From Parabacteroides distasonis ATCC 8503 (GTDB lineage Bacteria > Bacteroidota > Bacteroidia > Bacteroidales > Tannerellaceae), in contig NC_009615.1 in NCBI RefSeq assembly GCF_000012845.1, forward strand, positions 4,590,501 through 4,654,500: a stretch of DNA of 64,000 nucleotides. Direction: 5' to 3'. The translations under genes were made by a program, and so were the position numbers. The notes beneath the pieces were generated by a model. It saw nothing but the letters and a program-made list of their open reading frames with translations, was not told the DNA's origin and made no database searches. Of the stretch, positions 1 through 64,000 are shown piece after piece; position 1 is the stretch's first letter, and every line of letters begins with the position of its first letter.

Positions 1-42
1 TAAAATGTCATCATAATTTTTTAATATTTAAAGTTAAACGAG

Positions 43-75
43 AAAAGGCCGGCTTTGTGAAGAGCTGGCCTTTTT
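43..75 (+). terminator. Rho-independent terminator of an upstream gene
   Basis: A 12-bp stem (43-54 with 63-74, one G-U pair) around an 8-nt loop ends in a T run. It closes a transcription unit that lies to the left of the window; no coding region can be supported in bases 1-42. Confidence 0.75.
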
Positions 76-153
76 GTTATGTCTTTTTCACTAGGTTGTC
101 GTGAACTTGTAATACCGAAGGTGTTCTTTTGTATCATCTTAAACAAGGAAAAG

Positions 154-924
154 ATGATATTAAGAAAGTACTATCCGACTATTGTCCTCTCGGACATCCA
201 TCTGGGATCGGAACATTCCCGGACGGAGGAGGTCACCCATTTTCTCAAGCACGTAGATTGCGATCGATTGATTCTGAATGGTGATATCATCGATGGCTGG
301 CAATTGAAGAAATCCGGTAAACGCTGGAAACAAAAGCATACCGATTTCTTTAAGGTATTGATGAAGATGATGGAGAAAAGGGGTACGGAGATTATCTATG
401 TAGTGGGGAACCATGATGATTTTCTCGACAGCTTGGCTCCTTTTAAGTTCTCCAATATATCGATCGTAAAGGATTATTTGCTGAAGACGAGACAAGGAAA
501 ACGCTATTTCGTGACACATGGCGATATTTTCGATACGGTTACGACCCATATGCGTTGGCTTGCCATGCTTGGGGATGTGGGGTATACTTTTTTATTGTGG
601 TTGAATAAGGTTTACAATCATCGTAGAGAGCGGCAAGGAAAACCTTATTTCTCTTTATCCCAAGAGGTGAAACACCGGGTGAAAAGTGCGGTCTCTTATA
701 TCTCGGAGTTTGAGAAAGAGTTGGTACGCTTAGCGGAGGCCAAGCATTTGGACGGGATTATTTGCGGCCATATTCACCAAGCAGCGAACGTATGGTATGG
801 TAATGTGCATTATCTAAATTCCGGCGATTGGGTGGAAAGCATGACCGCTCTCGTGGAGGATGAACAAGGAGAGTGGGATATTGTTACATATAATAATGTA
901 CAACTATATGCGGATGCCGTATGA
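154..924 (+). CDS. UDP-2,3-diacylglucosamine diphosphatase-like metallophosphoesterase
   Basis: 256-residue calcineurin-like phosphoesterase. The two-metal site is visible: SDIHLG (D14, H16), NGDIIDGW (D44), GNHDD (N85, H86), THGD and GHIHQA near the C-terminus. Family members of this type are usually annotated as LpxH-like enzymes that cleave UDP-2,3-diacylglucosamine to lipid X in lipid A synthesis at the inner membrane face; the substrate here is inferred. I chose the ATG at 154 because the 25 codons upstream of it do not resemble the family and a purine-rich AAGGAAAAG sits just before it. The last four bases (ATGA) overlap the start of the next gene, so the two are translationally coupled. 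Confidence 0.85.
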   Translation: MILRKYYPTIVLSDIHLGSEHSRTEEVTHFLKHVDCDRLILNGDIIDGWQLKKSGKRWKQKHTDFFKVLMKMMEKRGTEIIYVVGNHDDFLDSLAPFKFSNISIVKDYLLKTRQGKRYFVTHGDIFDTVTTHMRWLAMLGDVGYTFLLWLNKVYNHRRERQGKPYFSLSQEVKHRVKSAVSYISEFEKELVRLAEAKHLDGIICGHIHQAANVWYGNVHYLNSGDWVESMTALVEDEQGEWDIVTYNNVQLYADAV

Positions 925-2075
925 AAATCCTGTTTATCATACAAGGTGAGGGACGTGGGCACTTGACCCAAGCGTTATCCTTACGTCAGAAATTGATGGC
1001 CGAAGGACATGAGATCGTTGGTGTGTTGGTCGGAAAAAGCCCAGCCCGCCGTTTACCGGATTTCTTCTTGAATAAGATTCTGTCGCCGGTATATCCGTTT
1101 GAGAGTCCGAATTTTTTACCGACGGCTAAGAATAAACAAGTGAGTTTGATGCGTAGCATATTATATAATGTATTGCGTCTGCACAAATACATGGGAAGTA
1201 TCCGTTATATCGACCGGATGATTCGGCAGACAGATGCGGATGTTGTCGTGAATTTCTACGAGCTGCTGACGGGGCTGACTTACTTACTTTTCCGTCCGAA
1301 AGCGACGATGGTATGTATCGCCCATCAATATCTATTCTTGCATCCGGATTTCGTTTTCCCGAAGCAGAGCACATTGTCGTTGGCGTCGCTACGATTTTTT
1401 ACGAGATTAACGGCGATAGGCTCCGTCAAAAAATTAGCCTTGTCTTTTCGGAAGATGCGTGAGGCGCCGTTGGGAGGAATAGTCGTGGTTCCTCCTTTAT
1501 TAAGGCAAGAAGTCTTGGATGCGGTTCCCTCGAACGGCAGTTATTTGCATGGTTATTTGTTGAATAGCGGGTTTAGTGAGGAGATCCGTTCTTGGCATTC
1601 CCGTCATCCTTCGGTTCCGATGCATTTCTTTTGGGATAAGAAAGATCAGCGAGCCGAGGTGATAATAGACGATTGCCTTTCTTTCCATCAGCTGGATGAT
1701 ACGTTGTTTCTACGTTATATGTCGGGGGCGAAGGCTTATGCTACGACCGCCGGGTTCGAATCCGTATGTGAGGCGATGTATCTGAATAAACCTGTATTGA
1801 TGGTTCCTACACATATTGAGCAAGCTTGCAATGCTTACGATGCCTCTTTGTCTGGCGCAGGCGTTGTCGCTGATTGTTTTGATCTGGACGCATTATTATC
1901 CATTTCGGAAAGCCATGTGGAGAATCCGGCTTTCCGGCATTGGGTGAAACAGGCGGATTGGCTTATTCTTCGTGAGTTCCGTGAGGATTTGTTGCGTGAG
2001 GAACATCTGGTAACGAGCCTAGGGAGGATTACGACAAATTGGGTGGTGCGTCTGGGGAGATTCCTGCCTATCTAG
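921..2075 (+). CDS. Glycosyltransferase, MurG/GT28-like fold
   Basis: 384-residue GT-B-type glycosyltransferase. The N-terminus has the glycine-rich IIQGEGRGHLTQAL loop near residues 6-19 seen in MurG-like and MJ1255-like enzymes. The C-terminal half carries a donor-binding stretch with TTAGFESVCEAM (about residue 275) followed by NKPVLMVP. No signal peptide or transmembrane helix is evident, so it is cytosolic or membrane-peripheral. It starts inside the stop codon of the metallophosphoesterase, which suggests a shared role in envelope lipid or glycan synthesis. Donor and acceptor cannot be told from sequence. Confidence 0.8.
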   Translation: MKILFIIQGEGRGHLTQALSLRQKLMAEGHEIVGVLVGKSPARRLPDFFLNKILSPVYPFESPNFLPTAKNKQVSLMRSILYNVLRLHKYMGSIRYIDRMIRQTDADVVVNFYELLTGLTYLLFRPKATMVCIAHQYLFLHPDFVFPKQSTLSLASLRFFTRLTAIGSVKKLALSFRKMREAPLGGIVVVPPLLRQEVLDAVPSNGSYLHGYLLNSGFSEEIRSWHSRHPSVPMHFFWDKKDQRAEVIIDDCLSFHQLDDTLFLRYMSGAKAYATTAGFESVCEAMYLNKPVLMVPTHIEQACNAYDASLSGAGVVADCFDLDALLSISESHVENPAFRHWVKQADWLILREFREDLLREEHLVTSLGRITTNWVVRLGRFLPI

Positions 2076-2083
2076 GAACTTAT

Positions 2084-2176
2084 AGCAGTGTCATGCTGGA
2101 GAAGCAGGTGTGTCACGCTGATGGAACGGGTGTGCCATGCCGATGACATGGGTGTGCCATCAGCGTGGCACTGAAG
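2084..2176. repeat. Intergenic word repeats with imperfect inverted ends
   Basis: The convergent gap holds several variants of the word GTGTGCCATGC / GTGTCACGCTGATG in a row, and its ends (CAGTGTCATGCTG and CAGCGTGGCACTG) are imperfect inverted copies. It probably folds as a bidirectional terminator; function is inferred. Confidence 0.5.
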
Positions 2177-2178
2177 TC

Positions 2179-3459
2179 TTATTTATTCAACGCTTGCTCG
2201 ATATCGGCGATGATATCATCGGCGTTCTCGATACCTACAGAGAAGCGGATTAAGTCCGGAGCTACGCCAGCCTCTATCAATTGCTCATCGCTCAACTGGC
2301 GGTGCGTATGACTGGCCGGGTGAAGCACGCAAGTACGGGCATCCGCTACGTGAGTTACGATAGCGGCGAGTTTCAAGCTATCCATAAACTTGATCGCCAC
2401 CTCACGTCCACCTTTCAATCCGAAGGATAATACGCCGCAAGAGCCATTCGGTAGATACTTCTTGGCGAGTTCATGGTACGGATTGCCTTCCAATTCCGGA
2501 TAATGAACCCAAGCTACCTTATCACACTTCTGTAGCCACTGCGCTACCGCCAAGGCGTTTTTGCAATGCTGCGGTACACGAAGATGCAAGGTCTCCAATC
2601 CCAGATTCAATAGGAATGCGTTTTGCGGGGATTGGATCGCTCCAAGGTCACGCATCAGTTGGCTAGTCGCTTTCGTGATGAACGCTAATTTCCCGAATGC
2701 TTTGGTATAGGTCAATCCGTGGTAAGAAGGGTCCGGTTGGCAAAGTCCCGGGAACTTCTCGGCATGCGCTTCCCAATCGAAATTGCCGCTGTCCACGATA
2801 CAACCGCCCACGCTCGTGGCATGGCCATCCATATATTTAGTCGTGGAGTGCGTAACGATATCCGCTCCCCATTCGAACGGACGGCAATTGATCGGCGTGG
2901 CAAACGTATTATCGACGATCAAGGGTACGCCATGATTATGGGCGATGCGGGCAAACTTCTCCACATCCAATACCATAACGCCCGGATTGGAGATCATCTC
3001 GCCGAACATCGCCTTCGTATTCGGGCGGAAAGCCTTGGAGATCTCTTCCTCGCTCGCGTCTTGATCGATGAATGTGCATTCGATTCCCAGCTTCTTCAAG
3101 GTAACGGCCAGTAGATTATAAGTACCTCCATAAATGCTGGTTGCGCTTACGATATGGTCGCCAGCCTCGCAAATATTGAAGAAAGCGAAAAAGCTAGCGG
3201 CCTGCCCGGATGAGGTCAGCATGGCAGCCACGCCACCTTCCAACGCCGCGATCTTGGCGGCTACAGCCTCGTTTGTCGGGTTTTGAAGGCGGGTATAGAA
3301 ATAGCCGCTTTCCTCCAAATCGAACAATTTAGCCATCTGCTCACTCGTCTCATACTTGAATGTCGTGCTTTGATAGATCGGGAGGACACGGGGTTCTCCT
3401 TTCTTGGGTTGCCAACCGGCCTGTACGCACAGGGTTTCCGGTTTGAATTTGTTATCCAT
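2179..3459 (-). CDS. metY: O-acetylhomoserine sulfhydrylase (MetY type)
   Basis: 426-residue PLP enzyme of the Cys/Met metabolism family. The PLP lysine is K208 in HSTTKYMDGH; other family landmarks are the Y55-TR-LQNPT substrate loop and the TSSGQAA cofactor phosphate site at 82-88. The length and the N-terminal ETLCVQAG/LPIYQSTTF pattern match O-acetylhomoserine aminocarboxypropyltransferases, which make homocysteine from O-acetylhomoserine and sulfide in the cytosol. Methionine gamma-lyase is the main alternative but is usually shorter (about 400 residues). Single gene, convergent with the glycosyltransferase. Confidence 0.88.
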   Translation of the reverse strand: MDNKFKPETLCVQAGWQPKKGEPRVLPIYQSTTFKYETSEQMAKLFDLEESGYFYTRLQNPTNEAVAAKIAALEGGVAAMLTSSGQAASFFAFFNICEAGDHIVSATSIYGGTYNLLAVTLKKLGIECTFIDQDASEEEISKAFRPNTKAMFGEMISNPGVMVLDVEKFARIAHNHGVPLIVDNTFATPINCRPFEWGADIVTHSTTKYMDGHATSVGGCIVDSGNFDWEAHAEKFPGLCQPDPSYHGLTYTKAFGKLAFITKATSQLMRDLGAIQSPQNAFLLNLGLETLHLRVPQHCKNALAVAQWLQKCDKVAWVHYPELEGNPYHELAKKYLPNGSCGVLSFGLKGGREVAIKFMDSLKLAAIVTHVADARTCVLHPASHTHRQLSDEQLIEAGVAPDLIRFSVGIENADDIIADIEQALNK

Positions 3460-3529
3460 ATAGGTCGTTTTTTTTATTGAATGTCATTTTAATCGCGAAT
3501 GTACGGAAAATCGGTAAGAATTGTTCCGC

Positions 3530-4858
3530 TTACAAGATCTTCTTCTGTAAGATACTGAACCAGATGAAAGCGACGATACCTTTTAGCATGCTGGAAAGGC
3601 TGATCGCCCACCAAACACCCGTAATACCCAGTCCCGCTGCCGCCAGCCCGATGGCCAAAGGTATGCGCAGGGTGTTGCACGAGATGCTGATGATCGCCGG
3701 TGGAACCGTTCGGCCGGTACCGTAGAACATGCCTTGCGTGGTAATTTCCAACATCATGAGGATCATCGAATAGCCATCGATCCGGAGGAATATGCCGCCA
3801 GCCTCGTAAGCGGCTTGCTCCGGCACGATCAGTGAGAAGACCTCGCTACCGTAAAAGACGAATAGCAAGGTACAGAGCACGCCGATGATCGAAGTCATTT
3901 TAAGCGTCGTATGATAAGCGGTCAAGATACGTTCTTTCTTGCGTGCGGCGTAATTCTGGGCGGTGAAAGCGGAGAGGGCCGTACTGAAGCCTTGTGAGGT
4001 GTTCCATGCGATCGCCTCCATTTGTCCACCTGCCGTAAGCGTCATCAAACCGATATGCCCTCCGTAGGTGGAAGCTGTACGGGCCATAAAAAGATTGATG
4101 ATCGCGAAGAACGTATTTAATAACGCTACCGGCAGGCCCAATTGGAAGATCCGCTTGGTGTAGCGTTCCTTTAAACGGACAAAGAAAGGGAATCCACCGA
4201 ACAATTTATTGCGGCATTTTAGCTGATAGACGAATAGTCCGCAAACCACCGCTTGGGAGATCCACGTAGCCCAAGCCGCACCTGCCGTACCCAAATGGAA
4301 GCCGAGTATAAATAAAGGATCTAGCACCATATTCAGTAAAAGACCTGTTCCGCTGATATAAAATGGAATCTTACTCAATCCCGAGGCATTATGAATCCCG
4401 GTAAACGCCGCCGAGAGGAAGATAAATGGGAATGCGGAAGCGACGATTCTCAAATATTCCACGGCGTTCAACGCAATCGGTTCCTCCAGTTTGTAGAAGC
4501 CGATAATCGGACGAGCGAGGACGAATAGCAAGAATCCCCAGCAAAGCGAGAGGATCAAGGCGATCGTTAGGTTATGGGAAGCGAATCCTCGGGCATCTTC
4601 CACGTTTTGCGCCCCGATACTTTGCCCGACACTCACCTCCGAGCCTACTTTATTCAAGTAAGAGATCGAGTTCGTCATCCAAGTAAGGATACCAACGGCG
4701 CCGATAGCGGCTACGGCCTCGCTTCCCAACCGGCCTACCCAAGCCATGTCGGTGATGCTATAGGCCATTTGGATAAATGAGGTACCCATGATCGGCATCG
4801 CCAGATTGAATAGTTGCCGGGAAATGACCCCTTCGGTCAGATTTTTTGTTCCTTGCAT
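3530..4858 (-). CDS. MATE family efflux transporter
   Basis: 442-residue integral membrane protein with about twelve hydrophobic segments in two homologous halves, typical of the multidrug and toxin extrusion family (cation-coupled exporters in the inner membrane). The N-terminal pattern LFNLAMPIMGTSFIQMAY and the second-half FQLGLPVALLNTFFAI segment are family features. Substrate is unknown. It is monocistronic and divergent from the TIM-barrel gene that follows. Confidence 0.9.
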   Translation of the reverse strand: MQGTKNLTEGVISRQLFNLAMPIMGTSFIQMAYSITDMAWVGRLGSEAVAAIGAVGILTWMTNSISYLNKVGSEVSVGQSIGAQNVEDARGFASHNLTIALILSLCWGFLLFVLARPIIGFYKLEEPIALNAVEYLRIVASAFPFIFLSAAFTGIHNASGLSKIPFYISGTGLLLNMVLDPLFILGFHLGTAGAAWATWISQAVVCGLFVYQLKCRNKLFGGFPFFVRLKERYTKRIFQLGLPVALLNTFFAIINLFMARTASTYGGHIGLMTLTAGGQMEAIAWNTSQGFSTALSAFTAQNYAARKKERILTAYHTTLKMTSIIGVLCTLLFVFYGSEVFSLIVPEQAAYEAGGIFLRIDGYSMILMMLEITTQGMFYGTGRTVPPAIISISCNTLRIPLAIGLAAAGLGITGVWWAISLSSMLKGIVAFIWFSILQKKIL

Positions 4859-4932
4859 GATCGTTTGTTTAAATGTGCGCGAAAGTAGAAATAATTTTGC
4901 TACCTTTAGCGCCGTTAATCTTAAAGAATAGT

Positions 4933-5820
4933 ATGATGATAACGAGACGGAATTTTTTGAAAGCGGGTGCCGCTGTGGCTGCGCTGAGTGTAGTACCGAA
5001 TGGCTTTGCCTCTATCTTGGCTAAGAAAGAGAAAGCGATAGGAGTACAGTTGTATAGTGTCCGGGACGACTTGAAGACGGATTTTGACGGTACGATGAAG
5101 GCTTTGGTGGATATCGGTTATAAACGGATGGAAGCCGCCGGTTACCGGGATGGCAAATTCTACGGGAAATCCCCGGCCGAGATGAAGAAATATCTGGCGG
5201 ATCTGGGTGCCCGTATGGTAGGTTCCCATACCGGAAGCGGTTTGCTGGCGGAGGGTGATACCAAGGGATGGGACTTCTGGAAAAAGAATGCCGCTGATAC
5301 GGCAGAGGTAGGCTGTAAATGGATTGTTCAGGCGGGTTATCCCTCCAAAGATATCAAGAGCCTTTCGGACGTGAAGCGTTTAGCGGATCAATTTAATAAA
5401 TGTGGTGAGATCGCAAAGGCGAACGGGTTGCGTTTCGCTTTCCATAACCATGTGGATGAATTCCATGAGTTGGAAGGAAAGATCCCGTTCGACGTGATGA
5501 TCGAGAATACGGACAAAGGGCTGGTTACTTTCCAGATCGATACGGCTCAATTAGTGTATGGCGGTTTTAAATGTCATGATTACGTGAACCGTTATCCCGG
5601 TCGTTTCGCCAACTGGCACTTGAAAGACGCGAATGCGGATGGAAAGGGCAGCACGGAGATGGGCGCCGGAATCGTAGACTTCAAATCCTTATTCGCTGTG
5701 GCGGAGAAAGCCGGATTAGAGGATTACTTCATTGAGCAAGAGCGTTATAATATGACACCGCTGCAAGCGATGAAACATGATTATGACTTCTTGATGAATG
5801 CCTCTTATGTGAAGTGGTAA
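4933..5820 (+). CDS. Sugar phosphate isomerase/epimerase-like TIM barrel with Tat-type leader
   Basis: 295 residues from the ATG at 4933. The N-terminus MMITRRNFLKAGAAVAAL is a twin-arginine-type export signal; the rest is a xylose-isomerase-like (AP endonuclease 2 family) barrel with metal-ligand patterns FAFHNHVDEF, FQIDTAQLVYGG and NWHLKDANADG. Such secreted barrels act on sugars or keto-sugars in the periplasm in Bacteroidota, but the reaction is not known. The upstream in-frame extension to 4873 is not used because it would bury the signal peptide. A paralogue with a similar leader lies at 38626-39477. Confidence 0.82.
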   Translation: MMITRRNFLKAGAAVAALSVVPNGFASILAKKEKAIGVQLYSVRDDLKTDFDGTMKALVDIGYKRMEAAGYRDGKFYGKSPAEMKKYLADLGARMVGSHTGSGLLAEGDTKGWDFWKKNAADTAEVGCKWIVQAGYPSKDIKSLSDVKRLADQFNKCGEIAKANGLRFAFHNHVDEFHELEGKIPFDVMIENTDKGLVTFQIDTAQLVYGGFKCHDYVNRYPGRFANWHLKDANADGKGSTEMGAGIVDFKSLFAVAEKAGLEDYFIEQERYNMTPLQAMKHDYDFLMNASYVKW

Positions 5821-5829
5821 ACGGGAGTA

Positions 5830-5918
5830 TAGGCGTAGCCTTATGCCAGTATCGGTGTAAGGCTACGCCTATATCAGCGTGAGGCTATGCCGATACTGGC
5901 GCAAGGCAACGCCAGTAC
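5830..5918. terminator. Double hairpin between convergent genes
   Basis: The convergent gap holds a perfect 14-bp stem (TAGGCGTAGCCTTA at 5830-5843 with its complement at 5858-5871) and a second stem (TACTGGCG near 5895 with CGCCAGTA near 5911) followed by a T run. The words GGCTAcGCC and CAGTAtcGG recur in both orientations. It probably terminates transcription in both directions. Confidence 0.6.
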
Positions 5919-5927
5919 TGGTATTTT

Positions 5928-8120
5928 TTATCGGATAAACAGGAGTTCCCTATACTTCGGCAACGGCCACATCTGGTTGTCCACCATCAGCTCCAGATCA
6001 TCGATATGGTCACGGATCTCATCCAAATAAGGGGCCACCGAGTCGTGGTAAGCGATCGCCTTTTCCCGCATATCGGTCAAGCGGTTCGCTTTCTTGCGGG
6101 CCTCTACCATCTCATCCACTTTCTTGGTCACGGCACAGATATGTCCGGCTATCTTACGAACCAAGCGACGGGGCTCTTCCGACATATCGCGGAATTCCGG
6201 GTCGTCGCCGAATGTCTCTTTCAACTTCGCTATATTATCCAGCAATACGCTCTGGTAACGAACGGCTACCGGGATGATATGATTCAAGGATAAATCCCCT
6301 AATACCCGGGCCTCGATCTGTACCTTTTTGATATAGACTTCCCATTTTACTTCATTACGCGCTTCCAATTCTTTCTGGGTAAGTACGCCGGTAGACGTGA
6401 ACATCTCGATCGACTCCGGTTTAAGATAAGCGTCATATTGCAAGGGAACACTATTTTGGCAATCCAGACCTCGCTTGGCGGCTTCCTCTTTCCATTCATC
6501 TGAATAACCGTTCCCATCGAAGCGGATCGGCTTAGATTCCTTGATATAGGCTTTCAGCACCTTGAAGATCGCTACTTCCTTGCTTTTTCCTTCCGCTTGC
6601 AAAGCCTCTACGTCCTTCTTGAATTGTTGCAATTGATAGGCTACGGCGGAGTTCAACGCTAACATGGCCGATCCGCAGTTCACGGAAGAGCCCGGGGCGC
6701 GGAACTCAAAACGGTTTCCGGTGAAGGCGAAAGGAGAGGTACGGTTACGATCCGTATTGTCCAACAGCAGTTCGGGGATCTGCCCGAAGCCAAGATGCAA
6801 ACCCTTTTTATCGTCTACCTCGATAGCGTCCTCGATAGAGCTATTCTCAAACTTATCCAAGATCTCGCTGATTTGCGTTCCGAGGAAAGTGGAGATGATA
6901 GCGGGAGGTGCCTCGTTCGCACCTAGGCGGTGTGCGTTCGTGGCGGAAGCGATACTCGCTTTTAATAAAGCGTTGTATTTATAAACGGCCATGATAGTGT
7001 TCACCACGAAGGTGATGAAGCGTAGGTTGTCCTCACGGTCTTTACCCGGAGAGAATAAGTTTACCCCCTTGTCTGTTCCCATAGACCAGTTACAGTGTTT
7101 ACCGGAACCGTTTACCCCGTTAAATGGCTTCTCGTGCAATAATACACGGAAATTATGACGGCGGGAGACACGTTTCATGACCGACATCAATAATTGGTTA
7201 TGGTCGTTGGCTAGGTTACATTCCTCGTAAATAGGAGCTAGCTCGAACTGGTTGGGGGCTACCTCGTTATGGCGGGTCTTTACCGGGATACCTAGTTTAT
7301 AGCATTCGGTTTCCAAGTCTTTCATGAATTCTTGTACACGAGAGGGGATAGCGCCAAAATAATGGTCGTCTAATTGTTGGTTCTTTGCGCTCTCATGTCC
7401 GAGCAAGGTACGCTCGGTGAGTGAGAGGTCCGGACGGGCGGAATACAAGTCCTCGTCAACAAGGAAATATTCCTGTTCCCAACCTAGGTAAGTAATTATC
7501 TTATTGACATCCTCATCGAAATATCTATATACGTCCTTGGCGGCTTCTCCCAATACTTCGATAGAGCGGATCAGCGGGGTCTTATAATCCAGTGCTTCAC
7601 CGGTATAAGCGATAAATACGGTTGGGATACAAAGTGTGTCATCTACGATAAAAGCGGGAGAGGAGGGGTCCCAAGCGGAGTAGCCGCGGGCCTCGAAGGT
7701 ATTACGAAGTCCACCGTTCGGGAAACTGGAAGCGTCCGGTTCTTGCTGGACAAGCAATTTGCCGCTGAACTCCTCGATCATGCCACCGTTACCATCGTGT
7801 TCCACGAAAGCGTCGTGCTTCTCGGCGGTGCCATCGGTAAGCGGTTGAAACCAGTGGGTGTAATGAGTGACTCCTTTTTCCAGTGCCCACATACGCATGC
7901 CGGCTGCCACATGATTGGCGATTTCCCGGTCGATAGGTGTGCCATTGTCAATGGCGTGGGTCAAGGCTTTGTACGTTTCCTTGGAGAGATATTTCTGCAT
8001 TGCCTTCCGGTTGAAGACATTCTCGCCATAGTACTCAGATACTTTGTGTTCGGGAGTAACGGCTTCCACGGCCTTTCGGTTGGATGCCTTCTCCACAGCA
8101 TTAAAGCGTGAGATTGACAT
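5928..8120 (-). CDS. glnN: Glutamine synthetase type III
   Basis: 730 residues, the length of the GSIII family rather than GSI (about 470). It makes glutamine from glutamate, ammonia and ATP in the cytosol. Family signatures include NRTSPFAFTGNRFEFRAPGS (glutamate/nucleotide site), KTRHNEVAPNQFELAP and GVNGSGKHCNWS. GSIII is the usual ammonia-assimilating synthetase of Bacteroides and relatives. Monocistronic; a TATTTTTG -7-like element lies just upstream (8149-8156, minus strand). The start at 8120 gives the usual N-terminus. Confidence 0.95.
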   Translation of the reverse strand: MSISRFNAVEKASNRKAVEAVTPEHKVSEYYGENVFNRKAMQKYLSKETYKALTHAIDNGTPIDREIANHVAAGMRMWALEKGVTHYTHWFQPLTDGTAEKHDAFVEHDGNGGMIEEFSGKLLVQQEPDASSFPNGGLRNTFEARGYSAWDPSSPAFIVDDTLCIPTVFIAYTGEALDYKTPLIRSIEVLGEAAKDVYRYFDEDVNKIITYLGWEQEYFLVDEDLYSARPDLSLTERTLLGHESAKNQQLDDHYFGAIPSRVQEFMKDLETECYKLGIPVKTRHNEVAPNQFELAPIYEECNLANDHNQLLMSVMKRVSRRHNFRVLLHEKPFNGVNGSGKHCNWSMGTDKGVNLFSPGKDREDNLRFITFVVNTIMAVYKYNALLKASIASATNAHRLGANEAPPAIISTFLGTQISEILDKFENSSIEDAIEVDDKKGLHLGFGQIPELLLDNTDRNRTSPFAFTGNRFEFRAPGSSVNCGSAMLALNSAVAYQLQQFKKDVEALQAEGKSKEVAIFKVLKAYIKESKPIRFDGNGYSDEWKEEAAKRGLDCQNSVPLQYDAYLKPESIEMFTSTGVLTQKELEARNEVKWEVYIKKVQIEARVLGDLSLNHIIPVAVRYQSVLLDNIAKLKETFGDDPEFRDMSEEPRRLVRKIAGHICAVTKKVDEMVEARKKANRLTDMREKAIAYHDSVAPYLDEIRDHIDDLELMVDNQMWPLPKYRELLFIR

Positions 8121-8163
8121 TGTTGAATTGTTTTATGTTTTTACGACGCAAAAATACAAAACA

Positions 8164-8248
8164 GTTGACAATTGACAGTCAATGATTGACAATTATTTAG
8201 TTTTCTCTATTAAATTGTCGATTTACTTCTCTAACTGTCAATTGCCAA
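8164..8248. repeat. Inverted repeat built from TTGACAATTGACA words
   Basis: Arms GTTGACAATTGACAGT (8164-8179) and ACTGTCAATTGCCAAC (8233-8248) pair at 15 of 16 positions, with further TTGACAATT copies between them. It lies between glnN and hppA on the same strand and could end hppA transcription, or be a scattered AT-rich intergenic repeat. Confidence 0.5.
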
Positions 8249-8265
8249 CTACTAACGGTCAACTA

Positions 8266-10470
8266 TTAAAACAAACTCCAAGCCACCGTCAATCCCGCCA
8301 TCACGATCGCTACCATGCTCATCAACTTGATAAGGATATTCAAACTCGGGCCGGAAGTGTCTTTGAACGGATCGCCAACCGTATCGCCGACAACGGTTGC
8401 CTTATGCGCCTCGCTACCCTTGCCACCGTGGTTTCCTTCCTCGATGAATTTCTTTGCGTTATCCCATGCTCCTCCGGCGTTCGCCATGAATACGGCTAAT
8501 ACGAAGCCCGTGCTTAATCCACCGATCAATAGTCCGACAACGCCTGTCACACCAAATATGAGTCCCGTTAAGATGGGGGCGATAATAGCTAAAACGGAGG
8601 GAAGTACCATTTCGTGTTGCGCTCCCTTCGTCGAGATCTCAACGCAACGGGCATAATCCGGTTGTGCCTCTCCAGTCAGAATACCCTTGATTTCCTTGAA
8701 CTGACGGCGAACTTCCTCCACCATGTGCCCGGCCGCACGTCCTACAGCGTTCATCGTAAGGCCACAGAACATGAATGCCATCATGGAACCTAGGAACATT
8801 CCGGCTAAAACCTTAGGATTCATTAAGGTAACATCATAATATACCATAAAGTCCGAGAATGAGGCTTTAGATATTTCGATACTCCTGCCATCGGTAAAGT
8901 TCAGGACGGTCTCTCCTAAACGGAGCAAACCGATCTTGATCTCTTCTACATAAGAGGCCAACAGAGCCAAGCCGGTTAACGCAGCGGAACCGATAGCGAA
9001 ACCTTTACCTGTAGCGGCAGTCGTATTTCCTAATGAATCCAATGCGTCTGTACGCTTGCGGACTTCTTTCCCTAGGTTACACATCTCGGCGTTGCCTCCG
9101 GCATTATCCGCTATGGGACCGTAAGCGTCTGTAGCCAACGTAATACCTAAGGTCGATAGCATACCTACGGCAGCTATACCGATTCCGTATAATCCCATGC
9201 CCACGTTCGTGAAGTCGAATCCGGAGGCGAACAAGAAGGAACAAATAATACCGACCACGACGGCAAGTACCGGGATGGCCGTAGAGAGCATCCCTAGTCC
9301 GAGACCGGAGATAATAACCGTTGCCGGGCCTGTCAGCCCCGATTCGGAAACCAGCCGGGTCGGCTTATAGGACTGGGAGGTATAATACTCCGTCGCTTGC
9401 CCGATCACGATTCCGACTAGCAGACCTACGATCACGGAACAACCGATCCAGAACCAATTCTCCATGCCTAATACATAAAGAATCCCGAACGTGGAGATAG
9501 CGATCAATACGGAACTCAAGTTCGTTCCTATGGCTAAGGCTTTCAGTAGTTGCTTGATCGTCGCGTTCTCATTCGTACGGACGGCGAAAATACCAATAAT
9601 AGATAAAATGATACCGACAGCGGCGATAAGCATTGGGGCGACAACCGCCTTATATTGTAATTCTACGCTTCCGGAAGAAACGAATGCGGCGGCTCCCAAT
9701 GCGGCGGTCGCTAGGATGGAACCGCAATAAGATTCATATAGGTCGGCTCCCATACCGGCGACGTCACCTACATTGTCGCCTACGTTATCGGCGATTGTCG
9801 CCGGGTTACGAGGATCGTCCTCCGGGATCCCAGCCTCAACTTTACCTACTAAATCCGCTCCGACATCGGCGGCTTTCGTATAGATTCCTCCTCCCACACG
9901 TGCGAACAAGGCTTGCGTGGAGGCACCCATTCCGAATGTAAGCATGGTTGTCGTGATAATGGTGAGTTTATGGGTCGGGTCCAAAGCCTCGTCTGGGATG
10001 AAAGCATTTAACAGGATATACCAGAATGAGATATCCAGCAATCCAAGCCCAACGACTACTAAGCCCATGACCGCCCCGCTTCGGAAAGCCACTTGTAAAC
10101 CTTTATTCAAGGAAGTACGGGCTGCGTTCGCTGTACGGGCCGAGGCATAAGTCGCTGTTTTCATGCCTAAGAAACCCGCTAATCCTGAAAAGAAACCTCC
10201 TGTCAGGAAGGCGATCGGAACCCATTCGTTTTGAACATGGAAGCCATAGGCCATAATAGAGAATAAGATTACTAGGACAACGAAAACCGAGGCGACTACT
10301 TTGTATTGCTGTTTCAGATACGACATCGCCCCTTCACGCACAAAGGAGGCGATCTTTTTCATCAACTCAGTTCCTTCACTCTCTTTCATCATTTGCCTGA
10401 AGAAGAACCAGGCGAATGCTAGCGCTAGGACAGACGCTAACGGGATAATCCAGAAAATACTCGTAATCAT
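8266..10470 (-). CDS. hppA: Membrane-bound K+-dependent pyrophosphatase (ion pump)
   Basis: 734-residue polytopic protein with about 16 membrane helices that couples PPi hydrolysis to Na+ and/or H+ export across the inner membrane. The catalytic loop [20 protein letters not shown] and the [16 protein letters not shown] motif are intact, as are the C-terminal DNAKKFIE and [14 protein letters not shown] motifs. The alanine in [10 protein letters not shown] marks the K+-dependent subclass (K+-independent forms have lysine there). Members from Bacteroides relatives are reported to pump Na+, some together with H+; the ion here is inferred. Confidence 0.95.
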
Positions 10471-10636
10471 AACATGGTAGATTTAATGTTATACTTAAGA
10501 AAACAATGTGACAACACCTTTGCTTTCCGTGTAAATGTAGCAAAAATAAAAGAGGATGGAAACTTTTTCCCTAATAATAATGTTTCTAATTAAAAAAAAC
10601 AGCATATTTGTTACCAGATTAAGAGACAAGAAATAA

Positions 10637-11473
10637 ATGGCAGAAGAGACAAACCATAAACCCTATAGGTTGGGCTTGGCGCTTAGCGGAGGCGGAGCGA
10701 AAGGTTTTGCGCATATCGGCGTATTTCGAATGATGGAAGAATGTGCGCTAAGACCGGATATTATAGTCGGTACCAGTGCGGGAGCTTTAATGGGCGCTTT
10801 GTTTGCTGATGGTTATTCGGCGGCGGAGATCCAAGAGCTTTTTACCGGACGTGAGTTCTCGGAATTCGCCCAGTTGCAGATTCCTAAGGCGGGTTTGTTC
10901 GATAGTAAGCGCTTTCGTTATTTCTTGAGGCGACACTTGCGGACCAAGAACATCGAGGACTTGCAAATTCCGCTGGTGGTTGTCGCGACTGATTTGGATA
11001 ATGGCGAAAGCCATGAATTTAGGAGTGGTCCTATTGTTGAGGCGGTGACAGCTTCTTGTAGTATCCCGATTATTTTCAGTCCTGTAGTCATCAATGGCGT
11101 TCATTATGTGGATGGAGGATTATTTCACAACTTTCCGGTCTCCATCATCCGTGAGGAATGTGAGCGTATTATCGGGGTGAACGTAAGCCCGTTGATCCCG
11201 CAAAAATATAAGCAGACCATATTCCATATCGCCGAGCGCTCTTATCATTATATGTTCCGGGCAAATACGCTGGAGGATCGAGAGATGTGTGATGTCTTAA
11301 TAGAAGCGGAGGAGTTTGGCTTATATAAGACATTCGATCTTGAGAATGTAGACGTGATTTGTAATATTGGCTATTCCGCCGCTGCCCGTTGCTTTGAGAA
11401 AGTGTTGGATGAGAATAAATATGAAACCTTGGTGAAAGCGATCGCGGCAAGAAAGAAAGGCCTGATGCCGTGA
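10637..11473 (+). CDS. Patatin-like phospholipase
   Basis: 278-residue patatin-fold acyl hydrolase. The oxyanion loop SGGGAKG (17-23), nucleophile S47 in GTSAG and catalytic D159 in VDGG are all present, so it should be active. There is no signal peptide and no C-terminal beta-barrel domain, so this is the short cytosolic type, comparable to RssA. Substrate is unknown. The next gene follows after about 50 nt. Confidence 0.88.
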   Translation: MAEETNHKPYRLGLALSGGGAKGFAHIGVFRMMEECALRPDIIVGTSAGALMGALFADGYSAAEIQELFTGREFSEFAQLQIPKAGLFDSKRFRYFLRRHLRTKNIEDLQIPLVVVATDLDNGESHEFRSGPIVEAVTASCSIPIIFSPVVINGVHYVDGGLFHNFPVSIIREECERIIGVNVSPLIPQKYKQTIFHIAERSYHYMFRANTLEDREMCDVLIEAEEFGLYKTFDLENVDVICNIGYSAAARCFEKVLDENKYETLVKAIAARKKGLMP

Positions 11474-11523
11474 CAAATCGTCTGTCTGGACAAAGCGCTT
11501 TCCCACAAAAACTTTATATATAG

Positions 11524-13236
11524 ATGAACGCAATGGAACAAAAAAACAAGATGGTAATTTATCAGGTATTCCCGCGTTGGTTTGGGAATCTGCGACCATC
11601 TCCTGTAATGAATGGTAGTTTAGCCGAGAATGGAGTGGGTAAGTTTTCGGCTTTTACTCCTTTGGCTTTATCCAAAATCAAAGAACTAGGTGTTACTCAT
11701 GTATGGTATACAGGGGTGATAGAGCACGCTACAAAAACCGATTACACCATGTTTGGCATCCGGAAAGACCATTCTGCCGTAGTAAAAGGTAAGGCCGGAT
11801 CTCCATATGCTATAAAAGATTACTATGATATAGATCCGGATTTGGCGGATAATATCCAGAACCGTATGAGTGAGTTCGAGGATTTGGTGAAACGTACGCA
11901 TGAGGCTGGGATGAAGGTTATTATCGATTTTGTACCCAACCATGTAGCACGTCAATATTTCTCGGACGCACGGGAACCTTTCGTGGAGGACTTAGGTCAA
12001 ACGGATAATGTGTCCAAGGCTTTTGATGTGAATAATAACTTTTATTATCTTCCGGGGCAAACCTTGACGCTTCGTTTTGATCCGCAGCGTGAGGAGGATT
12101 TTGCCTATAGTGAGTTTCCGGCGAAGGTGACCGGTAACAATCATTTCGATGCCTATCCAAGCCAGAACGATTGGTATGAGACGGTGAAGCTGAACTACGG
12201 CGTGGATTATATGCACGGTGGTGCTTGCCATTTCAATACCATTCCCAATACGTGGGAGAAAATGTTGGAGATATTGTTGTTCTGGGCTGATAAGGGAGTG
12301 GATGGTTTTCGTTGTGATATGGCGGAGATGGTCCCGGTCGAGTTTTGGAACTGGGTGATTCCTCAGGTGAAGAAGGTGCGTGATGTGATCTTTATAGCGG
12401 AGGTGTATAATCCGGATGAGTATAGGAATTATATTTATACGGGACACTTTGATTATTTGTATGACAAGGTTGGTCTTTATGATACGGTTCGTGCGGTGAT
12501 GTGCGGACAGGCTCCGGCTAGTAATATATCGCATTGTTGGCAATCGTTGGAGGGTATCCAGAAAAATATGTTGAATTTCTTGGAGAATCACGATGAACAG
12601 CGTGTCGCTTCTGATTTCTTTGCGGGGGATGCTCGTCCGGGTATTCCGGGCATGATTGTCTCCGCTGCCATGAATACGAATCCGGTTATGATCTATAGTG
12701 GTCAGGAACTTGGCGAAAGAGGAATGGACGCTGAAGGTTTCAGTGGACGTGATGGCCGTACGACCATCTTCGATTATTGGAGCGTCGAGAGTTTGCGGAA
12801 CTGGAATAATAATGGACTCTTTGACGGGGCTAAATTAACGCCGGCAGAACGCTCGTTGCGTGAGATGTACGCTAAGTTATTGAATGTGGTACGATCCGAG
12901 CCGGTTATTGTCGAGGGAGCGTTTTATGATTTGATGTACGCGAACTCCGGTAATCCTTATTTCAATCCGAACCGTCAGTATGCGTTCTTGCGCAAATGGA
13001 AGAACGAGGTACTTCTGGTGGTCGTGAATTTCGACCGTGCCGACCAATGTGTATGGGTAAATATCCCGGTCGAGGCATTCAAGGCTCTTGATTTTGAGGA
13101 TAACAAACCGGCTGAATTGACCGACTTGTTAACCGGGGAAACGACTATCAGTACGCTAACAGACGCTTATCCTTATCAAGTGAAACTCCCGGCTTATTCC
13201 GGCAAAATGCTAAAGTTCTCTTTTCTCCATAAGTAA
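11524..13236 (+). CDS. Alpha-amylase family glycoside hydrolase (GH13)
   Basis: 570-residue GH13 enzyme without a signal peptide, so cytoplasmic. The four conserved regions are visible: IDFVPNH (I), GFRCDMAEM with the nucleophile Asp (II), FIAEVYNP with the acid/base Glu (III) and NFLENHDEQR with the stabilising Asp (IV). A C-terminal all-beta domain follows from about residue 470. It probably acts on intracellular alpha-glucans or maltodextrins; the subfamily cannot be assigned. An internal ATG at 11533 is an alternative start. Confidence 0.88.
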   Translation: MNAMEQKNKMVIYQVFPRWFGNLRPSPVMNGSLAENGVGKFSAFTPLALSKIKELGVTHVWYTGVIEHATKTDYTMFGIRKDHSAVVKGKAGSPYAIKDYYDIDPDLADNIQNRMSEFEDLVKRTHEAGMKVIIDFVPNHVARQYFSDAREPFVEDLGQTDNVSKAFDVNNNFYYLPGQTLTLRFDPQREEDFAYSEFPAKVTGNNHFDAYPSQNDWYETVKLNYGVDYMHGGACHFNTIPNTWEKMLEILLFWADKGVDGFRCDMAEMVPVEFWNWVIPQVKKVRDVIFIAEVYNPDEYRNYIYTGHFDYLYDKVGLYDTVRAVMCGQAPASNISHCWQSLEGIQKNMLNFLENHDEQRVASDFFAGDARPGIPGMIVSAAMNTNPVMIYSGQELGERGMDAEGFSGRDGRTTIFDYWSVESLRNWNNNGLFDGAKLTPAERSLREMYAKLLNVVRSEPVIVEGAFYDLMYANSGNPYFNPNRQYAFLRKWKNEVLLVVVNFDRADQCVWVNIPVEAFKALDFEDNKPAELTDLLTGETTISTLTDAYPYQVKLPAYSGKMLKFSFLHK

Positions 13237-13309
13237 GAGCTTTCTTGAAAAGTTTAGGAGTGCTGTATAGATAATTCATTGGTGGAGTTAGGTGGTTGAT
13301 ACGGGACAG

Positions 13310-13379
13310 CTAGCTTCATCGGGCAAGTATGTTAAGTTACTTTGGCATTTCACTTAAGTTACTTGCCCGATGAAGCTAG
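13310..13379. terminator. Long inverted repeat between convergent genes
   Basis: Perfect 20-bp arms (CTAGCTTCATCGGGCAAGTA at 13310-13329 and its complement at 13360-13379) enclose a second dyad built from GTTAAGTTAC and CTTAAGTTAC. A T-rich stretch follows. It lies between the GH13 gene and dedA, which converge, and probably stops transcription from both sides. Confidence 0.6.
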
Positions 13380-13474
13380 GTGACTTTTTCCTTTGATTTA
13401 AATGAAAAGAAGAGATGGGGCGTGGGTTATAGATGGTAATACGTTTGGCGGAACTGTTTATTCCATCAATAACA

Positions 13475-14119
13475 TCATCTTTTCCGTGCTTTTAGTTTTG
13501 CCCGTACTACCTCTATTACGGCAGGAAGTATGGATATGAATATAATTGCTATGATCAATAGCTTGAGGTTCTGCTGTACGAAAGGAAGATCTCCGAAAAA
13601 GTATCCTGCATAGCAGAAAAGCAGTACCCAGAAAGCGCCGCCTATCAGGTTGTAGATCATGAAATAGTAATAGTGCATTTTACCCATTCCGGCTACAAAG
13701 GGAGCGAAAGTACGGACAATCGGTACGAATCGGGCGATGATTATGGTTTTGCCTCCATATTTTTTGTAGAACTCATGCGTTTTGTCCAAATGGCTTTTCT
13801 TGAATATCTTGGAGTTGGGATTGTTAAATAGTTTACGACCAAAAAAATGACCTATCATATAATTACAGGAGTCTCCCAATACTGCCGCCGCGAATAATAT
13901 CAAGGCTAAAAGATTTATCTCTAAAGGCATACCGGGTAACGCTGTTATCGCTCCGGCGACGAACAAGAGGGAATCCCCGGGCAAGAATGGGGTGGCTACC
14001 AATCCCGTTTCACAAAAAATGATTAGGAATAATATCGCGTAGGCCCAAGTATGATATTCTTGTACGATCTCGATCATATGCTGATCGATATGTAAGATGA
14101 AGTCTAATAAAAATTCCAT
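13475..14119 (-). CDS. DedA family membrane protein
   Basis: 214 residues with four to five hydrophobic segments and the DedA/VTT signature: [17 protein letters not shown], the GRKLF-like stretch and the [18 protein letters not shown] motif with its conserved arginine. DedA proteins sit in the inner membrane and several act as undecaprenyl-phosphate or phospholipid flippases; which lipid applies here is not known. Monocistronic. Confidence 0.88.
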
Positions 14120-14288
14120 TTTAGATTGATTATTAATTGATAAGAACTATCCTATATGACCCAATAAGAAAACAAAATAGATGTTTATTCTATTCCCTTT
14201 GAGAAATCTAGAAAATAAGAATAGTGAGAATGCAGACATTAAAGTGCTATCTTCTACTTTTTTGATGGAAATAAGGGGGAAAGAGAGT

Positions 14289-14705
14289 TTAAATGAGAAT
14301 ACGTCTTAGAGTATAGATATAGTACCCATAGGAGAACTTAAGGGGATTTATACAAAATGAAATGAATGTTTGTCTTTCTTTAGGATATTGAGTTTTTATA
14401 AACCGTACGATCCTTTCCGCAGATGAGGATAGGTTTGTCCTTGAGTTTTTTGATGTGGAGATGTTGCGGAATAGTGAAGCCCTGATATAGCCATCTTCCA
14501 TCTTATAGCTTTGTTTTCCGTTGTATAGCTCTTTTTCGTATCGTTCGATATCTGCTTGGGGGATATTGTATTCCGTCTTGTCTTCATTCGGAGAGTACAT
14601 GGTGTAAATATCGTTGTATTTCTGTTGGTTCTCGGGAGTTGATGAAGAACCCGAAGTCAGAAATACACTTACCAATACGAAGAAATAGAGTAAATACTTC
14701 ATCAT
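14289..14705 (-). CDS. Hypothetical secreted protein
   Basis: About 138 residues from the ATG at 14705 (or the next at 14702). The N-terminus MMKYLLYFFVLVSVFLTSG is a plausible signal peptide; there is no lipobox cysteine. The remainder is polar with no domain I recognise. The longer in-frame reading upstream runs into the prs promoter and is rejected. The gene is divergent from prs and their start regions almost abut. It could be a degraded gene. Confidence 0.45.
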   Translation of the reverse strand: MMKYLLYFFVLVSVFLTSGSSSTPENQQKYNDIYTMYSPNEDKTEYNIPQADIERYEKELYNGKQSYKMEDGYIRASLFRNISTSKNSRTNLSSSAERIVRFIKTQYPKERQTFISFCINPLKFSYGYYIYTLRRILI

Positions 14706-14764
14706 TGCGGTTGCAAATATAGAAAGTTTTCCAAATATAAAGAGGTTATTGTAAATAAGTTTTG

Positions 14765-14772
14765 TACTTTTG
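14765..14772 (+). promoter_or_regulatory. Bacteroides-type -7 element for prs
   Basis: TACTTTTG matches TAnnTTTG about 46 nt before the prs start codon. A TTG at 14749-14751 is closer than the usual -33 spacing, so only the -7 box is claimed. Confidence 0.55.
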
Positions 14773-14817
14773 CGGCACAATTTAAATCTATTCACTTTAA
14801 GATAAATATTCGGAATA

Positions 14818-15759
14818 ATGAGTGCACAAACTCCTTTCTTGGTGTTTTCGGGAACGAACTCCCGGTATCTTGCAGAGAAAATTTGCAACAGTTTAGGTTG
14901 TCCTCTGGGACAGATGAATATCCAGCACTTTGCCGATGGTGAGTTCTCTGTTTCTTATGAAGAGTCTATCCGCGGTAGAGATGTATTCTTAGTACAATCT
15001 ACATTCCCTAATTCAGACAATCTGATGGAGTTGCTTCTGATGATTGACGCGGCTAAACGTGCTTCCGCACATTCAATCATCGCTGTAGTCCCTTACTTCG
15101 GTTGGGCTCGTCAGGATAGAAAGGATAAGCCTCGTGTTTCTATTGGCGCTAAGTTGATCGCTGATATGTTGAGTACGGCAGGTATCAATCGTTTGATTAC
15201 GATGGACCTTCATGCGGATCAGATCCAAGGATTCTTTAATGTTCCGGTGGATCACTTATATGCTTCTTCCGTATTCTTGGATTATATCAAGACGTCTTTG
15301 CCTTTGGATAACTTGTGTATCGCGACTCCGGATGTTGGTGGTACGAAACGTGCCAGCAGCTATTCTAAGTATTTAGGCTTGCCGATGGTCATTTGCCACA
15401 AATCTCGTTTGCGTGCCAATGAGGTGGCCGAGATGCGTATTATCGGTGATGTGACGGGCTTGGATGTCCTTTTGGTTGATGACATGGTGGATACGGCCGG
15501 AACAATTACGAAAGCCGCGAACTTGATGTTGGAGAATGGCGCTAAGTCTGTTCGTGCTATCGCCAGCCACGCTGTGATGTCTGATCCGGCTTCTACTCGT
15601 GTAGATCAGTCCGCTTTAGCGGAAATGATCTTTACGGATTCTATTCCTTACGCTAAGAAATGCGAGAAAGTAAAGGTATTATCTGTCGCTGACATGTTCG
15701 CTGAGGCGATCCGTCGTGTATGTAGTGGAGAGTCTATCAGCTCTTTGTATGCTATTTAA
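14818..15759 (+). CDS. prs: Ribose-phosphate pyrophosphokinase
   Basis: 313 residues, the standard bacterial length. It makes PRPP from ribose 5-phosphate and ATP for nucleotide, His and Trp synthesis. The divalent-metal/PRPP signature DLHADQIQGFF lies near residue 127 and the PRPP loop DDMVDTAGTI near 220. It has its own -7 box upstream and a strong terminator downstream, so it is monocistronic. Confidence 0.96.
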   Translation: MSAQTPFLVFSGTNSRYLAEKICNSLGCPLGQMNIQHFADGEFSVSYEESIRGRDVFLVQSTFPNSDNLMELLLMIDAAKRASAHSIIAVVPYFGWARQDRKDKPRVSIGAKLIADMLSTAGINRLITMDLHADQIQGFFNVPVDHLYASSVFLDYIKTSLPLDNLCIATPDVGGTKRASSYSKYLGLPMVICHKSRLRANEVAEMRIIGDVTGLDVLLVDDMVDTAGTITKAANLMLENGAKSVRAIASHAVMSDPASTRVDQSALAEMIFTDSIPYAKKCEKVKVLSVADMFAEAIRRVCSGESISSLYAI

Positions 15760-15778
15760 TAGAATAAGATAGAAAAAT

Positions 15779-15816
15779 AAAAACGGTCGCTTCCTTTTGA
15801 GGCGACCGTTTTTTAT
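15779..15816 (+). terminator. Terminator of prs
   Basis: 11-bp stem AAAACGGTCGC / GCGACCGTTTT (15780-15790 with 15802-15812) followed by T residues, 20 nt after the prs stop. The A run on the other side means it may also serve mnmA, which converges on it. Confidence 0.85.
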
Positions 15817-15838
15817 TTAGAATAAATCTGAATATGCG

Positions 15839-16915
15839 TTACTTGGTCTCATCAATAATCATGCCGCTGCCCAGACATAAGTGATGGTCTTTGTCGTAGA
15901 TTACACTGTATTGGCCGGGAGCGATACCTTGAATCTTTTCGTCGGATTCTACACGATATAGATCTCCGATACGACGGATGTAGCCATGCGTAAATTCCGG
16001 GGTATGACGGATCTTGAAAGTGATTTCTTTCTCACCCTCAAATTCTCCCCATGGATCTTCCGTGATGAAATCGAAACCTTGCATATTAATCACCTTGCCA
16101 TATTGCGTTTCCGGGTCGTAGCCGTTGGAGACATAAATTATATTTCGCTTAATGTCTTTTTGGATAACGAACCAAGGGCCGCCACTTAATCCCAATCCCT
16201 TACGTTGGCCGATCGTATGGAACCAATATCCATTGTGTTTACCCAAGACCTTACCCGTCTCTAGTTCCACGATTTTTCCCGGGCGTTTCCCTAAATAACG
16301 CTCTATAAAGTCGTTGTAGTTAATCTTACCTAAGAAACAAATGCCTTGGCTATCCTTACGCTTGGCGCTCGGCAATTTCTGGGCCTCGGCGATGGCACGT
16401 ACCTCGCTTTTCATTAAATGCCCGATCGGAAACATGAGTTTCTGTATCTGTAGGCGGGTGATTTGCCCTAAGAAATCAGTCTGATCTTTTACCGGGTCCT
16501 TGGCAGTAGAAAGCCATGTCTTGCCGTCTATCTCCGTGGTCGTGGCATAATGACCGGTAGCGATCTTATCGAAATCCTTGCCCCATTTTTCCTCGAAACA
16601 ACCGAACTTGATATATTTATTACACATCATATCCGGGTTAGGGGTAAGACCGCGTTTGACAGATTCGATCGTATAGCTTACCACCCGATCCCAATACTCG
16701 TCGTGTAAGGAGACGATCTCGAACCGGCATCCATACTTGCGGGCGATATATGAGGTGATCTCGATATCCTCTTCCGCCGGGCAATCGATATAGCCATCCT
16801 TGTCTTCCATACCGATACGGATATAGAAGATGGTCGGATCGTATCCTGCCTCTTTGAGTTGATGCACTACGACAGAGCTGTCTACTCCTCCTGAAACTAA
16901 TGCCGCTATTTCCAT
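15839..16915 (-). CDS. mnmA: tRNA-specific 2-thiouridylase
   Basis: 358 residues. MnmA thiolates the wobble uridine (s2U34) of Lys, Glu and Gln tRNAs. The PP-loop ATP motif SGGVDSSV is at residues 8-15. The first catalytic cysteine is in [14 protein letters not shown] and the second in [10 protein letters not shown]. The C-terminal beta-barrel (from about 275) is present. A TACTTTTG -7-like box on the minus strand (16945-16952) lies 30 nt upstream and overlaps the region of the divergent peptidase promoter. Confidence 0.93.
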
Positions 16916-16970
16916 TCTCTTTTTTGTCTTTGCTTTTGAACTTACAAAAGTAGAGAAAAAATCTCAAACC

Positions 16971-17001
16971 TTTGATATTGACTGTATATTCTCTATCTTT
17001 G
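16971..17001 (+). promoter_or_regulatory. Promoter of the DPP III-type peptidase gene
   Basis: TTTG at 16971-16974 and TATCTTTG at 16994-17001 are 19 nt apart, a full Bacteroides-type promoter. It leaves a leader of about 75 nt before the start at 17085. Confidence 0.75.
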
Positions 17002-17084
17002 CGGTTGGCCCTTATTGGAATGCGGGCCTTCAAACTATGTACTTTAGATGTAATATATTATAGGAAAAGCAAATCGTAGTAAGT

Positions 17085-19145
17085 ATGAAAAAAATAATGT
17101 TATCGCTTATGACAGCTATGGTTATGACGGCTTGTACAGGCCAACAGTCGGATACGGCATCTCAAAATTCCGATAAGGAGTTCAATTATGTAGTGGATCA
17201 GTTCGCTGATCTGGAGATTCTTCGCTATAAAGTTCCGGGTTTTGAATCCCTGTCCTTGCAACAAAAGCAACTATTATATCATCTTTCCGAAGCGGCCTTG
17301 ATGGGACGTGATATATTCTTCGATCAGAATGGACGCTATAATCTGGCGATCCGCAGGACATTGGAGGCTATTTATACGAATTATAAGGGAGATCGGGAGG
17401 ACCCTCAATTCAAGGCTTTGGAAACCTATTTGAAACGGGTGTGGTTCTCCAGTGGTATCTATCATCATTATGCCTTGGACAAGTTTGCCCCGGGGTTTTC
17501 TCCTGAGTTCTTGATGGATTGTATTCACCAAATCGACGCCAAGAAGTTACCTCTTCGTGAGAATCAAAACGTGGATCAGTTCATGATCGAGATCGCTCCG
17601 GTAATCTTTGATCCGGGCGTTATGCCAAAGCGTAGCGTACAAAGCGGTAACGGTGATTTGATCAAAGCTTCTTCTAATAATTATTACGGGGGAGGTATCA
17701 GTCAGAAAGAGGTAGAGGACTTCTATGCGCAAATGAAAATGGGAAAGGATACCATTTCCCCGATTTCTTACGGGTTGAATAGCCGTTTGGTAAAAGAGAA
17801 CGGTACGGTCGTTGAAAAGGTTTGGAAAGTAGGAGGGCTTTATTCCGCCGCGATAGAAAAAATCGTAGATCAATTGCGACAAGCCTTGCCTTTCGCCGAG
17901 AATGATACGCAGAAAGCGATCATTGGGAAATTGATCGAATATTATCAAACGGGCGATTTGAAGACGTTCGATGCTTATTCGATCCTTTGGGTAGAGGATA
18001 CAGCTTCGGAGGTGGATTTTGTGAATGGCTTTATCGAGACTTATGGGGATCCGTTAGGAATGAAAGCAAGCTGGGAGTCTACCGTGAATTTTACGAATAA
18101 GGAGGCGACTAAGCGTACGAAAATCATCAGTGATAATGCGCAATGGTTTGAGGATCATTCTCCGGTAGATAAGCGTTTCAAGAAAGAGAAGGTGAAAGGA
18201 GTTAGCGCTAAGGTAATCACGGTATCTATGTTGGGAGGTGATTGCTATCCGGCTACCCCGATCGGTATCAATTTGCCAAATGCGGATTGGATTCGTAGGG
18301 ATCATGGCTCGAAGTCTGTTACGATAGAGAATATCACGGAGGCTTATGATAAGGCGTCTCAAGGAAATGGCTTTAGCGAAGAGTTTGTTTGGAGTGACGT
18401 GGAGCGGAACGGTATGAGGCAGTACGGTTTCTTAACGGATAATCTACATACGGATTTACATGAGTGTCTGGGACATGGTTCCGGTAAATTGCTGGAAAAT
18501 ACGGACCCGGATGCGCTGAAAGCCTATAGCTCTACACTGGAGGAAACCCGTGCGGATTTGTTTGGCCTGTATTATTTGGCAGATCCGAAGCTGGTGGAAC
18601 TGGGATTGCTTCCGGACGGCGAGGCTTATAAGTCGGAATACTATAAATATATAATGAATGGCTTGATGACCCAGTTGGTTCGCATCGAGCTAGGCAAGAA
18701 TGTAGAAGAGGCGCATATGCGTAACCGCCAGTTGATCGCTAAGTGGGCTTACGAGAAAGGGAAGGAAGCGAATGTGATCGAACTGAAAAAACGGAATGGA
18801 AAGACCTATGTGGTTGTGAATGACTATCCAAGGTTACGTGAGTTGTTTGGGACATTGCTCGCTGAGATTCAACGTATCAAGAGTGAGGGTGACTATGCGG
18901 CCGGAAAGAATCTTGTTGAAGGATACGGCGTGAAAGTAGATCCGGAGTTGCATGCGGAGGTCTTGGAGCGCTATGCTAAGTTAAACTTGGCTCCCTATAA
19001 AGGTTTTGTCAACCCTGTGATGAGAGAGGTAAAGAACTCTAACGGTGAGGTTACCGATATTGTCTTAGACTATACGGAAGGTTATACGGACCAGATGCTT
19101 CGTTATGGCCGTGATTATTCTTTCTTGCCGACTTATAATGATTAA
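17085..19145 (+). CDS. Dipeptidyl-peptidase III-family (M49) lipoprotein
   Basis: 686 residues. The N-terminus MKKIMLSLMTAMVMTACTG is a lipoprotein signal with the lipobox cysteine at residue 17, so the enzyme is likely anchored in the envelope. The M49 zinc site is present as HECLGHGSGK (HExxGH form, as described for Bacteroides DPP III) with the second motif EETRADLFGLYY supplying the third ligand. It should release dipeptides from peptide N-termini. The AlkD-like gene starts 3 nt after its stop, so the two share a transcript. Confidence 0.85.
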   Translation: MKKIMLSLMTAMVMTACTGQQSDTASQNSDKEFNYVVDQFADLEILRYKVPGFESLSLQQKQLLYHLSEAALMGRDIFFDQNGRYNLAIRRTLEAIYTNYKGDREDPQFKALETYLKRVWFSSGIYHHYALDKFAPGFSPEFLMDCIHQIDAKKLPLRENQNVDQFMIEIAPVIFDPGVMPKRSVQSGNGDLIKASSNNYYGGGISQKEVEDFYAQMKMGKDTISPISYGLNSRLVKENGTVVEKVWKVGGLYSAAIEKIVDQLRQALPFAENDTQKAIIGKLIEYYQTGDLKTFDAYSILWVEDTASEVDFVNGFIETYGDPLGMKASWESTVNFTNKEATKRTKIISDNAQWFEDHSPVDKRFKKEKVKGVSAKVITVSMLGGDCYPATPIGINLPNADWIRRDHGSKSVTIENITEAYDKASQGNGFSEEFVWSDVERNGMRQYGFLTDNLHTDLHECLGHGSGKLLENTDPDALKAYSSTLEETRADLFGLYYLADPKLVELGLLPDGEAYKSEYYKYIMNGLMTQLVRIELGKNVEEAHMRNRQLIAKWAYEKGKEANVIELKKRNGKTYVVVNDYPRLRELFGTLLAEIQRIKSEGDYAAGKNLVEGYGVKVDPELHAEVLERYAKLNLAPYKGFVNPVMREVKNSNGEVTDIVLDYTEGYTDQMLRYGRDYSFLPTYND

Positions 19146-19148
19146 TAG

Positions 19149-19844
19149 ATGGAAAGTTTACAAGACGAGATAAGGGAGATCCGTAAGGAACTTCGTTTGG
19201 CGATGAACGGGGTGATTTCTACGAGTATGCGTGAGAAAGGTATCGTATATAAGTTAAATTTCGGGGTTCCGTACCCCGAAATAAAGGGAATCGCCCGTAA
19301 GCATAAACCGAATGGAGAGCTAGCGGCGGCTTTATGGAAAGAAGACATCCGTGAGTTTAAGATATTGGCGACCTTTCTCCAACCCGCCGAGACGTTGCCT
19401 TTGGATGAGGCGAAACGTTGGGTCAAGGAGATTCCTTATTTAGAGATCGCGGAGCATTGTTGCCGGAACTTGTTCGTTCATCTGCCTTATATGGAGGACT
19501 TCACGTCTGATCTGGTTGCTGATAAGAAAAATGAGTTCGCTCGCACGGTCGCCTTTCTTACTTGGGCCGAGAATTTTAAGCGAGGTGGCAGCTTATCTTC
19601 TGTGGTTTTAGGATCTTTCTTGGCAGAAACCTTAAGTAGTCTAGCGGAGACTAAGGATTTTAAATCTACGCTGAAAGAGAAACAAGCGTCTATTCAAGCC
19701 ATGAAGTTTTATGGGCGTCAATCTGAGGGGAATGCGGAAAGGATCCTAGACGGTTTCAAGGAATTTCAGGAGGCTGCGGGAAACACGCCGGAATTACAAG
19801 AAATCTATAATGAATTAAAATTCGAGTTTGAATATTATCGGTAA
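19149..19844 (+). CDS. AlkD-like DNA alkylation repair protein
   Basis: 231-residue all-helical protein matching the HEAT-like AlkD family: FGVPYPEIKGIARKHK near the N-terminus, LWKEDIREFKILATFLQP, and a central WVKEI / FARTVAFLTWAENF helix pair. AlkD proteins are DNA glycosylases for positively charged alkylated bases. Catalytic capacity is not certain, because the family contains diverged members. It starts 3 nt after the upstream peptidase gene; the pairing has no obvious functional logic. Confidence 0.7.
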   Translation: MESLQDEIREIRKELRLAMNGVISTSMREKGIVYKLNFGVPYPEIKGIARKHKPNGELAAALWKEDIREFKILATFLQPAETLPLDEAKRWVKEIPYLEIAEHCCRNLFVHLPYMEDFTSDLVADKKNEFARTVAFLTWAENFKRGGSLSSVVLGSFLAETLSSLAETKDFKSTLKEKQASIQAMKFYGRQSEGNAERILDGFKEFQEAAGNTPELQEIYNELKFEFEYYR

Positions 19845-19847
19845 GGC

Positions 19848-19877
19848 TTTGCGTTTAAAATAAATGCGCTAACTTTG
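19848..19877 (+). promoter_or_regulatory. Promoter of the Fur-family regulator
   Basis: TTTG at 19848-19851 and TAACTTTG at 19870-19877 with an 18-nt spacer, one of the cleanest Bacteroides-type promoters in the window. The expected leader is only about 15 nt. Confidence 0.78.
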
Positions 19878-19899
19878 TCGTTTGTGCGGTCTTTAGGAG

Positions 19900-20361
19900 A
19901 TGGAAGCGAAAGTTTATACGGAAATGCGTGCGTTGTTTACCGAATATCTAACGGAGAAGAAACTGCGGAAAACCGAGGAGAGATATGCTATATTCAAGGA
20001 GATATGTGCTTTTCCCGGGCATTTTGATATGTGTATGCTTTCGGATCGGTTGGAGCAAGACAACTTCCATGTCAGTAAGGCTACACTCTATAATACGTTG
20101 GATGTACTGGTTGATGCCGGTTTGGTGGTGCGTCATCAAATAACCGTCCAGTCGGTGCAATATGAGTTGAGGATTTATGCCGATACGCATTTGCATTTGG
20201 TTTGCACGAGATGCGGGGCCATCCGGGAGCTGCGAAACAGTACGTTGAAAGCGGATATGAGAAACTTGAAAGTCTCTCGTTTTACGCCGGAGTATTATTG
20301 TTTGTACATTTATGGCCTATGCAGTAAATGCAAGTTTAAGTTGCAAAGGTCAGTTAAATAA
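19900..20361 (+). CDS. Fur/PerR-family transcriptional regulator
   Basis: 153 residues. An N-terminal winged helix (about 20-85, with VSKATLYNTLDVLVDAGLV as recognition region) is followed by the dimerisation/metal domain. The HLHLVCTRCG stretch with a later CSKCK gives the CxxC...CxxC structural zinc site. Fur-family members sense iron, peroxide or zinc; the type here cannot be decided. Its neighbour purA starts 33 nt downstream and may be co-transcribed. Confidence 0.88.
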   Translation: MEAKVYTEMRALFTEYLTEKKLRKTEERYAIFKEICAFPGHFDMCMLSDRLEQDNFHVSKATLYNTLDVLVDAGLVVRHQITVQSVQYELRIYADTHLHLVCTRCGAIRELRNSTLKADMRNLKVSRFTPEYYCLYIYGLCSKCKFKLQRSVK

Positions 20362-20394
20362 GAATATTAATAGCCTATAATAAATATAGAAAAG

Positions 20395-21666
20395 ATGAAA
20401 GTAGACGTTTTGTTAGGATTGCAATGGGGCGACGAGGGCAAAGGCAAGGTTGTCGATGTGCTGACTCCGAATTACGATGTGGTAACTCGTTTTCAAGGAG
20501 GCCCTAATGCCGGACATACATTGGAGTTTAACGGGGAAAAGTATGTGTTACGTTCGATTCCTTCCGGTATTTTCCAAGGTGGAAAGATAAACGTAATCGG
20601 TAACGGTGTCGTTCTGGACCCGTTATTGTTCAAGCAGGAAGCGGAATCATTGGCAGCGAGTGGTCACGATATCACCAAGCAGCTTTATATCTCTAAGAAA
20701 GCTCACCTAATTTTACCTACTCACCGGATCTTGGATGCCGCTTACGAGGCCGCAAAAGGTTCCGGAAAGATCGGTACGACAGGAAAGGGTATCGGCCCGA
20801 CTTATACGGATAAGATTAGCCGTAACGGTGTTCGTGTGGGCGATTTGTTGCATAACTTCGAAGAGAAATATGCGGCCGCTAAAGCAAAACATGAAGCGAT
20901 CTTGCGTTCATTGAACTATGAATATGATATAACCGAGATGGAGGCTCAATGGCTGGAGGCCTTGAACTACCTCAGACAATTCAAATTGATTGATAGCGAG
21001 CATGTCATCAATAACTATTTGAAGGAAGGCAAGTCGGTCTTGGCGGAAGGCGCTCAAGGTACGATGCTGGATATAGACTTCGGTTCTTATCCATTCGTGA
21101 CTTCCTCTAACACGATCTGTGCCGGATGTTGTACGGGACTGGGGGTTTCTCCCCGGAATATCGGTGAGGTATATGGAATCTTCAAGGCTTATTGTACACG
21201 TGTAGGTAGCGGTCCGTTCCCGACCGAGTTGTTTGATGAGGTGGGAGATAAGATCGGTCAATTAGGCCATGAGTTCGGTGCGGTTACGGGACGTAAACGC
21301 CGTTGTGGCTGGATTGATTTGGTAGCCTTGAGATATGCCGTGATGATCAACGGTGTAAGCCAATTGATCATGATGAAGAGTGATGTGTTAGATACCTTCG
21401 ATACGATCAAGGCTTGCGTGGCTTATAAGATGAACGGTGTCGAGACTAATGAGTTCCCGTATGAGATCGATGATACGATCGAACCTGTATACGTGGAATT
21501 ACCGGGTTGGAAGACGGATATGACGAAGATGCGGAGCGAGGACGAGTTCCCTGAGGAGTTCAACGCTTACCTTTCTTTCTTGGAGGAAGAACTGGGTGTG
21601 CCTGTGAAGATCGTTTCCGTAGGACCGGATCGTGAACAGACGATTGTCAGATATACAGAAGAATAA
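20395..21666 (+). CDS. purA: Adenylosuccinate synthetase
   Basis: 423 residues. It joins IMP and aspartate with GTP, the first committed step to AMP. The GTP-binding N-terminus LLGLQWGDEGKGKVVD with the catalytic Asp, FQGGPNAGHTLE, the IMP site TTGKGIGPTY and the GRKRRCGW arginine loop are all intact. A terminator follows. Confidence 0.96.
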   Translation: MKVDVLLGLQWGDEGKGKVVDVLTPNYDVVTRFQGGPNAGHTLEFNGEKYVLRSIPSGIFQGGKINVIGNGVVLDPLLFKQEAESLAASGHDITKQLYISKKAHLILPTHRILDAAYEAAKGSGKIGTTGKGIGPTYTDKISRNGVRVGDLLHNFEEKYAAAKAKHEAILRSLNYEYDITEMEAQWLEALNYLRQFKLIDSEHVINNYLKEGKSVLAEGAQGTMLDIDFGSYPFVTSSNTICAGCCTGLGVSPRNIGEVYGIFKAYCTRVGSGPFPTELFDEVGDKIGQLGHEFGAVTGRKRRCGWIDLVALRYAVMINGVSQLIMMKSDVLDTFDTIKACVAYKMNGVETNEFPYEIDDTIEPVYVELPGWKTDMTKMRSEDEFPEEFNAYLSFLEEELGVPVKIVSVGPDREQTIVRYTEE

Positions 21667-21684
21667 ACTCGTTATAAATCGTAC

Positions 21685-21734
21685 AAAATGGCAGAAGACC
21701 ACATTCCTCAAGGGGTGTCTCCTGCCATTTTTGT
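21685..21734 (+). terminator. Terminator of purA
   Basis: Arms AAAATGGCAG (21685-21694) and CTGCCATTTT (21722-21731) with a T-rich end, 19 nt after purA. Confidence 0.75.
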
Positions 21735-21786
21735 CTTTGGCAAACTTTTTGTCGTTGTTTTATAAAACTAAATAAGATAGAAATTT

Positions 21787-22473
21787 ATGAGCATGTATTG
21801 GATTATATTTATTGGATTTGCGCTATTGAGTTGGCTGGTGTCATCCCGTCTTCAGGGCAAGTTTGAGAAGTATTCGAAAATTCCTATGCCGAATGGCATG
21901 ACAGGAAAAGATGTCGCAGAGAAGATGTTGCATGACAATGGTATCTATGATGTAAAGGTGATTTCTACACCCGGACATCTGACGGACCATTACAATCCCG
22001 CTAACCAGACGGTGAACTTGAGTGAGTCGGTTTATTATAGCAATAGTATCGCCGCCGCTGCGGTTGCCGCCCATGAGTGCGGTCACGCTGTGCAGCATGC
22101 TACCGCTTACGCTCCGTTGAGAATGCGTTCGGCTTTGGTTCCGGTTGTTAGTTTCGCCTCAAATATCATGACATGGGTGTTGCTGGGTGGTATGTTATTA
22201 TTGCATACGTTTCCTCAGTTATTGTTATTCGGTATAATCTTGTTCGCTACGACTACGCTATTTAGCTTTATCACGCTTCCGGTCGAGATCAATGCGAGCC
22301 AACGTGCTTTGGCGTGGTTGAGCAATGCCGGTATAACAAATGCTTATACGCATGATAAGGCAGAGGATGCTTTACGTTCCGCCGCTTATACGTACGTGGT
22401 CGCTGCGTTAGGTTCGCTTGCTACATTATTATATTATATAATGATATTCTTGGGGGGAAGAAGCCGGGATTGA
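21787..22473 (+). CDS. Zinc metallopeptidase of the YugP family
   Basis: 228-residue membrane protein: one N-terminal helix, then AAAAVAAHECGHAVQH (HExxH zinc motif), then two or three more helices and a final membrane helix at the C-terminus. This layout matches the Zn-dependent peptidase family 2 (YugP) of unknown physiological substrate. It sits between purA and hisS on the same strand but has its own region upstream. Confidence 0.85.
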   Translation: MSMYWIIFIGFALLSWLVSSRLQGKFEKYSKIPMPNGMTGKDVAEKMLHDNGIYDVKVISTPGHLTDHYNPANQTVNLSESVYYSNSIAAAAVAAHECGHAVQHATAYAPLRMRSALVPVVSFASNIMTWVLLGGMLLLHTFPQLLLFGIILFATTTLFSFITLPVEINASQRALAWLSNAGITNAYTHDKAEDALRSAAYTYVVAALGSLATLLYYIMIFLGGRSRD

Positions 22474-22500
22474 TAAGCCTCGGAAGAGGCTTTCCATGGA

Positions 22501-22575
22501 TGCCCATTGTAAGGATGTTAGAATGCCCATTGTAAGATGCTTATGACTGCGATTGTAAGCTCCTTACAGTGGGCA
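22501..22575. repeat. Locus-specific repeated word TGCCCATTGTAAG
   Basis: TGCCCATTGTAAG occurs at 22501-22513 and 22524-22536, a partial copy GATTGTAAG at 22551-22559, and an inverted copy CTTACAGTGGGCA at 22563-22575. The inverted copy can pair with any of the forward ones, giving alternative hairpins. It may terminate the peptidase transcript before hisS. Confidence 0.6.
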
Positions 22576-22610
22576 TTGTTATTTTCTTATTTATTTCGAG
22601 CAAAAAACAT

Positions 22611-22618
22611 TACCTTTG
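22611..22618 (+). promoter_or_regulatory. -7 element for hisS
   Basis: TACCTTTG matches TAnnTTTG 32 nt upstream of the chosen hisS start. The -33 side is weak (TTTC at 22594-22597). Confidence 0.6.
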
Positions 22619-22649
22619 CGGCCAGAATAATCATTTAAAACATAAGATC

Positions 22650-24005
22650 ATGCAAAAACCTTCCATACCCAAAGGTACTCGGGATTTTTCGCCGGAGGAA
22701 ATGGCGAAACGTAATTATATATTCAACACGATCCGTGAAGTATTTCACTTGTATGGCTTCCAGCAAATAGAGACTCCTGCCATGGAGAACCTTTCTACAT
22801 TGATGGGTAAATATGGCGAGGAAGGGGATAAGCTCCTTTTCAAGATATTGAATTCCGGTGATTGTTTCGCTGGTATCTCGGATGAGGAGTTAATGGAAAA
22901 GAACCCGTTGAGATTTGCTGCTAAGGCTTGTGAGAAAGGCTTGCGTTATGATTTGACCGTTCCGTTCGCCCGTTACGTGGTACAACATCGTAATGAGATC
23001 AGTTTTCCGTTCAAACGTTACCAGATCCAACCGGTTTGGCGTGCCGATCGTCCGCAAAAGGGACGTTACCGGGAGTTCTACCAATGTGATGGCGACGTTG
23101 TGGGTTCTGATTCCTTGATCAATGAGGTGGAACTGATCCAGATTATGGACGAGGTGTTCCATCGTTTTGGCATTCGTGTGTGTATCAAGATGAACAATCG
23201 TAAGATCCTTTCCGGTATTGCCGAAATCATAGGCGAGGCGGATAAGATCGTAGACATTACGGTAGCTATCGACAAGCTGGATAAGATTGGCTTGGACAAC
23301 GTGAATGAAGAGCTTCGTTCCAAGGGTTTACCCGAGGAGGCGATCGAGCGTTTGCAGCCGATCATTATGCTGCAGGGTTCAAATCAAGAAAAGATCGCTA
23401 CCTTGAAAAAGGTATTATCTGCGTCTGAGACTGGTTTGAAAGGTGTAGCCGAATTGGATTTTATTTTGGAGCGCATCTCTCATACGTCAATCCGTGCGGA
23501 ATTAGAGCTTGATCTGACATTAGCTCGCGGCTTAAACTATTATACAGGTGCGATTTTCGAGGTGAAAGCCTTGGACGTACAGATCGGTAGTATCACGGGT
23601 GGTGGTCGCTATGACAACCTGACAGGGGTATTTGGCATGGAAGGCGTATCTGGTGTCGGTTTCTCTTTCGGCGCTGATCGTATCTTTGATGTATTGAACC
23701 AATTGGATTTATATCCGGAAGGATCTTTGAAGACTACACAGCTTCTATTCGTGAACTTCGGACAGAAAGAGGAGATTCATTTATTGCCGCTGATCGCTAA
23801 GGTTCGTAAGGCGGGGATTCGTACAGAGCTATATCCTGAGTCTACTAAGATGAAAAAGCAAATGGGATATGCGGACGCTAAGAAAATCCCGTTCGTTGCG
23901 ATAGTCGGAGAGAATGAGATGGCCGAGAATAAAATCAACTTAAAGAATATGCTCACGGGTGAGCAAACCCTTGTGACTATCGAGGAGCTGATAGAACGCT
24001 TTTAG
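22650..24005 (+). CDS. hisS: Histidyl-tRNA synthetase
   Basis: 451 residues from the ATG at 22650. The in-frame ATG at 22569 is rejected because it lies upstream of the -7 box. This is a class II synthetase: motif 1 around [15 protein letters not shown], motif 2 as [20 protein letters not shown], histidine-specific loops [14 protein letters not shown] and [10 protein letters not shown], and motif 3 [13 protein letters not shown]. The C-terminal anticodon-binding domain starts near 360. Confidence 0.95.
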
Positions 24006-24022
24006 AGAATAGTGGATTATGG

Positions 24023-24094
24023 AACACGGACTACACGGATGACACGGTATTTGTATTTATCCGTGTGTTCCGTGTCATCCGTGTAGTCCGTGTT
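24023..24094. repeat. Perfect 25-bp inverted repeat after hisS
   Basis: Arms 24023-24047 and 24070-24094 are exact complements made of CCGTGT-type words (CCGTGTCATCCGTGTAGTCC). They would form a very stable hairpin with a 22-nt loop, though only a short T stretch follows. It probably serves as hisS terminator or mRNA end protector. Confidence 0.7.
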
Positions 24095-24130
24095 TAAATG
24101 GTTCTAAACTTATAAATTAATGAAACGACC

Positions 24131-25561
24131 ATGAAAATACCTGTTTTTATACTCTCAATATCTTTATACCTTTCTTCCTGCTCTTTCACCCCCCGTGCCG
24201 AGTGGGTAACGACAACCGAGAATACCCCTTGGGCTGAGCAACCCGATCTGATCTCCGCCCTTGCGGATACGATACCTAATATTGATATAACAATTCTAAC
24301 AGAAAAGCATCAACAACAAATTGATGGTTTCGGAGCCTGTTTTAATGAATTAGGTTGGCTTTCCTTGAGTAAGCTGGAGCCAAGTGTACGTGAGGAAATC
24401 ATGGAAGAGCTTTTTTTCCCCGGAGTCGGAGCCAACTTCACGATTTGCCGGATGCCTGTAGGAGCAAATGATTTCTCCCGTGATTGGTATTCGTATGACG
24501 AGGTAGACGGTGATTTCACAATGGAACATTTTACCATCGCCAATGACCAACAAACGTTGATTCCTTTTATCAAGAACGCTCGGAAGTATCAGCCAGACTT
24601 ACGCTTGTGGGCTTCCCCGTGGTGCCCTCCCGCTTGGATGAAATATAACAAACACTATGCCTCTGCCTATACGGGTGAGAATTATGACGAGAAGTATCGA
24701 AATGGTTTGTCGGCCGATAAGGTCGGCCATGAAGGTACGGATATGTTTATCCAAGACTCTCTTTACCTGAAAGCCTATGCCCTCTATTTCTCTAAATTTA
24801 TCGAGGCCTATAAGAAACACGGAATTCCAATCTTTGCCATAATGCCCCAGAACGAGTTCAACTCTGCGCAAATATTCCCGAGTTGTTGTTGGACATCGGC
24901 TTCTTTGGCTAATTTTATCGGTAATTATCTCGGGCCGGCCATGCAGGTTCAAGGAGTGGATATTATGTTCGGCACGATGGAACGTGCGAATGAGTCGCTT
25001 GTTGATACGGTATTGACAGATCCCGCTAGTGGTAAATATGTAAAAGGTGTCGGTTTCCAATGGGCGGGTAAGGGAGCTATCGCCGGAATCCACAAACGTT
25101 ATCCCGGGTTGAAGCTTTACCAAACCGAGCAAGAATGTGGAGATGGCAAGAACGATTGGAAGGGTGCCATGTATTCTTGGGGGTTGATGCGACATTTTCT
25201 GGATAATGGCGTTTCTGCCTATATGTATTGGAATATATCTTTGGAAAATGGAGGGATCAGTCGTTGGGGATGGGCGCAAAACTCATTGGTTGTCGTAGAT
25301 CCGCAAACCAAGAGCTATCGATATACTCCGGAATACTACGTGATGAAACATGTCAGCCATTATGTCCAGCCCGGTGCATATAAATTAGAAACGGAAGGAG
25401 CCTATACGAATCTGCTGGCATTCCGTAACCCGGATAACAGTATCGCCTTGATTATCGCCAATGAGACCAGTGATGATCGTTCCCTTTCCATCCGCATAGG
25501 CGATCGAGTCTATACTCCGATCGTAAAAGCATATTCCATGAATACGCTGCTGGTCGATTGA
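24131..25561 (+). CDS. Glycoside hydrolase family 30 lipoprotein
   Basis: 476 residues. The signal MKIPVFILSISLYLSSCS ends in a lipobox cysteine (residue 17), so it is an envelope lipoprotein, probably at the outer membrane. The catalytic barrel has the GH30 pattern: DGFGACFNELGWLS, acid/base Glu in MPQNEFN and nucleophile Glu in LYQTEQECGDG; ASPWCPPAWMKYN also fits. Family members act on glucosylceramide or on beta-1,6-glucans. No SusC/D genes are adjacent. Confidence 0.85.
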   Translation: MKIPVFILSISLYLSSCSFTPRAEWVTTTENTPWAEQPDLISALADTIPNIDITILTEKHQQQIDGFGACFNELGWLSLSKLEPSVREEIMEELFFPGVGANFTICRMPVGANDFSRDWYSYDEVDGDFTMEHFTIANDQQTLIPFIKNARKYQPDLRLWASPWCPPAWMKYNKHYASAYTGENYDEKYRNGLSADKVGHEGTDMFIQDSLYLKAYALYFSKFIEAYKKHGIPIFAIMPQNEFNSAQIFPSCCWTSASLANFIGNYLGPAMQVQGVDIMFGTMERANESLVDTVLTDPASGKYVKGVGFQWAGKGAIAGIHKRYPGLKLYQTEQECGDGKNDWKGAMYSWGLMRHFLDNGVSAYMYWNISLENGGISRWGWAQNSLVVVDPQTKSYRYTPEYYVMKHVSHYVQPGAYKLETEGAYTNLLAFRNPDNSIALIIANETSDDRSLSIRIGDRVYTPIVKAYSMNTLLVD

Positions 25562-25663
25562 TAATCCTTTTGAGAGATGCAAAAAGACAAGTTGTCAGTT
25601 ATCTCTTCGGATATTTGTCTATTTCGTCCGAAATATTGTCAGTCGAACTCGGGTGAATACGTT

Positions 25664-25680
25664 TGGCACACTATTCGCAT
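25664..25680 (+). promoter_or_regulatory. Sigma-54-like -24/-12 element upstream of groES
   Basis: TGGCACACTATTCGCAT matches the RpoN consensus TGGCAC-N5-TTGCW except at two positions. GG at 25665-25666 and GC at 25677-25678 keep the required spacing. It lies about 70 nt upstream of groES. No CIRCE-type inverted repeat is seen. Confidence 0.5.
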
Positions 25681-25750
25681 AGACTTAGGCGTGAACACAA
25701 AGTTCATAAACTAAAAACGTAATATTATTAACATTTAAAATACCAAGAAA

Positions 25751-26020
25751 ATGAACATTAGACCATTAGCAGACCGCGTGCTGATTAAGCCGGCCGCTGC
25801 GGAAGAGAAAACATTAGGTGGAATTATTATTCCTGACTCAGCAAAGGAAAAGCCTTTAAAGGGTGAGATTGTAGCCGTAGGTAACGGAACGAAAGACGAG
25901 GAGATGGTTGTAAAGGTTGGTGATAACGTATTGTATGGTAAGTATGCAGGTACGGAAATCGAACTAGATGGTGAGAAATACTTGATCATGCGCCAAGCAG
26001 ACGTTTTAGCTATTATCTAA
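25751..26020 (+). CDS. groES: Co-chaperonin GroES
   Basis: 89 residues, a Cpn10 without extra domains. The start [12 protein letters not shown] [12 protein letters not shown], the mobile loop region [17 protein letters not shown] and the roof loop are typical. It caps the GroEL chamber in the cytosol. groEL starts 40 nt downstream, so they form the standard operon. Confidence 0.97.
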
Positions 26021-26033
26021 TTCATTTTTATAA

Positions 26034-27701
<1,668 letters not shown>

Positions 27702-27726
27702 TCGACTCCCGTGATTAATGATATGG

Positions 27727-27759
27727 GCGGCCGTTCCGGAAGGGACGGTCGCTTTTTTT
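27727..27759 (+). terminator. Terminator of groES-groEL
   Basis: Stem GCGGCCGTTCC / GGGACGGTCGC (27727-27737 with 27742-27752, G-U pairs allowed), four-base loop, then seven T. Confidence 0.85.
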
Positions 27760-27766
27760 ATTTTCA

Positions 27767-27800
27767 TTTGCTTGCTAATTGGAAAAAACGATTACCTTTG
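27767..27800 (+). promoter_or_regulatory. Promoter of tRNA-Leu and the ECF sigma gene
   Basis: TACCTTTG at 27793-27800, with TTTG at 27767-27770 or TTG at 27772-27774 (18-nt spacer) upstream. It lies 44 nt before the tRNA. Confidence 0.65.
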
Positions 27801-27844
27801 TATGCGCAATACCGATAGGTTGCGCTTCAGAATGATTAAAAAAA

Positions 27845-27928
27845 GCCCAGGTGGCGGAATTGGTAGACGCGCTCGTTTCAGGTGCGAGTGGTTTTGCGAT
27901 CGTGCAGGTTCGAGTCCTGTTCTGGGCA
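27845..27928 (+). tRNA. tRNA-Leu (anticodon CAG)
   Basis: 84-nt class II tRNA with a long variable arm. Acceptor GCCCAGG pairs with TCTGGGC, the anticodon loop TTCAGGT gives CAG, and the T arm contains GGTTCGAGTCC. CCA is not encoded. An ECF sigma gene starts 18 nt later with no terminator between. Confidence 0.95.
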
Positions 27929-27946
27929 CTTCCCAAAATAGAAAAA

Positions 27947-28498
27947 ATGCAATCCTATACAGAAGACGAAATTGTAGTACAGCTCCGGGACCCGGCCCGA
28001 CAACGTGAGGCCTTCGCTAAGGTCGTAAGCTTGTATGGCGAGAAGTTGTATTGGCATATACGAAAGATGGTACTGGATCATGAGGATGCGAACGACTTAC
28101 TCCAAAATACGTTTTTGAAAGCTTGGACGAACATTGAGCTTTTTCGTGGCGAGGCCAAATTATCTACATGGCTTTATAAGATCGCGATCAACGAGTGCAT
28201 TACTTTCCTAAACAAACAGCGAAATATGAATAACGTATCTATCGACGATGCGGATACCTTTTTGCTGGAACGTTTGAAAGGGGATGAATACTTCGATGGT
28301 GACGAGATACAGGTAAGATTGCAAAACGCTATTCTTACCTTGCCAGAGAAACAACGCTTGGTTTTCAATATGAAGTATAACGAGGAGATGAAGTACGAGG
28401 AGATGTCCGAGATACTAGGTACCTCTGTCGGGGCTTTGAAGGCCTCGTATCATCATGCGGTGAAAAAAATCGAGGAGTTTTTAACAAAAGAGGTTTAA
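27947..28498 (+). CDS. ECF-type RNA polymerase sigma factor
   Basis: 183 residues from the ATG at 27947; the longer frame from 27851 would run through the tRNA and is rejected. Sigma region 2 is seen in DHEDANDLLQNTFLKAWTNI and GEAKLSTWLYKIAINE. Region 4 is seen in LPEKQRLVFNMKYNEEMKYE with the recognition helix GTSVGALKASYHHAVKKI. It likely pairs with the membrane protein encoded next (28546). The signal it answers is not known. Confidence 0.85.
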   Translation: MQSYTEDEIVVQLRDPARQREAFAKVVSLYGEKLYWHIRKMVLDHEDANDLLQNTFLKAWTNIELFRGEAKLSTWLYKIAINECITFLNKQRNMNNVSIDDADTFLLERLKGDEYFDGDEIQVRLQNAILTLPEKQRLVFNMKYNEEMKYEEMSEILGTSVGALKASYHHAVKKIEEFLTKEV

Positions 28499-28545
28499 AC
28501 CTTTTGCCCGAATCGCTGTCAAAGCAATATAAAAAGAGAAAAAGT

Positions 28546-28938
28546 ATGAAAAAAGAAGAAAACAACCTAGATCGCTTGAAAGGAACTAATCCTTTCACTG
28601 TACCGGAAGGGTATATGGAAGGGCTTACGGAGCGGATCATGAGTCAGCTCCCCGAGAAGCAGGAGGAGAGGGCGAAACGGATTTCCTTGATGGATCGTGT
28701 TCGTCCGTGGTTGTACATGGCTGCGGTATTCGCTGGTCTTGGTTTGTTTTTCAAGGCTATCGTGGGAATAAACGGTTCCGATGGTAGTACTGCGTCTGAT
28801 TCTTTACTGGTCCGGACGGAAGTCCCGACAACGGCTTTAGACGCTATTGAAGCGGAAGAAGATGAGGAGTATTTGGAGTATTTGGAAGCTCAGTACGCCA
28901 ATTATCTCTTAGATGAGGAACTTTCCTATTCTGAATAA
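28546..28938 (+). CDS. Predicted membrane partner of the ECF sigma factor
   Basis: 130 residues. A cytosolic N-terminus (about 50 residues, with NPFTVPEGYMEGLTERIM) is followed by one membrane helix (PWLYMAAVFAGLGLFFKAIV) and an acidic tail rich in Glu and Tyr. The position behind an ECF sigma gene and the single-pass topology suggest an anti-sigma-like role, but there is no recognisable anti-sigma domain. The ATG at 28546 is preferred over 28504 because an A/G-rich stretch precedes it. Confidence 0.6.
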   Translation: MKKEENNLDRLKGTNPFTVPEGYMEGLTERIMSQLPEKQEERAKRISLMDRVRPWLYMAAVFAGLGLFFKAIVGINGSDGSTASDSLLVRTEVPTTALDAIEAEEDEEYLEYLEAQYANYLLDEELSYSE

Positions 28939-28984
28939 AGTTTAAAATAGTAATTTTATCGAAGATTTTTGTAATAATACTTGT

Positions 28985-29458
28985 ATGAATAAAATATTTT
29001 TCATTACATTTGTAGCGATTTCGGTTCTACTCTCTTTCAATGCTACGGCACAAGAGAAGAAAGAGCAAAGACATTTTGATAGAGAGGCATTCGAAGCAAG
29101 GCGGAATGCTTTTATTACGGCTGAAGTTGGCCTTACACCTGAGGAAGCTGCACAATTTATTCCTTTATGCAATGAGTTGCGACAGAAAAAATTTGAGGTA
29201 GGTCGTGAATGTCGTAAGTTATCAAAAGAAATTCGACATAAGGAGAATCCGACAGATGCTGATTATAACAAAGTGATAGACGAATGTCTGGATGTTGAGA
29301 TAAAAGAGGCACAGTTGGAAAAAGAGTATTTTGAGAGATTCAAGAAGATACTTTCTCCCGAAAAGGTCTATAAGTACCGAAATGCGGAATATAAGTTTGT
29401 CCGGAATTTCATGAAGAGTGGTCGGGACAATAAAAAGGAAGAAAAACAGAAAAAGTAA
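28985..29458 (+). CDS. Small periplasmic helical protein, third gene of the sigma cluster
   Basis: 157 residues with a clear signal peptide (MNKIFFITFVAISVLLSFNATAQ). The mature part is highly charged and helical, with GLTPEEAAQFIPLCNELRQKK and a later EYFERFKKILSPEKVYKY helix. This resembles the Spy/CpxP-like LTxxQ chaperone arrangement, seen often beside ECF sigma genes in Bacteroidota. The assignment is by shape and context only. Confidence 0.6.
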   Translation: MNKIFFITFVAISVLLSFNATAQEKKEQRHFDREAFEARRNAFITAEVGLTPEEAAQFIPLCNELRQKKFEVGRECRKLSKEIRHKENPTDADYNKVIDECLDVEIKEAQLEKEYFERFKKILSPEKVYKYRNAEYKFVRNFMKSGRDNKKEEKQKK

Positions 29459-29516
29459 AATATTATCATTATTTGTGTTTTTTGTTTAGATTTAGTTTTG
29501 GCGTTTAAGTTAAGGG

Positions 29517-29552
29517 AGGGGTGGCGACGTGATGTCGGTTCCCCTTTTGTTT
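29517..29552 (+). terminator. Terminator after the sigma cluster
   Basis: Stem AGGGG...CGAC / GTCG...CCCCT with a three-base internal mismatch, followed by TTTTGTTTT. Confidence 0.6.
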
Positions 29553-29568
29553 TGCCCTTATCCTTGCT

Positions 29569-30354
29569 TTATAAGCCTTTGGCCTTGGCTTCATTCCACA
29601 GTTGATCCATTTCCTCCAATGTCATATCTTTCAAGGAACGACCTTCTTGGATCGTGTGCTCCTCTAGATAATTAAAACGGCGGATAAACTTCTGGTTCGT
29701 GCGTTCCAATGCGTTGTCCGGATTTATTTTGTATAGGCGGGCAGCGTTGATCAAGCTAAAGAAGAGATCTCCGAACTCAGCTTCCATCTTATCTGCGTCC
29801 ATCCTGTCTATCTCGGTTTTCAACTCATTAAATTCCTCCTGTACCTTATCCCATACTTGATCACGTTGTTCCCAGTCGAAACCTACGTTACGGGCCTTAT
29901 CTTGGATACGATGCGCTTTTACTACGGATGGGAGGGAAGCGGGAACACCCTCCAGTACGGTTTTGTTACCCCCCTTTTCTTTCAACTTAAGCTGCTCCCA
30001 GCTTTGCTCTACCTTTTGAGCGGTATCGGCGGAGGTATCTCCGAATACGTGTGGATGGCGGTAAATCAGTTTCTGGCAAAGGCTGTCGCAGACATCCTTG
30101 ATATCGAAAGCTTCTTTTTCCTCGCCGATCTTGGAGTAAAAGACGATGTGCAATAACAGGTCTCCTAATTCTTTTTTTATGTTTGTGTTATCCTCACGCA
30201 TCAAGGCCTCGCATAGTTCATAGGTTTCCTCGATCGTATTCGTGCGGAGGCTCTCGTTTGTCTGTTTACGATCCCAAGGGCATTTTACCCGTAATTCATC
30301 CAGAATGTCGAGTAATTGCCCGAAGGCTTCCATCTTCTCTTCTCTAGTTGCCAT
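29569..30354 (-). CDS. mazG: Nucleoside triphosphate pyrophosphohydrolase
   Basis: 261 residues with two tandem MazG domains. The N-terminal domain has TIEETYELCEAL and ELGDLLLHIVFYSKI; the C-terminal domain has EFNELKTEI and EAEFGDLFFSLINAAR. MazG hydrolyses NTPs to NMP and PPi and cleans non-canonical nucleotides. It is last in a minus-strand row with dsbD and the pseudouridine synthase, but a hairpin separates it from dsbD. Confidence 0.93.
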   Translation of the reverse strand: MATREEKMEAFGQLLDILDELRVKCPWDRKQTNESLRTNTIEETYELCEALMREDNTNIKKELGDLLLHIVFYSKIGEEKEAFDIKDVCDSLCQKLIYRHPHVFGDTSADTAQKVEQSWEQLKLKEKGGNKTVLEGVPASLPSVVKAHRIQDKARNVGFDWEQRDQVWDKVQEEFNELKTEIDRMDADKMEAEFGDLFFSLINAARLYKINPDNALERTNQKFIRRFNYLEEHTIQEGRSLKDMTLEEMDQLWNEAKAKGL

Positions 30355-30388
30355 ATTATTTACTTATTCTATAATGATTGTAAAAGAA

Positions 30389-30415
30389 AGAGGGCAGGGT
30401 AGAACCCGGCCCTCT
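30389..30415 (-). terminator. Terminator of dsbD
   Basis: Seven-bp stem AGAGGGC / GCCCTCT extended by GGGT / ACCC, with T-rich sequence after it on the minus strand. Confidence 0.6.
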
Positions 30416-30422
30416 GTTTGTT

Positions 30423-32510
30423 TTATTGTTGTTCTTTCTTGAATTCTTTCAATCCGTTTTGAAGGAACTGGATGTATTTGGAAACATCCTCATTGAATGC
30501 GTATGAAGGTCCGAGCGGCTGTCCCTCGTCATTCAATAAGATGTAGAATGGCTGGGCATTAGAACCGAACTTGCTTCGTTGCAAATAACTCCATTTATCA
30601 CCGATCGTCTTCAGCTTACGAGTCTTTCCGTTCTCTTGGATCTCGATGGGTTGCGGGAGTTTCGTCTTATCGTCTACCATGAGAGTGATTAGCACGTAAT
30701 CATTTTCTAGCATTTGCTTCACCTTAGGATCCGTCCAAACGGAAGCCTCCATCTTACGGCAGTTTACGCAACCGAAACCGGAGAAGTCGATCATGACGGG
30801 TTTATTTACCTTCTTGGCATAAGCCATACCGGATTCATAATCGTCGAACGCGGCGTGTACCTCGTTTTTGTATAGATTGAAATCTTGTGTATACAACGGA
30901 GGAGCGAATGCGCTGATCGCCTTTAACGGAGCGCCCCAAAGTCCCGGAACCATGTAAATGGCGAAAGCGAAAGAGATAATCGCCATAAACAGACGAGGAA
31001 CAGATACATATTTTACTTCGCTATCATGGCTAAACTTGATCTTTCCTAATAAGTAAACACCCAATAAACTGAAGATCACGATCCAAAGCACGATAAAAGC
31101 CTCACGGTCTAGTAAACGCCAACCATACGCTAAGTCCGCTACGGAAAGGAACTTCAAGGCCAAGGCCAACTCCAAGAAGCCCAATACGACCTTCACGGAA
31201 TTCAACCATCCGCCGGATTTCGGCATACTTTGCAGCATATTCGGGAAGATGGCGAAGACGCTGAACGGGATGGATAACGCCAAGGCGAAACCGAACATAC
31301 CGATAGCCGGTCCTACCGCCGTACCCATAGAAGCGGCCTGTACCAACAAGGTTCCGATAATCGGGCCCGTACAAGAGAAAGATACCAATACCAACGTAAA
31401 CGACATAAAGAAAATACTCAATACGCCGGTCGTCGAATCGGCCTTGCTATCCAATTTGCTAGTCCATGACGCAGGTAATACCAGCTCGAAGGCTCCGAAG
31501 AAGGAGACTGCGAATACTACCAACAGCAAGAAGAACAGGATATTAAAGATCGCGTTCGTTGATAAATCATTCAATGCGCTCGCTCCGAAGATACCGGTGA
31601 TCAACAAGCCCATCACCAAATAGATTACGATAATAGATAACCCATAGGTGATAGCGTCGCGAATCGCTTTCTTACGATCTTTCGTACGTTTCAGGAAGAA
31701 GCTAACCGTCATAGGGATCATCGGCCAAACGCAAGGAGTCAATAAGGCGATCAAACCTCCCAAGAAACCCGCGAAGAAGATGAATAACCAAGAGGTATCC
31801 GCCGCCGATACCGTAGCGTCGCCGAACGATTTCAATTGGTCGATCACCGGAGACCAAAGATTCGGGCTATCGGTTAAGCTGTCGGACGCTTTAGGAGATG
31901 TCGTAGCCGGTGTCTCTTTAGCGGCAGGGTCCGGAGTGTTCAACTCGCTGGCCTCTTCCGCTACGACTTGCGTATCCGGCTGTATGGCCGTGGCGTCCTC
32001 TTTATCCACCTCTGTAGTCGAGCTGTTAGCTGCCAGAGCTGGATCTACATGGATACTTTTCTTATCGAAAGAGAAAGGTATTTGATCTGGGGGAAGGCAA
32101 GTCTCGTCATTACAAGCCATAAATTCCACCTCGCCCTCTACCTTGAATTTAGCGGGATCGGTAACCTTTAGTTTTTGGATGAACGATACCGTACCCGGAT
32201 ACCAACGAAGGTTCATGGCGAATTGCTCGTCGTAAACCGTGGTCGGCTTTACAGAAGGAACCGGTTGACCAATCAGTTCAGCTCCATTCAATGTCTCGAA
32301 TGTGAAAGATGTAGAAACAGGACCTCCTTCCGGCAGGTTCATGTCATACAGGTGCCAACCTTTGTCCGCCGTGGCGGTAAAGACGATCTCTTTCTCGGGT
32401 GCGCCGCCCTTGTCGTCTAGTTTAATTTTCCACTTGACAGGCGTAAGTATTTGCGCCTGCGCTACCAGCGCTATTAGCGCCAGCATGATCGAACTGATGA
32501 GTTTCTTCAT
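30423..32510 (-). CDS. dsbD: Thiol:disulfide interchange protein DsbD
   Basis: 695 residues: signal peptide (about 1-19), N-terminal periplasmic immunoglobulin-like domain with a NDETCLPP cysteine (about 134), a low-complexity Ala/Thr/Glu linker (170-225), an eight-helix membrane domain (235-530, with TPCVWPMIPMTVSFF and SCTGPIIGTLLV holding the paired cysteines) and a C-terminal thioredoxin domain with GFGCVNCRKME. It passes electrons from cytosolic thioredoxin to periplasmic partners. It starts 21 nt after the RluA-type gene. Confidence 0.9.
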   Translation of the reverse strand: MKKLISSIMLALIALVAQAQILTPVKWKIKLDDKGGAPEKEIVFTATADKGWHLYDMNLPEGGPVSTSFTFETLNGAELIGQPVPSVKPTTVYDEQFAMNLRWYPGTVSFIQKLKVTDPAKFKVEGEVEFMACNDETCLPPDQIPFSFDKKSIHVDPALAANSSTTEVDKEDATAIQPDTQVVAEEASELNTPDPAAKETPATTSPKASDSLTDSPNLWSPVIDQLKSFGDATVSAADTSWLFIFFAGFLGGLIALLTPCVWPMIPMTVSFFLKRTKDRKKAIRDAITYGLSIIVIYLVMGLLITGIFGASALNDLSTNAIFNILFFLLLVVFAVSFFGAFELVLPASWTSKLDSKADSTTGVLSIFFMSFTLVLVSFSCTGPIIGTLLVQAASMGTAVGPAIGMFGFALALSIPFSVFAIFPNMLQSMPKSGGWLNSVKVVLGFLELALALKFLSVADLAYGWRLLDREAFIVLWIVIFSLLGVYLLGKIKFSHDSEVKYVSVPRLFMAIISFAFAIYMVPGLWGAPLKAISAFAPPLYTQDFNLYKNEVHAAFDDYESGMAYAKKVNKPVMIDFSGFGCVNCRKMEASVWTDPKVKQMLENDYVLITLMVDDKTKLPQPIEIQENGKTRKLKTIGDKWSYLQRSKFGSNAQPFYILLNDEGQPLGPSYAFNEDVSKYIQFLQNGLKEFKKEQQ

Positions 32511-32531
32511 TTTTTGTCCTTTATTGATAGA

Positions 32532-33446
32532 TTACTTTGCTGTCGATGTGAATTTCTCTGGGATCCGTGTCTCGAAGCGCATCTCCTCGCCTGTTACCGG
32601 ATGGATGAAACAGAGCCTGCGGGCATGGAGCATCAAGCGTCCGGCGGGATTTGTCTCCGCCCCGTATTTAGAGTCTCCGGCTATCGGATGGCCGATGGAT
32701 TGCATCTGCGCACGGATTTGGTTCTTGCGTCCCGTCTCCAGATCGAGTTCCACGAGCGAATAGCGATTGTTCGTTTGCAGGAGTCGGTAGCGTGTGATCG
32801 CTTCCTTCCCGTCACCATCTTGTGTCACGTACACTTGCATATGCTTGTTCTCCACGAGGTTGGATACGATCAAATCCGTGTCTTTCTCCGGTCGTCCCTC
32901 TATCACGGCCACGTAGGTTCGTTGCGTGATAGCCTCGCTCCAGTTGGACTGTAGTTGCTCTTTTACCTTCTGGTTCTTGGCGAACATCATGATACCCGAT
33001 GTGTCTCGGTCCAGACGGTGCAAGACGAATATCTTGTTGCGAGGGTCGCATTCTTTCAAGTAATCGCTCAGTATACGGTAGGCCGTACGCTCCTTGATAC
33101 GATCGGTAGATACGGATAGCAAACCTTCCCGCTTGTTGATCACGATGAGGTCATCATCTTCCCAAACAATTCTAAGTAACGGATTGTTGAATTCCACCTT
33201 CCCTCTTCCATAGTTGATCCCGACCGTATCGTTAGGGTTCAGCGGGGCATCGAACTGCCGGGTGACTTTTCCGTTTACCGAGATCTGTCCCCTGCTCAAT
33301 AATCCTTTCACGGATGAACGGCTTTGTTCTTTTAATAACTCGAACAGGAAAGGTAGCAAAGTGTTACTTTCACCCACCGTTACCTGTCGTTCTTTAGAGG
33401 GTTTACGTCGATTATCCCCTCCTTTATACTCAGATCGCTTTCTCAT
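32532..33446 (-). CDS. RluA-family pseudouridine synthase
   Basis: 304 residues. An N-terminal S4 RNA-binding domain (about 25-85, VKGLLSRGQISVNGKV) precedes the catalytic domain, where HRLDRDTSGIMMFAKN carries the catalytic Asp. The layout is that of RluD/RluC-type enzymes that modify uridines in 23S rRNA; the exact site cannot be assigned. The basic N-terminus (KRSEYKGGDNRRKPSKERQ) fits RNA binding. Confidence 0.88.
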   Translation of the reverse strand: MRKRSEYKGGDNRRKPSKERQVTVGESNTLLPFLFELLKEQSRSSVKGLLSRGQISVNGKVTRQFDAPLNPNDTVGINYGRGKVEFNNPLLRIVWEDDDLIVINKREGLLSVSTDRIKERTAYRILSDYLKECDPRNKIFVLHRLDRDTSGIMMFAKNQKVKEQLQSNWSEAITQRTYVAVIEGRPEKDTDLIVSNLVENKHMQVYVTQDGDGKEAITRYRLLQTNNRYSLVELDLETGRKNQIRAQMQSIGHPIAGDSKYGAETNPAGRLMLHARRLCFIHPVTGEEMRFETRIPEKFTSTAK

Positions 33447-33603
33447 ATCTATTTTTTATAGTACGCGAAGATACAGGCATTTACGCGAAACTGCAATAGC
33501 GCGGAATAGAAAAACCGTTATAAATAGTTTGCTTGTTATAGGAATAAACCTTCAAATCCCCGGATGTAAAAGTAATTGCCATTCACTCTATTTTCAAAAT
33601 AGC

Positions 33604-33687
33604 GTCGTGGTCCTTATAAATCACGTCGTGATCTATATAATCTACGACTTGGTCTTTACAAACCATGCCGTGGTTTATAGAATAGTG
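33604..33687. repeat. Four tandem degenerate 21-bp repeats upstream of valS
   Basis: Four head-to-tail 21-bp units at 33604-33624, 33625-33645, 33646-33666 and 33667-33687. The shared pattern is GtCGTGgTCtatAnAAtcnc. The 367-base gap 33447-33813 otherwise holds only the valS -7 box and no credible gene. Function is unknown. Confidence 0.6.
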
Positions 33688-33765
33688 GTTTGTCCGAGAG
33701 AGAATGCCTATTGTCTCGGCCGACTATATTTCCCGATGCTCAGCGTTTTTTGTCTATATTTTTTG

Positions 33766-33773
33766 TACTTTTG
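33766..33773 (+). promoter_or_regulatory. -7 element for valS
   Basis: TACTTTTG matches TAnnTTTG 40 nt before the valS ATG. A TTTG at 33749-33752 lies upstream but closer than usual. Confidence 0.55.
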
Positions 33774-33813
33774 CGGATCGAGAAATGTGTAAAGACTAAT
33801 TAGTTATAAAAAT

Positions 33814-36435
33814 ATGGAAATCGCTAGTAAGTACAATCCCGCTGAAGTAGAGGGGAAGTGGTATCAGTATTGGTTGGATAACGGCTTCTTTAAGTCAAAG
33901 CCAGACGGCCGTGAGCCGTATACGATCGTAATCCCGCCCCCTAACGTCACCGGCGTATTGCACATGGGACATATGCTTAACAATACGATCCAAGATATCT
34001 TGGTTCGCCGTGCCCGTATGATGGGTAAGAACGCTTGTTGGGTACCGGGTACGGACCATGCCTCGATCGCTACGGAGGCGAAGGTAGTGAATCGTTTGGC
34101 CGGGCAAGGAATCAAGAAAACCGATCTGACGCGCGACGAGTTCTTGCGGCACGCTTGGGAATGGAAAGAGGAGCATGGCGGTATCATCTTGAAGCAGCTT
34201 CGTAAATTGGGGGCTTCCTGCGATTGGGATCGTACGGCGTTCACGATGGACGAGAAACGTTCGGAAAGCGTCATCAAGGTTTTTGTCGATCTATATAAGA
34301 AGGGCTTGATCTACCGGGGCGTGCGTATGGTGAATTGGGACCCTAAGGCGTTGACGGCCCTGTCCGATGAGGAGGTTATCTATAAGGAAGAGCATAGCAA
34401 GCTGTACTATCTTCGCTATAAGATCGTAGGCGAGGAGGGATACGCTGTTGTCGCTACTACCCGTCCGGAGACGATTATGGGAGATACGGCGATGTGTATC
34501 AACCCGAACGACCCGAAGAACCAACATCTGAGAGGAAAGAAAGTGATCGTTCCGCTGGTAGGCCGTGAGATTCCGGTGATCGAGGATGATTACGTAGATA
34601 TAGAGTTCGGTACGGGCTGTTTGAAAGTGACCCCCGCGCACGATGTAAACGACTATATGTTGGGCGAGAAATATAATTTGCCTTCTATCGATATATTCAA
34701 CGATAACGGTACGCTGAGCGAGGCCGCCGGCCTGTATGTGGGCATGGATCGTTTCGATGTCCGCAAGCAAATCGAGGAAGACTTGCGTAACGCCGGTCTT
34801 TTGGAAAAGGTAGAGGCTTACGAGAACAAGGTGGGTTTCTCGGAGCGTACGAACGTGCCTATCGAACCGAAATTGTCTATGCAATGGTTCTTGAAGATGG
34901 AACATCTAGCCCAGATCGCCTTGGAGCCGGTCATGAAGGACGATATCAAGTTCTATCCGCCGAAGTTCAAGAACACCTACCGCCATTGGATGGAGAATAT
35001 CAAGGACTGGTGTATCAGCCGTCAGCTTTGGTGGGGACACCGTATCCCGGCTTACTTCTTGCCGGAAGGTGGTTACGTGGTAGCCGAGACGGAAGAGAAA
35101 GCTTTGGAACTGGCGAAAGAGAAATGTGGTAACCCGAATCTGACCATGTCTGATTTGCGTCAGGACGAGGACGTATTGGATACTTGGTTCTCCTCTTGGT
35201 TGTGGCCGATCTCCCTGTTCGACGGTATCAATAACCCGGATAACGAGGAAATCAATTATTACTATCCGACCAGTGATTTGGTAACCGGACCGGATATCAT
35301 CTTCTTCTGGGTAGCCCGTATGATTATGGCCGGCTATGAGTACAGAGGGAAAATGCCGTTCAAGAGCGTCTACTTTACGGGTATCGTTCGCGATAAGCTG
35401 GGACGTAAGATGTCCAAATCTTTAGGAAACTCTCCCGATCCGTTGCAATTGATCGAGCAATACGGTGCGGACGGCGTGCGTATGGGCTTGATGCTCGCGG
35501 CTCCTGCCGGAAATGATATTCCTTTCGATGATGCTTTGTGTGAGCAAGGACGTAACTTCAATAATAAGATATGGAATGCTTTCCGCTTGGTGAAGGGCTG
35601 GACGGTAGACGATACGATCGCTCAGCCGGAGGCTTCCGCTATCGCCGTGAAATGGTTCAAGATGCAGCTGGATAAGACGATTGCCGAGGTAGACGACTCT
35701 TTCAGTAAATATCGTCTGAGCGAAGCGATGATGGCTGTCTATAAATTGTTCTGGGATGAGTTCTCCTCATGGTATCTGGAGATGGTAAAACCGGGGTATC
35801 AGCAGCCGATCGACAAGGCTACTTATGAGGCTACGTTAGGTTTCTTCGATGCCTTGCTTCGTTTGCTTCATCCTTTCATGCCGTTTATTACCGAGGAATT
35901 ATGGCAAGCCCTTGAGCCTCGCAAGGAAGGTGAGAGCTTGATGGTTGCCCAAATGCCGGAAATAGCGGTTATAGATAGCGCTTATTTGGATGCTTTCGAG
36001 ATCGTGAAAGAGATCGTTGGCGGTGTCCGTACCATTCGTTTGCAAAAGAATATACCGAATAAGGACGCGTTGGAATTACAGATCGTGGGTGAGCACAATG
36101 AGGCGTTCAACGCCGTAATCGCTAAGATGTGCAATCTCTCTTCCATCTCCAAGGTAGAGGAGAAAGCGGCCGGTGCTGTATCGTTCTTGGTCCGTACGAC
36201 TGAATATGCCGTACCTTTAGGCAATCTGATCAATGTGGAGGAAGAGTTGGCTAAGCTTCAAGAAGAATTGAAATACCAAAAAGGTTTCTTGGCTTCTGTC
36301 ATGAAGAAATTAGGCAATGAGAACTTCGTGAGCAAAGCCCCGGCGAAAGTAATCGAGATGGAGAAGAAAAAGCAAGCCGATGCCGAATCGAAGATTAAGT
36401 CTATCGAGGAAAGTATCGCTGCCTTGACAAAATAA
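33814..36435 (+). CDS. valS: Valyl-tRNA synthetase
   Basis: 873 residues, class I synthetase. The HIGH motif appears as LHMGHML near residue 48 and KMSKS as [14 protein letters not shown] near 530. The editing (CP1) domain includes [13 protein letters not shown]. The C-terminal tRNA-binding coiled coil (about 810-873, [18 protein letters not shown]) is present. Cytosolic; monocistronic, with a terminator after it. Confidence 0.96.
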
Positions 36436-36462
36436 ATAGAACGGCCGTTTCTTTGAAATAAG

Positions 36463-36504
36463 AGCCTATATCAATCTTTTTTTGGTTGATATAGGCTTTT
36501 TGTT
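36463..36504 (+). terminator. Terminator of valS
   Basis: 14-bp stem AGCCTATATCAATC (36463-36476) with GGTTGATATAGGCT (36484-36497, one G-U pair), then TTTTTG. Confidence 0.85.
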
Positions 36505-36620
36505 GTATAAGTTGAAAATGTGATATTAAACTTGTTTATGTTGATGTCTTGGCATTTAAATTTTTATTAACTTGCCGGGCATTGAATAATGGATAGTCGT
36601 GCTAACTTTTCAAGGTATAT

Positions 36621-38591
36621 ATGAAGAGATTGTTTTTTATTGGTTGTTGGACGTTGATTCTAACTTTGCTTATTCCGGATAGGGCGAAAGGTGACACGTT
36701 TGTCGATAGCTTACGAAGAGAAATCAAGGTTTTGCCGGATAGTAGTAAACTAATACGCTTGAACGAATTACTTTATGCCAATACGCATAACAAAGTATAT
36801 AAAGTATATGCGGATTTGCTACTAGAAGAGGCACAGAGGCAACGTAACGATTATTACAAAGGAAATGCCTTACTATTCTTGATGCGTTATTACTATATGC
36901 AAGATCCGGATAGCTTGCGAATATATTTGAAAATAGCGGAACCCCTTTTCATCGCGACAAACCGGATCGAGGAATTATGTAGGGCGAAAGGATGGAATAT
37001 CTATTCTTTAGCGAATGAGGGGATGCAGGGATTGGTAATCCGGGAGGTGGATAGCTTGAGGAATCTTGCGACCTGTTTTAATTATCCGGATGGGGTGGAT
37101 ATGGCAAACCAAGCTTTAGCGAATTTCTATTTTAATATAGGATTGGATGAGGAGGGTATTCAATTAAGCCGGGAGATCTTATCTCGCATGGAAGAACGTA
37201 ATGCCTCTAGGATGCGTTGGTATTACGTGTTACGGCTGTTGCTTACGAAGGATTTGCGATTGGAGTATTTGAATAAATTGGATTCTTGCATACAAGAGTG
37301 CGAGAAAGAGGGCATTACTCAATTGGATGCGGAACATACTGTCGCTTTTTTAAAAGATCGCTATCATTATTACTCGGCCCAGTATTACGTGGCGGAAAAA
37401 GAGCCTTCCTTGGTTTATCAGCACTTGAGGATGATGGAGGATATCGAAAAGAAGAATAATATGAATGCCGAGCAAATCCTGCCTCAATTCCTTTGGATGA
37501 ATTATTACGCTTTAGCGGGGAAATATGAGAAGGCCATTGATTTGGCGAACAAATTGGAACTAATGCTCTTGGATAAGAAACGCTTTAATGATTGGGTCTC
37601 AGTGGAGGATTTTAAGGCGGATCTCTATTATAAGCTTGGAAGAGGGATGGAAGCGGCTAGGGCTTACAGAGATTCTAAAGAAGTGCACGACTCGATTATG
37701 CGGGTAAAATATTACGAGGATTTAGCGAAGTTGAAAACCCAACGAGAGGTGGAAAAACTAGAGATACAAAGTAAGAAACTGGAGCTAGAGGCGGAAAAGT
37801 CGCGTGTCCGTATCTTGATGCTTCGAGGAGGATTTGTCTTGGTGTTGTTTCTATGTGCGGGCTTGGGTATAGTCGCCTATGCCCGTCATCGTGCGGGGAT
37901 ACGATTAAAGATCGCAAAAGAGAAAGCGGAGGAGGCGGATCACCTGAAATCTGCGTTCTTGGCAAACATGAATCATGAGATCAGGACGCCATTGAACGCC
38001 ATCGTCGGATTCTCGCAGGTGATCGCCGATGAGGAAGATGCGGAAACTCGTCATGAACTCTCCAATATTATACAAAGTAATAATGAATTGTTGCAACGCT
38101 TGATAGAAGACGTATTGGATATATCGAAAATCGAGTCGAATACGTTGACTTTCGTTTTGGCGAATCATGAAATGAAGGCTTTAATGAAAGATATCTATAG
38201 TATCATTTTATTACGTATGCCCGAAAATGTAGAACTTCGATTGGATGATTGCCAACCTTTTACGCTTTATACCGATCGGAGTAGATTAACGCAAGTCCTC
38301 ACTAATTTATTGACGAATGCTATCAAGCACACGAAAAAAGGTTATATTTGCTTCGGGTATGACGTGACGGAGCAGGAAATCCGCTTTTATGTGACGGATA
38401 CAGGCGAGGGAATCCCGGACGACCAATTGGAACGGGTTTTCGATCGTTTTGTCAAGTTGACGCAATGGACCAATGGAGTCGGCTTGGGATTGGCTATCTC
38501 CAAGGCTTTGGTCACAAAGCTCGGCGGTCGTATAGAAGTGACTTCCCAGCAAGGGGTAGGCTCTACCTTTAGCGTTATTTTCCCAAGATAA
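36621..38591 (+). CDS. Sensor histidine kinase with periplasmic TPR-like domain
   Basis: 656 residues: signal peptide (1-24), a helical TPR-like periplasmic region (25-370), a coiled coil, one membrane helix (about 402-422), then HisKA with the phospho-acceptor His in NMNHEIRTPLNAIVGFSQ and HATPase with NLLTNAIKHTKKG (N box), DTGEGIPDDQ (G1) and GVGLGLAISKALV (G2). There is no receiver or output domain, and no response-regulator gene is adjacent, so it is an orphan kinase, unlike the one-protein hybrid systems common in Bacteroides. Confidence 0.87.
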   Translation: MKRLFFIGCWTLILTLLIPDRAKGDTFVDSLRREIKVLPDSSKLIRLNELLYANTHNKVYKVYADLLLEEAQRQRNDYYKGNALLFLMRYYYMQDPDSLRIYLKIAEPLFIATNRIEELCRAKGWNIYSLANEGMQGLVIREVDSLRNLATCFNYPDGVDMANQALANFYFNIGLDEEGIQLSREILSRMEERNASRMRWYYVLRLLLTKDLRLEYLNKLDSCIQECEKEGITQLDAEHTVAFLKDRYHYYSAQYYVAEKEPSLVYQHLRMMEDIEKKNNMNAEQILPQFLWMNYYALAGKYEKAIDLANKLELMLLDKKRFNDWVSVEDFKADLYYKLGRGMEAARAYRDSKEVHDSIMRVKYYEDLAKLKTQREVEKLEIQSKKLELEAEKSRVRILMLRGGFVLVLFLCAGLGIVAYARHRAGIRLKIAKEKAEEADHLKSAFLANMNHEIRTPLNAIVGFSQVIADEEDAETRHELSNIIQSNNELLQRLIEDVLDISKIESNTLTFVLANHEMKALMKDIYSIILLRMPENVELRLDDCQPFTLYTDRSRLTQVLTNLLTNAIKHTKKGYICFGYDVTEQEIRFYVTDTGEGIPDDQLERVFDRFVKLTQWTNGVGLGLAISKALVTKLGGRIEVTSQQGVGSTFSVIFPR

Positions 38592-38625
38592 ACAGTATAC
38601 ATTATATATAATATTGTAATAGACC

Positions 38626-39477
38626 ATGAAACACTCAAGACGTACATTTTTTAAACAAGGATTGGCGGGTGCCCTTTTATTAGGTACCTCCACGATCGCC
38701 CGGGCCGCTTTGCCGGACCCTGTAAAGCCAAAAGCCCCGAAGGCCGTAAACCCGTTCCATCTGGGAATGGCGGGATATACTTTCGTTAATTTTGATTTAG
38801 ATACGACGTTGAAGACGTTGGAACGATTAGATATCCATTATCTTTGCATCAAGGATTTCCATTTGCCGTTGAATAGTACGGATGAGCAGATTAGGGCTTT
38901 TCATGATAAATGCGCTGCCCATAAAGTGACGGGATATGCCGTAGGTCCTATTTATATGAAGAGTGAGGAAGAGATAGATCGTGCGTTTGATTATGCGAAG
39001 CGGGTAGGAGTGAAGTTAATCGTCGGTGTCCCGAATTACGAGCTTTTACCCTATGTGGATAAAAAAGTGAAGGAGTATGATTTTCATTACGCTATCCACT
39101 TGCACGGTCCTGATATTAAGACGTATCCCGATGCTACGGACGTTTGGGTGCATACGAAGGATTTAGACCCCCGTATCGGTATGTGTCTGGATGTCGGGCA
39201 TGACTTGCGAAACGGCTGTGATCCTGTCGCCGACTTGAAGAAATACCATACCCGGGTATTCGATATGCACATCAAGGACGTGACGGATTCTTCGAAGGCG
39301 GGAGTCGGGATCGAGATCGGTCGTGGAAAGATCGACTTCCCTGCGCTGATCCGTATGATGCGGGAAGTTAATTACACGGGAATGTGTAGCTTGGAATACG
39401 AGAAAGACATGAAAGACCCCTTCTTGGGGATCGCGGAGTCTATCGGCTATTTCAAGGCTGTGAGTGATTTGACATAA
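38626..39477 (+). CDS. Sugar phosphate isomerase/epimerase-like TIM barrel with Tat-type leader
   Basis: 283 residues. The leader KHSRRTFFKQGLAGALLLG has a twin-arginine pattern and an AxA cleavage site (ARAALP). The barrel has AIHLHGPDIKTYPDATDVW, RIGMCLDVGHDLRNG and FDMHIKDVTDSSKAG, the metal ligands of the xylose-isomerase-like superfamily. It is shorter than the paralogue at 4933-5820. Reaction unknown. It starts 34 nt after the kinase gene and ends at its own terminator. Confidence 0.8.
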   Translation: MKHSRRTFFKQGLAGALLLGTSTIARAALPDPVKPKAPKAVNPFHLGMAGYTFVNFDLDTTLKTLERLDIHYLCIKDFHLPLNSTDEQIRAFHDKCAAHKVTGYAVGPIYMKSEEEIDRAFDYAKRVGVKLIVGVPNYELLPYVDKKVKEYDFHYAIHLHGPDIKTYPDATDVWVHTKDLDPRIGMCLDVGHDLRNGCDPVADLKKYHTRVFDMHIKDVTDSSKAGVGIEIGRGKIDFPALIRMMREVNYTGMCSLEYEKDMKDPFLGIAESIGYFKAVSDLT

Positions 39478-39480
39478 TGT

Positions 39481-39503
39481 GGGGGCGTAAATCGCCCCCT
39501 TTT
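39481..39503 (+). terminator. Terminator after the TIM-barrel gene
   Basis: Perfect 7-bp GC stem GGGGGCG / CGCCCCC with a 5-nt loop, then TTTT. Confidence 0.75.
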
Positions 39504-39509
39504 AAATAG

Positions 39510-40550
39510 ATGAAGATGAGAAGCATTCTTTTTATAGGCATAGCGGGTTTGTTGTCCGCTTGTAGCACGATTAATTATGTAGGTATCGAGACGTATAATC
39601 CTGCGGAGGTGACGTTTCCTGAGAATGTCGCCAAGGTACTTATCGTAAACAATGCCGTCCCCCAACCGGAGGATGCGGGTTACGAATACACCTTGCAGGG
39701 AGAGAGGCAAGATACTTGCAAAGCGAAAGCGGATAGTGCGCTGTTTGACGCTTGCCGTACTTTAGGGGAGGCTATCGTGGAGGCTTCTTATTTTAACGAC
39801 GTATTGCTTTACCATGATGCGGTTCGAAAAGATAATCAGGCGTTTCTGGATACGAAACTTACCCAAGGGCAAGTAGCGTCGCTATGCGATGAGACCGGTG
39901 CCGATGCGGTTATCTCCATCGACCGCTTGCTGTTCGATATGAAGAAAAGCGTAGGTACCTTGGGCGAAGGGTATGTAATGGGAATGATCGACGTGCAGAT
40001 GGCTGGCGTGATACGCAGTTACGTTCCCGATCGTGAGGCTCCACTGGCGACGGTACATATGAAAGATAGTATTTATTGGGCGGAAAGTGCGGATTATATG
40101 CCGATCTTGGATAAGGTATTGCCCTCTCCGGAGAATGCTTTGCGTGGGGCCGGTAAATATTTCGGGGCGAAGGTCTACGCTAATTTTGTTCCTCATTGGG
40201 AGAAGGAGACTCGTTGGTACTTTACCGGAATGGGTTCACGTTGGAAAGAGGCTTCCGCTTATGCGGCTAATGAGAAATGGGATATGGCGGAAGATCGTTG
40301 GTCCGGGCTTTACCGGGGTACGGAAAACTGGAAAAGCCGGGCGAAGGCGGCCTCTAATCTGGCCCTATGCCATGAGATGAGAGGAGCTTTAAAAGAAGCC
40401 TATGAGTGGGCTCATAAATCATACGATTTATTCAAGCGTAATAATGGTGATAATGATAAGAGTACCAAATTATTGGAACTCTATGTACAGGCGTTGGCCG
40501 AACGAATTCGTTCCGATAAGAAACTAAATGTGCAATTTGGTGAGGATTAA
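39510..40550 (+). CDS. DUF6340-like lipoprotein with C-terminal TPR region
   Basis: 346 residues. The signal RSILFIGIAGLLSACS ends in a lipobox cysteine near residue 18. The N-terminal half (TINYVGIETYNPAEVTFPE) matches a Bacteroidales lipoprotein family; the C-terminal half (about 240-320) has TPR-like helices, with WDMAEDRWSGLYRGTENWKSR followed by ALCHEMRGALKEAYEWAHKSY. Function unknown; family name from memory. The ATG at 39516 is an equal alternative start. Confidence 0.7.
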   Translation: MKMRSILFIGIAGLLSACSTINYVGIETYNPAEVTFPENVAKVLIVNNAVPQPEDAGYEYTLQGERQDTCKAKADSALFDACRTLGEAIVEASYFNDVLLYHDAVRKDNQAFLDTKLTQGQVASLCDETGADAVISIDRLLFDMKKSVGTLGEGYVMGMIDVQMAGVIRSYVPDREAPLATVHMKDSIYWAESADYMPILDKVLPSPENALRGAGKYFGAKVYANFVPHWEKETRWYFTGMGSRWKEASAYAANEKWDMAEDRWSGLYRGTENWKSRAKAASNLALCHEMRGALKEAYEWAHKSYDLFKRNNGDNDKSTKLLELYVQALAERIRSDKKLNVQFGED

Positions 40551-40612
40551 CGGCGTTATTCGGTGAATTATTATTACTTTTGACGCATATTCGAATAAAG
40601 GAGAATTAATAT

Positions 40613-41074
40613 ATGAACGCAAATATGGCAAAGGTTCAATCCCTCATCGAGAACGCTTTTACGTCGGCTGTTGAAAAGCTGGCCAAGGATGAGTCCGGTA
40701 ATTTTATAAGCGACTTATATGTGCAGGCTGATGCGGAAAGCGGGGAACTGCAAATTTATGATGATGAGGAGCATTTGATCGAAAAGATCGTTATCTTCGA
40801 TTGGGTGAACTCGAACGAGGAGGAGAACGCATTCAATAAGCGGGTTGCCGCTTCGGTGAAGGCGGTTCTTACGATCTTGTCTACCAAGAATATTTTTGAC
40901 GTCCCCCGATTCATGAAGCCTCTTTCTGTTAGCTTGACCGATGAGGATTTTGTTGTAATAGAGGAACTTCTCTTCATCGATGATGATATGCTTCGTCTGG
41001 ACGATCCTCTATTAAAAGATTTAGATGCAGATTTAGATGATTTTTTAGCGAATCTTCTTGCAGATGTCAAATAA
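40613..41074 (+). CDS. Conserved hypothetical acidic protein
   Basis: 153 residues, strongly acidic, no signal peptide or membrane helix. The C-terminus is rich in Asp and Leu (LRLDDPLLKDLDADLDDFL). I do not recognise a domain. It is compact and cytosolic by composition. The stop codon falls 40 nt before tRNA-Thr, whose -33 box lies inside this gene. Confidence 0.65.
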   Translation: MNANMAKVQSLIENAFTSAVEKLAKDESGNFISDLYVQADAESGELQIYDDEEHLIEKIVIFDWVNSNEEENAFNKRVAASVKAVLTILSTKNIFDVPRFMKPLSVSLTDEDFVVIEELLFIDDDMLRLDDPLLKDLDADLDDFLANLLADVK

Positions 41075-41088
41075 ACCCTGTATCTTTG
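41058..41088 (+). promoter_or_regulatory. Promoter of tRNA-Thr
   Basis: TTG at 41058-41060 and TATCTTTG at 41081-41088 with a 20-nt spacer. The -33 box lies in the last codons of the upstream gene. Confidence 0.65.
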
Positions 41089-41113
41089 CGCCCGAAATAA
41101 AGAAACAAATGTT

Positions 41114-41186
<73 letters not shown>

Positions 41187-41189
41187 CAC

Positions 41190-41231
41190 AAAATTAGGCA
41201 GTTATCTTTTTAGGTAACTGCCTAATTTTGT
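41190..41231 (+). terminator. Terminator of tRNA-Thr
   Basis: Perfect 15-bp stem AAAATTAGGCAGTTA (41190-41204) with TAACTGCCTAATTTT (41215-41229). Confidence 0.85.
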
Positions 41232-41387
41232 TTGATAAGGCTGCGGTTCTAGCGAGGTTTGGGAGGTAAGGTTAAACTGGGTGTTAAACCGGAAATGCAA
41301 TGAACGCAACAGCGTTATTATTTGCGTCAAATTTGCGTCACCAAATGCAACAAAACGCCAAAACAAAACGATTTTTATCAATAAAAA

Positions 41388-41414
41388 AAGCGGCTACTTG
41401 TTTTGTAACCGCTT
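41388..41414 (-). terminator. Terminator of tRNA-Ala
   Basis: Arms AAGCGGCTAC and GTAACCGCTT (one mismatch); on the minus strand the stem is followed by seven T. The bases between the two terminators hold no gene, only two copies of TTTGCGTCA. Confidence 0.7.
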
Positions 41415-41424
41415 AATTTATTAT

Positions 41425-41501
41425 TGGTGGAGCATATCGGACTCGAACCGATCACCTACAGACTGCCAGTCTGTCGCTCTAGCCAGATGAGCTAATGCCC
41501 C
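41425..41501 (-). tRNA. tRNA-Ala (anticodon GGC)
   Basis: 77 nt with CCA encoded. Acceptor GGGGCAT pairs with ATGCTCC (one G-U), the anticodon arm ACAGA-CTGGCAG-TCTGT gives GGC, T arm GGTTCGAGTCC. Confidence 0.94.
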
Positions 41502-41587
41502 GTCTTGTTAATTCATGTGCAAATATAAGGCTTTTCTTGATATATGCGCTATCTTTGTATAAGAAATTTCAAGAGAAAGGAAAGAAG

Positions 41588-41902
41588 ATGATAGTTTATA
41601 ATACGACTTTTCATATCCATAAGGATATCGTGGATGAGTGTCTGGAATATTTGAAGAATAGTTATATACCGAAAGCCTCCGAGAGCGGTATCCTTTATAG
41701 TCCTTATTTGAGACGGATCTTGGATTCGCGGAATGAGGAAGGTGAAAGTTTTTCCGTACAGTTTCATACGAGGGATATCGATTCGTTGAATGAGTGGGTG
41801 CGTAAGGAAGGCGGAGCCTTGCAGCAAGATTTGATAGGACGTTATAAAGAGAAGATCGCTGGATTCTCTACCCTGTTGGAAGATATAGAGCTACCTAAAT
41901 GA
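41588..41902 (+). CDS. DUF4286 family protein
   Basis: 104 residues from the ATG at 41588, preceded by AAGGAAAGAAG. The longer frame from 41495 overlaps the tRNA-Ala end and is rejected. The pattern [14 protein letters not shown]...FLEYL-like and [13 protein letters not shown] matches the ferredoxin-like DUF4286 family of Bacteroidota, function unknown. A TATCTTTG -7 box lies at 41550-41557. Its stop overlaps the ruvC start by ATGA, so they are translationally coupled, which suggests a link to DNA repair or simple transcriptional hitch-hiking. Confidence 0.8.
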
Positions 41903-42456
41903 TCAAGGACCGTATTATATTAGGCATAGACCCCGGTACGATCGTGATGGGATACGGAATCTTGAAGATCGAGGGGAATAAACCGAAGCTGGAAGCTATG
42001 GGAATCCTGCAATTGAATAAATATGAGGATCATTATCTCCGTCTGCGTAAGATATTCGAACGGGTCTTGGCCTTGATCGATCAATACCATCCGGATGAGT
42101 TGGCTATCGAGGCGCCTTTCTTCGGGAAGAACGTACAGAGTATGTTGAAACTCGGAAGGGCACAAGGAGTAGCGATGGCGGCGGCTTTAGAGCGGGATGT
42201 CCCGATCTTCGAGTACGCCCCTCTAAAAATCAAGCTCTCGATCACGGGGAATGGAAATGCGGCGAAAGAACAAGTGGCCGGCATGCTACAACGCTATCTG
42301 AAGATACCGGATGAGTCTATGCTTCCGCAATTGGACGCTACGGATGGGTTGGCGGCGGCTGTTTGTCATTATTTCCAAACCAATAATCCGATCTCGGAAA
42401 AGAAGTATACGGGATGGAAGGATTTTATCGCTAAGAACCCCGGGAAAGTCCGCTGA
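41899..42456 (+). CDS. ruvC: Holliday junction resolvase RuvC
   Basis: 185 residues. It cuts Holliday junctions at the end of recombination with RuvAB. The RNase H-like fold has catalytic acidic residues in [13 protein letters not shown] (D11), [10 protein letters not shown] and the C-terminal [15 protein letters not shown]. Start coupled to the DUF4286 gene by a 4-bp overlap. Confidence 0.94.
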
Positions 42457-42466
42457 TATGAGCTTA

Positions 42467-42530
42467 AAAAACATAGTTATGAAATTCTCAAACCATAACT
42501 AAGGTTCAAAGAATTCATAACTATGTTTTT
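42467..42530. terminator. Bidirectional terminator between ruvC and gdh
   Basis: Perfect 17-bp arms AAAAACATAGTTATGAA (42467-42483) and the complement at 42514-42530, with A and T runs on the two outer sides. Confidence 0.8.
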
Positions 42531-42554
42531 ATTTAGCCTAAACTGACCTTATTC

Positions 42555-43889
42555 TTATACGATACCTTGCGCCATCATAGCTTTCGCTACTTTCATGAAG
42601 CCTGCGATATTTGCGCCTTTTACATAATTGATATATTCGCCATCTTTACCGTGAGCTACGCATTGTTCGTGGATTGCGCTCATGATCTGATGTAATTTAG
42701 CGTCTACCTCGGCGGCGGTCCATGAGATATGCATAGCGTTCTGGGTCATCTCCAATCCGGAAGTAGCCACACCACCGGCGTTGACAGCCTTACCCGGAGC
42801 GAATAATTGCTTATGCTCGATGAACAAGTCTACAGCCTCAGCCGTACAACCCATGTTAGAAACCTCAGCTACGCACAAAGTCTTGTTCTCGATCAACTTA
42901 CGAGCGTCAGCCTCGTTCAACTCATTCTGGGTAGCGCATGGCAAGGCTATATCTACTTTTTGTTCCCAAGGTTTCTTGCCGGGATAGAAGGTAGAGCCCG
43001 GGAATTCGTCTGCGTAAGGAGCTACGATATCATTTCCGGAATTACGCAATTCCAACATATAGTCGATCTTCTCGCCGGAGATACCCGCCGGATCATAGAT
43101 ATATCCGTCAGGACCAGAGATAGTAACCACTTTAGCGCCCAACTCGGTTGCCTTTGTAGCGGCACCCCAAGCCACGTTGCCGAAACCGGAGATGGCGACC
43201 GTCTTGTCCTTGATATCGATTCCGTGAGTCTCCAACATTTGATGTACGAAGTAAAGAGCGCCGAAGCCGGTAGCTTCCGGACGAAGGATAGAACCTCCGA
43301 ACTCCATGCCCTTACCCGTGAACGTACCTGTGTTCTCGCGAGCCAATTTCTTGTACATACCGTACATATAACCAACCTCACGGCCACCTACGCCTATATC
43401 GCCAGCCGGAACATCCCTGTCCGGACCAAGATTACGCCATAATTCAAGAATAAACGCTTGGCAGAAACGCATGATCTCGGCATCGCTCTTTCCTCTCGGA
43501 GCGAAATCGGAACCGCCTTTGCCACCACCCATCGGAAGGGTTGTCAAAGCGTTTTTAAATGTTTGCTCGAATCCTAAGAATTTCAAGATAGACAAGTTAA
43601 CGGACGGGTGGAAACGGATACCTCCCTTGTACGGGCCGATTGCGTTGTTGAACTGAACACGGTATCCCAAGTTAACTTGTATCTCACCTTTATCATCTAC
43701 CCAAGGCACACGGAAAGTGAAAATACGTTCCGGCTCAACTAGGCGTTCAATGATTTTCGCTTTCTCAAATTCCGGATGTTGGTTGTACACTTCCTCAATT
43801 GATAAAAGCACTTCTTTTACTGCTTGCAAATACTCCTTTTCTCCCGGATGTTTTGCCTCTAGCGCTGATAAAATAACTTCAGTCTTCAT
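42555..43889 (-). CDS. gdh: Glutamate dehydrogenase (hexameric; NAD- or dual-type)
   Basis: 444 residues. It interconverts glutamate and 2-oxoglutarate plus ammonia. The catalytic PMGGGKGGSDF lysine region and GPYKGGIRFHPS are intact. The dinucleotide fold reads SGFGNVAWGA with TISGPDGYI at the end of strand 2. This lacks the Ser-Asp-Ser seen in NADP-specific enzymes and resembles NAD-using relatives, so an NAD or dual cofactor is likely. A paralogue of identical length lies at 50513-51847 on the same strand. Confidence 0.9.
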   Translation of the reverse strand: MKTEVILSALEAKHPGEKEYLQAVKEVLLSIEEVYNQHPEFEKAKIIERLVEPERIFTFRVPWVDDKGEIQVNLGYRVQFNNAIGPYKGGIRFHPSVNLSILKFLGFEQTFKNALTTLPMGGGKGGSDFAPRGKSDAEIMRFCQAFILELWRNLGPDRDVPAGDIGVGGREVGYMYGMYKKLARENTGTFTGKGMEFGGSILRPEATGFGALYFVHQMLETHGIDIKDKTVAISGFGNVAWGAATKATELGAKVVTISGPDGYIYDPAGISGEKIDYMLELRNSGNDIVAPYADEFPGSTFYPGKKPWEQKVDIALPCATQNELNEADARKLIENKTLCVAEVSNMGCTAEAVDLFIEHKQLFAPGKAVNAGGVATSGLEMTQNAMHISWTAAEVDAKLHQIMSAIHEQCVAHGKDGEYINYVKGANIAGFMKVAKAMMAQGIV

Positions 43890-43926
43890 AGCATTTATAT
43901 TCTTTAAAAGGATAACATTCTGTTGG

Positions 43927-43956
43927 CAAATGTAGGTAATTCTTTGGAATGACCAA
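43927..43956 (-). promoter_or_regulatory. Promoter of the first glutamate dehydrogenase gene
   Basis: On the minus strand TACATTTG occupies 43934-43927, with TTG at 43956-43954, 19 nt upstream. Leader about 30 nt. Confidence 0.65.
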
Positions 43957-44049
43957 GAGTTTCGCTTACTTTTTATCAGTGAAAACCTAAAAATCTTCAG
44001 TTAGAGTCAGAATGCGTACTTTCATGTTTCAATAGTTATTATTTTTCCT

Positions 44050-44057
44050 TACATTTG
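44050..44057 (+). promoter_or_regulatory. -7 element for the ATP-grasp gene
   Basis: TACATTTG 28 nt before the ATG at 44085; TTTC at 44027-44030 is a possible -33. This is why the upstream ATG at 44055 is rejected. Confidence 0.55.
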
Positions 44058-44084
44058 ACTCGAATAATTCTATCAGAATCTATT

Positions 44085-47039
44085 ATGAGCGGTATACCGA
44101 ACTTAAAAGACTTGGTGTTCAGAGACACCCCGTTTGCCAATCTAATGAATAAGCGTATATATAATGTATTGCTTATCGCTACGAAATATGATTCCTTCAT
44201 GCTGGAAGATGACGGGCGTGTAGATGAGCAGATATTTAACGAATATACTTCCTTAAGCCTCCGTTACCCACCCCGGTTTACGCAGGTGACTACCGAGGAG
44301 GAGGCTTTGAATGAGTTGAAGAACCGGAACTTCGAATTGATCATTTGCATGCCGAATATGGATAACCGGGATATATTCGCTGCGGCGAGCGAGATAAAGG
44401 TGCATTATCCGAATATCCCGATCGTCGTATTGACTCCTTTCTCGAAAGAGGTGTCTAAGCGGATCGCCAACGAGGATCTGAGCGCTATCGATTATGTGTT
44501 CAGCTGGTTGGGTAACTCGGAGTTGTTACTGGCGATTATCAAGTTGATCGAGGATAAGATGAACGCTCCGGACGATACGGCCAGCGTGGGCGTACAGATC
44601 ATCTTGTTGGTGGAGGATTCCATTCGTTTTTATTCGTCCGCTTTGCCTCATTTATATAAGTTCGTGCTGGAGCAAAGCCAGATGTTCGCGAAGGAGGCGT
44701 TGAACGATCACCAGCGTACGTTGCGTATGCGTGGCCGTCCGAAGATCAAATTGGCCCGGAATTACGAGGAGGCGGTACGTATCTTTGATCAGTATCGAGA
44801 TAATATGTTGGGTATTATCTCGGATATGAGTTTTATGCACAATGGCGTGAAAGATCCGTATGCCGGTTATAAGTTTGGACAGTATGTACGGAAAACGGGT
44901 TTGATCATTCCTTTCGTGCTGGAATCTTCGGAGGCCAGCAACCATGTGTACGCGAAGGAACTGAACGCCTCGTTTATCGATAAGAACTCCAAGAGTTATC
45001 CGCAGGATTTGAAAAAGAAGATCATGCAGCGTTTCGGTTTTGGCGATTTCGTGATCTTGAATCCGCATACGAAAGAGGAGATCATGCGCATCAAGGATTT
45101 GAAAGACCTTCAAAAGAAAGTCTTTCAGATTCCCGACGACTCGCTGGTTTACCATCTCTCCCGGAATCATTTCTCCCGTTTCTTTTATTCCCGTGCCATG
45201 TTTCCGCCCGCCGAGGTTTTGAAGCATGTGGACGTGAGTGACTATAAGGATATGGATGAGGCCCGGAAATTGATTTTCGACTTGATCGTGCAATATCGCC
45301 GGATGAAGAACACGGGTGTCGTGGCGGTTTATCAGAAGGATCGTTTTGATGAGTATAGTAATTTTGCCCGTATCGGCGACGGTTCGCTGGGAGGTAAGGG
45401 TAGAGGTCTTGCCTTTATCGGTGCGATGGTGAAGCGATACCCTAAGCTGGAGAGTGATAATTTTGCCGTGAATATCCCGAAGACGGTCGTGATCTGTACC
45501 GACATCTTCGACGAGTTCATGGAGACGAACGAGTTGTATCCGGTAGCGCTGGGCGATGCGGACGACGAGACGATCCTCCGGTATTTCTTGCGGGCCAGCT
45601 TGCCCTCCCGTTTAATCGAGGACTTGATGGCTTTCTTCGATGTGGTGAAAAGCCCGATCGCCGTGCGTTCCTCCAGCCTGCTGGAAGATTCGCATTATCA
45701 ACCTTTCGCCGGGATCTATTCTACGTATATGGTACCTAAGATCGAGGAGAAATACGATATGCTCCGTACGGTGAGCGACGCTATCAAGGCGGTGTATGCC
45801 TCTGTCTTTTATAAGGACAGTAAGGCGTATATGACGGCTACCTCGAACTTGATCGATCAGGAGAAGATGGCTATCGTCTTGCAAGAAGTGGTGGGCTCCC
45901 GTTATAATGATCATTTCTATCCGACGATGTCGGGCGTGGCCCGTTCCTTGAATTTCTATCCGATCGGTAACGAGAAGGCGGAAGATGGGATCGCGAATAT
46001 CGCCTTGGGATTGGGTAAGTATATCGTCGATGGCGGGCAAACCTTGCGTTTCTCTCCCCGACATCCCCATAGCATCTTGCAGATGAGTACGATGGATTTC
46101 GCTCTTAGGGAAACGCAGACTCGTTTCTATGCCTTGGATTTGAAGAATATGGCGGAAGCCTTCTCGGTAGATGATGCCTTTAACTTGGTGAAGCTGGGCT
46201 TGAAGGACGCTGACGCTGAGGGTTCCTTGAAATATATTGTCTCTACATACGATCCGTACGATCAGATTATCCGTGACGGTTATTATCCGGGCGGTCGTAA
46301 GATCCTTTCTTTCGTGAATATCCTACAGCATGACGTGTTCCCGCTGGCGGATACGTTGGATCAGATCTTACGGATCGGGCAGCAGGAAATGGGCCGTCCG
46401 GTAGAGATTGAGTTCGCTGTCAACATGGACCCGTCGGATCATACAAGGGCGACTTTCTATCTGTTGCAAATCCGTCCGATCGTAGATAATAAAGAGATTA
46501 TGGACGAGGATCTGAGCTTGGTGAAGAACGAGGAAACCATCCTTTCTTCTACCAGTGTTTTGGGGCATGGCATCGTTGGCGACGTACAGGATATTATCTA
46601 TGTGAAGACGGGCGCTTTTAATTCATCCAATAATCAGTTGATCGCTTATGAGATCGAGAAGATGAACCGTTCGTTTACCGATCAGGAGAAAGGATACGTA
46701 TTAGTCGGCCCCGGTCGATGGGGGAGCAGCGACTCTTGGTTGGGTATTCCGGTGAAATGGCCGCATATCAGTAACGCACGGGTGATTGTGGAATGCGGAT
46801 TGGAGAACTATCGGGTAGACCCGAGTCAAGGTACCCATTTCTTCCAGAACCTGACTTCGTTCGGAGTGGGCTATTTTACGGTTAATCCATTTAAGGGAGA
46901 TGGTTGGTTCGATGAGGCGTTCTTGAATGCGCAACCCGCCGTAGAGGAGACGGAATATCTTCGTCATGTACATTTTGATGCTCCGATTACGATTAAGATG
47001 GATGGGAAGAAAAGTCTTGGCGTGGTATTGAAACCATAA
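44085..47039 (+). CDS. Receiver-like plus PEP/pyruvate-binding (PPDK N-terminal) ATP-grasp protein
   Basis: 984 residues. The N-terminus (about 25-160) and a second block (about 165-320) look like two receiver-type domains: VLLIATKYD...ELIICMPNMDN and IILLVEDSIRFYSS...GIISDMSFM. The middle (about 430-800) is the pyruvate phosphate dikinase N-terminal ATP-grasp domain, with GDGSLGGKGRGLAFIGAMV, SPIAVRSSSLLEDS and FYLLQIRPIVDN. No phosphohistidine swivel (TxxGGxxxH) or PEP barrel is present, so it is not a PEP synthase. Role unknown; it lies between the two glutamate dehydrogenases. Confidence 0.78.
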   Translation: MSGIPNLKDLVFRDTPFANLMNKRIYNVLLIATKYDSFMLEDDGRVDEQIFNEYTSLSLRYPPRFTQVTTEEEALNELKNRNFELIICMPNMDNRDIFAAASEIKVHYPNIPIVVLTPFSKEVSKRIANEDLSAIDYVFSWLGNSELLLAIIKLIEDKMNAPDDTASVGVQIILLVEDSIRFYSSALPHLYKFVLEQSQMFAKEALNDHQRTLRMRGRPKIKLARNYEEAVRIFDQYRDNMLGIISDMSFMHNGVKDPYAGYKFGQYVRKTGLIIPFVLESSEASNHVYAKELNASFIDKNSKSYPQDLKKKIMQRFGFGDFVILNPHTKEEIMRIKDLKDLQKKVFQIPDDSLVYHLSRNHFSRFFYSRAMFPPAEVLKHVDVSDYKDMDEARKLIFDLIVQYRRMKNTGVVAVYQKDRFDEYSNFARIGDGSLGGKGRGLAFIGAMVKRYPKLESDNFAVNIPKTVVICTDIFDEFMETNELYPVALGDADDETILRYFLRASLPSRLIEDLMAFFDVVKSPIAVRSSSLLEDSHYQPFAGIYSTYMVPKIEEKYDMLRTVSDAIKAVYASVFYKDSKAYMTATSNLIDQEKMAIVLQEVVGSRYNDHFYPTMSGVARSLNFYPIGNEKAEDGIANIALGLGKYIVDGGQTLRFSPRHPHSILQMSTMDFALRETQTRFYALDLKNMAEAFSVDDAFNLVKLGLKDADAEGSLKYIVSTYDPYDQIIRDGYYPGGRKILSFVNILQHDVFPLADTLDQILRIGQQEMGRPVEIEFAVNMDPSDHTRATFYLLQIRPIVDNKEIMDEDLSLVKNEETILSSTSVLGHGIVGDVQDIIYVKTGAFNSSNNQLIAYEIEKMNRSFTDQEKGYVLVGPGRWGSSDSWLGIPVKWPHISNARVIVECGLENYRVDPSQGTHFFQNLTSFGVGYFTVNPFKGDGWFDEAFLNAQPAVEETEYLRHVHFDAPITIKMDGKKSLGVVLKP

Positions 47040-47072
47040 AAAGATAGCGTTTCAAGAGAAGATAGTTGTTTG

Positions 47073-47121
47073 TGGATTTGCGAGACGAGCCGGTAAGACG
47101 GGTCTCGCGAATCCATTTTTT
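47073..47121 (+). terminator. Terminator after the ATP-grasp gene
   Basis: 14-bp stem (47073-47086 with 47102-47115, one mismatch) ending in six T; also faces the convergent phosphatase gene. Confidence 0.8.
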
Positions 47122-48151
47122 ATTTCAAGTGGAAAGTGGCAAGAACCGCTTTGTGGTCGGTAGGCCAGATTCCAAGGGGAGTCATGATCGGGTCGGAGGT
47201 CTCTTCCGTCTCTCTTTGCCCACGGAGGATGTCACCTTTCGGACCGATGATACATACATCTGTAAGCGTTAATCCCTCGAATGGAGCGTAATGGATGAAA
47301 TCGATGCGATCTCTATCGTCCGCTTTCGGCGACCAAACCAATTTCTCTAAAGCGATATCCTTACAGTCCGCCGGGCAGGTAAGTCCCGGATGAGTTACAG
47401 GGTTCGGGAAGATCTCACGGTACGTATCTTTGAAGCCGTCTTTCTCCAGCATGACGGATACGTGCCAAGGAACAACCAATCCTTGGTGGTCTCTCATATC
47501 TTTGGTCGCCTCGGTCCAGTCCAGATGGGAAGGCTCGTTAAAGTCCCCTCCGAGGATAACGATCCGTCCGGCTTCCCGATCCTTTTTCGCCTCTTTTAGG
47601 AAGCAAGCGATAGCGTCGTCACGGACAGATTGCTCGTTCAACCATAGGAGTGTGTCCAGATTGGTGACAGGAGGTTCCTCGTCCCATGTATTTCCGTCGT
47701 ATCCACGGGCATCGTAATAAGCGCAATTGCGATAATCCAGATGGGCGGTGTAAAGAGCTACCTCGGTATCGCCGATGTGGGTAATGGCCTTGTACATACT
47801 ACCCCTGTCATCGTTCAAGGGATAGACGGTCGTGCTATCCGTGATCGGGTAGCGGCTTAACAGGCCGGAATCCTCGGTGTAGAAAGAATAGTACGTTTGT
47901 CCTCTTTGCTGCAACGCTTCCACGATCCGGTCGCAAAAACGGGTCTGATGATAATTACGTACCTCGCTTAACGTAACGAAATCGGCGTTACTTCTTACGA
48001 TCTCGTCAGCGATAGCGTCAAAGCCTCCTTTTACGACAGCGCCTTCCTGCCAGATGTTGAATTGAAGAACCTTGAAAGTCTTCTCTTGCTGGCAAGAGCT
48101 GAGGCCCAGTGCGATCAACAAGAGTAAGTAGATAAAACTAGTTTTTTTCAT
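47120..48151 (-). CDS. Endonuclease/exonuclease/phosphatase-fold lipoprotein
   Basis: 343 residues. Signal KTSFIYLLLLIALGLSSC with the lipobox cysteine at residue 20. EEP-fold landmarks: LQFNIWQEG (N), TLSEVR (E), YTAHLDY (H), LGGDFNEPSHLDW (D, N), DRIDFIHY and PTDHKAVLATF (D, H). These are metal-dependent phosphodiesterases or phosphomonoesterases of varied substrates. It is last in the operon with the nucleotidyltransferase (15-nt gap). Confidence 0.85.
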   Translation of the reverse strand: MKKTSFIYLLLLIALGLSSCQQEKTFKVLQFNIWQEGAVVKGGFDAIADEIVRSNADFVTLSEVRNYHQTRFCDRIVEALQQRGQTYYSFYTEDSGLLSRYPITDSTTVYPLNDDRGSMYKAITHIGDTEVALYTAHLDYRNCAYYDARGYDGNTWDEEPPVTNLDTLLWLNEQSVRDDAIACFLKEAKKDREAGRIVILGGDFNEPSHLDWTEATKDMRDHQGLVVPWHVSVMLEKDGFKDTYREIFPNPVTHPGLTCPADCKDIALEKLVWSPKADDRDRIDFIHYAPFEGLTLTDVCIIGPKGDILRGQRETEETSDPIMTPLGIWPTDHKAVLATFHLK

Positions 48152-48166
48152 GTGTGAAATATTTTG

Positions 48167-48904
48167 TTAGATGTTTTGTCGTAGCCATTCCTCGGCGGCG
48201 GCCAAGGTTTCCGGCTTGCCGATATCCAATAGTTTTAGGTTATCCGCCATATAAGCCCTGATATCGGTTTTGGCGCAAATAGCCAGATAGAAGTTAATGA
48301 TAGAGAACTTTCCGGTCCATTCTTCCATCAGCTCCAATATCTTGGGCGAGAGTACGTGGATTCCGCTAAAGGCGTACTCGTTGTGTTGATCCGGGTCAAA
48401 ATAGGGATAGTAAGATTTTACCTCGCCGGTCTCATGATTACGCCAACCACACAGTCTATTCTCCTTATTAAATAATAGATAACGTGAGGTATTGCGCTGG
48501 CTGACGAGTAAGGTAGCCAACGGGTTCGTTTGTACATGGGTATCGTATAGTTTCTTGAGATCCACGTTCGATAAGATATCGACATTATGTATCAAGAAAG
48601 GCTCGTTCCCGCATAAAAGAGAAGTGGCCTTCTTGATTCCTCCTCCCGTATCCAGCAGATAATCGCTCTCGTCCGAAATTTCGATCCGGACACCGAAGTT
48701 GTTGTTCGCCTCCAGAAAATCCACGATCTGGTTGCCTAAATGGTGGATATTGATCACGATCTGGTCGAAACCGGAGGATTTCAGTTTCAGTATGACGTGT
48801 TCTAGCATCGGTTTGCCCCCGATAGGTATAAGCGCTTTTGGCGTGTGATCGGTTAACGGCTTCAGTCTGGAACCAGTACCGGCCGCAAAAATCATAGCTT
48901 TCAT
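48167..48904 (-). CDS. MurU-like sugar-1-phosphate nucleotidyltransferase
   Basis: 245 residues. The N-terminal signature AAGTGSRLKPLTDHTPKALI with the GGKPMLEH that follows marks the sugar nucleotidyltransferase superfamily; D in HNVDIL is a metal ligand. Closest in size and context to MurU, which makes UDP-MurNAc from MurNAc-1-phosphate in cell-wall recycling. Its start overlaps the stop of the kinase gene (ATGA), as AmgK and MurU are adjacent in other bacteria. Substrate is inferred from this pairing; a mannose-1-phosphate enzyme is the alternative. Confidence 0.78.
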   Translation of the reverse strand: MKAMIFAAGTGSRLKPLTDHTPKALIPIGGKPMLEHVILKLKSSGFDQIVINIHHLGNQIVDFLEANNNFGVRIEISDESDYLLDTGGGIKKATSLLCGNEPFLIHNVDILSNVDLKKLYDTHVQTNPLATLLVSQRNTSRYLLFNKENRLCGWRNHETGEVKSYYPYFDPDQHNEYAFSGIHVLSPKILELMEEWTGKFSIINFYLAICAKTDIRAYMADNLKLLDIGKPETLAAAEEWLRQNI

Positions 48905-50340
48905 AATGTAGGGTTAAAGAGTTGTTCTATATTTTGTTCTCTATGTACTAAATGTACTTTTACTCCGAACTTGGTGTTAAGATGTTCCGCCAGATGCTGT
49001 GCGGAATAGACCGAACGATGCTGTCCTCCCGTACATCCGAAACAAATCATCAAATTGGTGAATCCACGATCCATATATCGTTTTACCGAGGCGTCTACGA
49101 TATGGTAGACATGCTCAAGGAAGTTCGTGATCTCCCCGTCATCCTCCAAGAACTGGATCACTGGCTCATCCAAACCGGTGAAATGATTGTAACGCTCGTA
49201 TTTACCGGGATTGTTTATCGCACGGCAATCGAATACGAATCCACCTCCGTTCCCGCTAGGGTCGTTCGGGATTCCTTTTTTATAGGCGAAACTCATGACC
49301 TTTACTTCCAGCATATGTTTCTGGATATCGTCCGTGAATTGTTTCAACCCGGTAAGCTCACGAAGGACGGAGCATAAATAGGGGTATTCCGGATAGTCAT
49401 TCTTCAATAACTGCCGCAGGTTCTCGATGGCGAACGGGACGCTTTGGATGAAATGAGGCTTTTTCTCGAAATACCCCCGGAAACCATAAGCCCCCAATAC
49501 CTGCAAGGTCCTAAACAGGACGAAATGGCGCAGCTGGCTATGGAAGTAAGCCTCGTCTACCGGGATATATTTACGTAGGGCCGTGATATAATCCGATAGT
49601 AATTCATTCCTCAGATCCTCCGGATATTTCGCTTTCGCCTGCCAAAGGAAGGAAGCCACGTCGTAATAAACCGGGCCTTTTCGTCCACCTTGAAAATCAA
49701 TAAACCAAGGCTCTCCGTCCTTTACCATAACATTGCGTGACTGGAAATCACGGTATAGGAACGTGGCGGAGGAGCTGCGTAACAATACATCGCTCATCTT
49801 CAAGAAATCATCCTCCAGACGGTTTTCCTGAAACTCCATCCCGGTAGCCTTTAAGAAACAGTACTTGAAATAATTCAAGTCCCAAAGGATAGACCGTTGG
49901 TTGAACTCGGCTTGCGGATGGCAATACGAGAAATCGAAACCGTCGGACCCCAAGAACTGGATGTCGGGGAGTTTGGTGATCGTCTTGTGTAATAAACGGC
50001 GTTCCTCCTCGTCGAATACACTGCTTTTACGGCCTTTCTCGATGGCGTTGAAAAGAAGCGTATCTCCTAAATCCTCTTGGATATAAAATGAATGGTCGTC
50101 CGAGCTGGCATATACTTGCGGTACGGGTAAGCCCTTCCCCCGGAAATGTTTTGCCATGTAGATAAAAGCCTCGTTCTCCTCAATAGAAGTGCCACTAACT
50201 CCAATCAACGTCTCAGGACCTTTTATCCTGAAATACCGGCGGTTAGAGCCAGATGACGGTAACTCCGTTATTTCCTCTGCCGGTGATCCGGTATATGATT
50301 GGTATAGCTTCCTAAGTTCTTCTGTTATCATACTTATCAA
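48901..50340 (-). CDS. AmgK-like sugar kinase fused to a RapZ C-terminal domain
   Basis: 479 residues in two parts. Residues about 1-330 are an aminoglycoside-phosphotransferase-type kinase with LYRDFQSRNVMV (catalytic Asp loop) and WFIDFQGGRKGPVYYD (metal Asp), as in AmgK, the MurNAc/GlcNAc anomeric kinase. Residues about 350-479 match the RapZ C-terminal domain: GGGFVFDCRAINNPG, HFTGLDEPVIQFLED and CFGCTGGQHRSVYSA with VHREQ. In E. coli that domain binds glucosamine-6-phosphate and RNA-regulatory partners. First gene of a three-gene operon with the MurU-like enzyme and the phosphatase-fold lipoprotein. Confidence 0.82.
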   Translation of the reverse strand: MISMITEELRKLYQSYTGSPAEEITELPSSGSNRRYFRIKGPETLIGVSGTSIEENEAFIYMAKHFRGKGLPVPQVYASSDDHSFYIQEDLGDTLLFNAIEKGRKSSVFDEEERRLLHKTITKLPDIQFLGSDGFDFSYCHPQAEFNQRSILWDLNYFKYCFLKATGMEFQENRLEDDFLKMSDVLLRSSSATFLYRDFQSRNVMVKDGEPWFIDFQGGRKGPVYYDVASFLWQAKAKYPEDLRNELLSDYITALRKYIPVDEAYFHSQLRHFVLFRTLQVLGAYGFRGYFEKKPHFIQSVPFAIENLRQLLKNDYPEYPYLCSVLRELTGLKQFTDDIQKHMLEVKVMSFAYKKGIPNDPSGNGGGFVFDCRAINNPGKYERYNHFTGLDEPVIQFLEDDGEITNFLEHVYHIVDASVKRYMDRGFTNLMICFGCTGGQHRSVYSAQHLAEHLNTKFGVKVHLVHREQNIEQLFNPTL

Positions 50341-50373
50341 TTTACGGCACTAAGATACCGCTTTTTAATTGAA

Positions 50374-50512
50374 AATTAAGAATTGAAAATTGAAAATTGG
50401 GACTTCGTCGGAAATAAGAAAGGGGAATAGCCTCTCAAAGCCTATCCCCCTCGCTTATATGATCATCAATCGCTTCTCTCTAACTAATTCTCAATTCTCA
50501 ATTTTCAATTAC
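50374..50512. repeat. AATTGAAAATTG-type inverted repeat around a hairpin
   Basis: Left side: AATTGAAAATTAAGAATTG and further AATTGAAAATTG copies (about 50367-50399). Right side: CTCAATTCTCAATTTTCAATT (about 50491-50512), in inverted orientation. Between them AGGGGAATAG / CTATCCCCCT (50421-50450) forms a stem that probably terminates the second gdh gene on the minus strand. Confidence 0.55.
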
Positions 50513-51847
50513 CTAGAGTATTCCTTGTGCCATCATAGCCTTGGCTACCTTCATGAAGCCGGCTACGTTTGCGCCTTTCACGTAGTTTACGTAACCATCC
50601 TCTTGCTTTCCGTATTTTACGCATTGCTCGTGGATGTTTTCCATGATGCTCTGAAGTTTCTGGTCTACTTCCTCGCTGCTCCAGCTTAACTTCTGTGCGT
50701 TCTGGGTCATCTCAAGACCGGAAACGGATACACCGCCAGCGTTAGCGGCCTTACCCGGAGCGTAAAGGATCTTGGCCTCAAGGAAGGCATCGATAGCTTC
50801 CGGCGTAGAAGGCATGTTAGCACCCTCGGATACGGCGAAGCAACCGTTAGCCAATAAAGTCTTGGCATCGTCGCCGTTCAACTCATTCTGGGTTGCGCTC
50901 GGCATAGCGATGTCACATTTCTCTCCCCAAGGACGAGCGCCTTGTACATATTTGCATCCGTATTGCTCTGCGTATTCACGGATACGGCCACGATACAAGT
51001 TCTTCAACTCCATGATATAATCCAGTTTCTCACGGTCGATACCATCCGGATCATATATATAACCGTCGGAATCAGACATCGTGACAACTTTCGCTCCAAG
51101 ACTGATTAATTTCTCTACCGTATATTGAGCCACGTTTCCGGAACCTGATACACAAACTACCTTGTCTTTGATATCAATGTTGCGGGTTTTCAGCATCTGC
51201 AACAAGAAATATACGTTTCCGTAACCTGTAGCTTCCGGACGGATCAAGGAACCTCCGAACTCGATACCCTTACCCGTGAATGTGCCCGTATTCTCACGAG
51301 CCAATTTCTTGTACATTCCATACATATAAGCCACCTCACGTCCGCCTACACCGATATCGCCGGCGGGAACATCCGTGTCCGGACCGATATGGTGCCATAA
51401 CTCAAGGATGAAGGCTTGGCAGAAACGCATGATCTCAGCGTTTGACTTTCCTCTCGGGCTAAAGTCGGAACCTCCTTTACCACCACCCATCGGCAATGTA
51501 GTCAGTGAATTTTTAAACGTTTGCTCAAAAGCCAAGAACTTAAGGATCGATTGGTTTACGGAAGCGTGGAAACGGATACCGCCTTTGTACGGGCCGATAG
51601 CGTTGTTGTGCTGGATACGGTAACCCATGTTCGTCTGGATTTGTCCCTTATCGTCCATCCAAGTTACACGGAAAGAGAAAATGCGATCGGGGATACAAAG
51701 GCGCTCGATCAAGTTGCTTTTCTCAAATTCCGGATGCTCGTTGTAAGCTTCCTCGATAGTCCCTAAAACCTCTGATACTGCTTGATGATATTCCGGTTCG
51801 TTCGGAAATCTTCTTTTCAAGTTGTCTAAAACTTCACTTGCCTTCAT
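50513..51847 (-). CDS. gdhA: NADP-type glutamate dehydrogenase
   Basis: 444 residues, same length and strand as the gene at 42555-43889 and clearly paralogous. PMGGGKGGSDF and GPYKGGIRFHAS are conserved. The dinucleotide fold reads SGSGNVAQYT with TMSDSDGYI, the Ser-Asp-Ser that contacts the 2'-phosphate in NADP-specific enzymes such as that of E. coli. It is probably the assimilatory enzyme. A full promoter lies upstream. Confidence 0.92.
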   Translation of the reverse strand: MKASEVLDNLKRRFPNEPEYHQAVSEVLGTIEEAYNEHPEFEKSNLIERLCIPDRIFSFRVTWMDDKGQIQTNMGYRIQHNNAIGPYKGGIRFHASVNQSILKFLAFEQTFKNSLTTLPMGGGKGGSDFSPRGKSNAEIMRFCQAFILELWHHIGPDTDVPAGDIGVGGREVAYMYGMYKKLARENTGTFTGKGIEFGGSLIRPEATGYGNVYFLLQMLKTRNIDIKDKVVCVSGSGNVAQYTVEKLISLGAKVVTMSDSDGYIYDPDGIDREKLDYIMELKNLYRGRIREYAEQYGCKYVQGARPWGEKCDIAMPSATQNELNGDDAKTLLANGCFAVSEGANMPSTPEAIDAFLEAKILYAPGKAANAGGVSVSGLEMTQNAQKLSWSSEEVDQKLQSIMENIHEQCVKYGKQEDGYVNYVKGANVAGFMKVAKAMMAQGIL

Positions 51848-51914
51848 GACTGAATTTTATATTTAGAATGTTATACCATTTTGTTATCCGTACGCCGTTT
51901 GTTTAACGACGTGG

Positions 51915-51945
51915 CAAAGGTAAGCTAATTTTTGACACTAGCAAA
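51915..51945 (-). promoter_or_regulatory. Promoter of gdhA
   Basis: On the minus strand TTTG (51945-51942) and TACCTTTG (51922-51915) are 19 nt apart, a canonical Bacteroides-type promoter. Leader about 60 nt. Confidence 0.8.
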
Positions 51946-52012
51946 TAATTGAAAGATAAAATGCGTAAAAAATATCATTTAGATATATTATGTTTGAAAA
52001 AACGACGAAATG

Positions 52013-52195
52013 TTATTCGTTTCTATGTTTGAAATTCTTATAGATCGGAACGAACACAATGATAGCGGAGGCTACAAGGGCAAATATGACGTCGAAATTG
52101 ATCGTTTCACTGTATACAAGCAGCATGTAGCATAAGACACCCCATAGTAAGGTGATACATACGGCTTGACTATTTGTTATCTTTCTGCGTGCCAT
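52013..52195 (-). CDS. Small two-helix membrane protein
   Basis: 60 residues with two hydrophobic helices (about 11-27 and 35-53) and basic ends. No family recognised. It starts 13 nt after the DUF2007 gene on the same strand, so it is probably co-transcribed and made at the inner membrane. Confidence 0.6.
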   Translation of the reverse strand: MARRKITNSQAVCITLLWGVLCYMLLVYSETINFDVIFALVASAIIVFVPIYKNFKHRNE

Positions 52196-52208
52196 TGATT
52201 ACATTTGT

Positions 52209-52598
52209 TTAGTTTGAGGAAATAAGCGATCCGAAATAAATCACCAAAGCCAAAAAGACAGCTACGATGACGAATAGGATCATGATTTGTTTCTCTAAGG
52301 GATATTTTCGTAGAAAAGGGATATGACGTGCGAATCCGGCGACTTTCTCTACCGGTTCCGCTTGCTCGTCTTCCCGGGGCAGGTCGTAACCGCCTTCCTC
52401 CATGATCTTCATGGCCCGGGGAACATCGCTTTCCAGAATCTCCACCCGTGCACCGCCTACGTCTACGTAACCGGCCATGATCTGGCTGCTTAGCTCGTTA
52501 CGGAGATAACATTCTATCCCTTCCGACCTCAACAGGGCCATCAGCGGTTGGGCATCCGCCGGATAGGTGAACCGGGCTATTTCTACGATCTTGTCCAT
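52209..52598 (-). CDS. DUF2007 domain membrane protein
   Basis: 129 residues from the ATG at 52598. The N-terminal ferredoxin-like DUF2007 domain (about 1-70) has the TYPADAQPLMALLRSEGIEC and GGARVEILESDVPRAMKIM patterns, resembling PII-like signalling folds; a linker and one C-terminal membrane helix follow. A TACATTTG -7 box lies at 52622-52615 on the minus strand. Function unknown. Confidence 0.75.
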   Translation of the reverse strand: MDKIVEIARFTYPADAQPLMALLRSEGIECYLRNELSSQIMAGYVDVGGARVEILESDVPRAMKIMEEGGYDLPREDEQAEPVEKVAGFARHIPFLRKYPLEKQIMILFVIVAVFLALVIYFGSLISSN

Positions 52599-52685
52599 GG
52601 TATTTATTTTTCTGCAAATGTAAGTAGACAATCACGAATTAACCGTGTTTTTTGTTGTAATTTACTTTTTTTATACGTGAATATT

Positions 52686-53618
52686 ATGAAACAGTATGAT
52701 TTAGCGGAGGGTATGCGGATGTATATAGCCCGATTGAGAGAGCAAGGGCGCTATTCGTCCGCCAAGAGTTATCAGGATGCCTTGAATTCATTCCTGCGTT
52801 TTTGTGGGCAGGAGATGATCCTTTATACCCGTATTGACCGGGAAATGCTTTTGAGATATCAAGATTATTTGCGGGACCGGGAATGCTCGTGGAATACGGT
52901 ATCTACCTATATGCGTAGGATTCGCCGTGTGTATGGATTGGCGATGGAGAATGGGGAGGCTCCTTTTTCCCGTTATTTGTTCAAGGGGATTTTCCTGGGA
53001 GTGAAAAGCAAACAGAAGAAGGCGTTGCCTGCGGAGTCCTTGCGTTTGTTGATGACCGCTCCGCTGGCTGCTCCGGAGTTGCGCAAAACACAGCGGGCAT
53101 TGTGTTTGATGTTCTTGTTTTGCGGTATGGCGTTTGTCGATTTCGCTCATTTGAAAAAGAGTGATATCCGGAATGGGGTCTTGAGGTATAATCGCCAGAA
53201 GACGGGTACGCCGATGTTGGTCGAGATACAGCCTGTGGCCAGGGAGTTGTTGGCTGCGCTGATGACCGACACGCTTCGCGATTCTCCTTATCTATTCACT
53301 TTCTTGAGCGGGACGAAAACGGGTGAAGAGGCCTTCCGGGAATATACCTCTGCCTTGGCTGATTTTAACAGGTCCCTGAAGGAGCTGGCAAATGCCTGTG
53401 GTGTGACGGAAATAGTTACCTCGTATTCGATCCGTCACTCTTTCGCTACGACCTTGAAGGAACAGGGTGTACCGATCGAGATGATCAGCGAATTGCTGGG
53501 ACACCAATCGATCAAGACCACGCAAATCTATTTGAAAAGCTTCTCGTTGGATAGGATGTCTGCGGTGAACAAGGCTTGCTTCGAGAGTATATATAATGAG
53601 GTATCAAAGGTGGGGTAG
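52686..53618 (+). CDS. Tyrosine site-specific recombinase, probable invertase of the adjacent promoter
   Basis: 310 residues from the ATG at 52686; the frame extension to 52548 overlaps the divergent gene and is rejected. SAM-like core-binding domain (about 5-90) then catalytic domain. The lysine (RQKTG), SYSIRHSFA (Arg II/His), LLGHQS and the nucleophile Tyr in TTQIYLKSF are present. At the usual Arg I position the sequence reads FCGMAFVD; loss of Arg I is known in Bacteroidota recombinases such as IntDOT. The gene ends 7 nt before the left 22-bp repeat, so it most likely inverts the promoter segment 53625-56551. Confidence 0.87.
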   Translation: MKQYDLAEGMRMYIARLREQGRYSSAKSYQDALNSFLRFCGQEMILYTRIDREMLLRYQDYLRDRECSWNTVSTYMRRIRRVYGLAMENGEAPFSRYLFKGIFLGVKSKQKKALPAESLRLLMTAPLAAPELRKTQRALCLMFLFCGMAFVDFAHLKKSDIRNGVLRYNRQKTGTPMLVEIQPVARELLAALMTDTLRDSPYLFTFLSGTKTGEEAFREYTSALADFNRSLKELANACGVTEIVTSYSIRHSFATTLKEQGVPIEMISELLGHQSIKTTQIYLKSFSLDRMSAVNKACFESIYNEVSKVG

Positions 53619-53624
53619 GCGATA

Positions 53625-53646
53625 GGCTACTTGGGAAGTAGCGTAA
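53625..53646 (+). repeat. Left inverted repeat of the invertible promoter segment
   Basis: 22 bp, exact reverse complement of 56530-56551. Its core GCTACTTGGGAAGTAGC is itself a near-perfect dyad, as expected for a site bound by two recombinase protomers. Confidence 0.85.
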
Positions 53647-53673
53647 AAAGTGAGAAAATCATTATTACCCTGC

Positions 53674-53766
53674 TGTAGAGACGGAGTGTGCTCCGTCTCC
53701 CACCGTCAGGTAGTAATTTAAAATACCTATTTGAGGGGATGAGACGGGGCACGCCCCGTCTCTACA
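53674..53766. repeat. REP-like pair of palindromes inside the invertible segment
   Basis: Two palindromes, GAGACGGAG-TGTG-CTCCGTCTC (53678-53699) and GAGACGGGGC-AC-GCCCCGTCTC (53741-53762), in opposite orientation. The outer ends TGTAGAGACGG and CCGTCTCTACA make the 93-bp unit symmetrical. This is the form of a REP/BIME-type repetitive element. The rest of 53647-53933 holds no credible gene. Confidence 0.6.
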
Positions 53767-53922
53767 CGATAGTTCGTACGATTTTTGGGTGACGTGATGA
53801 TGTAGGGAATATGAGGTCGTTTCGTCTCCATTGTCGTGTCCGTACACCACGCATAGAAACGAAAAATAGAGGAAAGACAAATTCGGAAAACAAACAAAGC
53901 CTACACAAAGCCTAAAAATTGT

Positions 53923-53933
53923 TTGTTATTCGG
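53923..53933 (+). repeat. Target site duplication, left copy
   Basis: TTGTTATTCGG directly before the IS end, identical to 56489-56499. Preceded here by T, so the original promoter read TTTG at 53922-53925. Confidence 0.85.
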
Positions 53934-54022
53934 TGTAGATACTAATTGAAAAGTGCACCGTATTTTAATTGAAAAGAGCTCCATCCATACTTGTTACAAA
54001 ATTACATATAAGTTTAAAATCT

Positions 54023-54778
54023 TCATTTATCTTGTCTCATTTTTTGTGTTTCTTTGAGCCTATAAGAGAGTCCGGTCATATTTACCAGATAGGCTTTATG
54101 TGTAAGCCTGTCGACCATTGCCGCTACAAGCACCTTGTCCTTTATGATTTCATTCCATCTGTTAAAAGCCAAATTAGTAGTAATGATTGTAGCTTTTTTC
54201 CCGGCCCTTAAGGACAAGTGGTTAAAAAGCAGTTCTCCTCCTTCCTTGTCACAACTGACATATCCGAATTCATCACAGATAACCAGATCGTATTTTTCAA
54301 ACCGTAATTGCAACGCCCGCAGTGTCTTTGCGGATTTGGCTTCCCTTATCTGGGTAAGCAAGACAGGGACTGAAGTAAACAATACGGTAAAATCCTGCTG
54401 GCAGGCCTTTATTCCTAAAGCCGTAGCAATATGAGTCTTTCCCGTCCCCGGATTTCCATACAGGACTATGTTTCTTCCCTCCCTGATGAAGTCCAGTGTT
54501 TCCAATTCAGGCAATATTATCTGTGCCTCTTTGGGCATGTCTTCCATGACAAGTTCATGCAGATACTTCATTTGTGGGAATCCCGCAGATTTTATCCTTG
54601 ATTTTCTTCTACATTCCCTTCTTCTGACACTTTCCTTTCCAAGCAATTCGGTCAAGAAATGCAAATGGCTCCAGTTTTCTCCGGCTGCCAATGAAAGGGT
54701 GTATTCCAGTTCCTCTTTGAAGGCCAGCAGCTTCAGTTCTGTCGCATAGTCATAAATGGTTTCTTTTTCTGATTTCAT
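54023..54778 (-). CDS. istB: IS21 helper ATPase IstB
   Basis: 251 residues, AAA+ family. Walker A in LYGNPGTGKTHIATALG and Walker B in DLVICDEFGYVS are intact. IstB assembles on DNA and activates the IstA transposase and target choice. It starts 11 nt after istA. Confidence 0.93.
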   Translation of the reverse strand: MKSEKETIYDYATELKLLAFKEELEYTLSLAAGENWSHLHFLTELLGKESVRRRECRRKSRIKSAGFPQMKYLHELVMEDMPKEAQIILPELETLDFIREGRNIVLYGNPGTGKTHIATALGIKACQQDFTVLFTSVPVLLTQIREAKSAKTLRALQLRFEKYDLVICDEFGYVSCDKEGGELLFNHLSLRAGKKATIITTNLAFNRWNEIIKDKVLVAAMVDRLTHKAYLVNMTGLSYRLKETQKMRQDK

Positions 54779-54789
54779 ATATTATAAAC

Positions 54790-56388
54790 TTAAATGGTTG
54801 GTATTATATCATGCGCTTCATTGTATCCTGTCATGAGTGCCGTAATGCCTTCAAGCATATCCACGGCTTCTCTTTCTATATTCTCTTGTTGTGCCGGAAG
54901 AACAGGCGACTCCATGGATTCTTCCATCTCTTCCTGTGCGTTGCCATGCAACATGGCCTTTACCTGTTCCGGAGATATCTTTCTGACACCACGTCCGGTC
55001 AGTTCCCTGCATGCCCTGATGATGTCTGTCCCGGAAAAACCATTTTCCCATGCATAGTCCAGCAGCAGGACGAATGCCCTGTTGTCATTCTTGAAATAGC
55101 TGTCATACAGTCTTTTCAGTTCTTCCGGTGCTCTTTGCCAGACCACAGAATGAGGTAATGCACCCGGTTTACGGGAAAGTGTACGCAAGTAGTGCTCCAG
55201 CTTGATGCACCAGTCGCCACCACAATAACTGCGTTGGTGCGAGGCCACTTTCTCCTTCCCGTACAGGATGACGATTTTTTCACTGTAGACCTTGACATGT
55301 ACTTTTTCTCCTACAAGGGAATCAGGTACGGAATAATGAACATTTTTCATGCTGACAGTCGACCACTTGTCCACGATGTACTCATTGACCTCAAAACAGC
55401 CAAGGTTGCCGGGAAAAGGCTTCAGCGATGACAAATCAGCCTCCAGACGCGATGATTTCTCCGCTGTTGAAAGACTGCCCTGCTCGTTGTTGACCTGCGT
55501 ACACATTCGGTTCAAATGCTCCTGGGCGGAACGTATGTCATTGAAATGGTCAGTCAGGCAGAAAGCTTTCCTCCTGACATATTCCACGCTGCGTTCCACA
55601 TGCCCTTTCTCCCATCCGGCCCGTACATTACAGAAACGGTACTCAAAACAATAGAAACCGGACATCTTCATCAGGGCTTCCGTAGGCTTCTTGTCACCAC
55701 CGACAAAGCTCTTGACGGCTACACGCATATTGTCATAGACCATCATGGCGGGGACACCATGTATATCCCTGAAGAAGTTGCGGTGGGATTCCATGAAGGC
55801 AAGCGTATTCTGATGCCTGAAAAGGTAGGCGTATCTGCCATTGCTATGCCCGAAAGTGAATACGGCCAGATAAAACTTGGTCTTGACACCGTCAATAAAA
55901 AGAAGGACTTCACCCCAGTCAAACTCAACAATGCATCCCGGCTCATAGAACAACCGGATAAAGGCTTCGCTCTTTTTCTTCTCTTTGTATGACTCTATAT
56001 TTTTTATATAACTGCACACTGTGGCATAACTGATGGTATATCCTTTGGATAACAGAAACTGGTGGATATCCTTCTTCAGCATGCGCTGCTTGCGAAGCCC
56101 CGTAGCTACCTTAACGGCATTCTTCTTCAGGCAAAACCCGATCTCGTCCTTAATCTCTTGTGTAAGGCGGCGAGGGCGGCGTTTGGAACTGTCATACTTG
56201 GGCTGGACGGTAAGCAAATCACTCAAAGCCTCTTCCGGATTATCAGTACGGATGGCTGATTCGTATTCTGAAAGAATATTGTCAACGGTATGACGGCTGA
56301 CATGAAGTTCACGAGAGATACGCCGTTTGCTATAACCGCATACTCTATACATGTGTATTATTGATTGTCTTTCTACCATAGTCTTCAT
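54790..56388 (-). CDS. istA: IS21 transposase IstA
   Basis: About 532 residues from the ATG at 56388; the frame continues to 56445 but that start lies in the second terminal repeat. N-terminal helix-turn-helix ([20 protein letters not shown]), then the RNase H-like DDE core with D in [12 protein letters not shown] in [11 protein letters not shown] and E in [13 protein letters not shown]. Full length and open, so probably active. Confidence 0.92.
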
Positions 56389-56488
56389 TTTACCTTTGTA
56401 TTTGGATGATACAAAGGTCATTATACTTATCCTATGGCGGCGCACTTTTCAATTGGAATATTGGTGCACTTTTCAATTAGTATCTACA

Positions 56489-56499
56489 TTGTTATTCGG
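56489..56499 (+). repeat. Target site duplication, right copy
   Basis: TTGTTATTCGG identical to 53923-53933. It begins with the TTG used as the -33 part of the capsule promoter. Confidence 0.85.
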
Positions 56500-56517
56500 T
56501 GTTTTTTATTAAATTTG
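56489..56517 (+). promoter_or_regulatory. Invertible capsule promoter, ON orientation
   Basis: TTG at 56489-56491 and TAAATTTG at 56510-56517 with an 18-nt spacer, pointing to upxY. The expected start point (about 56524) lies just before the right inverted repeat, the usual design of invertible Bacteroidales promoters. The base before TTG is now A (from the IS end) instead of T. Confidence 0.75.
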
Positions 56518-56529
56518 CGGCGTGGAAGA

Positions 56530-56551
56530 TTACGCTACTTCCCAAGTAGCC
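56530..56551 (-). repeat. Right inverted repeat of the invertible promoter segment
   Basis: 22 bp, exact reverse complement of 53625-53646, in the 5' leader of the capsule transcript. Inversion between the two would turn the promoter toward the recombinase gene. Confidence 0.85.
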
Positions 56552-56691
56552 ACTCTTTCACGTCCCGATAGAAGAGATATTGACATGGTTTATATTGCTT
56601 TTAAATTTTCGGGAATAGAAAAGAATTTTTGATTTAAGTGTTAGATTATCAGTGTGTTAATATGATGCTCTGATATGGCATTGAATTACCT

Positions 56692-57747
56692 ATGGGTCAT
56701 GATCTTCCTCCTTTACCATCGCGTGATGTCCACGCCGTAAGATGGTATGTGTTATCTCTTCCCGCTTGTCATAAAGGCCCTGCTAAGGGTTTGAAGAAGG
56801 AGTTGGATCGCAGAGTGCGTTTGGGTGAGCCTACGTTCGATTTCTTCGCCCCCTCTTTCGTGGAGATGCGCCGCCGTGAAGGGCATTTGGTGGAGACTCA
56901 CCGTCCGTTGCTCTACAATTATGTGTTTATCCGCTCTTCTGTATATGAGATCTTCCGTTTGAAACGAGATTTTCCCTTGTATAATTTCCTGCCTAGCGTG
57001 GATGGCCGTGGCTCATATCCTTTTGTATCCGATCGTGAGATGGAAAACTTGCGTTGGGTGGCCCGTTCTTACTCGGATGAGCTTCCGGTGTATGTGCCGG
57101 AAGCGGGTTATTTGCGTAAAGGTGACCGGATACGCATCACGGATGGTCGTTTCAAAGGTGTTGAGGCAAGTGTAGTAATACAGCCCGGTGTTGGCGAGCG
57201 GGAGGTAATGGTATGCGTGGACAACTGGATGTGGGTTCCCCTGTTGCGTGTTCAGCCGGGCGAATATGAGGTGATCAGCTTGGCCGAGGAAGGCAAGCAT
57301 GTATATACCCGTTTGGACAATTCCCGGATACAAAATGGTCTTCATGAGGCACTAGGGCGTCATTGGGGAAGTTGTGGCGTTACGGCTGCCGATCGTGAGC
57401 TGGCGGCCGAGACCTTGCGTACCTATGGGGAGTTGCAGTTGGATTCGGCCGTGATGCGTTGCAAGCTCTATTCCCTCTTGTTGCCTGCCTATACGATATT
57501 AGGGGACGAGGAGCGGCAAAAGTCGTTGATCGGAACGATCGTCTCGTTCTTATCCTTGATCCGTGCGGAGCAGTCGTTGGCATTATTACTACTTACGCTT
57601 TATGGCTGTACGGATAGCAGTATCTATTATTATCGTGCGCACGAGTTGATCGATCCGTGGAGCCGGGAATCCTCCCCGAAGAAGAGTAAATTATCTTTGA
57701 TCCGTCGGTTGGCTGATTACGACCGGTGGCTGAAACATAATGAATAA
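56692..57747 (+). CDS. UpxY-type capsule transcription antiterminator with long C-terminal extension
   Basis: 351 residues. The N-terminal NusG-like domain (about 12-115, with AVRWYVLSLPACHKGPAKGL and PLLYNYVFIRS) and a KOW-like part (YLRKGDRIRITDGRFKGVEA, about 140-160) match UpxY proteins, which act on their own capsule operon by antitermination in the leader. Typical Bacteroides UpxY are about half this length; here a helical region of about 170 residues follows. A 167-nt leader separates it from the promoter. First gene of the capsule transcript. Confidence 0.83.
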   Translation: MGHDLPPLPSRDVHAVRWYVLSLPACHKGPAKGLKKELDRRVRLGEPTFDFFAPSFVEMRRREGHLVETHRPLLYNYVFIRSSVYEIFRLKRDFPLYNFLPSVDGRGSYPFVSDREMENLRWVARSYSDELPVYVPEAGYLRKGDRIRITDGRFKGVEASVVIQPGVGEREVMVCVDNWMWVPLLRVQPGEYEVISLAEEGKHVYTRLDNSRIQNGLHEALGRHWGSCGVTAADRELAAETLRTYGELQLDSAVMRCKLYSLLLPAYTILGDEERQKSLIGTIVSFLSLIRAEQSLALLLLTLYGCTDSSIYYYRAHELIDPWSRESSPKKSKLSLIRRLADYDRWLKHNE

Positions 57748-57786
57748 TTCAAAATTCATAATTTACAATTCATAATTCAAAAAGAA

Positions 57787-58167
57787 ATGTCTTCCCTTCC
57801 CTCCGGTATTCGCTTGGTCGCATTGCTAAACGAACACCTGAACGAGATCATGGAGCGTGAGCGCATGAACCATACCTCGATCCACTTATATTGTACAGGA
57901 CCTTATTGGGTGGCTTTCGAGCGTTCGGCCTACCAGCTGCATCGTGCGTTCCCGGATAGCGAGACCACACCGCTGCGCCTGTTCGCCTACCCGTTCCCAA
58001 TCGTGATGGTCTCCGTTACGGATCGCTCGCTGCGTTCCTACGCCCGTAAACATATCTTGCGGTGGGACGAGACGGATTACGTGGTACTAACTGCTCCCGA
58101 ATCCTCTTCGACCGACTACCGAAGATGGCATGCCGGTGAGGTGGAGGGCTTGCCCCAGCTGACATGA
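57787..58167 (+). CDS. Small protein in the UpxZ position
   Basis: 126 residues, no signal or membrane segment. It contains LYCTGPYWVAFERSAYQLHRAFP near the middle and ends in a hydrophilic tail. In Bacteroides capsule loci the gene after upxY encodes UpxZ, an inhibitor of non-cognate UpxY; this protein has the position but I cannot confirm homology. The gap before it is an AT-rich repeat of AATTCATAATT words. capD starts 16 nt after it. Confidence 0.65.
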   Translation: MSSLPSGIRLVALLNEHLNEIMERERMNHTSIHLYCTGPYWVAFERSAYQLHRAFPDSETTPLRLFAYPFPIVMVSVTDRSLRSYARKHILRWDETDYVVLTAPESSSTDYRRWHAGEVEGLPQLT

Positions 58168-58183
58168 ACCAAAAATTTTATTC

Positions 58184-60124
58184 ATGATGAACCTTTTTTC
58201 TAAACTCTCAACGTGGTATTTCTCAAGGAAAGCGTTGCCGTATTGGAGCATTATCCTGTTGGATTGCTTGGTGATCCTGTTTTCAGGCTTGCTGGTATAT
58301 GCCTTGAATAACGGGATCTTCGCCACGATGGGCATCTTTTGGCACCTGTCGCTCACGTGGGGTGTTTGCCTAGTGCCTTATCTGGTGGGCTTTAGGCTGT
58401 TCCGTACGTATTCGGGCATCATTCGTTACTCTTCCTTCGTGGATTTGCAACGGGTGGGCTTCGCCGTGCTGTTCGGTGTGGTTTGCGTGGTGACCTTCCA
58501 AGAGTTTACGGATTTTTCGCCTTACTTGGTGTATATCCGTAAACGAGACCTTGTGCTATCCTCCCTGCTGGCGATGAGCTTGATGTGGGCGATGCGTGTG
58601 TTCGTGAAGTATTTCTACGTGACAACCTTCCGTCAGTCGAAGGCTGAGCGTGCCTTTATCTTCGGCGTGAAGCAGGGCGGTATCAGTTTGGCGAAGAGCA
58701 TCCAGAACCAAGATCCCGCACAGTACGTGCTGGCAGGCTTCGTCTCGGAGGCCGGGAACATGCAGAATCGTATATTGATGGGAGTGCGTGTGTACCCTTT
58801 CGATGAGGAGCTGATCGATGCGATGCGCCGGGAGCGGGCGACGATCCTTTTCGTCTCCCCCTTGAAGAGCGACTCCATCCGGGAACAGCCGGATATGGTG
58901 GCCCGTTTGGCGGAGGCGGGGATCAAGATCTACGTGACCCCGGCGGCGCAAGAATGGGATGGCAGGAGCGATTTGACGCATACACAACTCCGGAAGGTTG
59001 AGATCGAGGATCTGCTTCCCCGGGAAAAGATAGAGATAGACATGGAGGCGGTGGGCCGCTTGCTTCGTGGTCAACGCATCCTGATAACGGGAGCCGCCGG
59101 CAGCATCGGTGGCGAGATGGTGCGCCAGATCGCCTCGTTCACTCCGGATCGCTTGATCTTGGTAGATCAGGCGGAGACCCCCTTGCACGACATCCGCTTG
59201 ATGATGGCGAGGGATTGGCGGGATATCAACGCCTATACCTTGGTGGCGGACATCGCTAACAAGTCTCGCATGGAGGAGATCTTCTCGGAGCATCGCCCCG
59301 CCTATGTATTCCATGCGGCGGCCTATAAGCACGTTCCGATGATGGAGGATAATCCTTGCGAGAGTGTGGGTAACAACGTGGACGGTACCCGTGTGATCGC
59401 CGACTTGGCCGTGAAGTATGGCACGAGGAAGTTCGTGATGATCTCCACGGACAAGGCGGTGAATCCTACGAATGTGATGGGTTGCTCGAAGCGCATCTGC
59501 GAGATTTACGTGCAGAGCCTCGACAAGGCGATCAAGGAGGGCCATGTGGAAGGCGTGACGCAGTTCGTTACGACCCGCTTCGGCAACGTGCTGGGTTCTA
59601 ACGGCTCCGTGATCCCATTGTTCCGTGAACAGATTGCCAAGGGCGGTCCCGTGACAGTGACGCATCCGGATATCATCCGTTTCTTCATGCTGATCCCGGA
59701 GGCCTGCCGGTTGGTATTGGAGGCGGGTACGATGGGTAACGGTGGGGAGATCTTCGTCTTCGACATGGGCAAGCCCGTGCGTATCATCGACTTGGCGAAA
59801 CGTATGATTCAGCTTTCGGGCGCCAAGAACGTAGAGGTCCGGTTTACGGGTCTTCGTGCCGGCGAGAAGCTGTACGAGGAGGTACTGAACGACGAGGAGA
59901 TCACGCTGCCTACCTTCCATCCGAAGATCAAGATCGCCAAGGTACGGGAGTACGATTATGATACGGTTTGCCAAGATATAGATGAACTCGTCGGCCTAGG
60001 CCGCTCGAGGGACGATATGGCCATCGTGGGCAAGATGAAGGCGATCGTCCCCGAGTTTAAGAGCCGGCACTCCAAGTACGAGGTCTTGGATAAGGCGCTA
60101 GAAAGCGCAAGCACTGATGCCTAA
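58184..60124 (+). CDS. CapD/WbpM-type nucleoside-diphosphate-sugar dehydratase
   Basis: 646 residues: four N-terminal membrane helices (about 17-140), a CoA-binding-like Rossmann domain (150-270), and a C-terminal short-chain dehydrogenase domain with GAAGSIGGEMVRQ (about 304). The catalytic stretch STDKAVNPTNVMGCSKRICE has Met where other SDRs have Tyr, as in WbpM/FlaA1-type UDP-HexNAc 4,6-dehydratases. It makes a keto-deoxy sugar for capsule or O-glycan. Its last 27 bases overlap the antisense smalltalk gene. Confidence 0.9.
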   Translation: MMNLFSKLSTWYFSRKALPYWSIILLDCLVILFSGLLVYALNNGIFATMGIFWHLSLTWGVCLVPYLVGFRLFRTYSGIIRYSSFVDLQRVGFAVLFGVVCVVTFQEFTDFSPYLVYIRKRDLVLSSLLAMSLMWAMRVFVKYFYVTTFRQSKAERAFIFGVKQGGISLAKSIQNQDPAQYVLAGFVSEAGNMQNRILMGVRVYPFDEELIDAMRRERATILFVSPLKSDSIREQPDMVARLAEAGIKIYVTPAAQEWDGRSDLTHTQLRKVEIEDLLPREKIEIDMEAVGRLLRGQRILITGAAGSIGGEMVRQIASFTPDRLILVDQAETPLHDIRLMMARDWRDINAYTLVADIANKSRMEEIFSEHRPAYVFHAAAYKHVPMMEDNPCESVGNNVDGTRVIADLAVKYGTRKFVMISTDKAVNPTNVMGCSKRICEIYVQSLDKAIKEGHVEGVTQFVTTRFGNVLGSNGSVIPLFREQIAKGGPVTVTHPDIIRFFMLIPEACRLVLEAGTMGNGGEIFVFDMGKPVRIIDLAKRMIQLSGAKNVEVRFTGLRAGEKLYEEVLNDEEITLPTFHPKIKIAKVREYDYDTVCQDIDELVGLGRSRDDMAIVGKMKAIVPEFKSRHSKYEVLDKALESASTDA

Positions 60125-60205
60125 GGCCCCGGCGATGGTGGTGGCTATGGCGATGACTACTTTGATGATTACGCTCCAAACGTTGGTTTTCTTCTTTTCA
60201 CTCAT
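60098..60205 (-). CDS. Smalltalk protein
   Basis: 35 residues, too short for most gene finders: MSEKKKTNVWSVIIKVVIAI followed by ATTIAGALGIS. The Lys-rich start, Trp and single hydrophobic helix match the small Bacteroidales protein called smalltalk, found next to HU-like and amidase/peptidase genes. Here it sits 66 nt after the HU-like gene and its 3' end overlaps capD by 27 nt in antisense. Function unknown. Confidence 0.8.
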   Translation of the reverse strand: MSEKKKTNVWSVIIKVVIAIATTIAGALGISACAF

Positions 60206-60271
60206 TTAAATTTGTTTTATAAGGTTGATAATACGAAGTCTGTATCAATGAGCACGCCGAAACGTGCCCCA

Positions 60272-60763
60272 TTATATCTCATCCGGGCTCTCGCTGTCCG
60301 AGGAGCCGTTCTTACCGGAGATATCCACCGTTGTCTTACCGGCCTTCTGGGCCTTGATGACGGCGGCTTGGGCGGCCCGGGTGGGGACGAGGTTGAACTT
60401 GAGGCCTTGGAAGATGACTTGAAGTTCCTCGCCGGGGACGAACTGGATGTTCACCCCCTTGATATAGTCGGAGGTGAACAGGTCGGCACTTGGCGCTCCC
60501 CCGGAATTGATCTGGAGGCGGAAGGCACCCAGATCGCCGAAATCCACCTGCTTGCCGGCTTTCAGAACTTCCAGCATACACTCGGTGGTGGCGATGAGCA
60601 CGGCCGAAACGTCGGCTTGGTGCACCGTACATTTACTCGCTATCAGGGTAGATAGCTCTTTTAGGTTGAGCTCGCCGTTGGTTTGCGCCTTGGCGTAGGC
60701 TTTCTTGGGTTCCTCTTTTTTCAACGGGTTACCCATCATGGCAATGGAATAGTTTAATGACAT
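60272..60763 (-). CDS. HU-like DNA-binding protein
   Basis: 163 residues from the ATG at 60763. HU/IHF-type fold with LKELSTLIASKCTVHQADVS, the GKQVDFGDLGAFRLQINS loop and VNIQFVPGEELQVIFQGLKF, plus a C-terminal low-complexity tail (about 130-163, rich in Ala, Lys, Ser). This is the Bacteroidetes HU-HIG type. It lies between the smalltalk and M15 peptidase genes, as usual for the cassette. Confidence 0.85.
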   Translation of the reverse strand: MSLNYSIAMMGNPLKKEEPKKAYAKAQTNGELNLKELSTLIASKCTVHQADVSAVLIATTECMLEVLKAGKQVDFGDLGAFRLQINSGGAPSADLFTSDYIKGVNIQFVPGEELQVIFQGLKFNLVPTRAAQAAVIKAQKAGKTTVDISGKNGSSDSESPDEI

Positions 60764-60851
60764 AATCGTAAGATATTTTAAGTGATACATAAGGAACTTG
60801 GGGGATGATGAGTTGAGTCCTCACGCTTGATGACTTGGCTCTTCGTGCTCC

Positions 60852-60887
60852 TTGATTTAAGTCTTCGGTTTGAAAGACTTAAGTCAA
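60852..60887. repeat. Hairpin after the M15 peptidase gene
   Basis: 14-bp stem TTGATTTAAGTCTT / AAGACTTAAGTCAA with one G-U pair and an 8-nt loop; it overlaps the peptidase stop codon. No T run follows on the minus strand, so it may act on mRNA stability more than termination. Confidence 0.5.
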
Positions 60888-61309
60888 TTAGGCGACTTTT
60901 CTTTATCGATAACCTGACAGCGAAGATTGCCGGGTACGTAAGAGATATGGATCCATCGGGCGCCGGGCTCTAGGATGAGCTGAGTGAACTCGAGTCCGCA
61001 CAGCTCGTGCGTCTCTTGTATCAGTCGGAACAAGAGGCGATGATCATCTGGAGAGCCGGCTATCAGGTCGGCGGCGCAACCGAGGAGGTGGTGACTGTGC
61101 TTGGCTCCCCCGATAAGGATGTTCAATTCGGGGCAGCGATAGCCGCTACTGATGACGATGGGTCTGCCCCAGACCCGCCGTAGCGGGTCTAGCAGCATTT
61201 CCACTAGGATCGTGACCATTTGCTGGGCCACCGGGGTGAGGCTGTTGTCGATCCCGTCTCGCCGGGCCGTGGCGGAGTCTTCAAACTCTTGATAATTAAA
61301 GTAGCGCAT
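60884..61309 (-). CDS. M15 family D-Ala-D-Ala carboxypeptidase/endolysin-like
   Basis: 141 residues from the ATG at 61309. The zinc site of peptidase M15_3 is seen in SSGYRCPELN, SHHLLGCAADL (His, Asp) and WIHISY (His). No signal peptide, so it resembles phage endolysins that need a holin or lysis for access to peptidoglycan. In many Bacteroides cassettes this place is held by an amidase. Confidence 0.85.
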   Translation of the reverse strand: MRYFNYQEFEDSATARRDGIDNSLTPVAQQMVTILVEMLLDPLRRVWGRPIVISSGYRCPELNILIGGAKHSHHLLGCAADLIAGSPDDHRLLFRLIQETHELCGLEFTQLILEPGARWIHISYVPGNLRCQVIDKEKSPN

Positions 61310-61410
61310 AGGAGACAAGGTTGATGTTTTTGTTTCTGTAGCAAAGATACGATAGGCGGAAAGCCCGGATATACCATTTGTTTCCACCTATTCGCTCTAG
61401 GAGAAGAATT

Positions 61411-61605
61411 TTAGGGTTCCCCTAAAAAATCATAGAATATCTGTACTTGCTTTGGCGTGATGGAGCGATCTTTCGAGTGATAACCATGACGGATAAGGGC
61501 CTCTTTCAGTCCTTTCACGTCACGGATATATCGGTTCAACTTATGCAAAGCGTTCGAAGGGGTGCCTGTCAGGCAATATTGACGGGCGAGATCTATTTTT
61601 TTCAT
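61411..61605 (-). CDS. DUF4248 family protein
   Basis: 64 residues, cytosolic, with KIDLARQYCLTGTPSNALHK and KQVQIFYDFLGEP, the pattern of the DUF4248 family. It looks like a small DNA-binding helical protein. It is part of the cassette between the M15 and DUF3987 genes. Confidence 0.8.
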   Translation of the reverse strand: MKKIDLARQYCLTGTPSNALHKLNRYIRDVKGLKEALIRHGYHSKDRSITPKQVQIFYDFLGEP

Positions 61606-61635
61606 CTGTGTTGAATTTTAAAATGACTATAGGAG

Positions 61636-61683
61636 GGTTTCAAGTTTCAAGGTTTCATGAACCCTCTTTCCTCACACACACGT
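61636..61683 (+). repeat. Left copy of a 48-bp inverted repeat
   Basis: Starts GGTTTCAAGTTTCAAGG, ends CCTCACACACACGT. Its reverse complement occurs at 63161-63208 inside the DUF3987 gene with 44 of 48 bases matching; similarity continues a little inward as GTACAT-TATAT. Lies in the gap between the DUF4248 and DUF3987 genes. Confidence 0.8.
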
Positions 61684-61690
61684 ACGTACA

Positions 61691-63481
61691 TTATATGGGT
61701 TTCAAATAAATCCCTTTATGCTCGCCATGCAGGAGGGCTCCAGAGTCGCATAGTCGGCGTAGCCATGTCTTGGCGGTGTTCTTGGGGATGTTGGCATGCT
61801 CGGCGGTCTCCATCCATTGGACGGTGGTGAACTCGTCTGGCATGGAGCTGAGCAGACTGTCCTTTTCCGAGAGGCCTCGGCTGGTGATCTCGCCGGTAGG
61901 CAGGAATGAGAGGATATGGGTGGCGTGGAGGTAGAGCGGCTCTGCCATTGTCAGAAGGGCGGCGAAGTCATCGTCGGTGATATGGAGTTCCCAGCCTCCA
62001 ATGATCTTGTCCTTTAGGTTGTCGCTGTTGATGCCTTGGGCCGGCAGCAGTAATTCCGGTTGTTCCAAGGCACGAAGCATGGCTACCACCTCCATGAAAC
62101 GTACGAGGTTGATGGCGAGGCGTACCACGGAACTGTTCATCTCCTGCCCGTTGGATTGCCGGGCACGCAGGAAAAGACGTACGAAGCTGTCGTTGAAAGC
62201 GGCTTGTTGCTGCTCGTCGAGGCGCAAGGTAATGGTACCCCGGCACTTGAGCTGATCGATCGTGGCCTTCCACTCGTACCCCATCCGGTGGAATTCCTTC
62301 TCGGCGTCTACCTCGTCGACGGAGAATTGGTCGATCCATTCCCGGATCTGCGATTTGTAGTAGAAGACCTCACGGCTGAAGAGCCCGTTCTCGCCCGAGG
62401 GGATAAGCGGCGCTACCTGTCCGGGCGTACCCGAGAGCACCATCGAGAGGAAGGTGGAATCGCATTCCCGGTATTCGTTATCGGTCCGTCGGTTGAACGA
62501 GAGCCCGGCATGGTCGAAAGCGTTACGGAGCGTATCGCTCCAATGCCCGTAATCACCCCCGATAGCGGTGGTGATGGTATCCGCCTCGGTCTCGAAAATG
62601 ATACCGGTGCCGTCCGAATCGATGATATTTTGCAAGATACCCGTCCCGGTGTTGTTGCCGGAGATGATAAACATACTGTTTTTAGGCATCTGGGGCATCT
62701 CCATCTTGGCTTTCTCCTTGCCTAAGGCATGATAGGCAGCCAAATCTTGGCGGTACTGTTTCATCGCTAGGTCCACTTGTTGGCGGATCTCCCGGTGGAT
62801 AGGCTCGATAAACTTACGCAGCCACGCCATGATGCCCTTACCCGATGCGGGCGGAGCGATCACGAAGAGCTGGATACAGGGATAGATCCAATGCATCCCA
62901 TAGAGGCAACGCACCGTCTTGCCCAAGGTGGCGCCTAGGGCGGTGAGAGCCGTGAGCAAAAGGATATCCCGCTGCTCGGCATTATCGGCGAAACCGAGGA
63001 TGTCCCGTAGCAACGAGGGCCATGGATAGCCGGGTACCAGCCGTGGCAGGGAGGTGTAAGGCTCACTGCCGATGTGGAGTGGGGCGTCGTTTGCCTCGGT
63101 TTCCCGATCGCTGGTCTCGTGGGCTTGATCTACCGTATCGGCTATATTATATGTACTCACACGTGTGTGTGAGGAAAAGGGTTTCGTGAAACCTTGAAAC
63201 TTGAAACCTATTTCCACGCCCGCCAGCTTGGCTAAGTGGAAAGCGGTGCCCAGATGGACATTCTGGTTTCCGGTGCGCAAGGCACTGGAGAAAAGCTTGT
63301 TGGCGTGTAGGGCGTTGAACTTGGGCGATGGCTCGCAGAGACTGATGAAGTCGCTACGTCCTGCCTCCCCGCAATCGGTGGCGATGGCGAAAGCCAATTG
63401 TACATACTCGGCGTAAGTGGGGGCGATATCGGCATGGGTCGCCCGTACCGCCTCGACTAGTTTGGAAAGATCGTTGTTCAT
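61691..63481 (-). CDS. PriCT-type domain plus DUF3987 helicase/primase-like protein
   Basis: 596 residues. Residues 1-90 look like a primase C-terminal (PriCT_2) domain; residues 92-107 form a Ser/Thr/Phe-rich linker encoded by the right 48-bp repeat. The rest is the DUF3987 domain with a Walker A-like APPASGKGIM (about 230) and a downstream FETEADTI acidic motif. It resembles replication proteins of mobile elements. Start overlaps the VirE-N stop by ATGA. No phage or plasmid genes are adjacent. Confidence 0.8.
   Translation of the reverse strand: MNNDLSKLVEAVRATHADIAPTYAEYVQLAFAIATDCGEAGRSDFISLCEPSPKFNALHANKLFSSALRTGNQNVHLGTAFHLAKLAGVEIGFKFQGFTKPFSSHTRVSTYNIADTVDQAHETSDRETEANDAPLHIGSEPYTSLPRLVPGYPWPSLLRDILGFADNAEQRDILLLTALTALGATLGKTVRCLYGMHWIYPCIQLFVIAPPASGKGIMAWLRKFIEPIHREIRQQVDLAMKQYRQDLAAYHALGKEKAKMEMPQMPKNSMFIISGNNTGTGILQNIIDSDGTGIIFETEADTITTAIGGDYGHWSDTLRNAFDHAGLSFNRRTDNEYRECDSTFLSMVLSGTPGQVAPLIPSGENGLFSREVFYYKSQIREWIDQFSVDEVDAEKEFHRMGYEWKATIDQLKCRGTITLRLDEQQQAAFNDSFVRLFLRARQSNGQEMNSSVVRLAINLVRFMEVVAMLRALEQPELLLPAQGINSDNLKDKIIGGWELHITDDDFAALLTMAEPLYLHATHILSFLPTGEITSRGLSEKDSLLSSMPDEFTTVQWMETAEHANIPKNTAKTWLRRLCDSGALLHGEHKGIYLKPI
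63161..63208 (-). repeat. Right copy of the 48-bp inverted repeat, inside the DUF3987 gene
   Basis: Inverted partner of 61636-61683, read in frame as residues 92-107 of the DUF3987 protein (GFKFQGFTKPFSSHTR). Confidence 0.8.
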
Positions 63482-64000
63482 GATATGAATATTTTAGCGT
63501 TAGAATCGTGAGACAAGAAACAGCAGCGGGCGATATCCTTGCCACAGGTATCCACCTCACCCTTGAAGGTGTCGGCATACAGGAGCTGTATGTAGCTCAT
63601 GGCCCATCGAACGGTCTCGTCTCCGGGTATGAAAAGCTTCACTCCCAGTCCTCCGGGACTGACAAAGGCGAGGCGGGTCCCGAGATAGGGATCGGCGAAG
63701 AGGCGGTCCCGGAGTTGTTCCGCCTCCTCGAGAGAGGCGAGATGGTCGATATCGACCACTACCAACCCCGAGGCGGAGATGAGAGCGTCGCTCTTACGAC
63801 GGGAAAAAACGCCGTGGGGCGTTACGAACGGCAGTTGTCGCTGTTTGAGTTGGCGGTATTCCGCTACCCTGCCTTCCCTGATGAAGGCGCGTAATTCGTT
63901 GGTAACCGTTTCGAGAGATTTATCCTCGGTGATCCATCGGTACACTTCCCGTAGTGTACAGTTCCCGGTCGGAAGCGTGTTGGTGATGGGAGGAAGAAAG
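63478..64000 (-). CDS. VirE N-terminal (BT4734-like) protein, partial
   Basis: The reading frame stays open through the right window edge (upstream codons read FLPPITNTLPTGN before YRWITEDKS), so the start lies beyond 64000. The visible 173 residues include ASGLVVVDIDHLASLEEAE and GVKLFIPGDE, matching the VirE N-terminal / BT4734-BF3469 family, often upstream of DUF3987 proteins. It probably forms the primase part of a primase-helicase pair. A GTG at 63945 is only an internal candidate. Confidence 0.78.
   Translation of the reverse strand, partial: FLPPITNTLPTGNCTLREVYRWITEDKSLETVTNELRAFIREGRVAEYRQLKQRQLPFVTPHGVFSRRKSDALISASGLVVVDIDHLASLEEAEQLRDRLFADPYLGTRLAFVSPGGLGVKLFIPGDETVRWAMSYIQLLYADTFKGEVDTCGKDIARCCFLSHDSNAKIFIS

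Follow-up and report, generated by a model that had tools for sequence, protein, structure and literature searches.

The closest described relatives of the switch considered here are the capsule operons of Parabacteroides distasonis APCS2/PD, 10 of 12 of which are described as having an inverted repeat of consensus GCTACTYRGNRAGTAGC, an integrase and a NusG-type first gene, with invertible promoter segments of 314-345 bp and the integrase in front (PMC12118408). In that account the promoter regions are termed putative, the first gene of the repeat-bearing operons is annotated as NusG rather than UpxY, and capsule expression is said to shift under phage; the two operons described as turned down by phage exposure are without an invertible promoter (PMC12118408). 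For P. distasonis ATCC 8503, 14 capsule loci have been reported; the uphY-like clusters compared there contain an integrase gene, and capsule expression in the species is described as potentially controlled by inversion of promoter regions (PMC9409006). In Bacteroides fragilis, capsule promoters are described as being turned by the invertase Mpi (PMC12632263), and a transposon in a polysaccharide locus has been reported inside a biosynthesis gene, not in a switch (PMC3090145).

The locus described here was analysed within a stretch of 64,000 nucleotides of the ATCC 8503 genome (positions 4,590,501-4,654,500 of a single contig of 4,811,379 bp), the whole of which is referred to as the window. 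We hold with good confidence that it is a recombinase-driven ON/OFF capsule switch of the published P. distasonis kind, which now stands in the ON orientation, has been enlarged by an IS21-family element and can probably still be inverted.

The switch region and the capsule locus

The features of the region are listed in Table 1. The segment is enclosed by two 22-nt inverted repeats with 100% complementarity; perfect inverted pairs of 22 bp lying at most 3 kb apart are expected by chance about 1e-5 times per window, given the base composition. The pattern TTG-N17-20-TANNTTTG was matched once in the segment when both strands were scanned, the match facing upxY and ending 12 bp before the right repeat, while six bases separate the stop codon of the tyrosine recombinase gene from the left repeat. 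Perfect 22-bp repeats, a single Bacteroides-type promoter directed at upxY and a recombinase gene ending just outside the left repeat had all been proposed in an initial annotation made from the sequence, and all three were borne out. The two REP-like palindromes inside the segment were ruled out as a dedicated part of the switch, as they occur at 45 places in the genome; by eye, they are absent from four segments of a related genome (G017:C36, C44, C51 and C70).

Table 1. Features of the switch region and the adjoining capsule locus, in window coordinates
Feature	Position	Strand	Evidence or remark
Tyrosine recombinase, 310 aa, presumed segment invertase	52686..53618	+	PF00589 4e-18, PF13102 2.2e-16
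Left inverted repeat, GGCTACTTGGGAAGTAGCGTAA	53625..53646	+	Fits published P. distasonis consensus GCTACTYRGNRAGTAGC (PMC12118408)
Two REP-like palindromes, GAGACGG..CCGTCTC	53678..53762	.	Dispersed repeat
Left copy of 11-bp target duplication, TTGTTATTCGG	53923..53933	+	Single copy at empty site of NM39_I3 (G004:C87)
Complete IS21-family element, 26-bp terminal repeats	53934..56488	-	Six genomic copies, 100% identical
istB, IS21 helper ATPase	54023..54778	-	NF038214 2e-68, above cut-off
istA, IS21 transposase	54790..56445	-	NF033546 3.1e-60, above cut-off
Right copy of 11-bp target duplication, TTGTTATTCGG	56489..56499	+	First three bases are the -33 TTG
ON promoter TTG-N18-TAAATTTG, toward upxY	56489..56517	+	Predicted from sequence only; TTG 56489-56491, 18-nt spacer, TAAATTTG 56510-56517
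Right inverted repeat	56530..56551	+	22 nt, perfect complement of left repeat
Leader hairpin with covariation	56647..56675	+	Directly 5' of conserved GGCNNTGAAT at 56677-56686
upxY-like NusG-family antiterminator, first locus gene	56692..57747	+	NF033644 7.3e-19, 68.3 bits, below cut-off of 100
126-aa ORF	57787..58167	+	No significant family match
CapD/PseB-like nucleotide-sugar dehydratase	58184..60124	+	PF02719 5.4e-112
Opposed block: HU-HIG protein, M15 peptidase, DUF4248, DUF3987/PriCT	60272..63999	-	Between regulatory and biosynthesis genes

The NusG and KOW matches of the upxY-like gene are weak. The 126-aa ORF that follows it sits at what we take to be the usual position of upxZ. Past the opposed block, the downstream scan, in which 10 of 17 ORFs were profiled and three of these 10 had no match at 1e-5, identified a flippase-like protein, an acyltransferase, an IspD-type cytidylyltransferase, a CDP-glycerol glycerophosphotransferase and an epimerase.

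In the leader that separates the right repeat from upxY, a hairpin with GGCNNTGAAT directly after it was found at 16 of 18 loci, drawn from the 24 related loci described below; the element was missing from locus L005 of genome G000 and from G004:C109, and the other 16 were aligned. It was observed that 95.8% of 144 cells were paired in this alignment, compared to at most 50% in slid controls, and that 15 cells had changed on both sides, with a covariation score of 0.408; neither of the latter values was reached in 500 shuffles, the structure having been picked from the same sequences on which it was scored, which favours it. Two weaker measures gave four pairs with double change (reached by 25 of 500 shuffles) and 11 further pair types compared to a mean of 10.9 (reached by 316 of 500), and a slide of -2 scored 0.315. 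UpxY proteins are described as preventing termination within the 5' leaders that lie in front of upxY (PMC7819879), and the hairpin together with GGCNNTGAAT may be a loading site for the UpxY protein.

An IS21-family element beside the -33 box

A second inverted pair (53934-53959 and 56463-56488, 26 nt, 100%) lies within the first and forms the ends of an insertion sequence (IS), which accounts for 2,555 bp of a core-to-core length of 2,925 bp. Both istA and istB score above their NCBIfam cut-offs (the extent of istA being that of the longest ORF, with a GTG start; an ATG start gives 543 amino acids), and with its terminal inverted repeats, TGT...ACA ends and short target duplication the element is an ordinary member of the IS21 family. 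The 11-bp target duplication was found at the window copy and at none of the five other genomic copies, and a comparison of the six copies for swapped target duplications gave no convincing pair. Copies of 92.3% identity are present on four Bacteroidales plasmid records, three of which were examined and have target duplications of 9, 9 and 8 bp, both of the 9-bp ones at one site. Among 38 genomes of the genus (E up to 1e-100), the element was found in the window genome alone, with a 70% relative in G024; this does not strictly establish its absence from the others, as scoring covered at most seven first-look candidates in each genome. No promoter within the element reading out toward the capsule was found with the TTG-N17-20-TANNTTTG pattern, and scans for sigma-70 promoters and terminators gave counts near the shuffle means (9 compared to 7.4, and 6 compared to 4.0, respectively).

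An empty site was identified in P. distasonis NM39_I3 (NZ_SRYM01000018.1; G004:C87), where an orthologous recombinase (95% identity) and the same repeat cores accompany an IS-free segment of 304 bp containing a single TTGTTATTCGG. Among the genomes compared, NM39_I3 was the only one apart from that of the window to yield this switch in full. Without the IS and one copy of the duplication, the window segment would measure 359 bp core to core, with 325 bp between the cores, a length resembling that of its paralogues. The segment was most likely enlarged from 359 to 2,925 bp, about eightfold, by a recent IS21 insertion. The anatomy proposed in the initial annotation was upheld, while 2.9 kb as the natural length of the segment was not. 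That annotation had overlooked the element inside, the duplicated target at the -33 box, and the turning of istAB toward upxY that any inversion would bring.

Because the duplication begins with the -33 TTG, the TTG-N18-TAAATTTG core and its 18-nt spacing were left unchanged. The bases preceding this TTG are GC (16) or GT (2) in all 18 other segments; in the window, the left copy of the duplication has GT and the working right copy CA. Some 2.55 kb now separates the promoter from the upstream half of the segment, which is beyond the IS, and the segment middle, which is moderately conserved among the P. distasonis modules, likewise lies past it (alignment of 19 segments, that of the window with its flanks joined; G017:C52, G023:C43 and G023:C129 were left out). 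With its core and spacing kept but the bases 5' of the TTG changed and the segment middle displaced, the promoter is probably still active, though its strength may have altered; the switch, too, is probably still invertible despite the IS.

Orientation among paralogous and related modules

A search of the genome for the repeat core, allowing up to one mismatch, returned 20 places, compared to one for a reversed control pattern. These make up nine modules, each with an adjacent recombinase of the same clade, always beside the left repeat; an additional repeat occurs in one of them (4423345 and 4423372), and the place at 4562230 is unpaired. The eight recombinase paralogues share 58-69% identity and each adjoins its own repeat pair. 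The two 17-bp cores are exact reverse complements within each module, with five core types across the modules, a match that would fit strand exchange needing matching overlaps. Seven modules were found in the OFF orientation and two in the ON orientation, these being that of the window and L004, at 332 kb; the strict pattern missed the -7 box of L004, TATATTCG, and this module was assigned the ON orientation first by eye and afterwards with a looser pattern.

The core pattern was present in five of the 38 genus genomes, one of which (G020) had it once, not above the reversed control, whose counts ranged from 0 to 4 per genome. Among the matches listed, 25 recombinases from five genomes had at least 51% identity, and 24 loci from four genomes were kept after the most distant (G018:C40, 51%) had been left out. 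Orientation could be read in 22 of the 24 loci, seven being ON and 15 OFF (two of the 22 by eye), the loci left out being G004:C109, which has one repeat and has lost its segment, and G023:C33. The contig of the latter ends at the inner edge of the repeat, which the other two G023 contigs do not; this could come from a mixed population in the assembly, among other possible causes. A weak -7 box (TTCG) was seen in two of seven ON and none of 15 OFF segments, numbers too few to mean anything.

Both orientations were observed across paralogues and relatives, while the window locus and its NM39_I3 orthologue are both ON, with no flip between them. Within G017, the segment of C36 (ON) is 98.8% identical (336/340) to that of C44 (OFF) and 97.9% identical (332/339) to that of C70 (OFF), in each case reversed between near-identical flanks, and these pairs are the best natural evidence of inversion.

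The recombinase gene was parsed at 20 of 21 loci tried (G004:C33 had no parsed recombinase ORF), and its stop codon lies 1-10 nt before the repeat core at 19 of these, with a 1-nt overlap at the remaining one. The arginine that is usually the first catalytic residue of tyrosine recombinases is absent from all 20 (motif aligned by eye), a point against the switch reading. There is a precedent in the CTnDOT integrase, where another arginine is described as making up for the loss of the first (PMC8138268).

The combination of a recombinase, its site and an upxY-type gene, which the initial annotation had put forward for the one locus, recurs in all nine modules of the genome and in three related genomes, and its broader claim of a recombinase-linked invertible promoter heading a capsule locus is supported by the nine modules, the relatives, the two orientations and the downstream biosynthesis genes. 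Orthologous loci that keep the recombinase and lack the repeats, which it had named as grounds for rejecting the claim, were not found: the NM39_I3 orthologue (95% identity) has both repeats, and G023:C33 (85% identity) has the left repeat, where its contig ends.

Readings of the locus and comparison with known systems

The switch is envisaged to work as follows. The neighbouring tyrosine recombinase would act on the two near-palindromic repeats and invert the intervening DNA; the single promoter would then face either upxY, which it would drive (ON), or the 3' end of the recombinase gene (OFF). As that gene ends at the repeat, transcription from the OFF promoter would be antisense to it. The IS21 element inserted beside the -33 box, its target duplication preserving the core promoter and its end replacing the upstream neighbourhood, and inversion with the element aboard would point istAB toward upxY.

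The insertion may have broken the switch, either by disabling or weakening the promoter or by stopping the enlarged segment from turning, so that the locus would be locked. The IS end does replace conserved bases directly 5' of the -33 TTG, the upstream half of the segment has been shifted by 2.55 kb, and a copy of this IS is present in the locus of each ON module, as might be expected if expressed loci were being silenced; yet the repeats, the recombinase frame, the TTG, the 18-nt spacing and TAAATTTG are all intact, and site-specific recombinases are able to turn segments of several kb, and we consider a broken switch unlikely. The IS copy at the other ON module (339,882-342,436) lies 7.4 kb downstream of L004 and appears to cut a further ORF, and with it the operon, the ORFs in between being flippase-like and glycosyltransferase-like by eye. 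The seven OFF modules are each more than 140 kb from the nearest IS copy. The probability that both IS-bearing modules should by chance be the two ON ones is 1 in 36, a figure computed after the pattern had been seen. A more elaborate proposal is that the insertion re-wired the switch, cutting the promoter from its upstream half, with the promoter back to back with the start of istA in the ON state and istAB directed toward upxY in the OFF state, so that neither orientation would be silent and the transposase would be tied to capsule phase, and that the IS marks expressed capsule loci, as if damped; taken as a whole, this is very improbable.

As to what turns the segment, one of the eight paralogous recombinases could act in trans in place of the neighbour, as two modules, L001 and L002, share the identical core GCTACTTGGGAAGTAGC; against this, every one of the nine modules has a single recombinase for its repeat pair, placed each time at the left repeat, and action in trans is considered decidedly unlikely. 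The transposase gene pair between the repeats might also suggest a single mobile element of 2.9 kb with the 22-bp repeats as its ends, and no invertible segment at all. This is almost certainly wrong: 26-bp ends and a target duplication belonging to the IS itself lie within the repeats, the cores do not flank any of the five other IS copies, and the empty site in NM39_I3, where the repeats are kept around the IS-free 304-bp segment, refutes it.

This capsule locus of the type strain ATCC 8503, with a transposon in its switch, may behave differently from that of other strains in work on phase variation, phage and colonisation, and the nine parallel modules together with the IS-free relative offer a clean natural test of how much of its segment an invertible promoter requires. 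A published IS inside an invertible promoter was not found among titles and abstract openings in a limited literature, partly on E. coli, and this insertion may still be published.

Among known systems, the locus resembles the P. distasonis switches of APCS2/PD in its shared repeat sequence, a 17-bp GCTACTYRGNRAGTAGC inverted pair, in its internal promoter (predicted from the DNA), in the adjoining tyrosine recombinase of integrase type, and in a first gene of NusG/upxY type (below the cut-off of the UpxY model) followed by capsule biosynthesis genes. It differs in length, the segment containing an IS21 element and measuring 2,925 bp, compared to 359 bp core to core without it, and thus lying outside the 314-345 bp of the described segments; as the excess is the IS, the window switch is taken to be an interrupted member of this group. 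It is like the Mpi switches of B. fragilis in that a promoter would be inverted upstream of upxY in a capsule locus. Mpi is, however, a serine recombinase that works in trans at many sites, whereas the window site and its paralogues each have an adjoining tyrosine recombinase. In the fim switch of E. coli with fimE, as at the window locus, the gene for a tyrosine recombinase ends beside the left repeat and the OFF promoter would be antisense to it; by analogy, expression of the window recombinase might be under orientation control. The type of switch is already known; the present analysis contributes the IS21 insertion at the -33 box and a comparison across nine modules.

Leader, opposed block and IS21 copy in the capsule loci

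A covarying hairpin followed by GGCNNTGAAT was identified in the leader of the upxY-like gene, and was found at the equivalent position in 15 related leaders besides that of the window; it is possibly a loading or pause element for UpxY. The gene block running in the opposed direction further into the capsule locus may be a phage-like insertion of the sort described for P. distasonis capsule loci in passages of two published reports (PMC3090145, PMC9409006). A scan of the window for perfect inverted repeats, limited to pairs 22 bp or longer that lie within 3.2 kb, gave two more pairs, at 24023-24094 and 61636/63187.

The IS21 copy in the capsule locus behind the only other ON module (region L068) adjoins an ORF judged by eye to be HipA-like, and target duplication was absent at the ends of this copy; this arrangement may be the scar left by a deletion.

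Features of the capsule loci (window coordinates unless another region is named)
Feature	Position	Context	Occurrence
Covarying hairpin, then GGCNNTGAAT	56647-56686	Directly before upxY	16/18 leaders examined
Opposed block: HU-HIG, M15 peptidase, DUF4248, DUF3987	60272-63999	Between regulatory and biosynthesis genes	
IS21 element, same as the window's	L068:7883-10437	Within capsule locus behind only other ON module	

Related recombinase loci

In one G000 module (L008) the right-hand repeat is doubled in tandem (4423345 and 4423372, spacing 27 bp). In a relative (L059, G004:C109) the recombinase gene is followed by a single repeat and an upxY-type ORF, with the invertible segment missing; such a loss would leave this locus without the segment's promoter. 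At the most distant recombinase locus (G018:C40) an exact inverted pair of the core lies upstream of the gene (L024:1326-1481) instead of downstream, where a search for a core pair found none.

When the recombinase at 52686-53618 and 19 relatives were aligned by eye, all 20 recombinases parsed had [FY][CSGA]G[MI][AS]F at the position of the first catalytic arginine usual in tyrosine recombinases. There is published precedent for the loss of this arginine in the CTnDOT integrase (PMC8138268).
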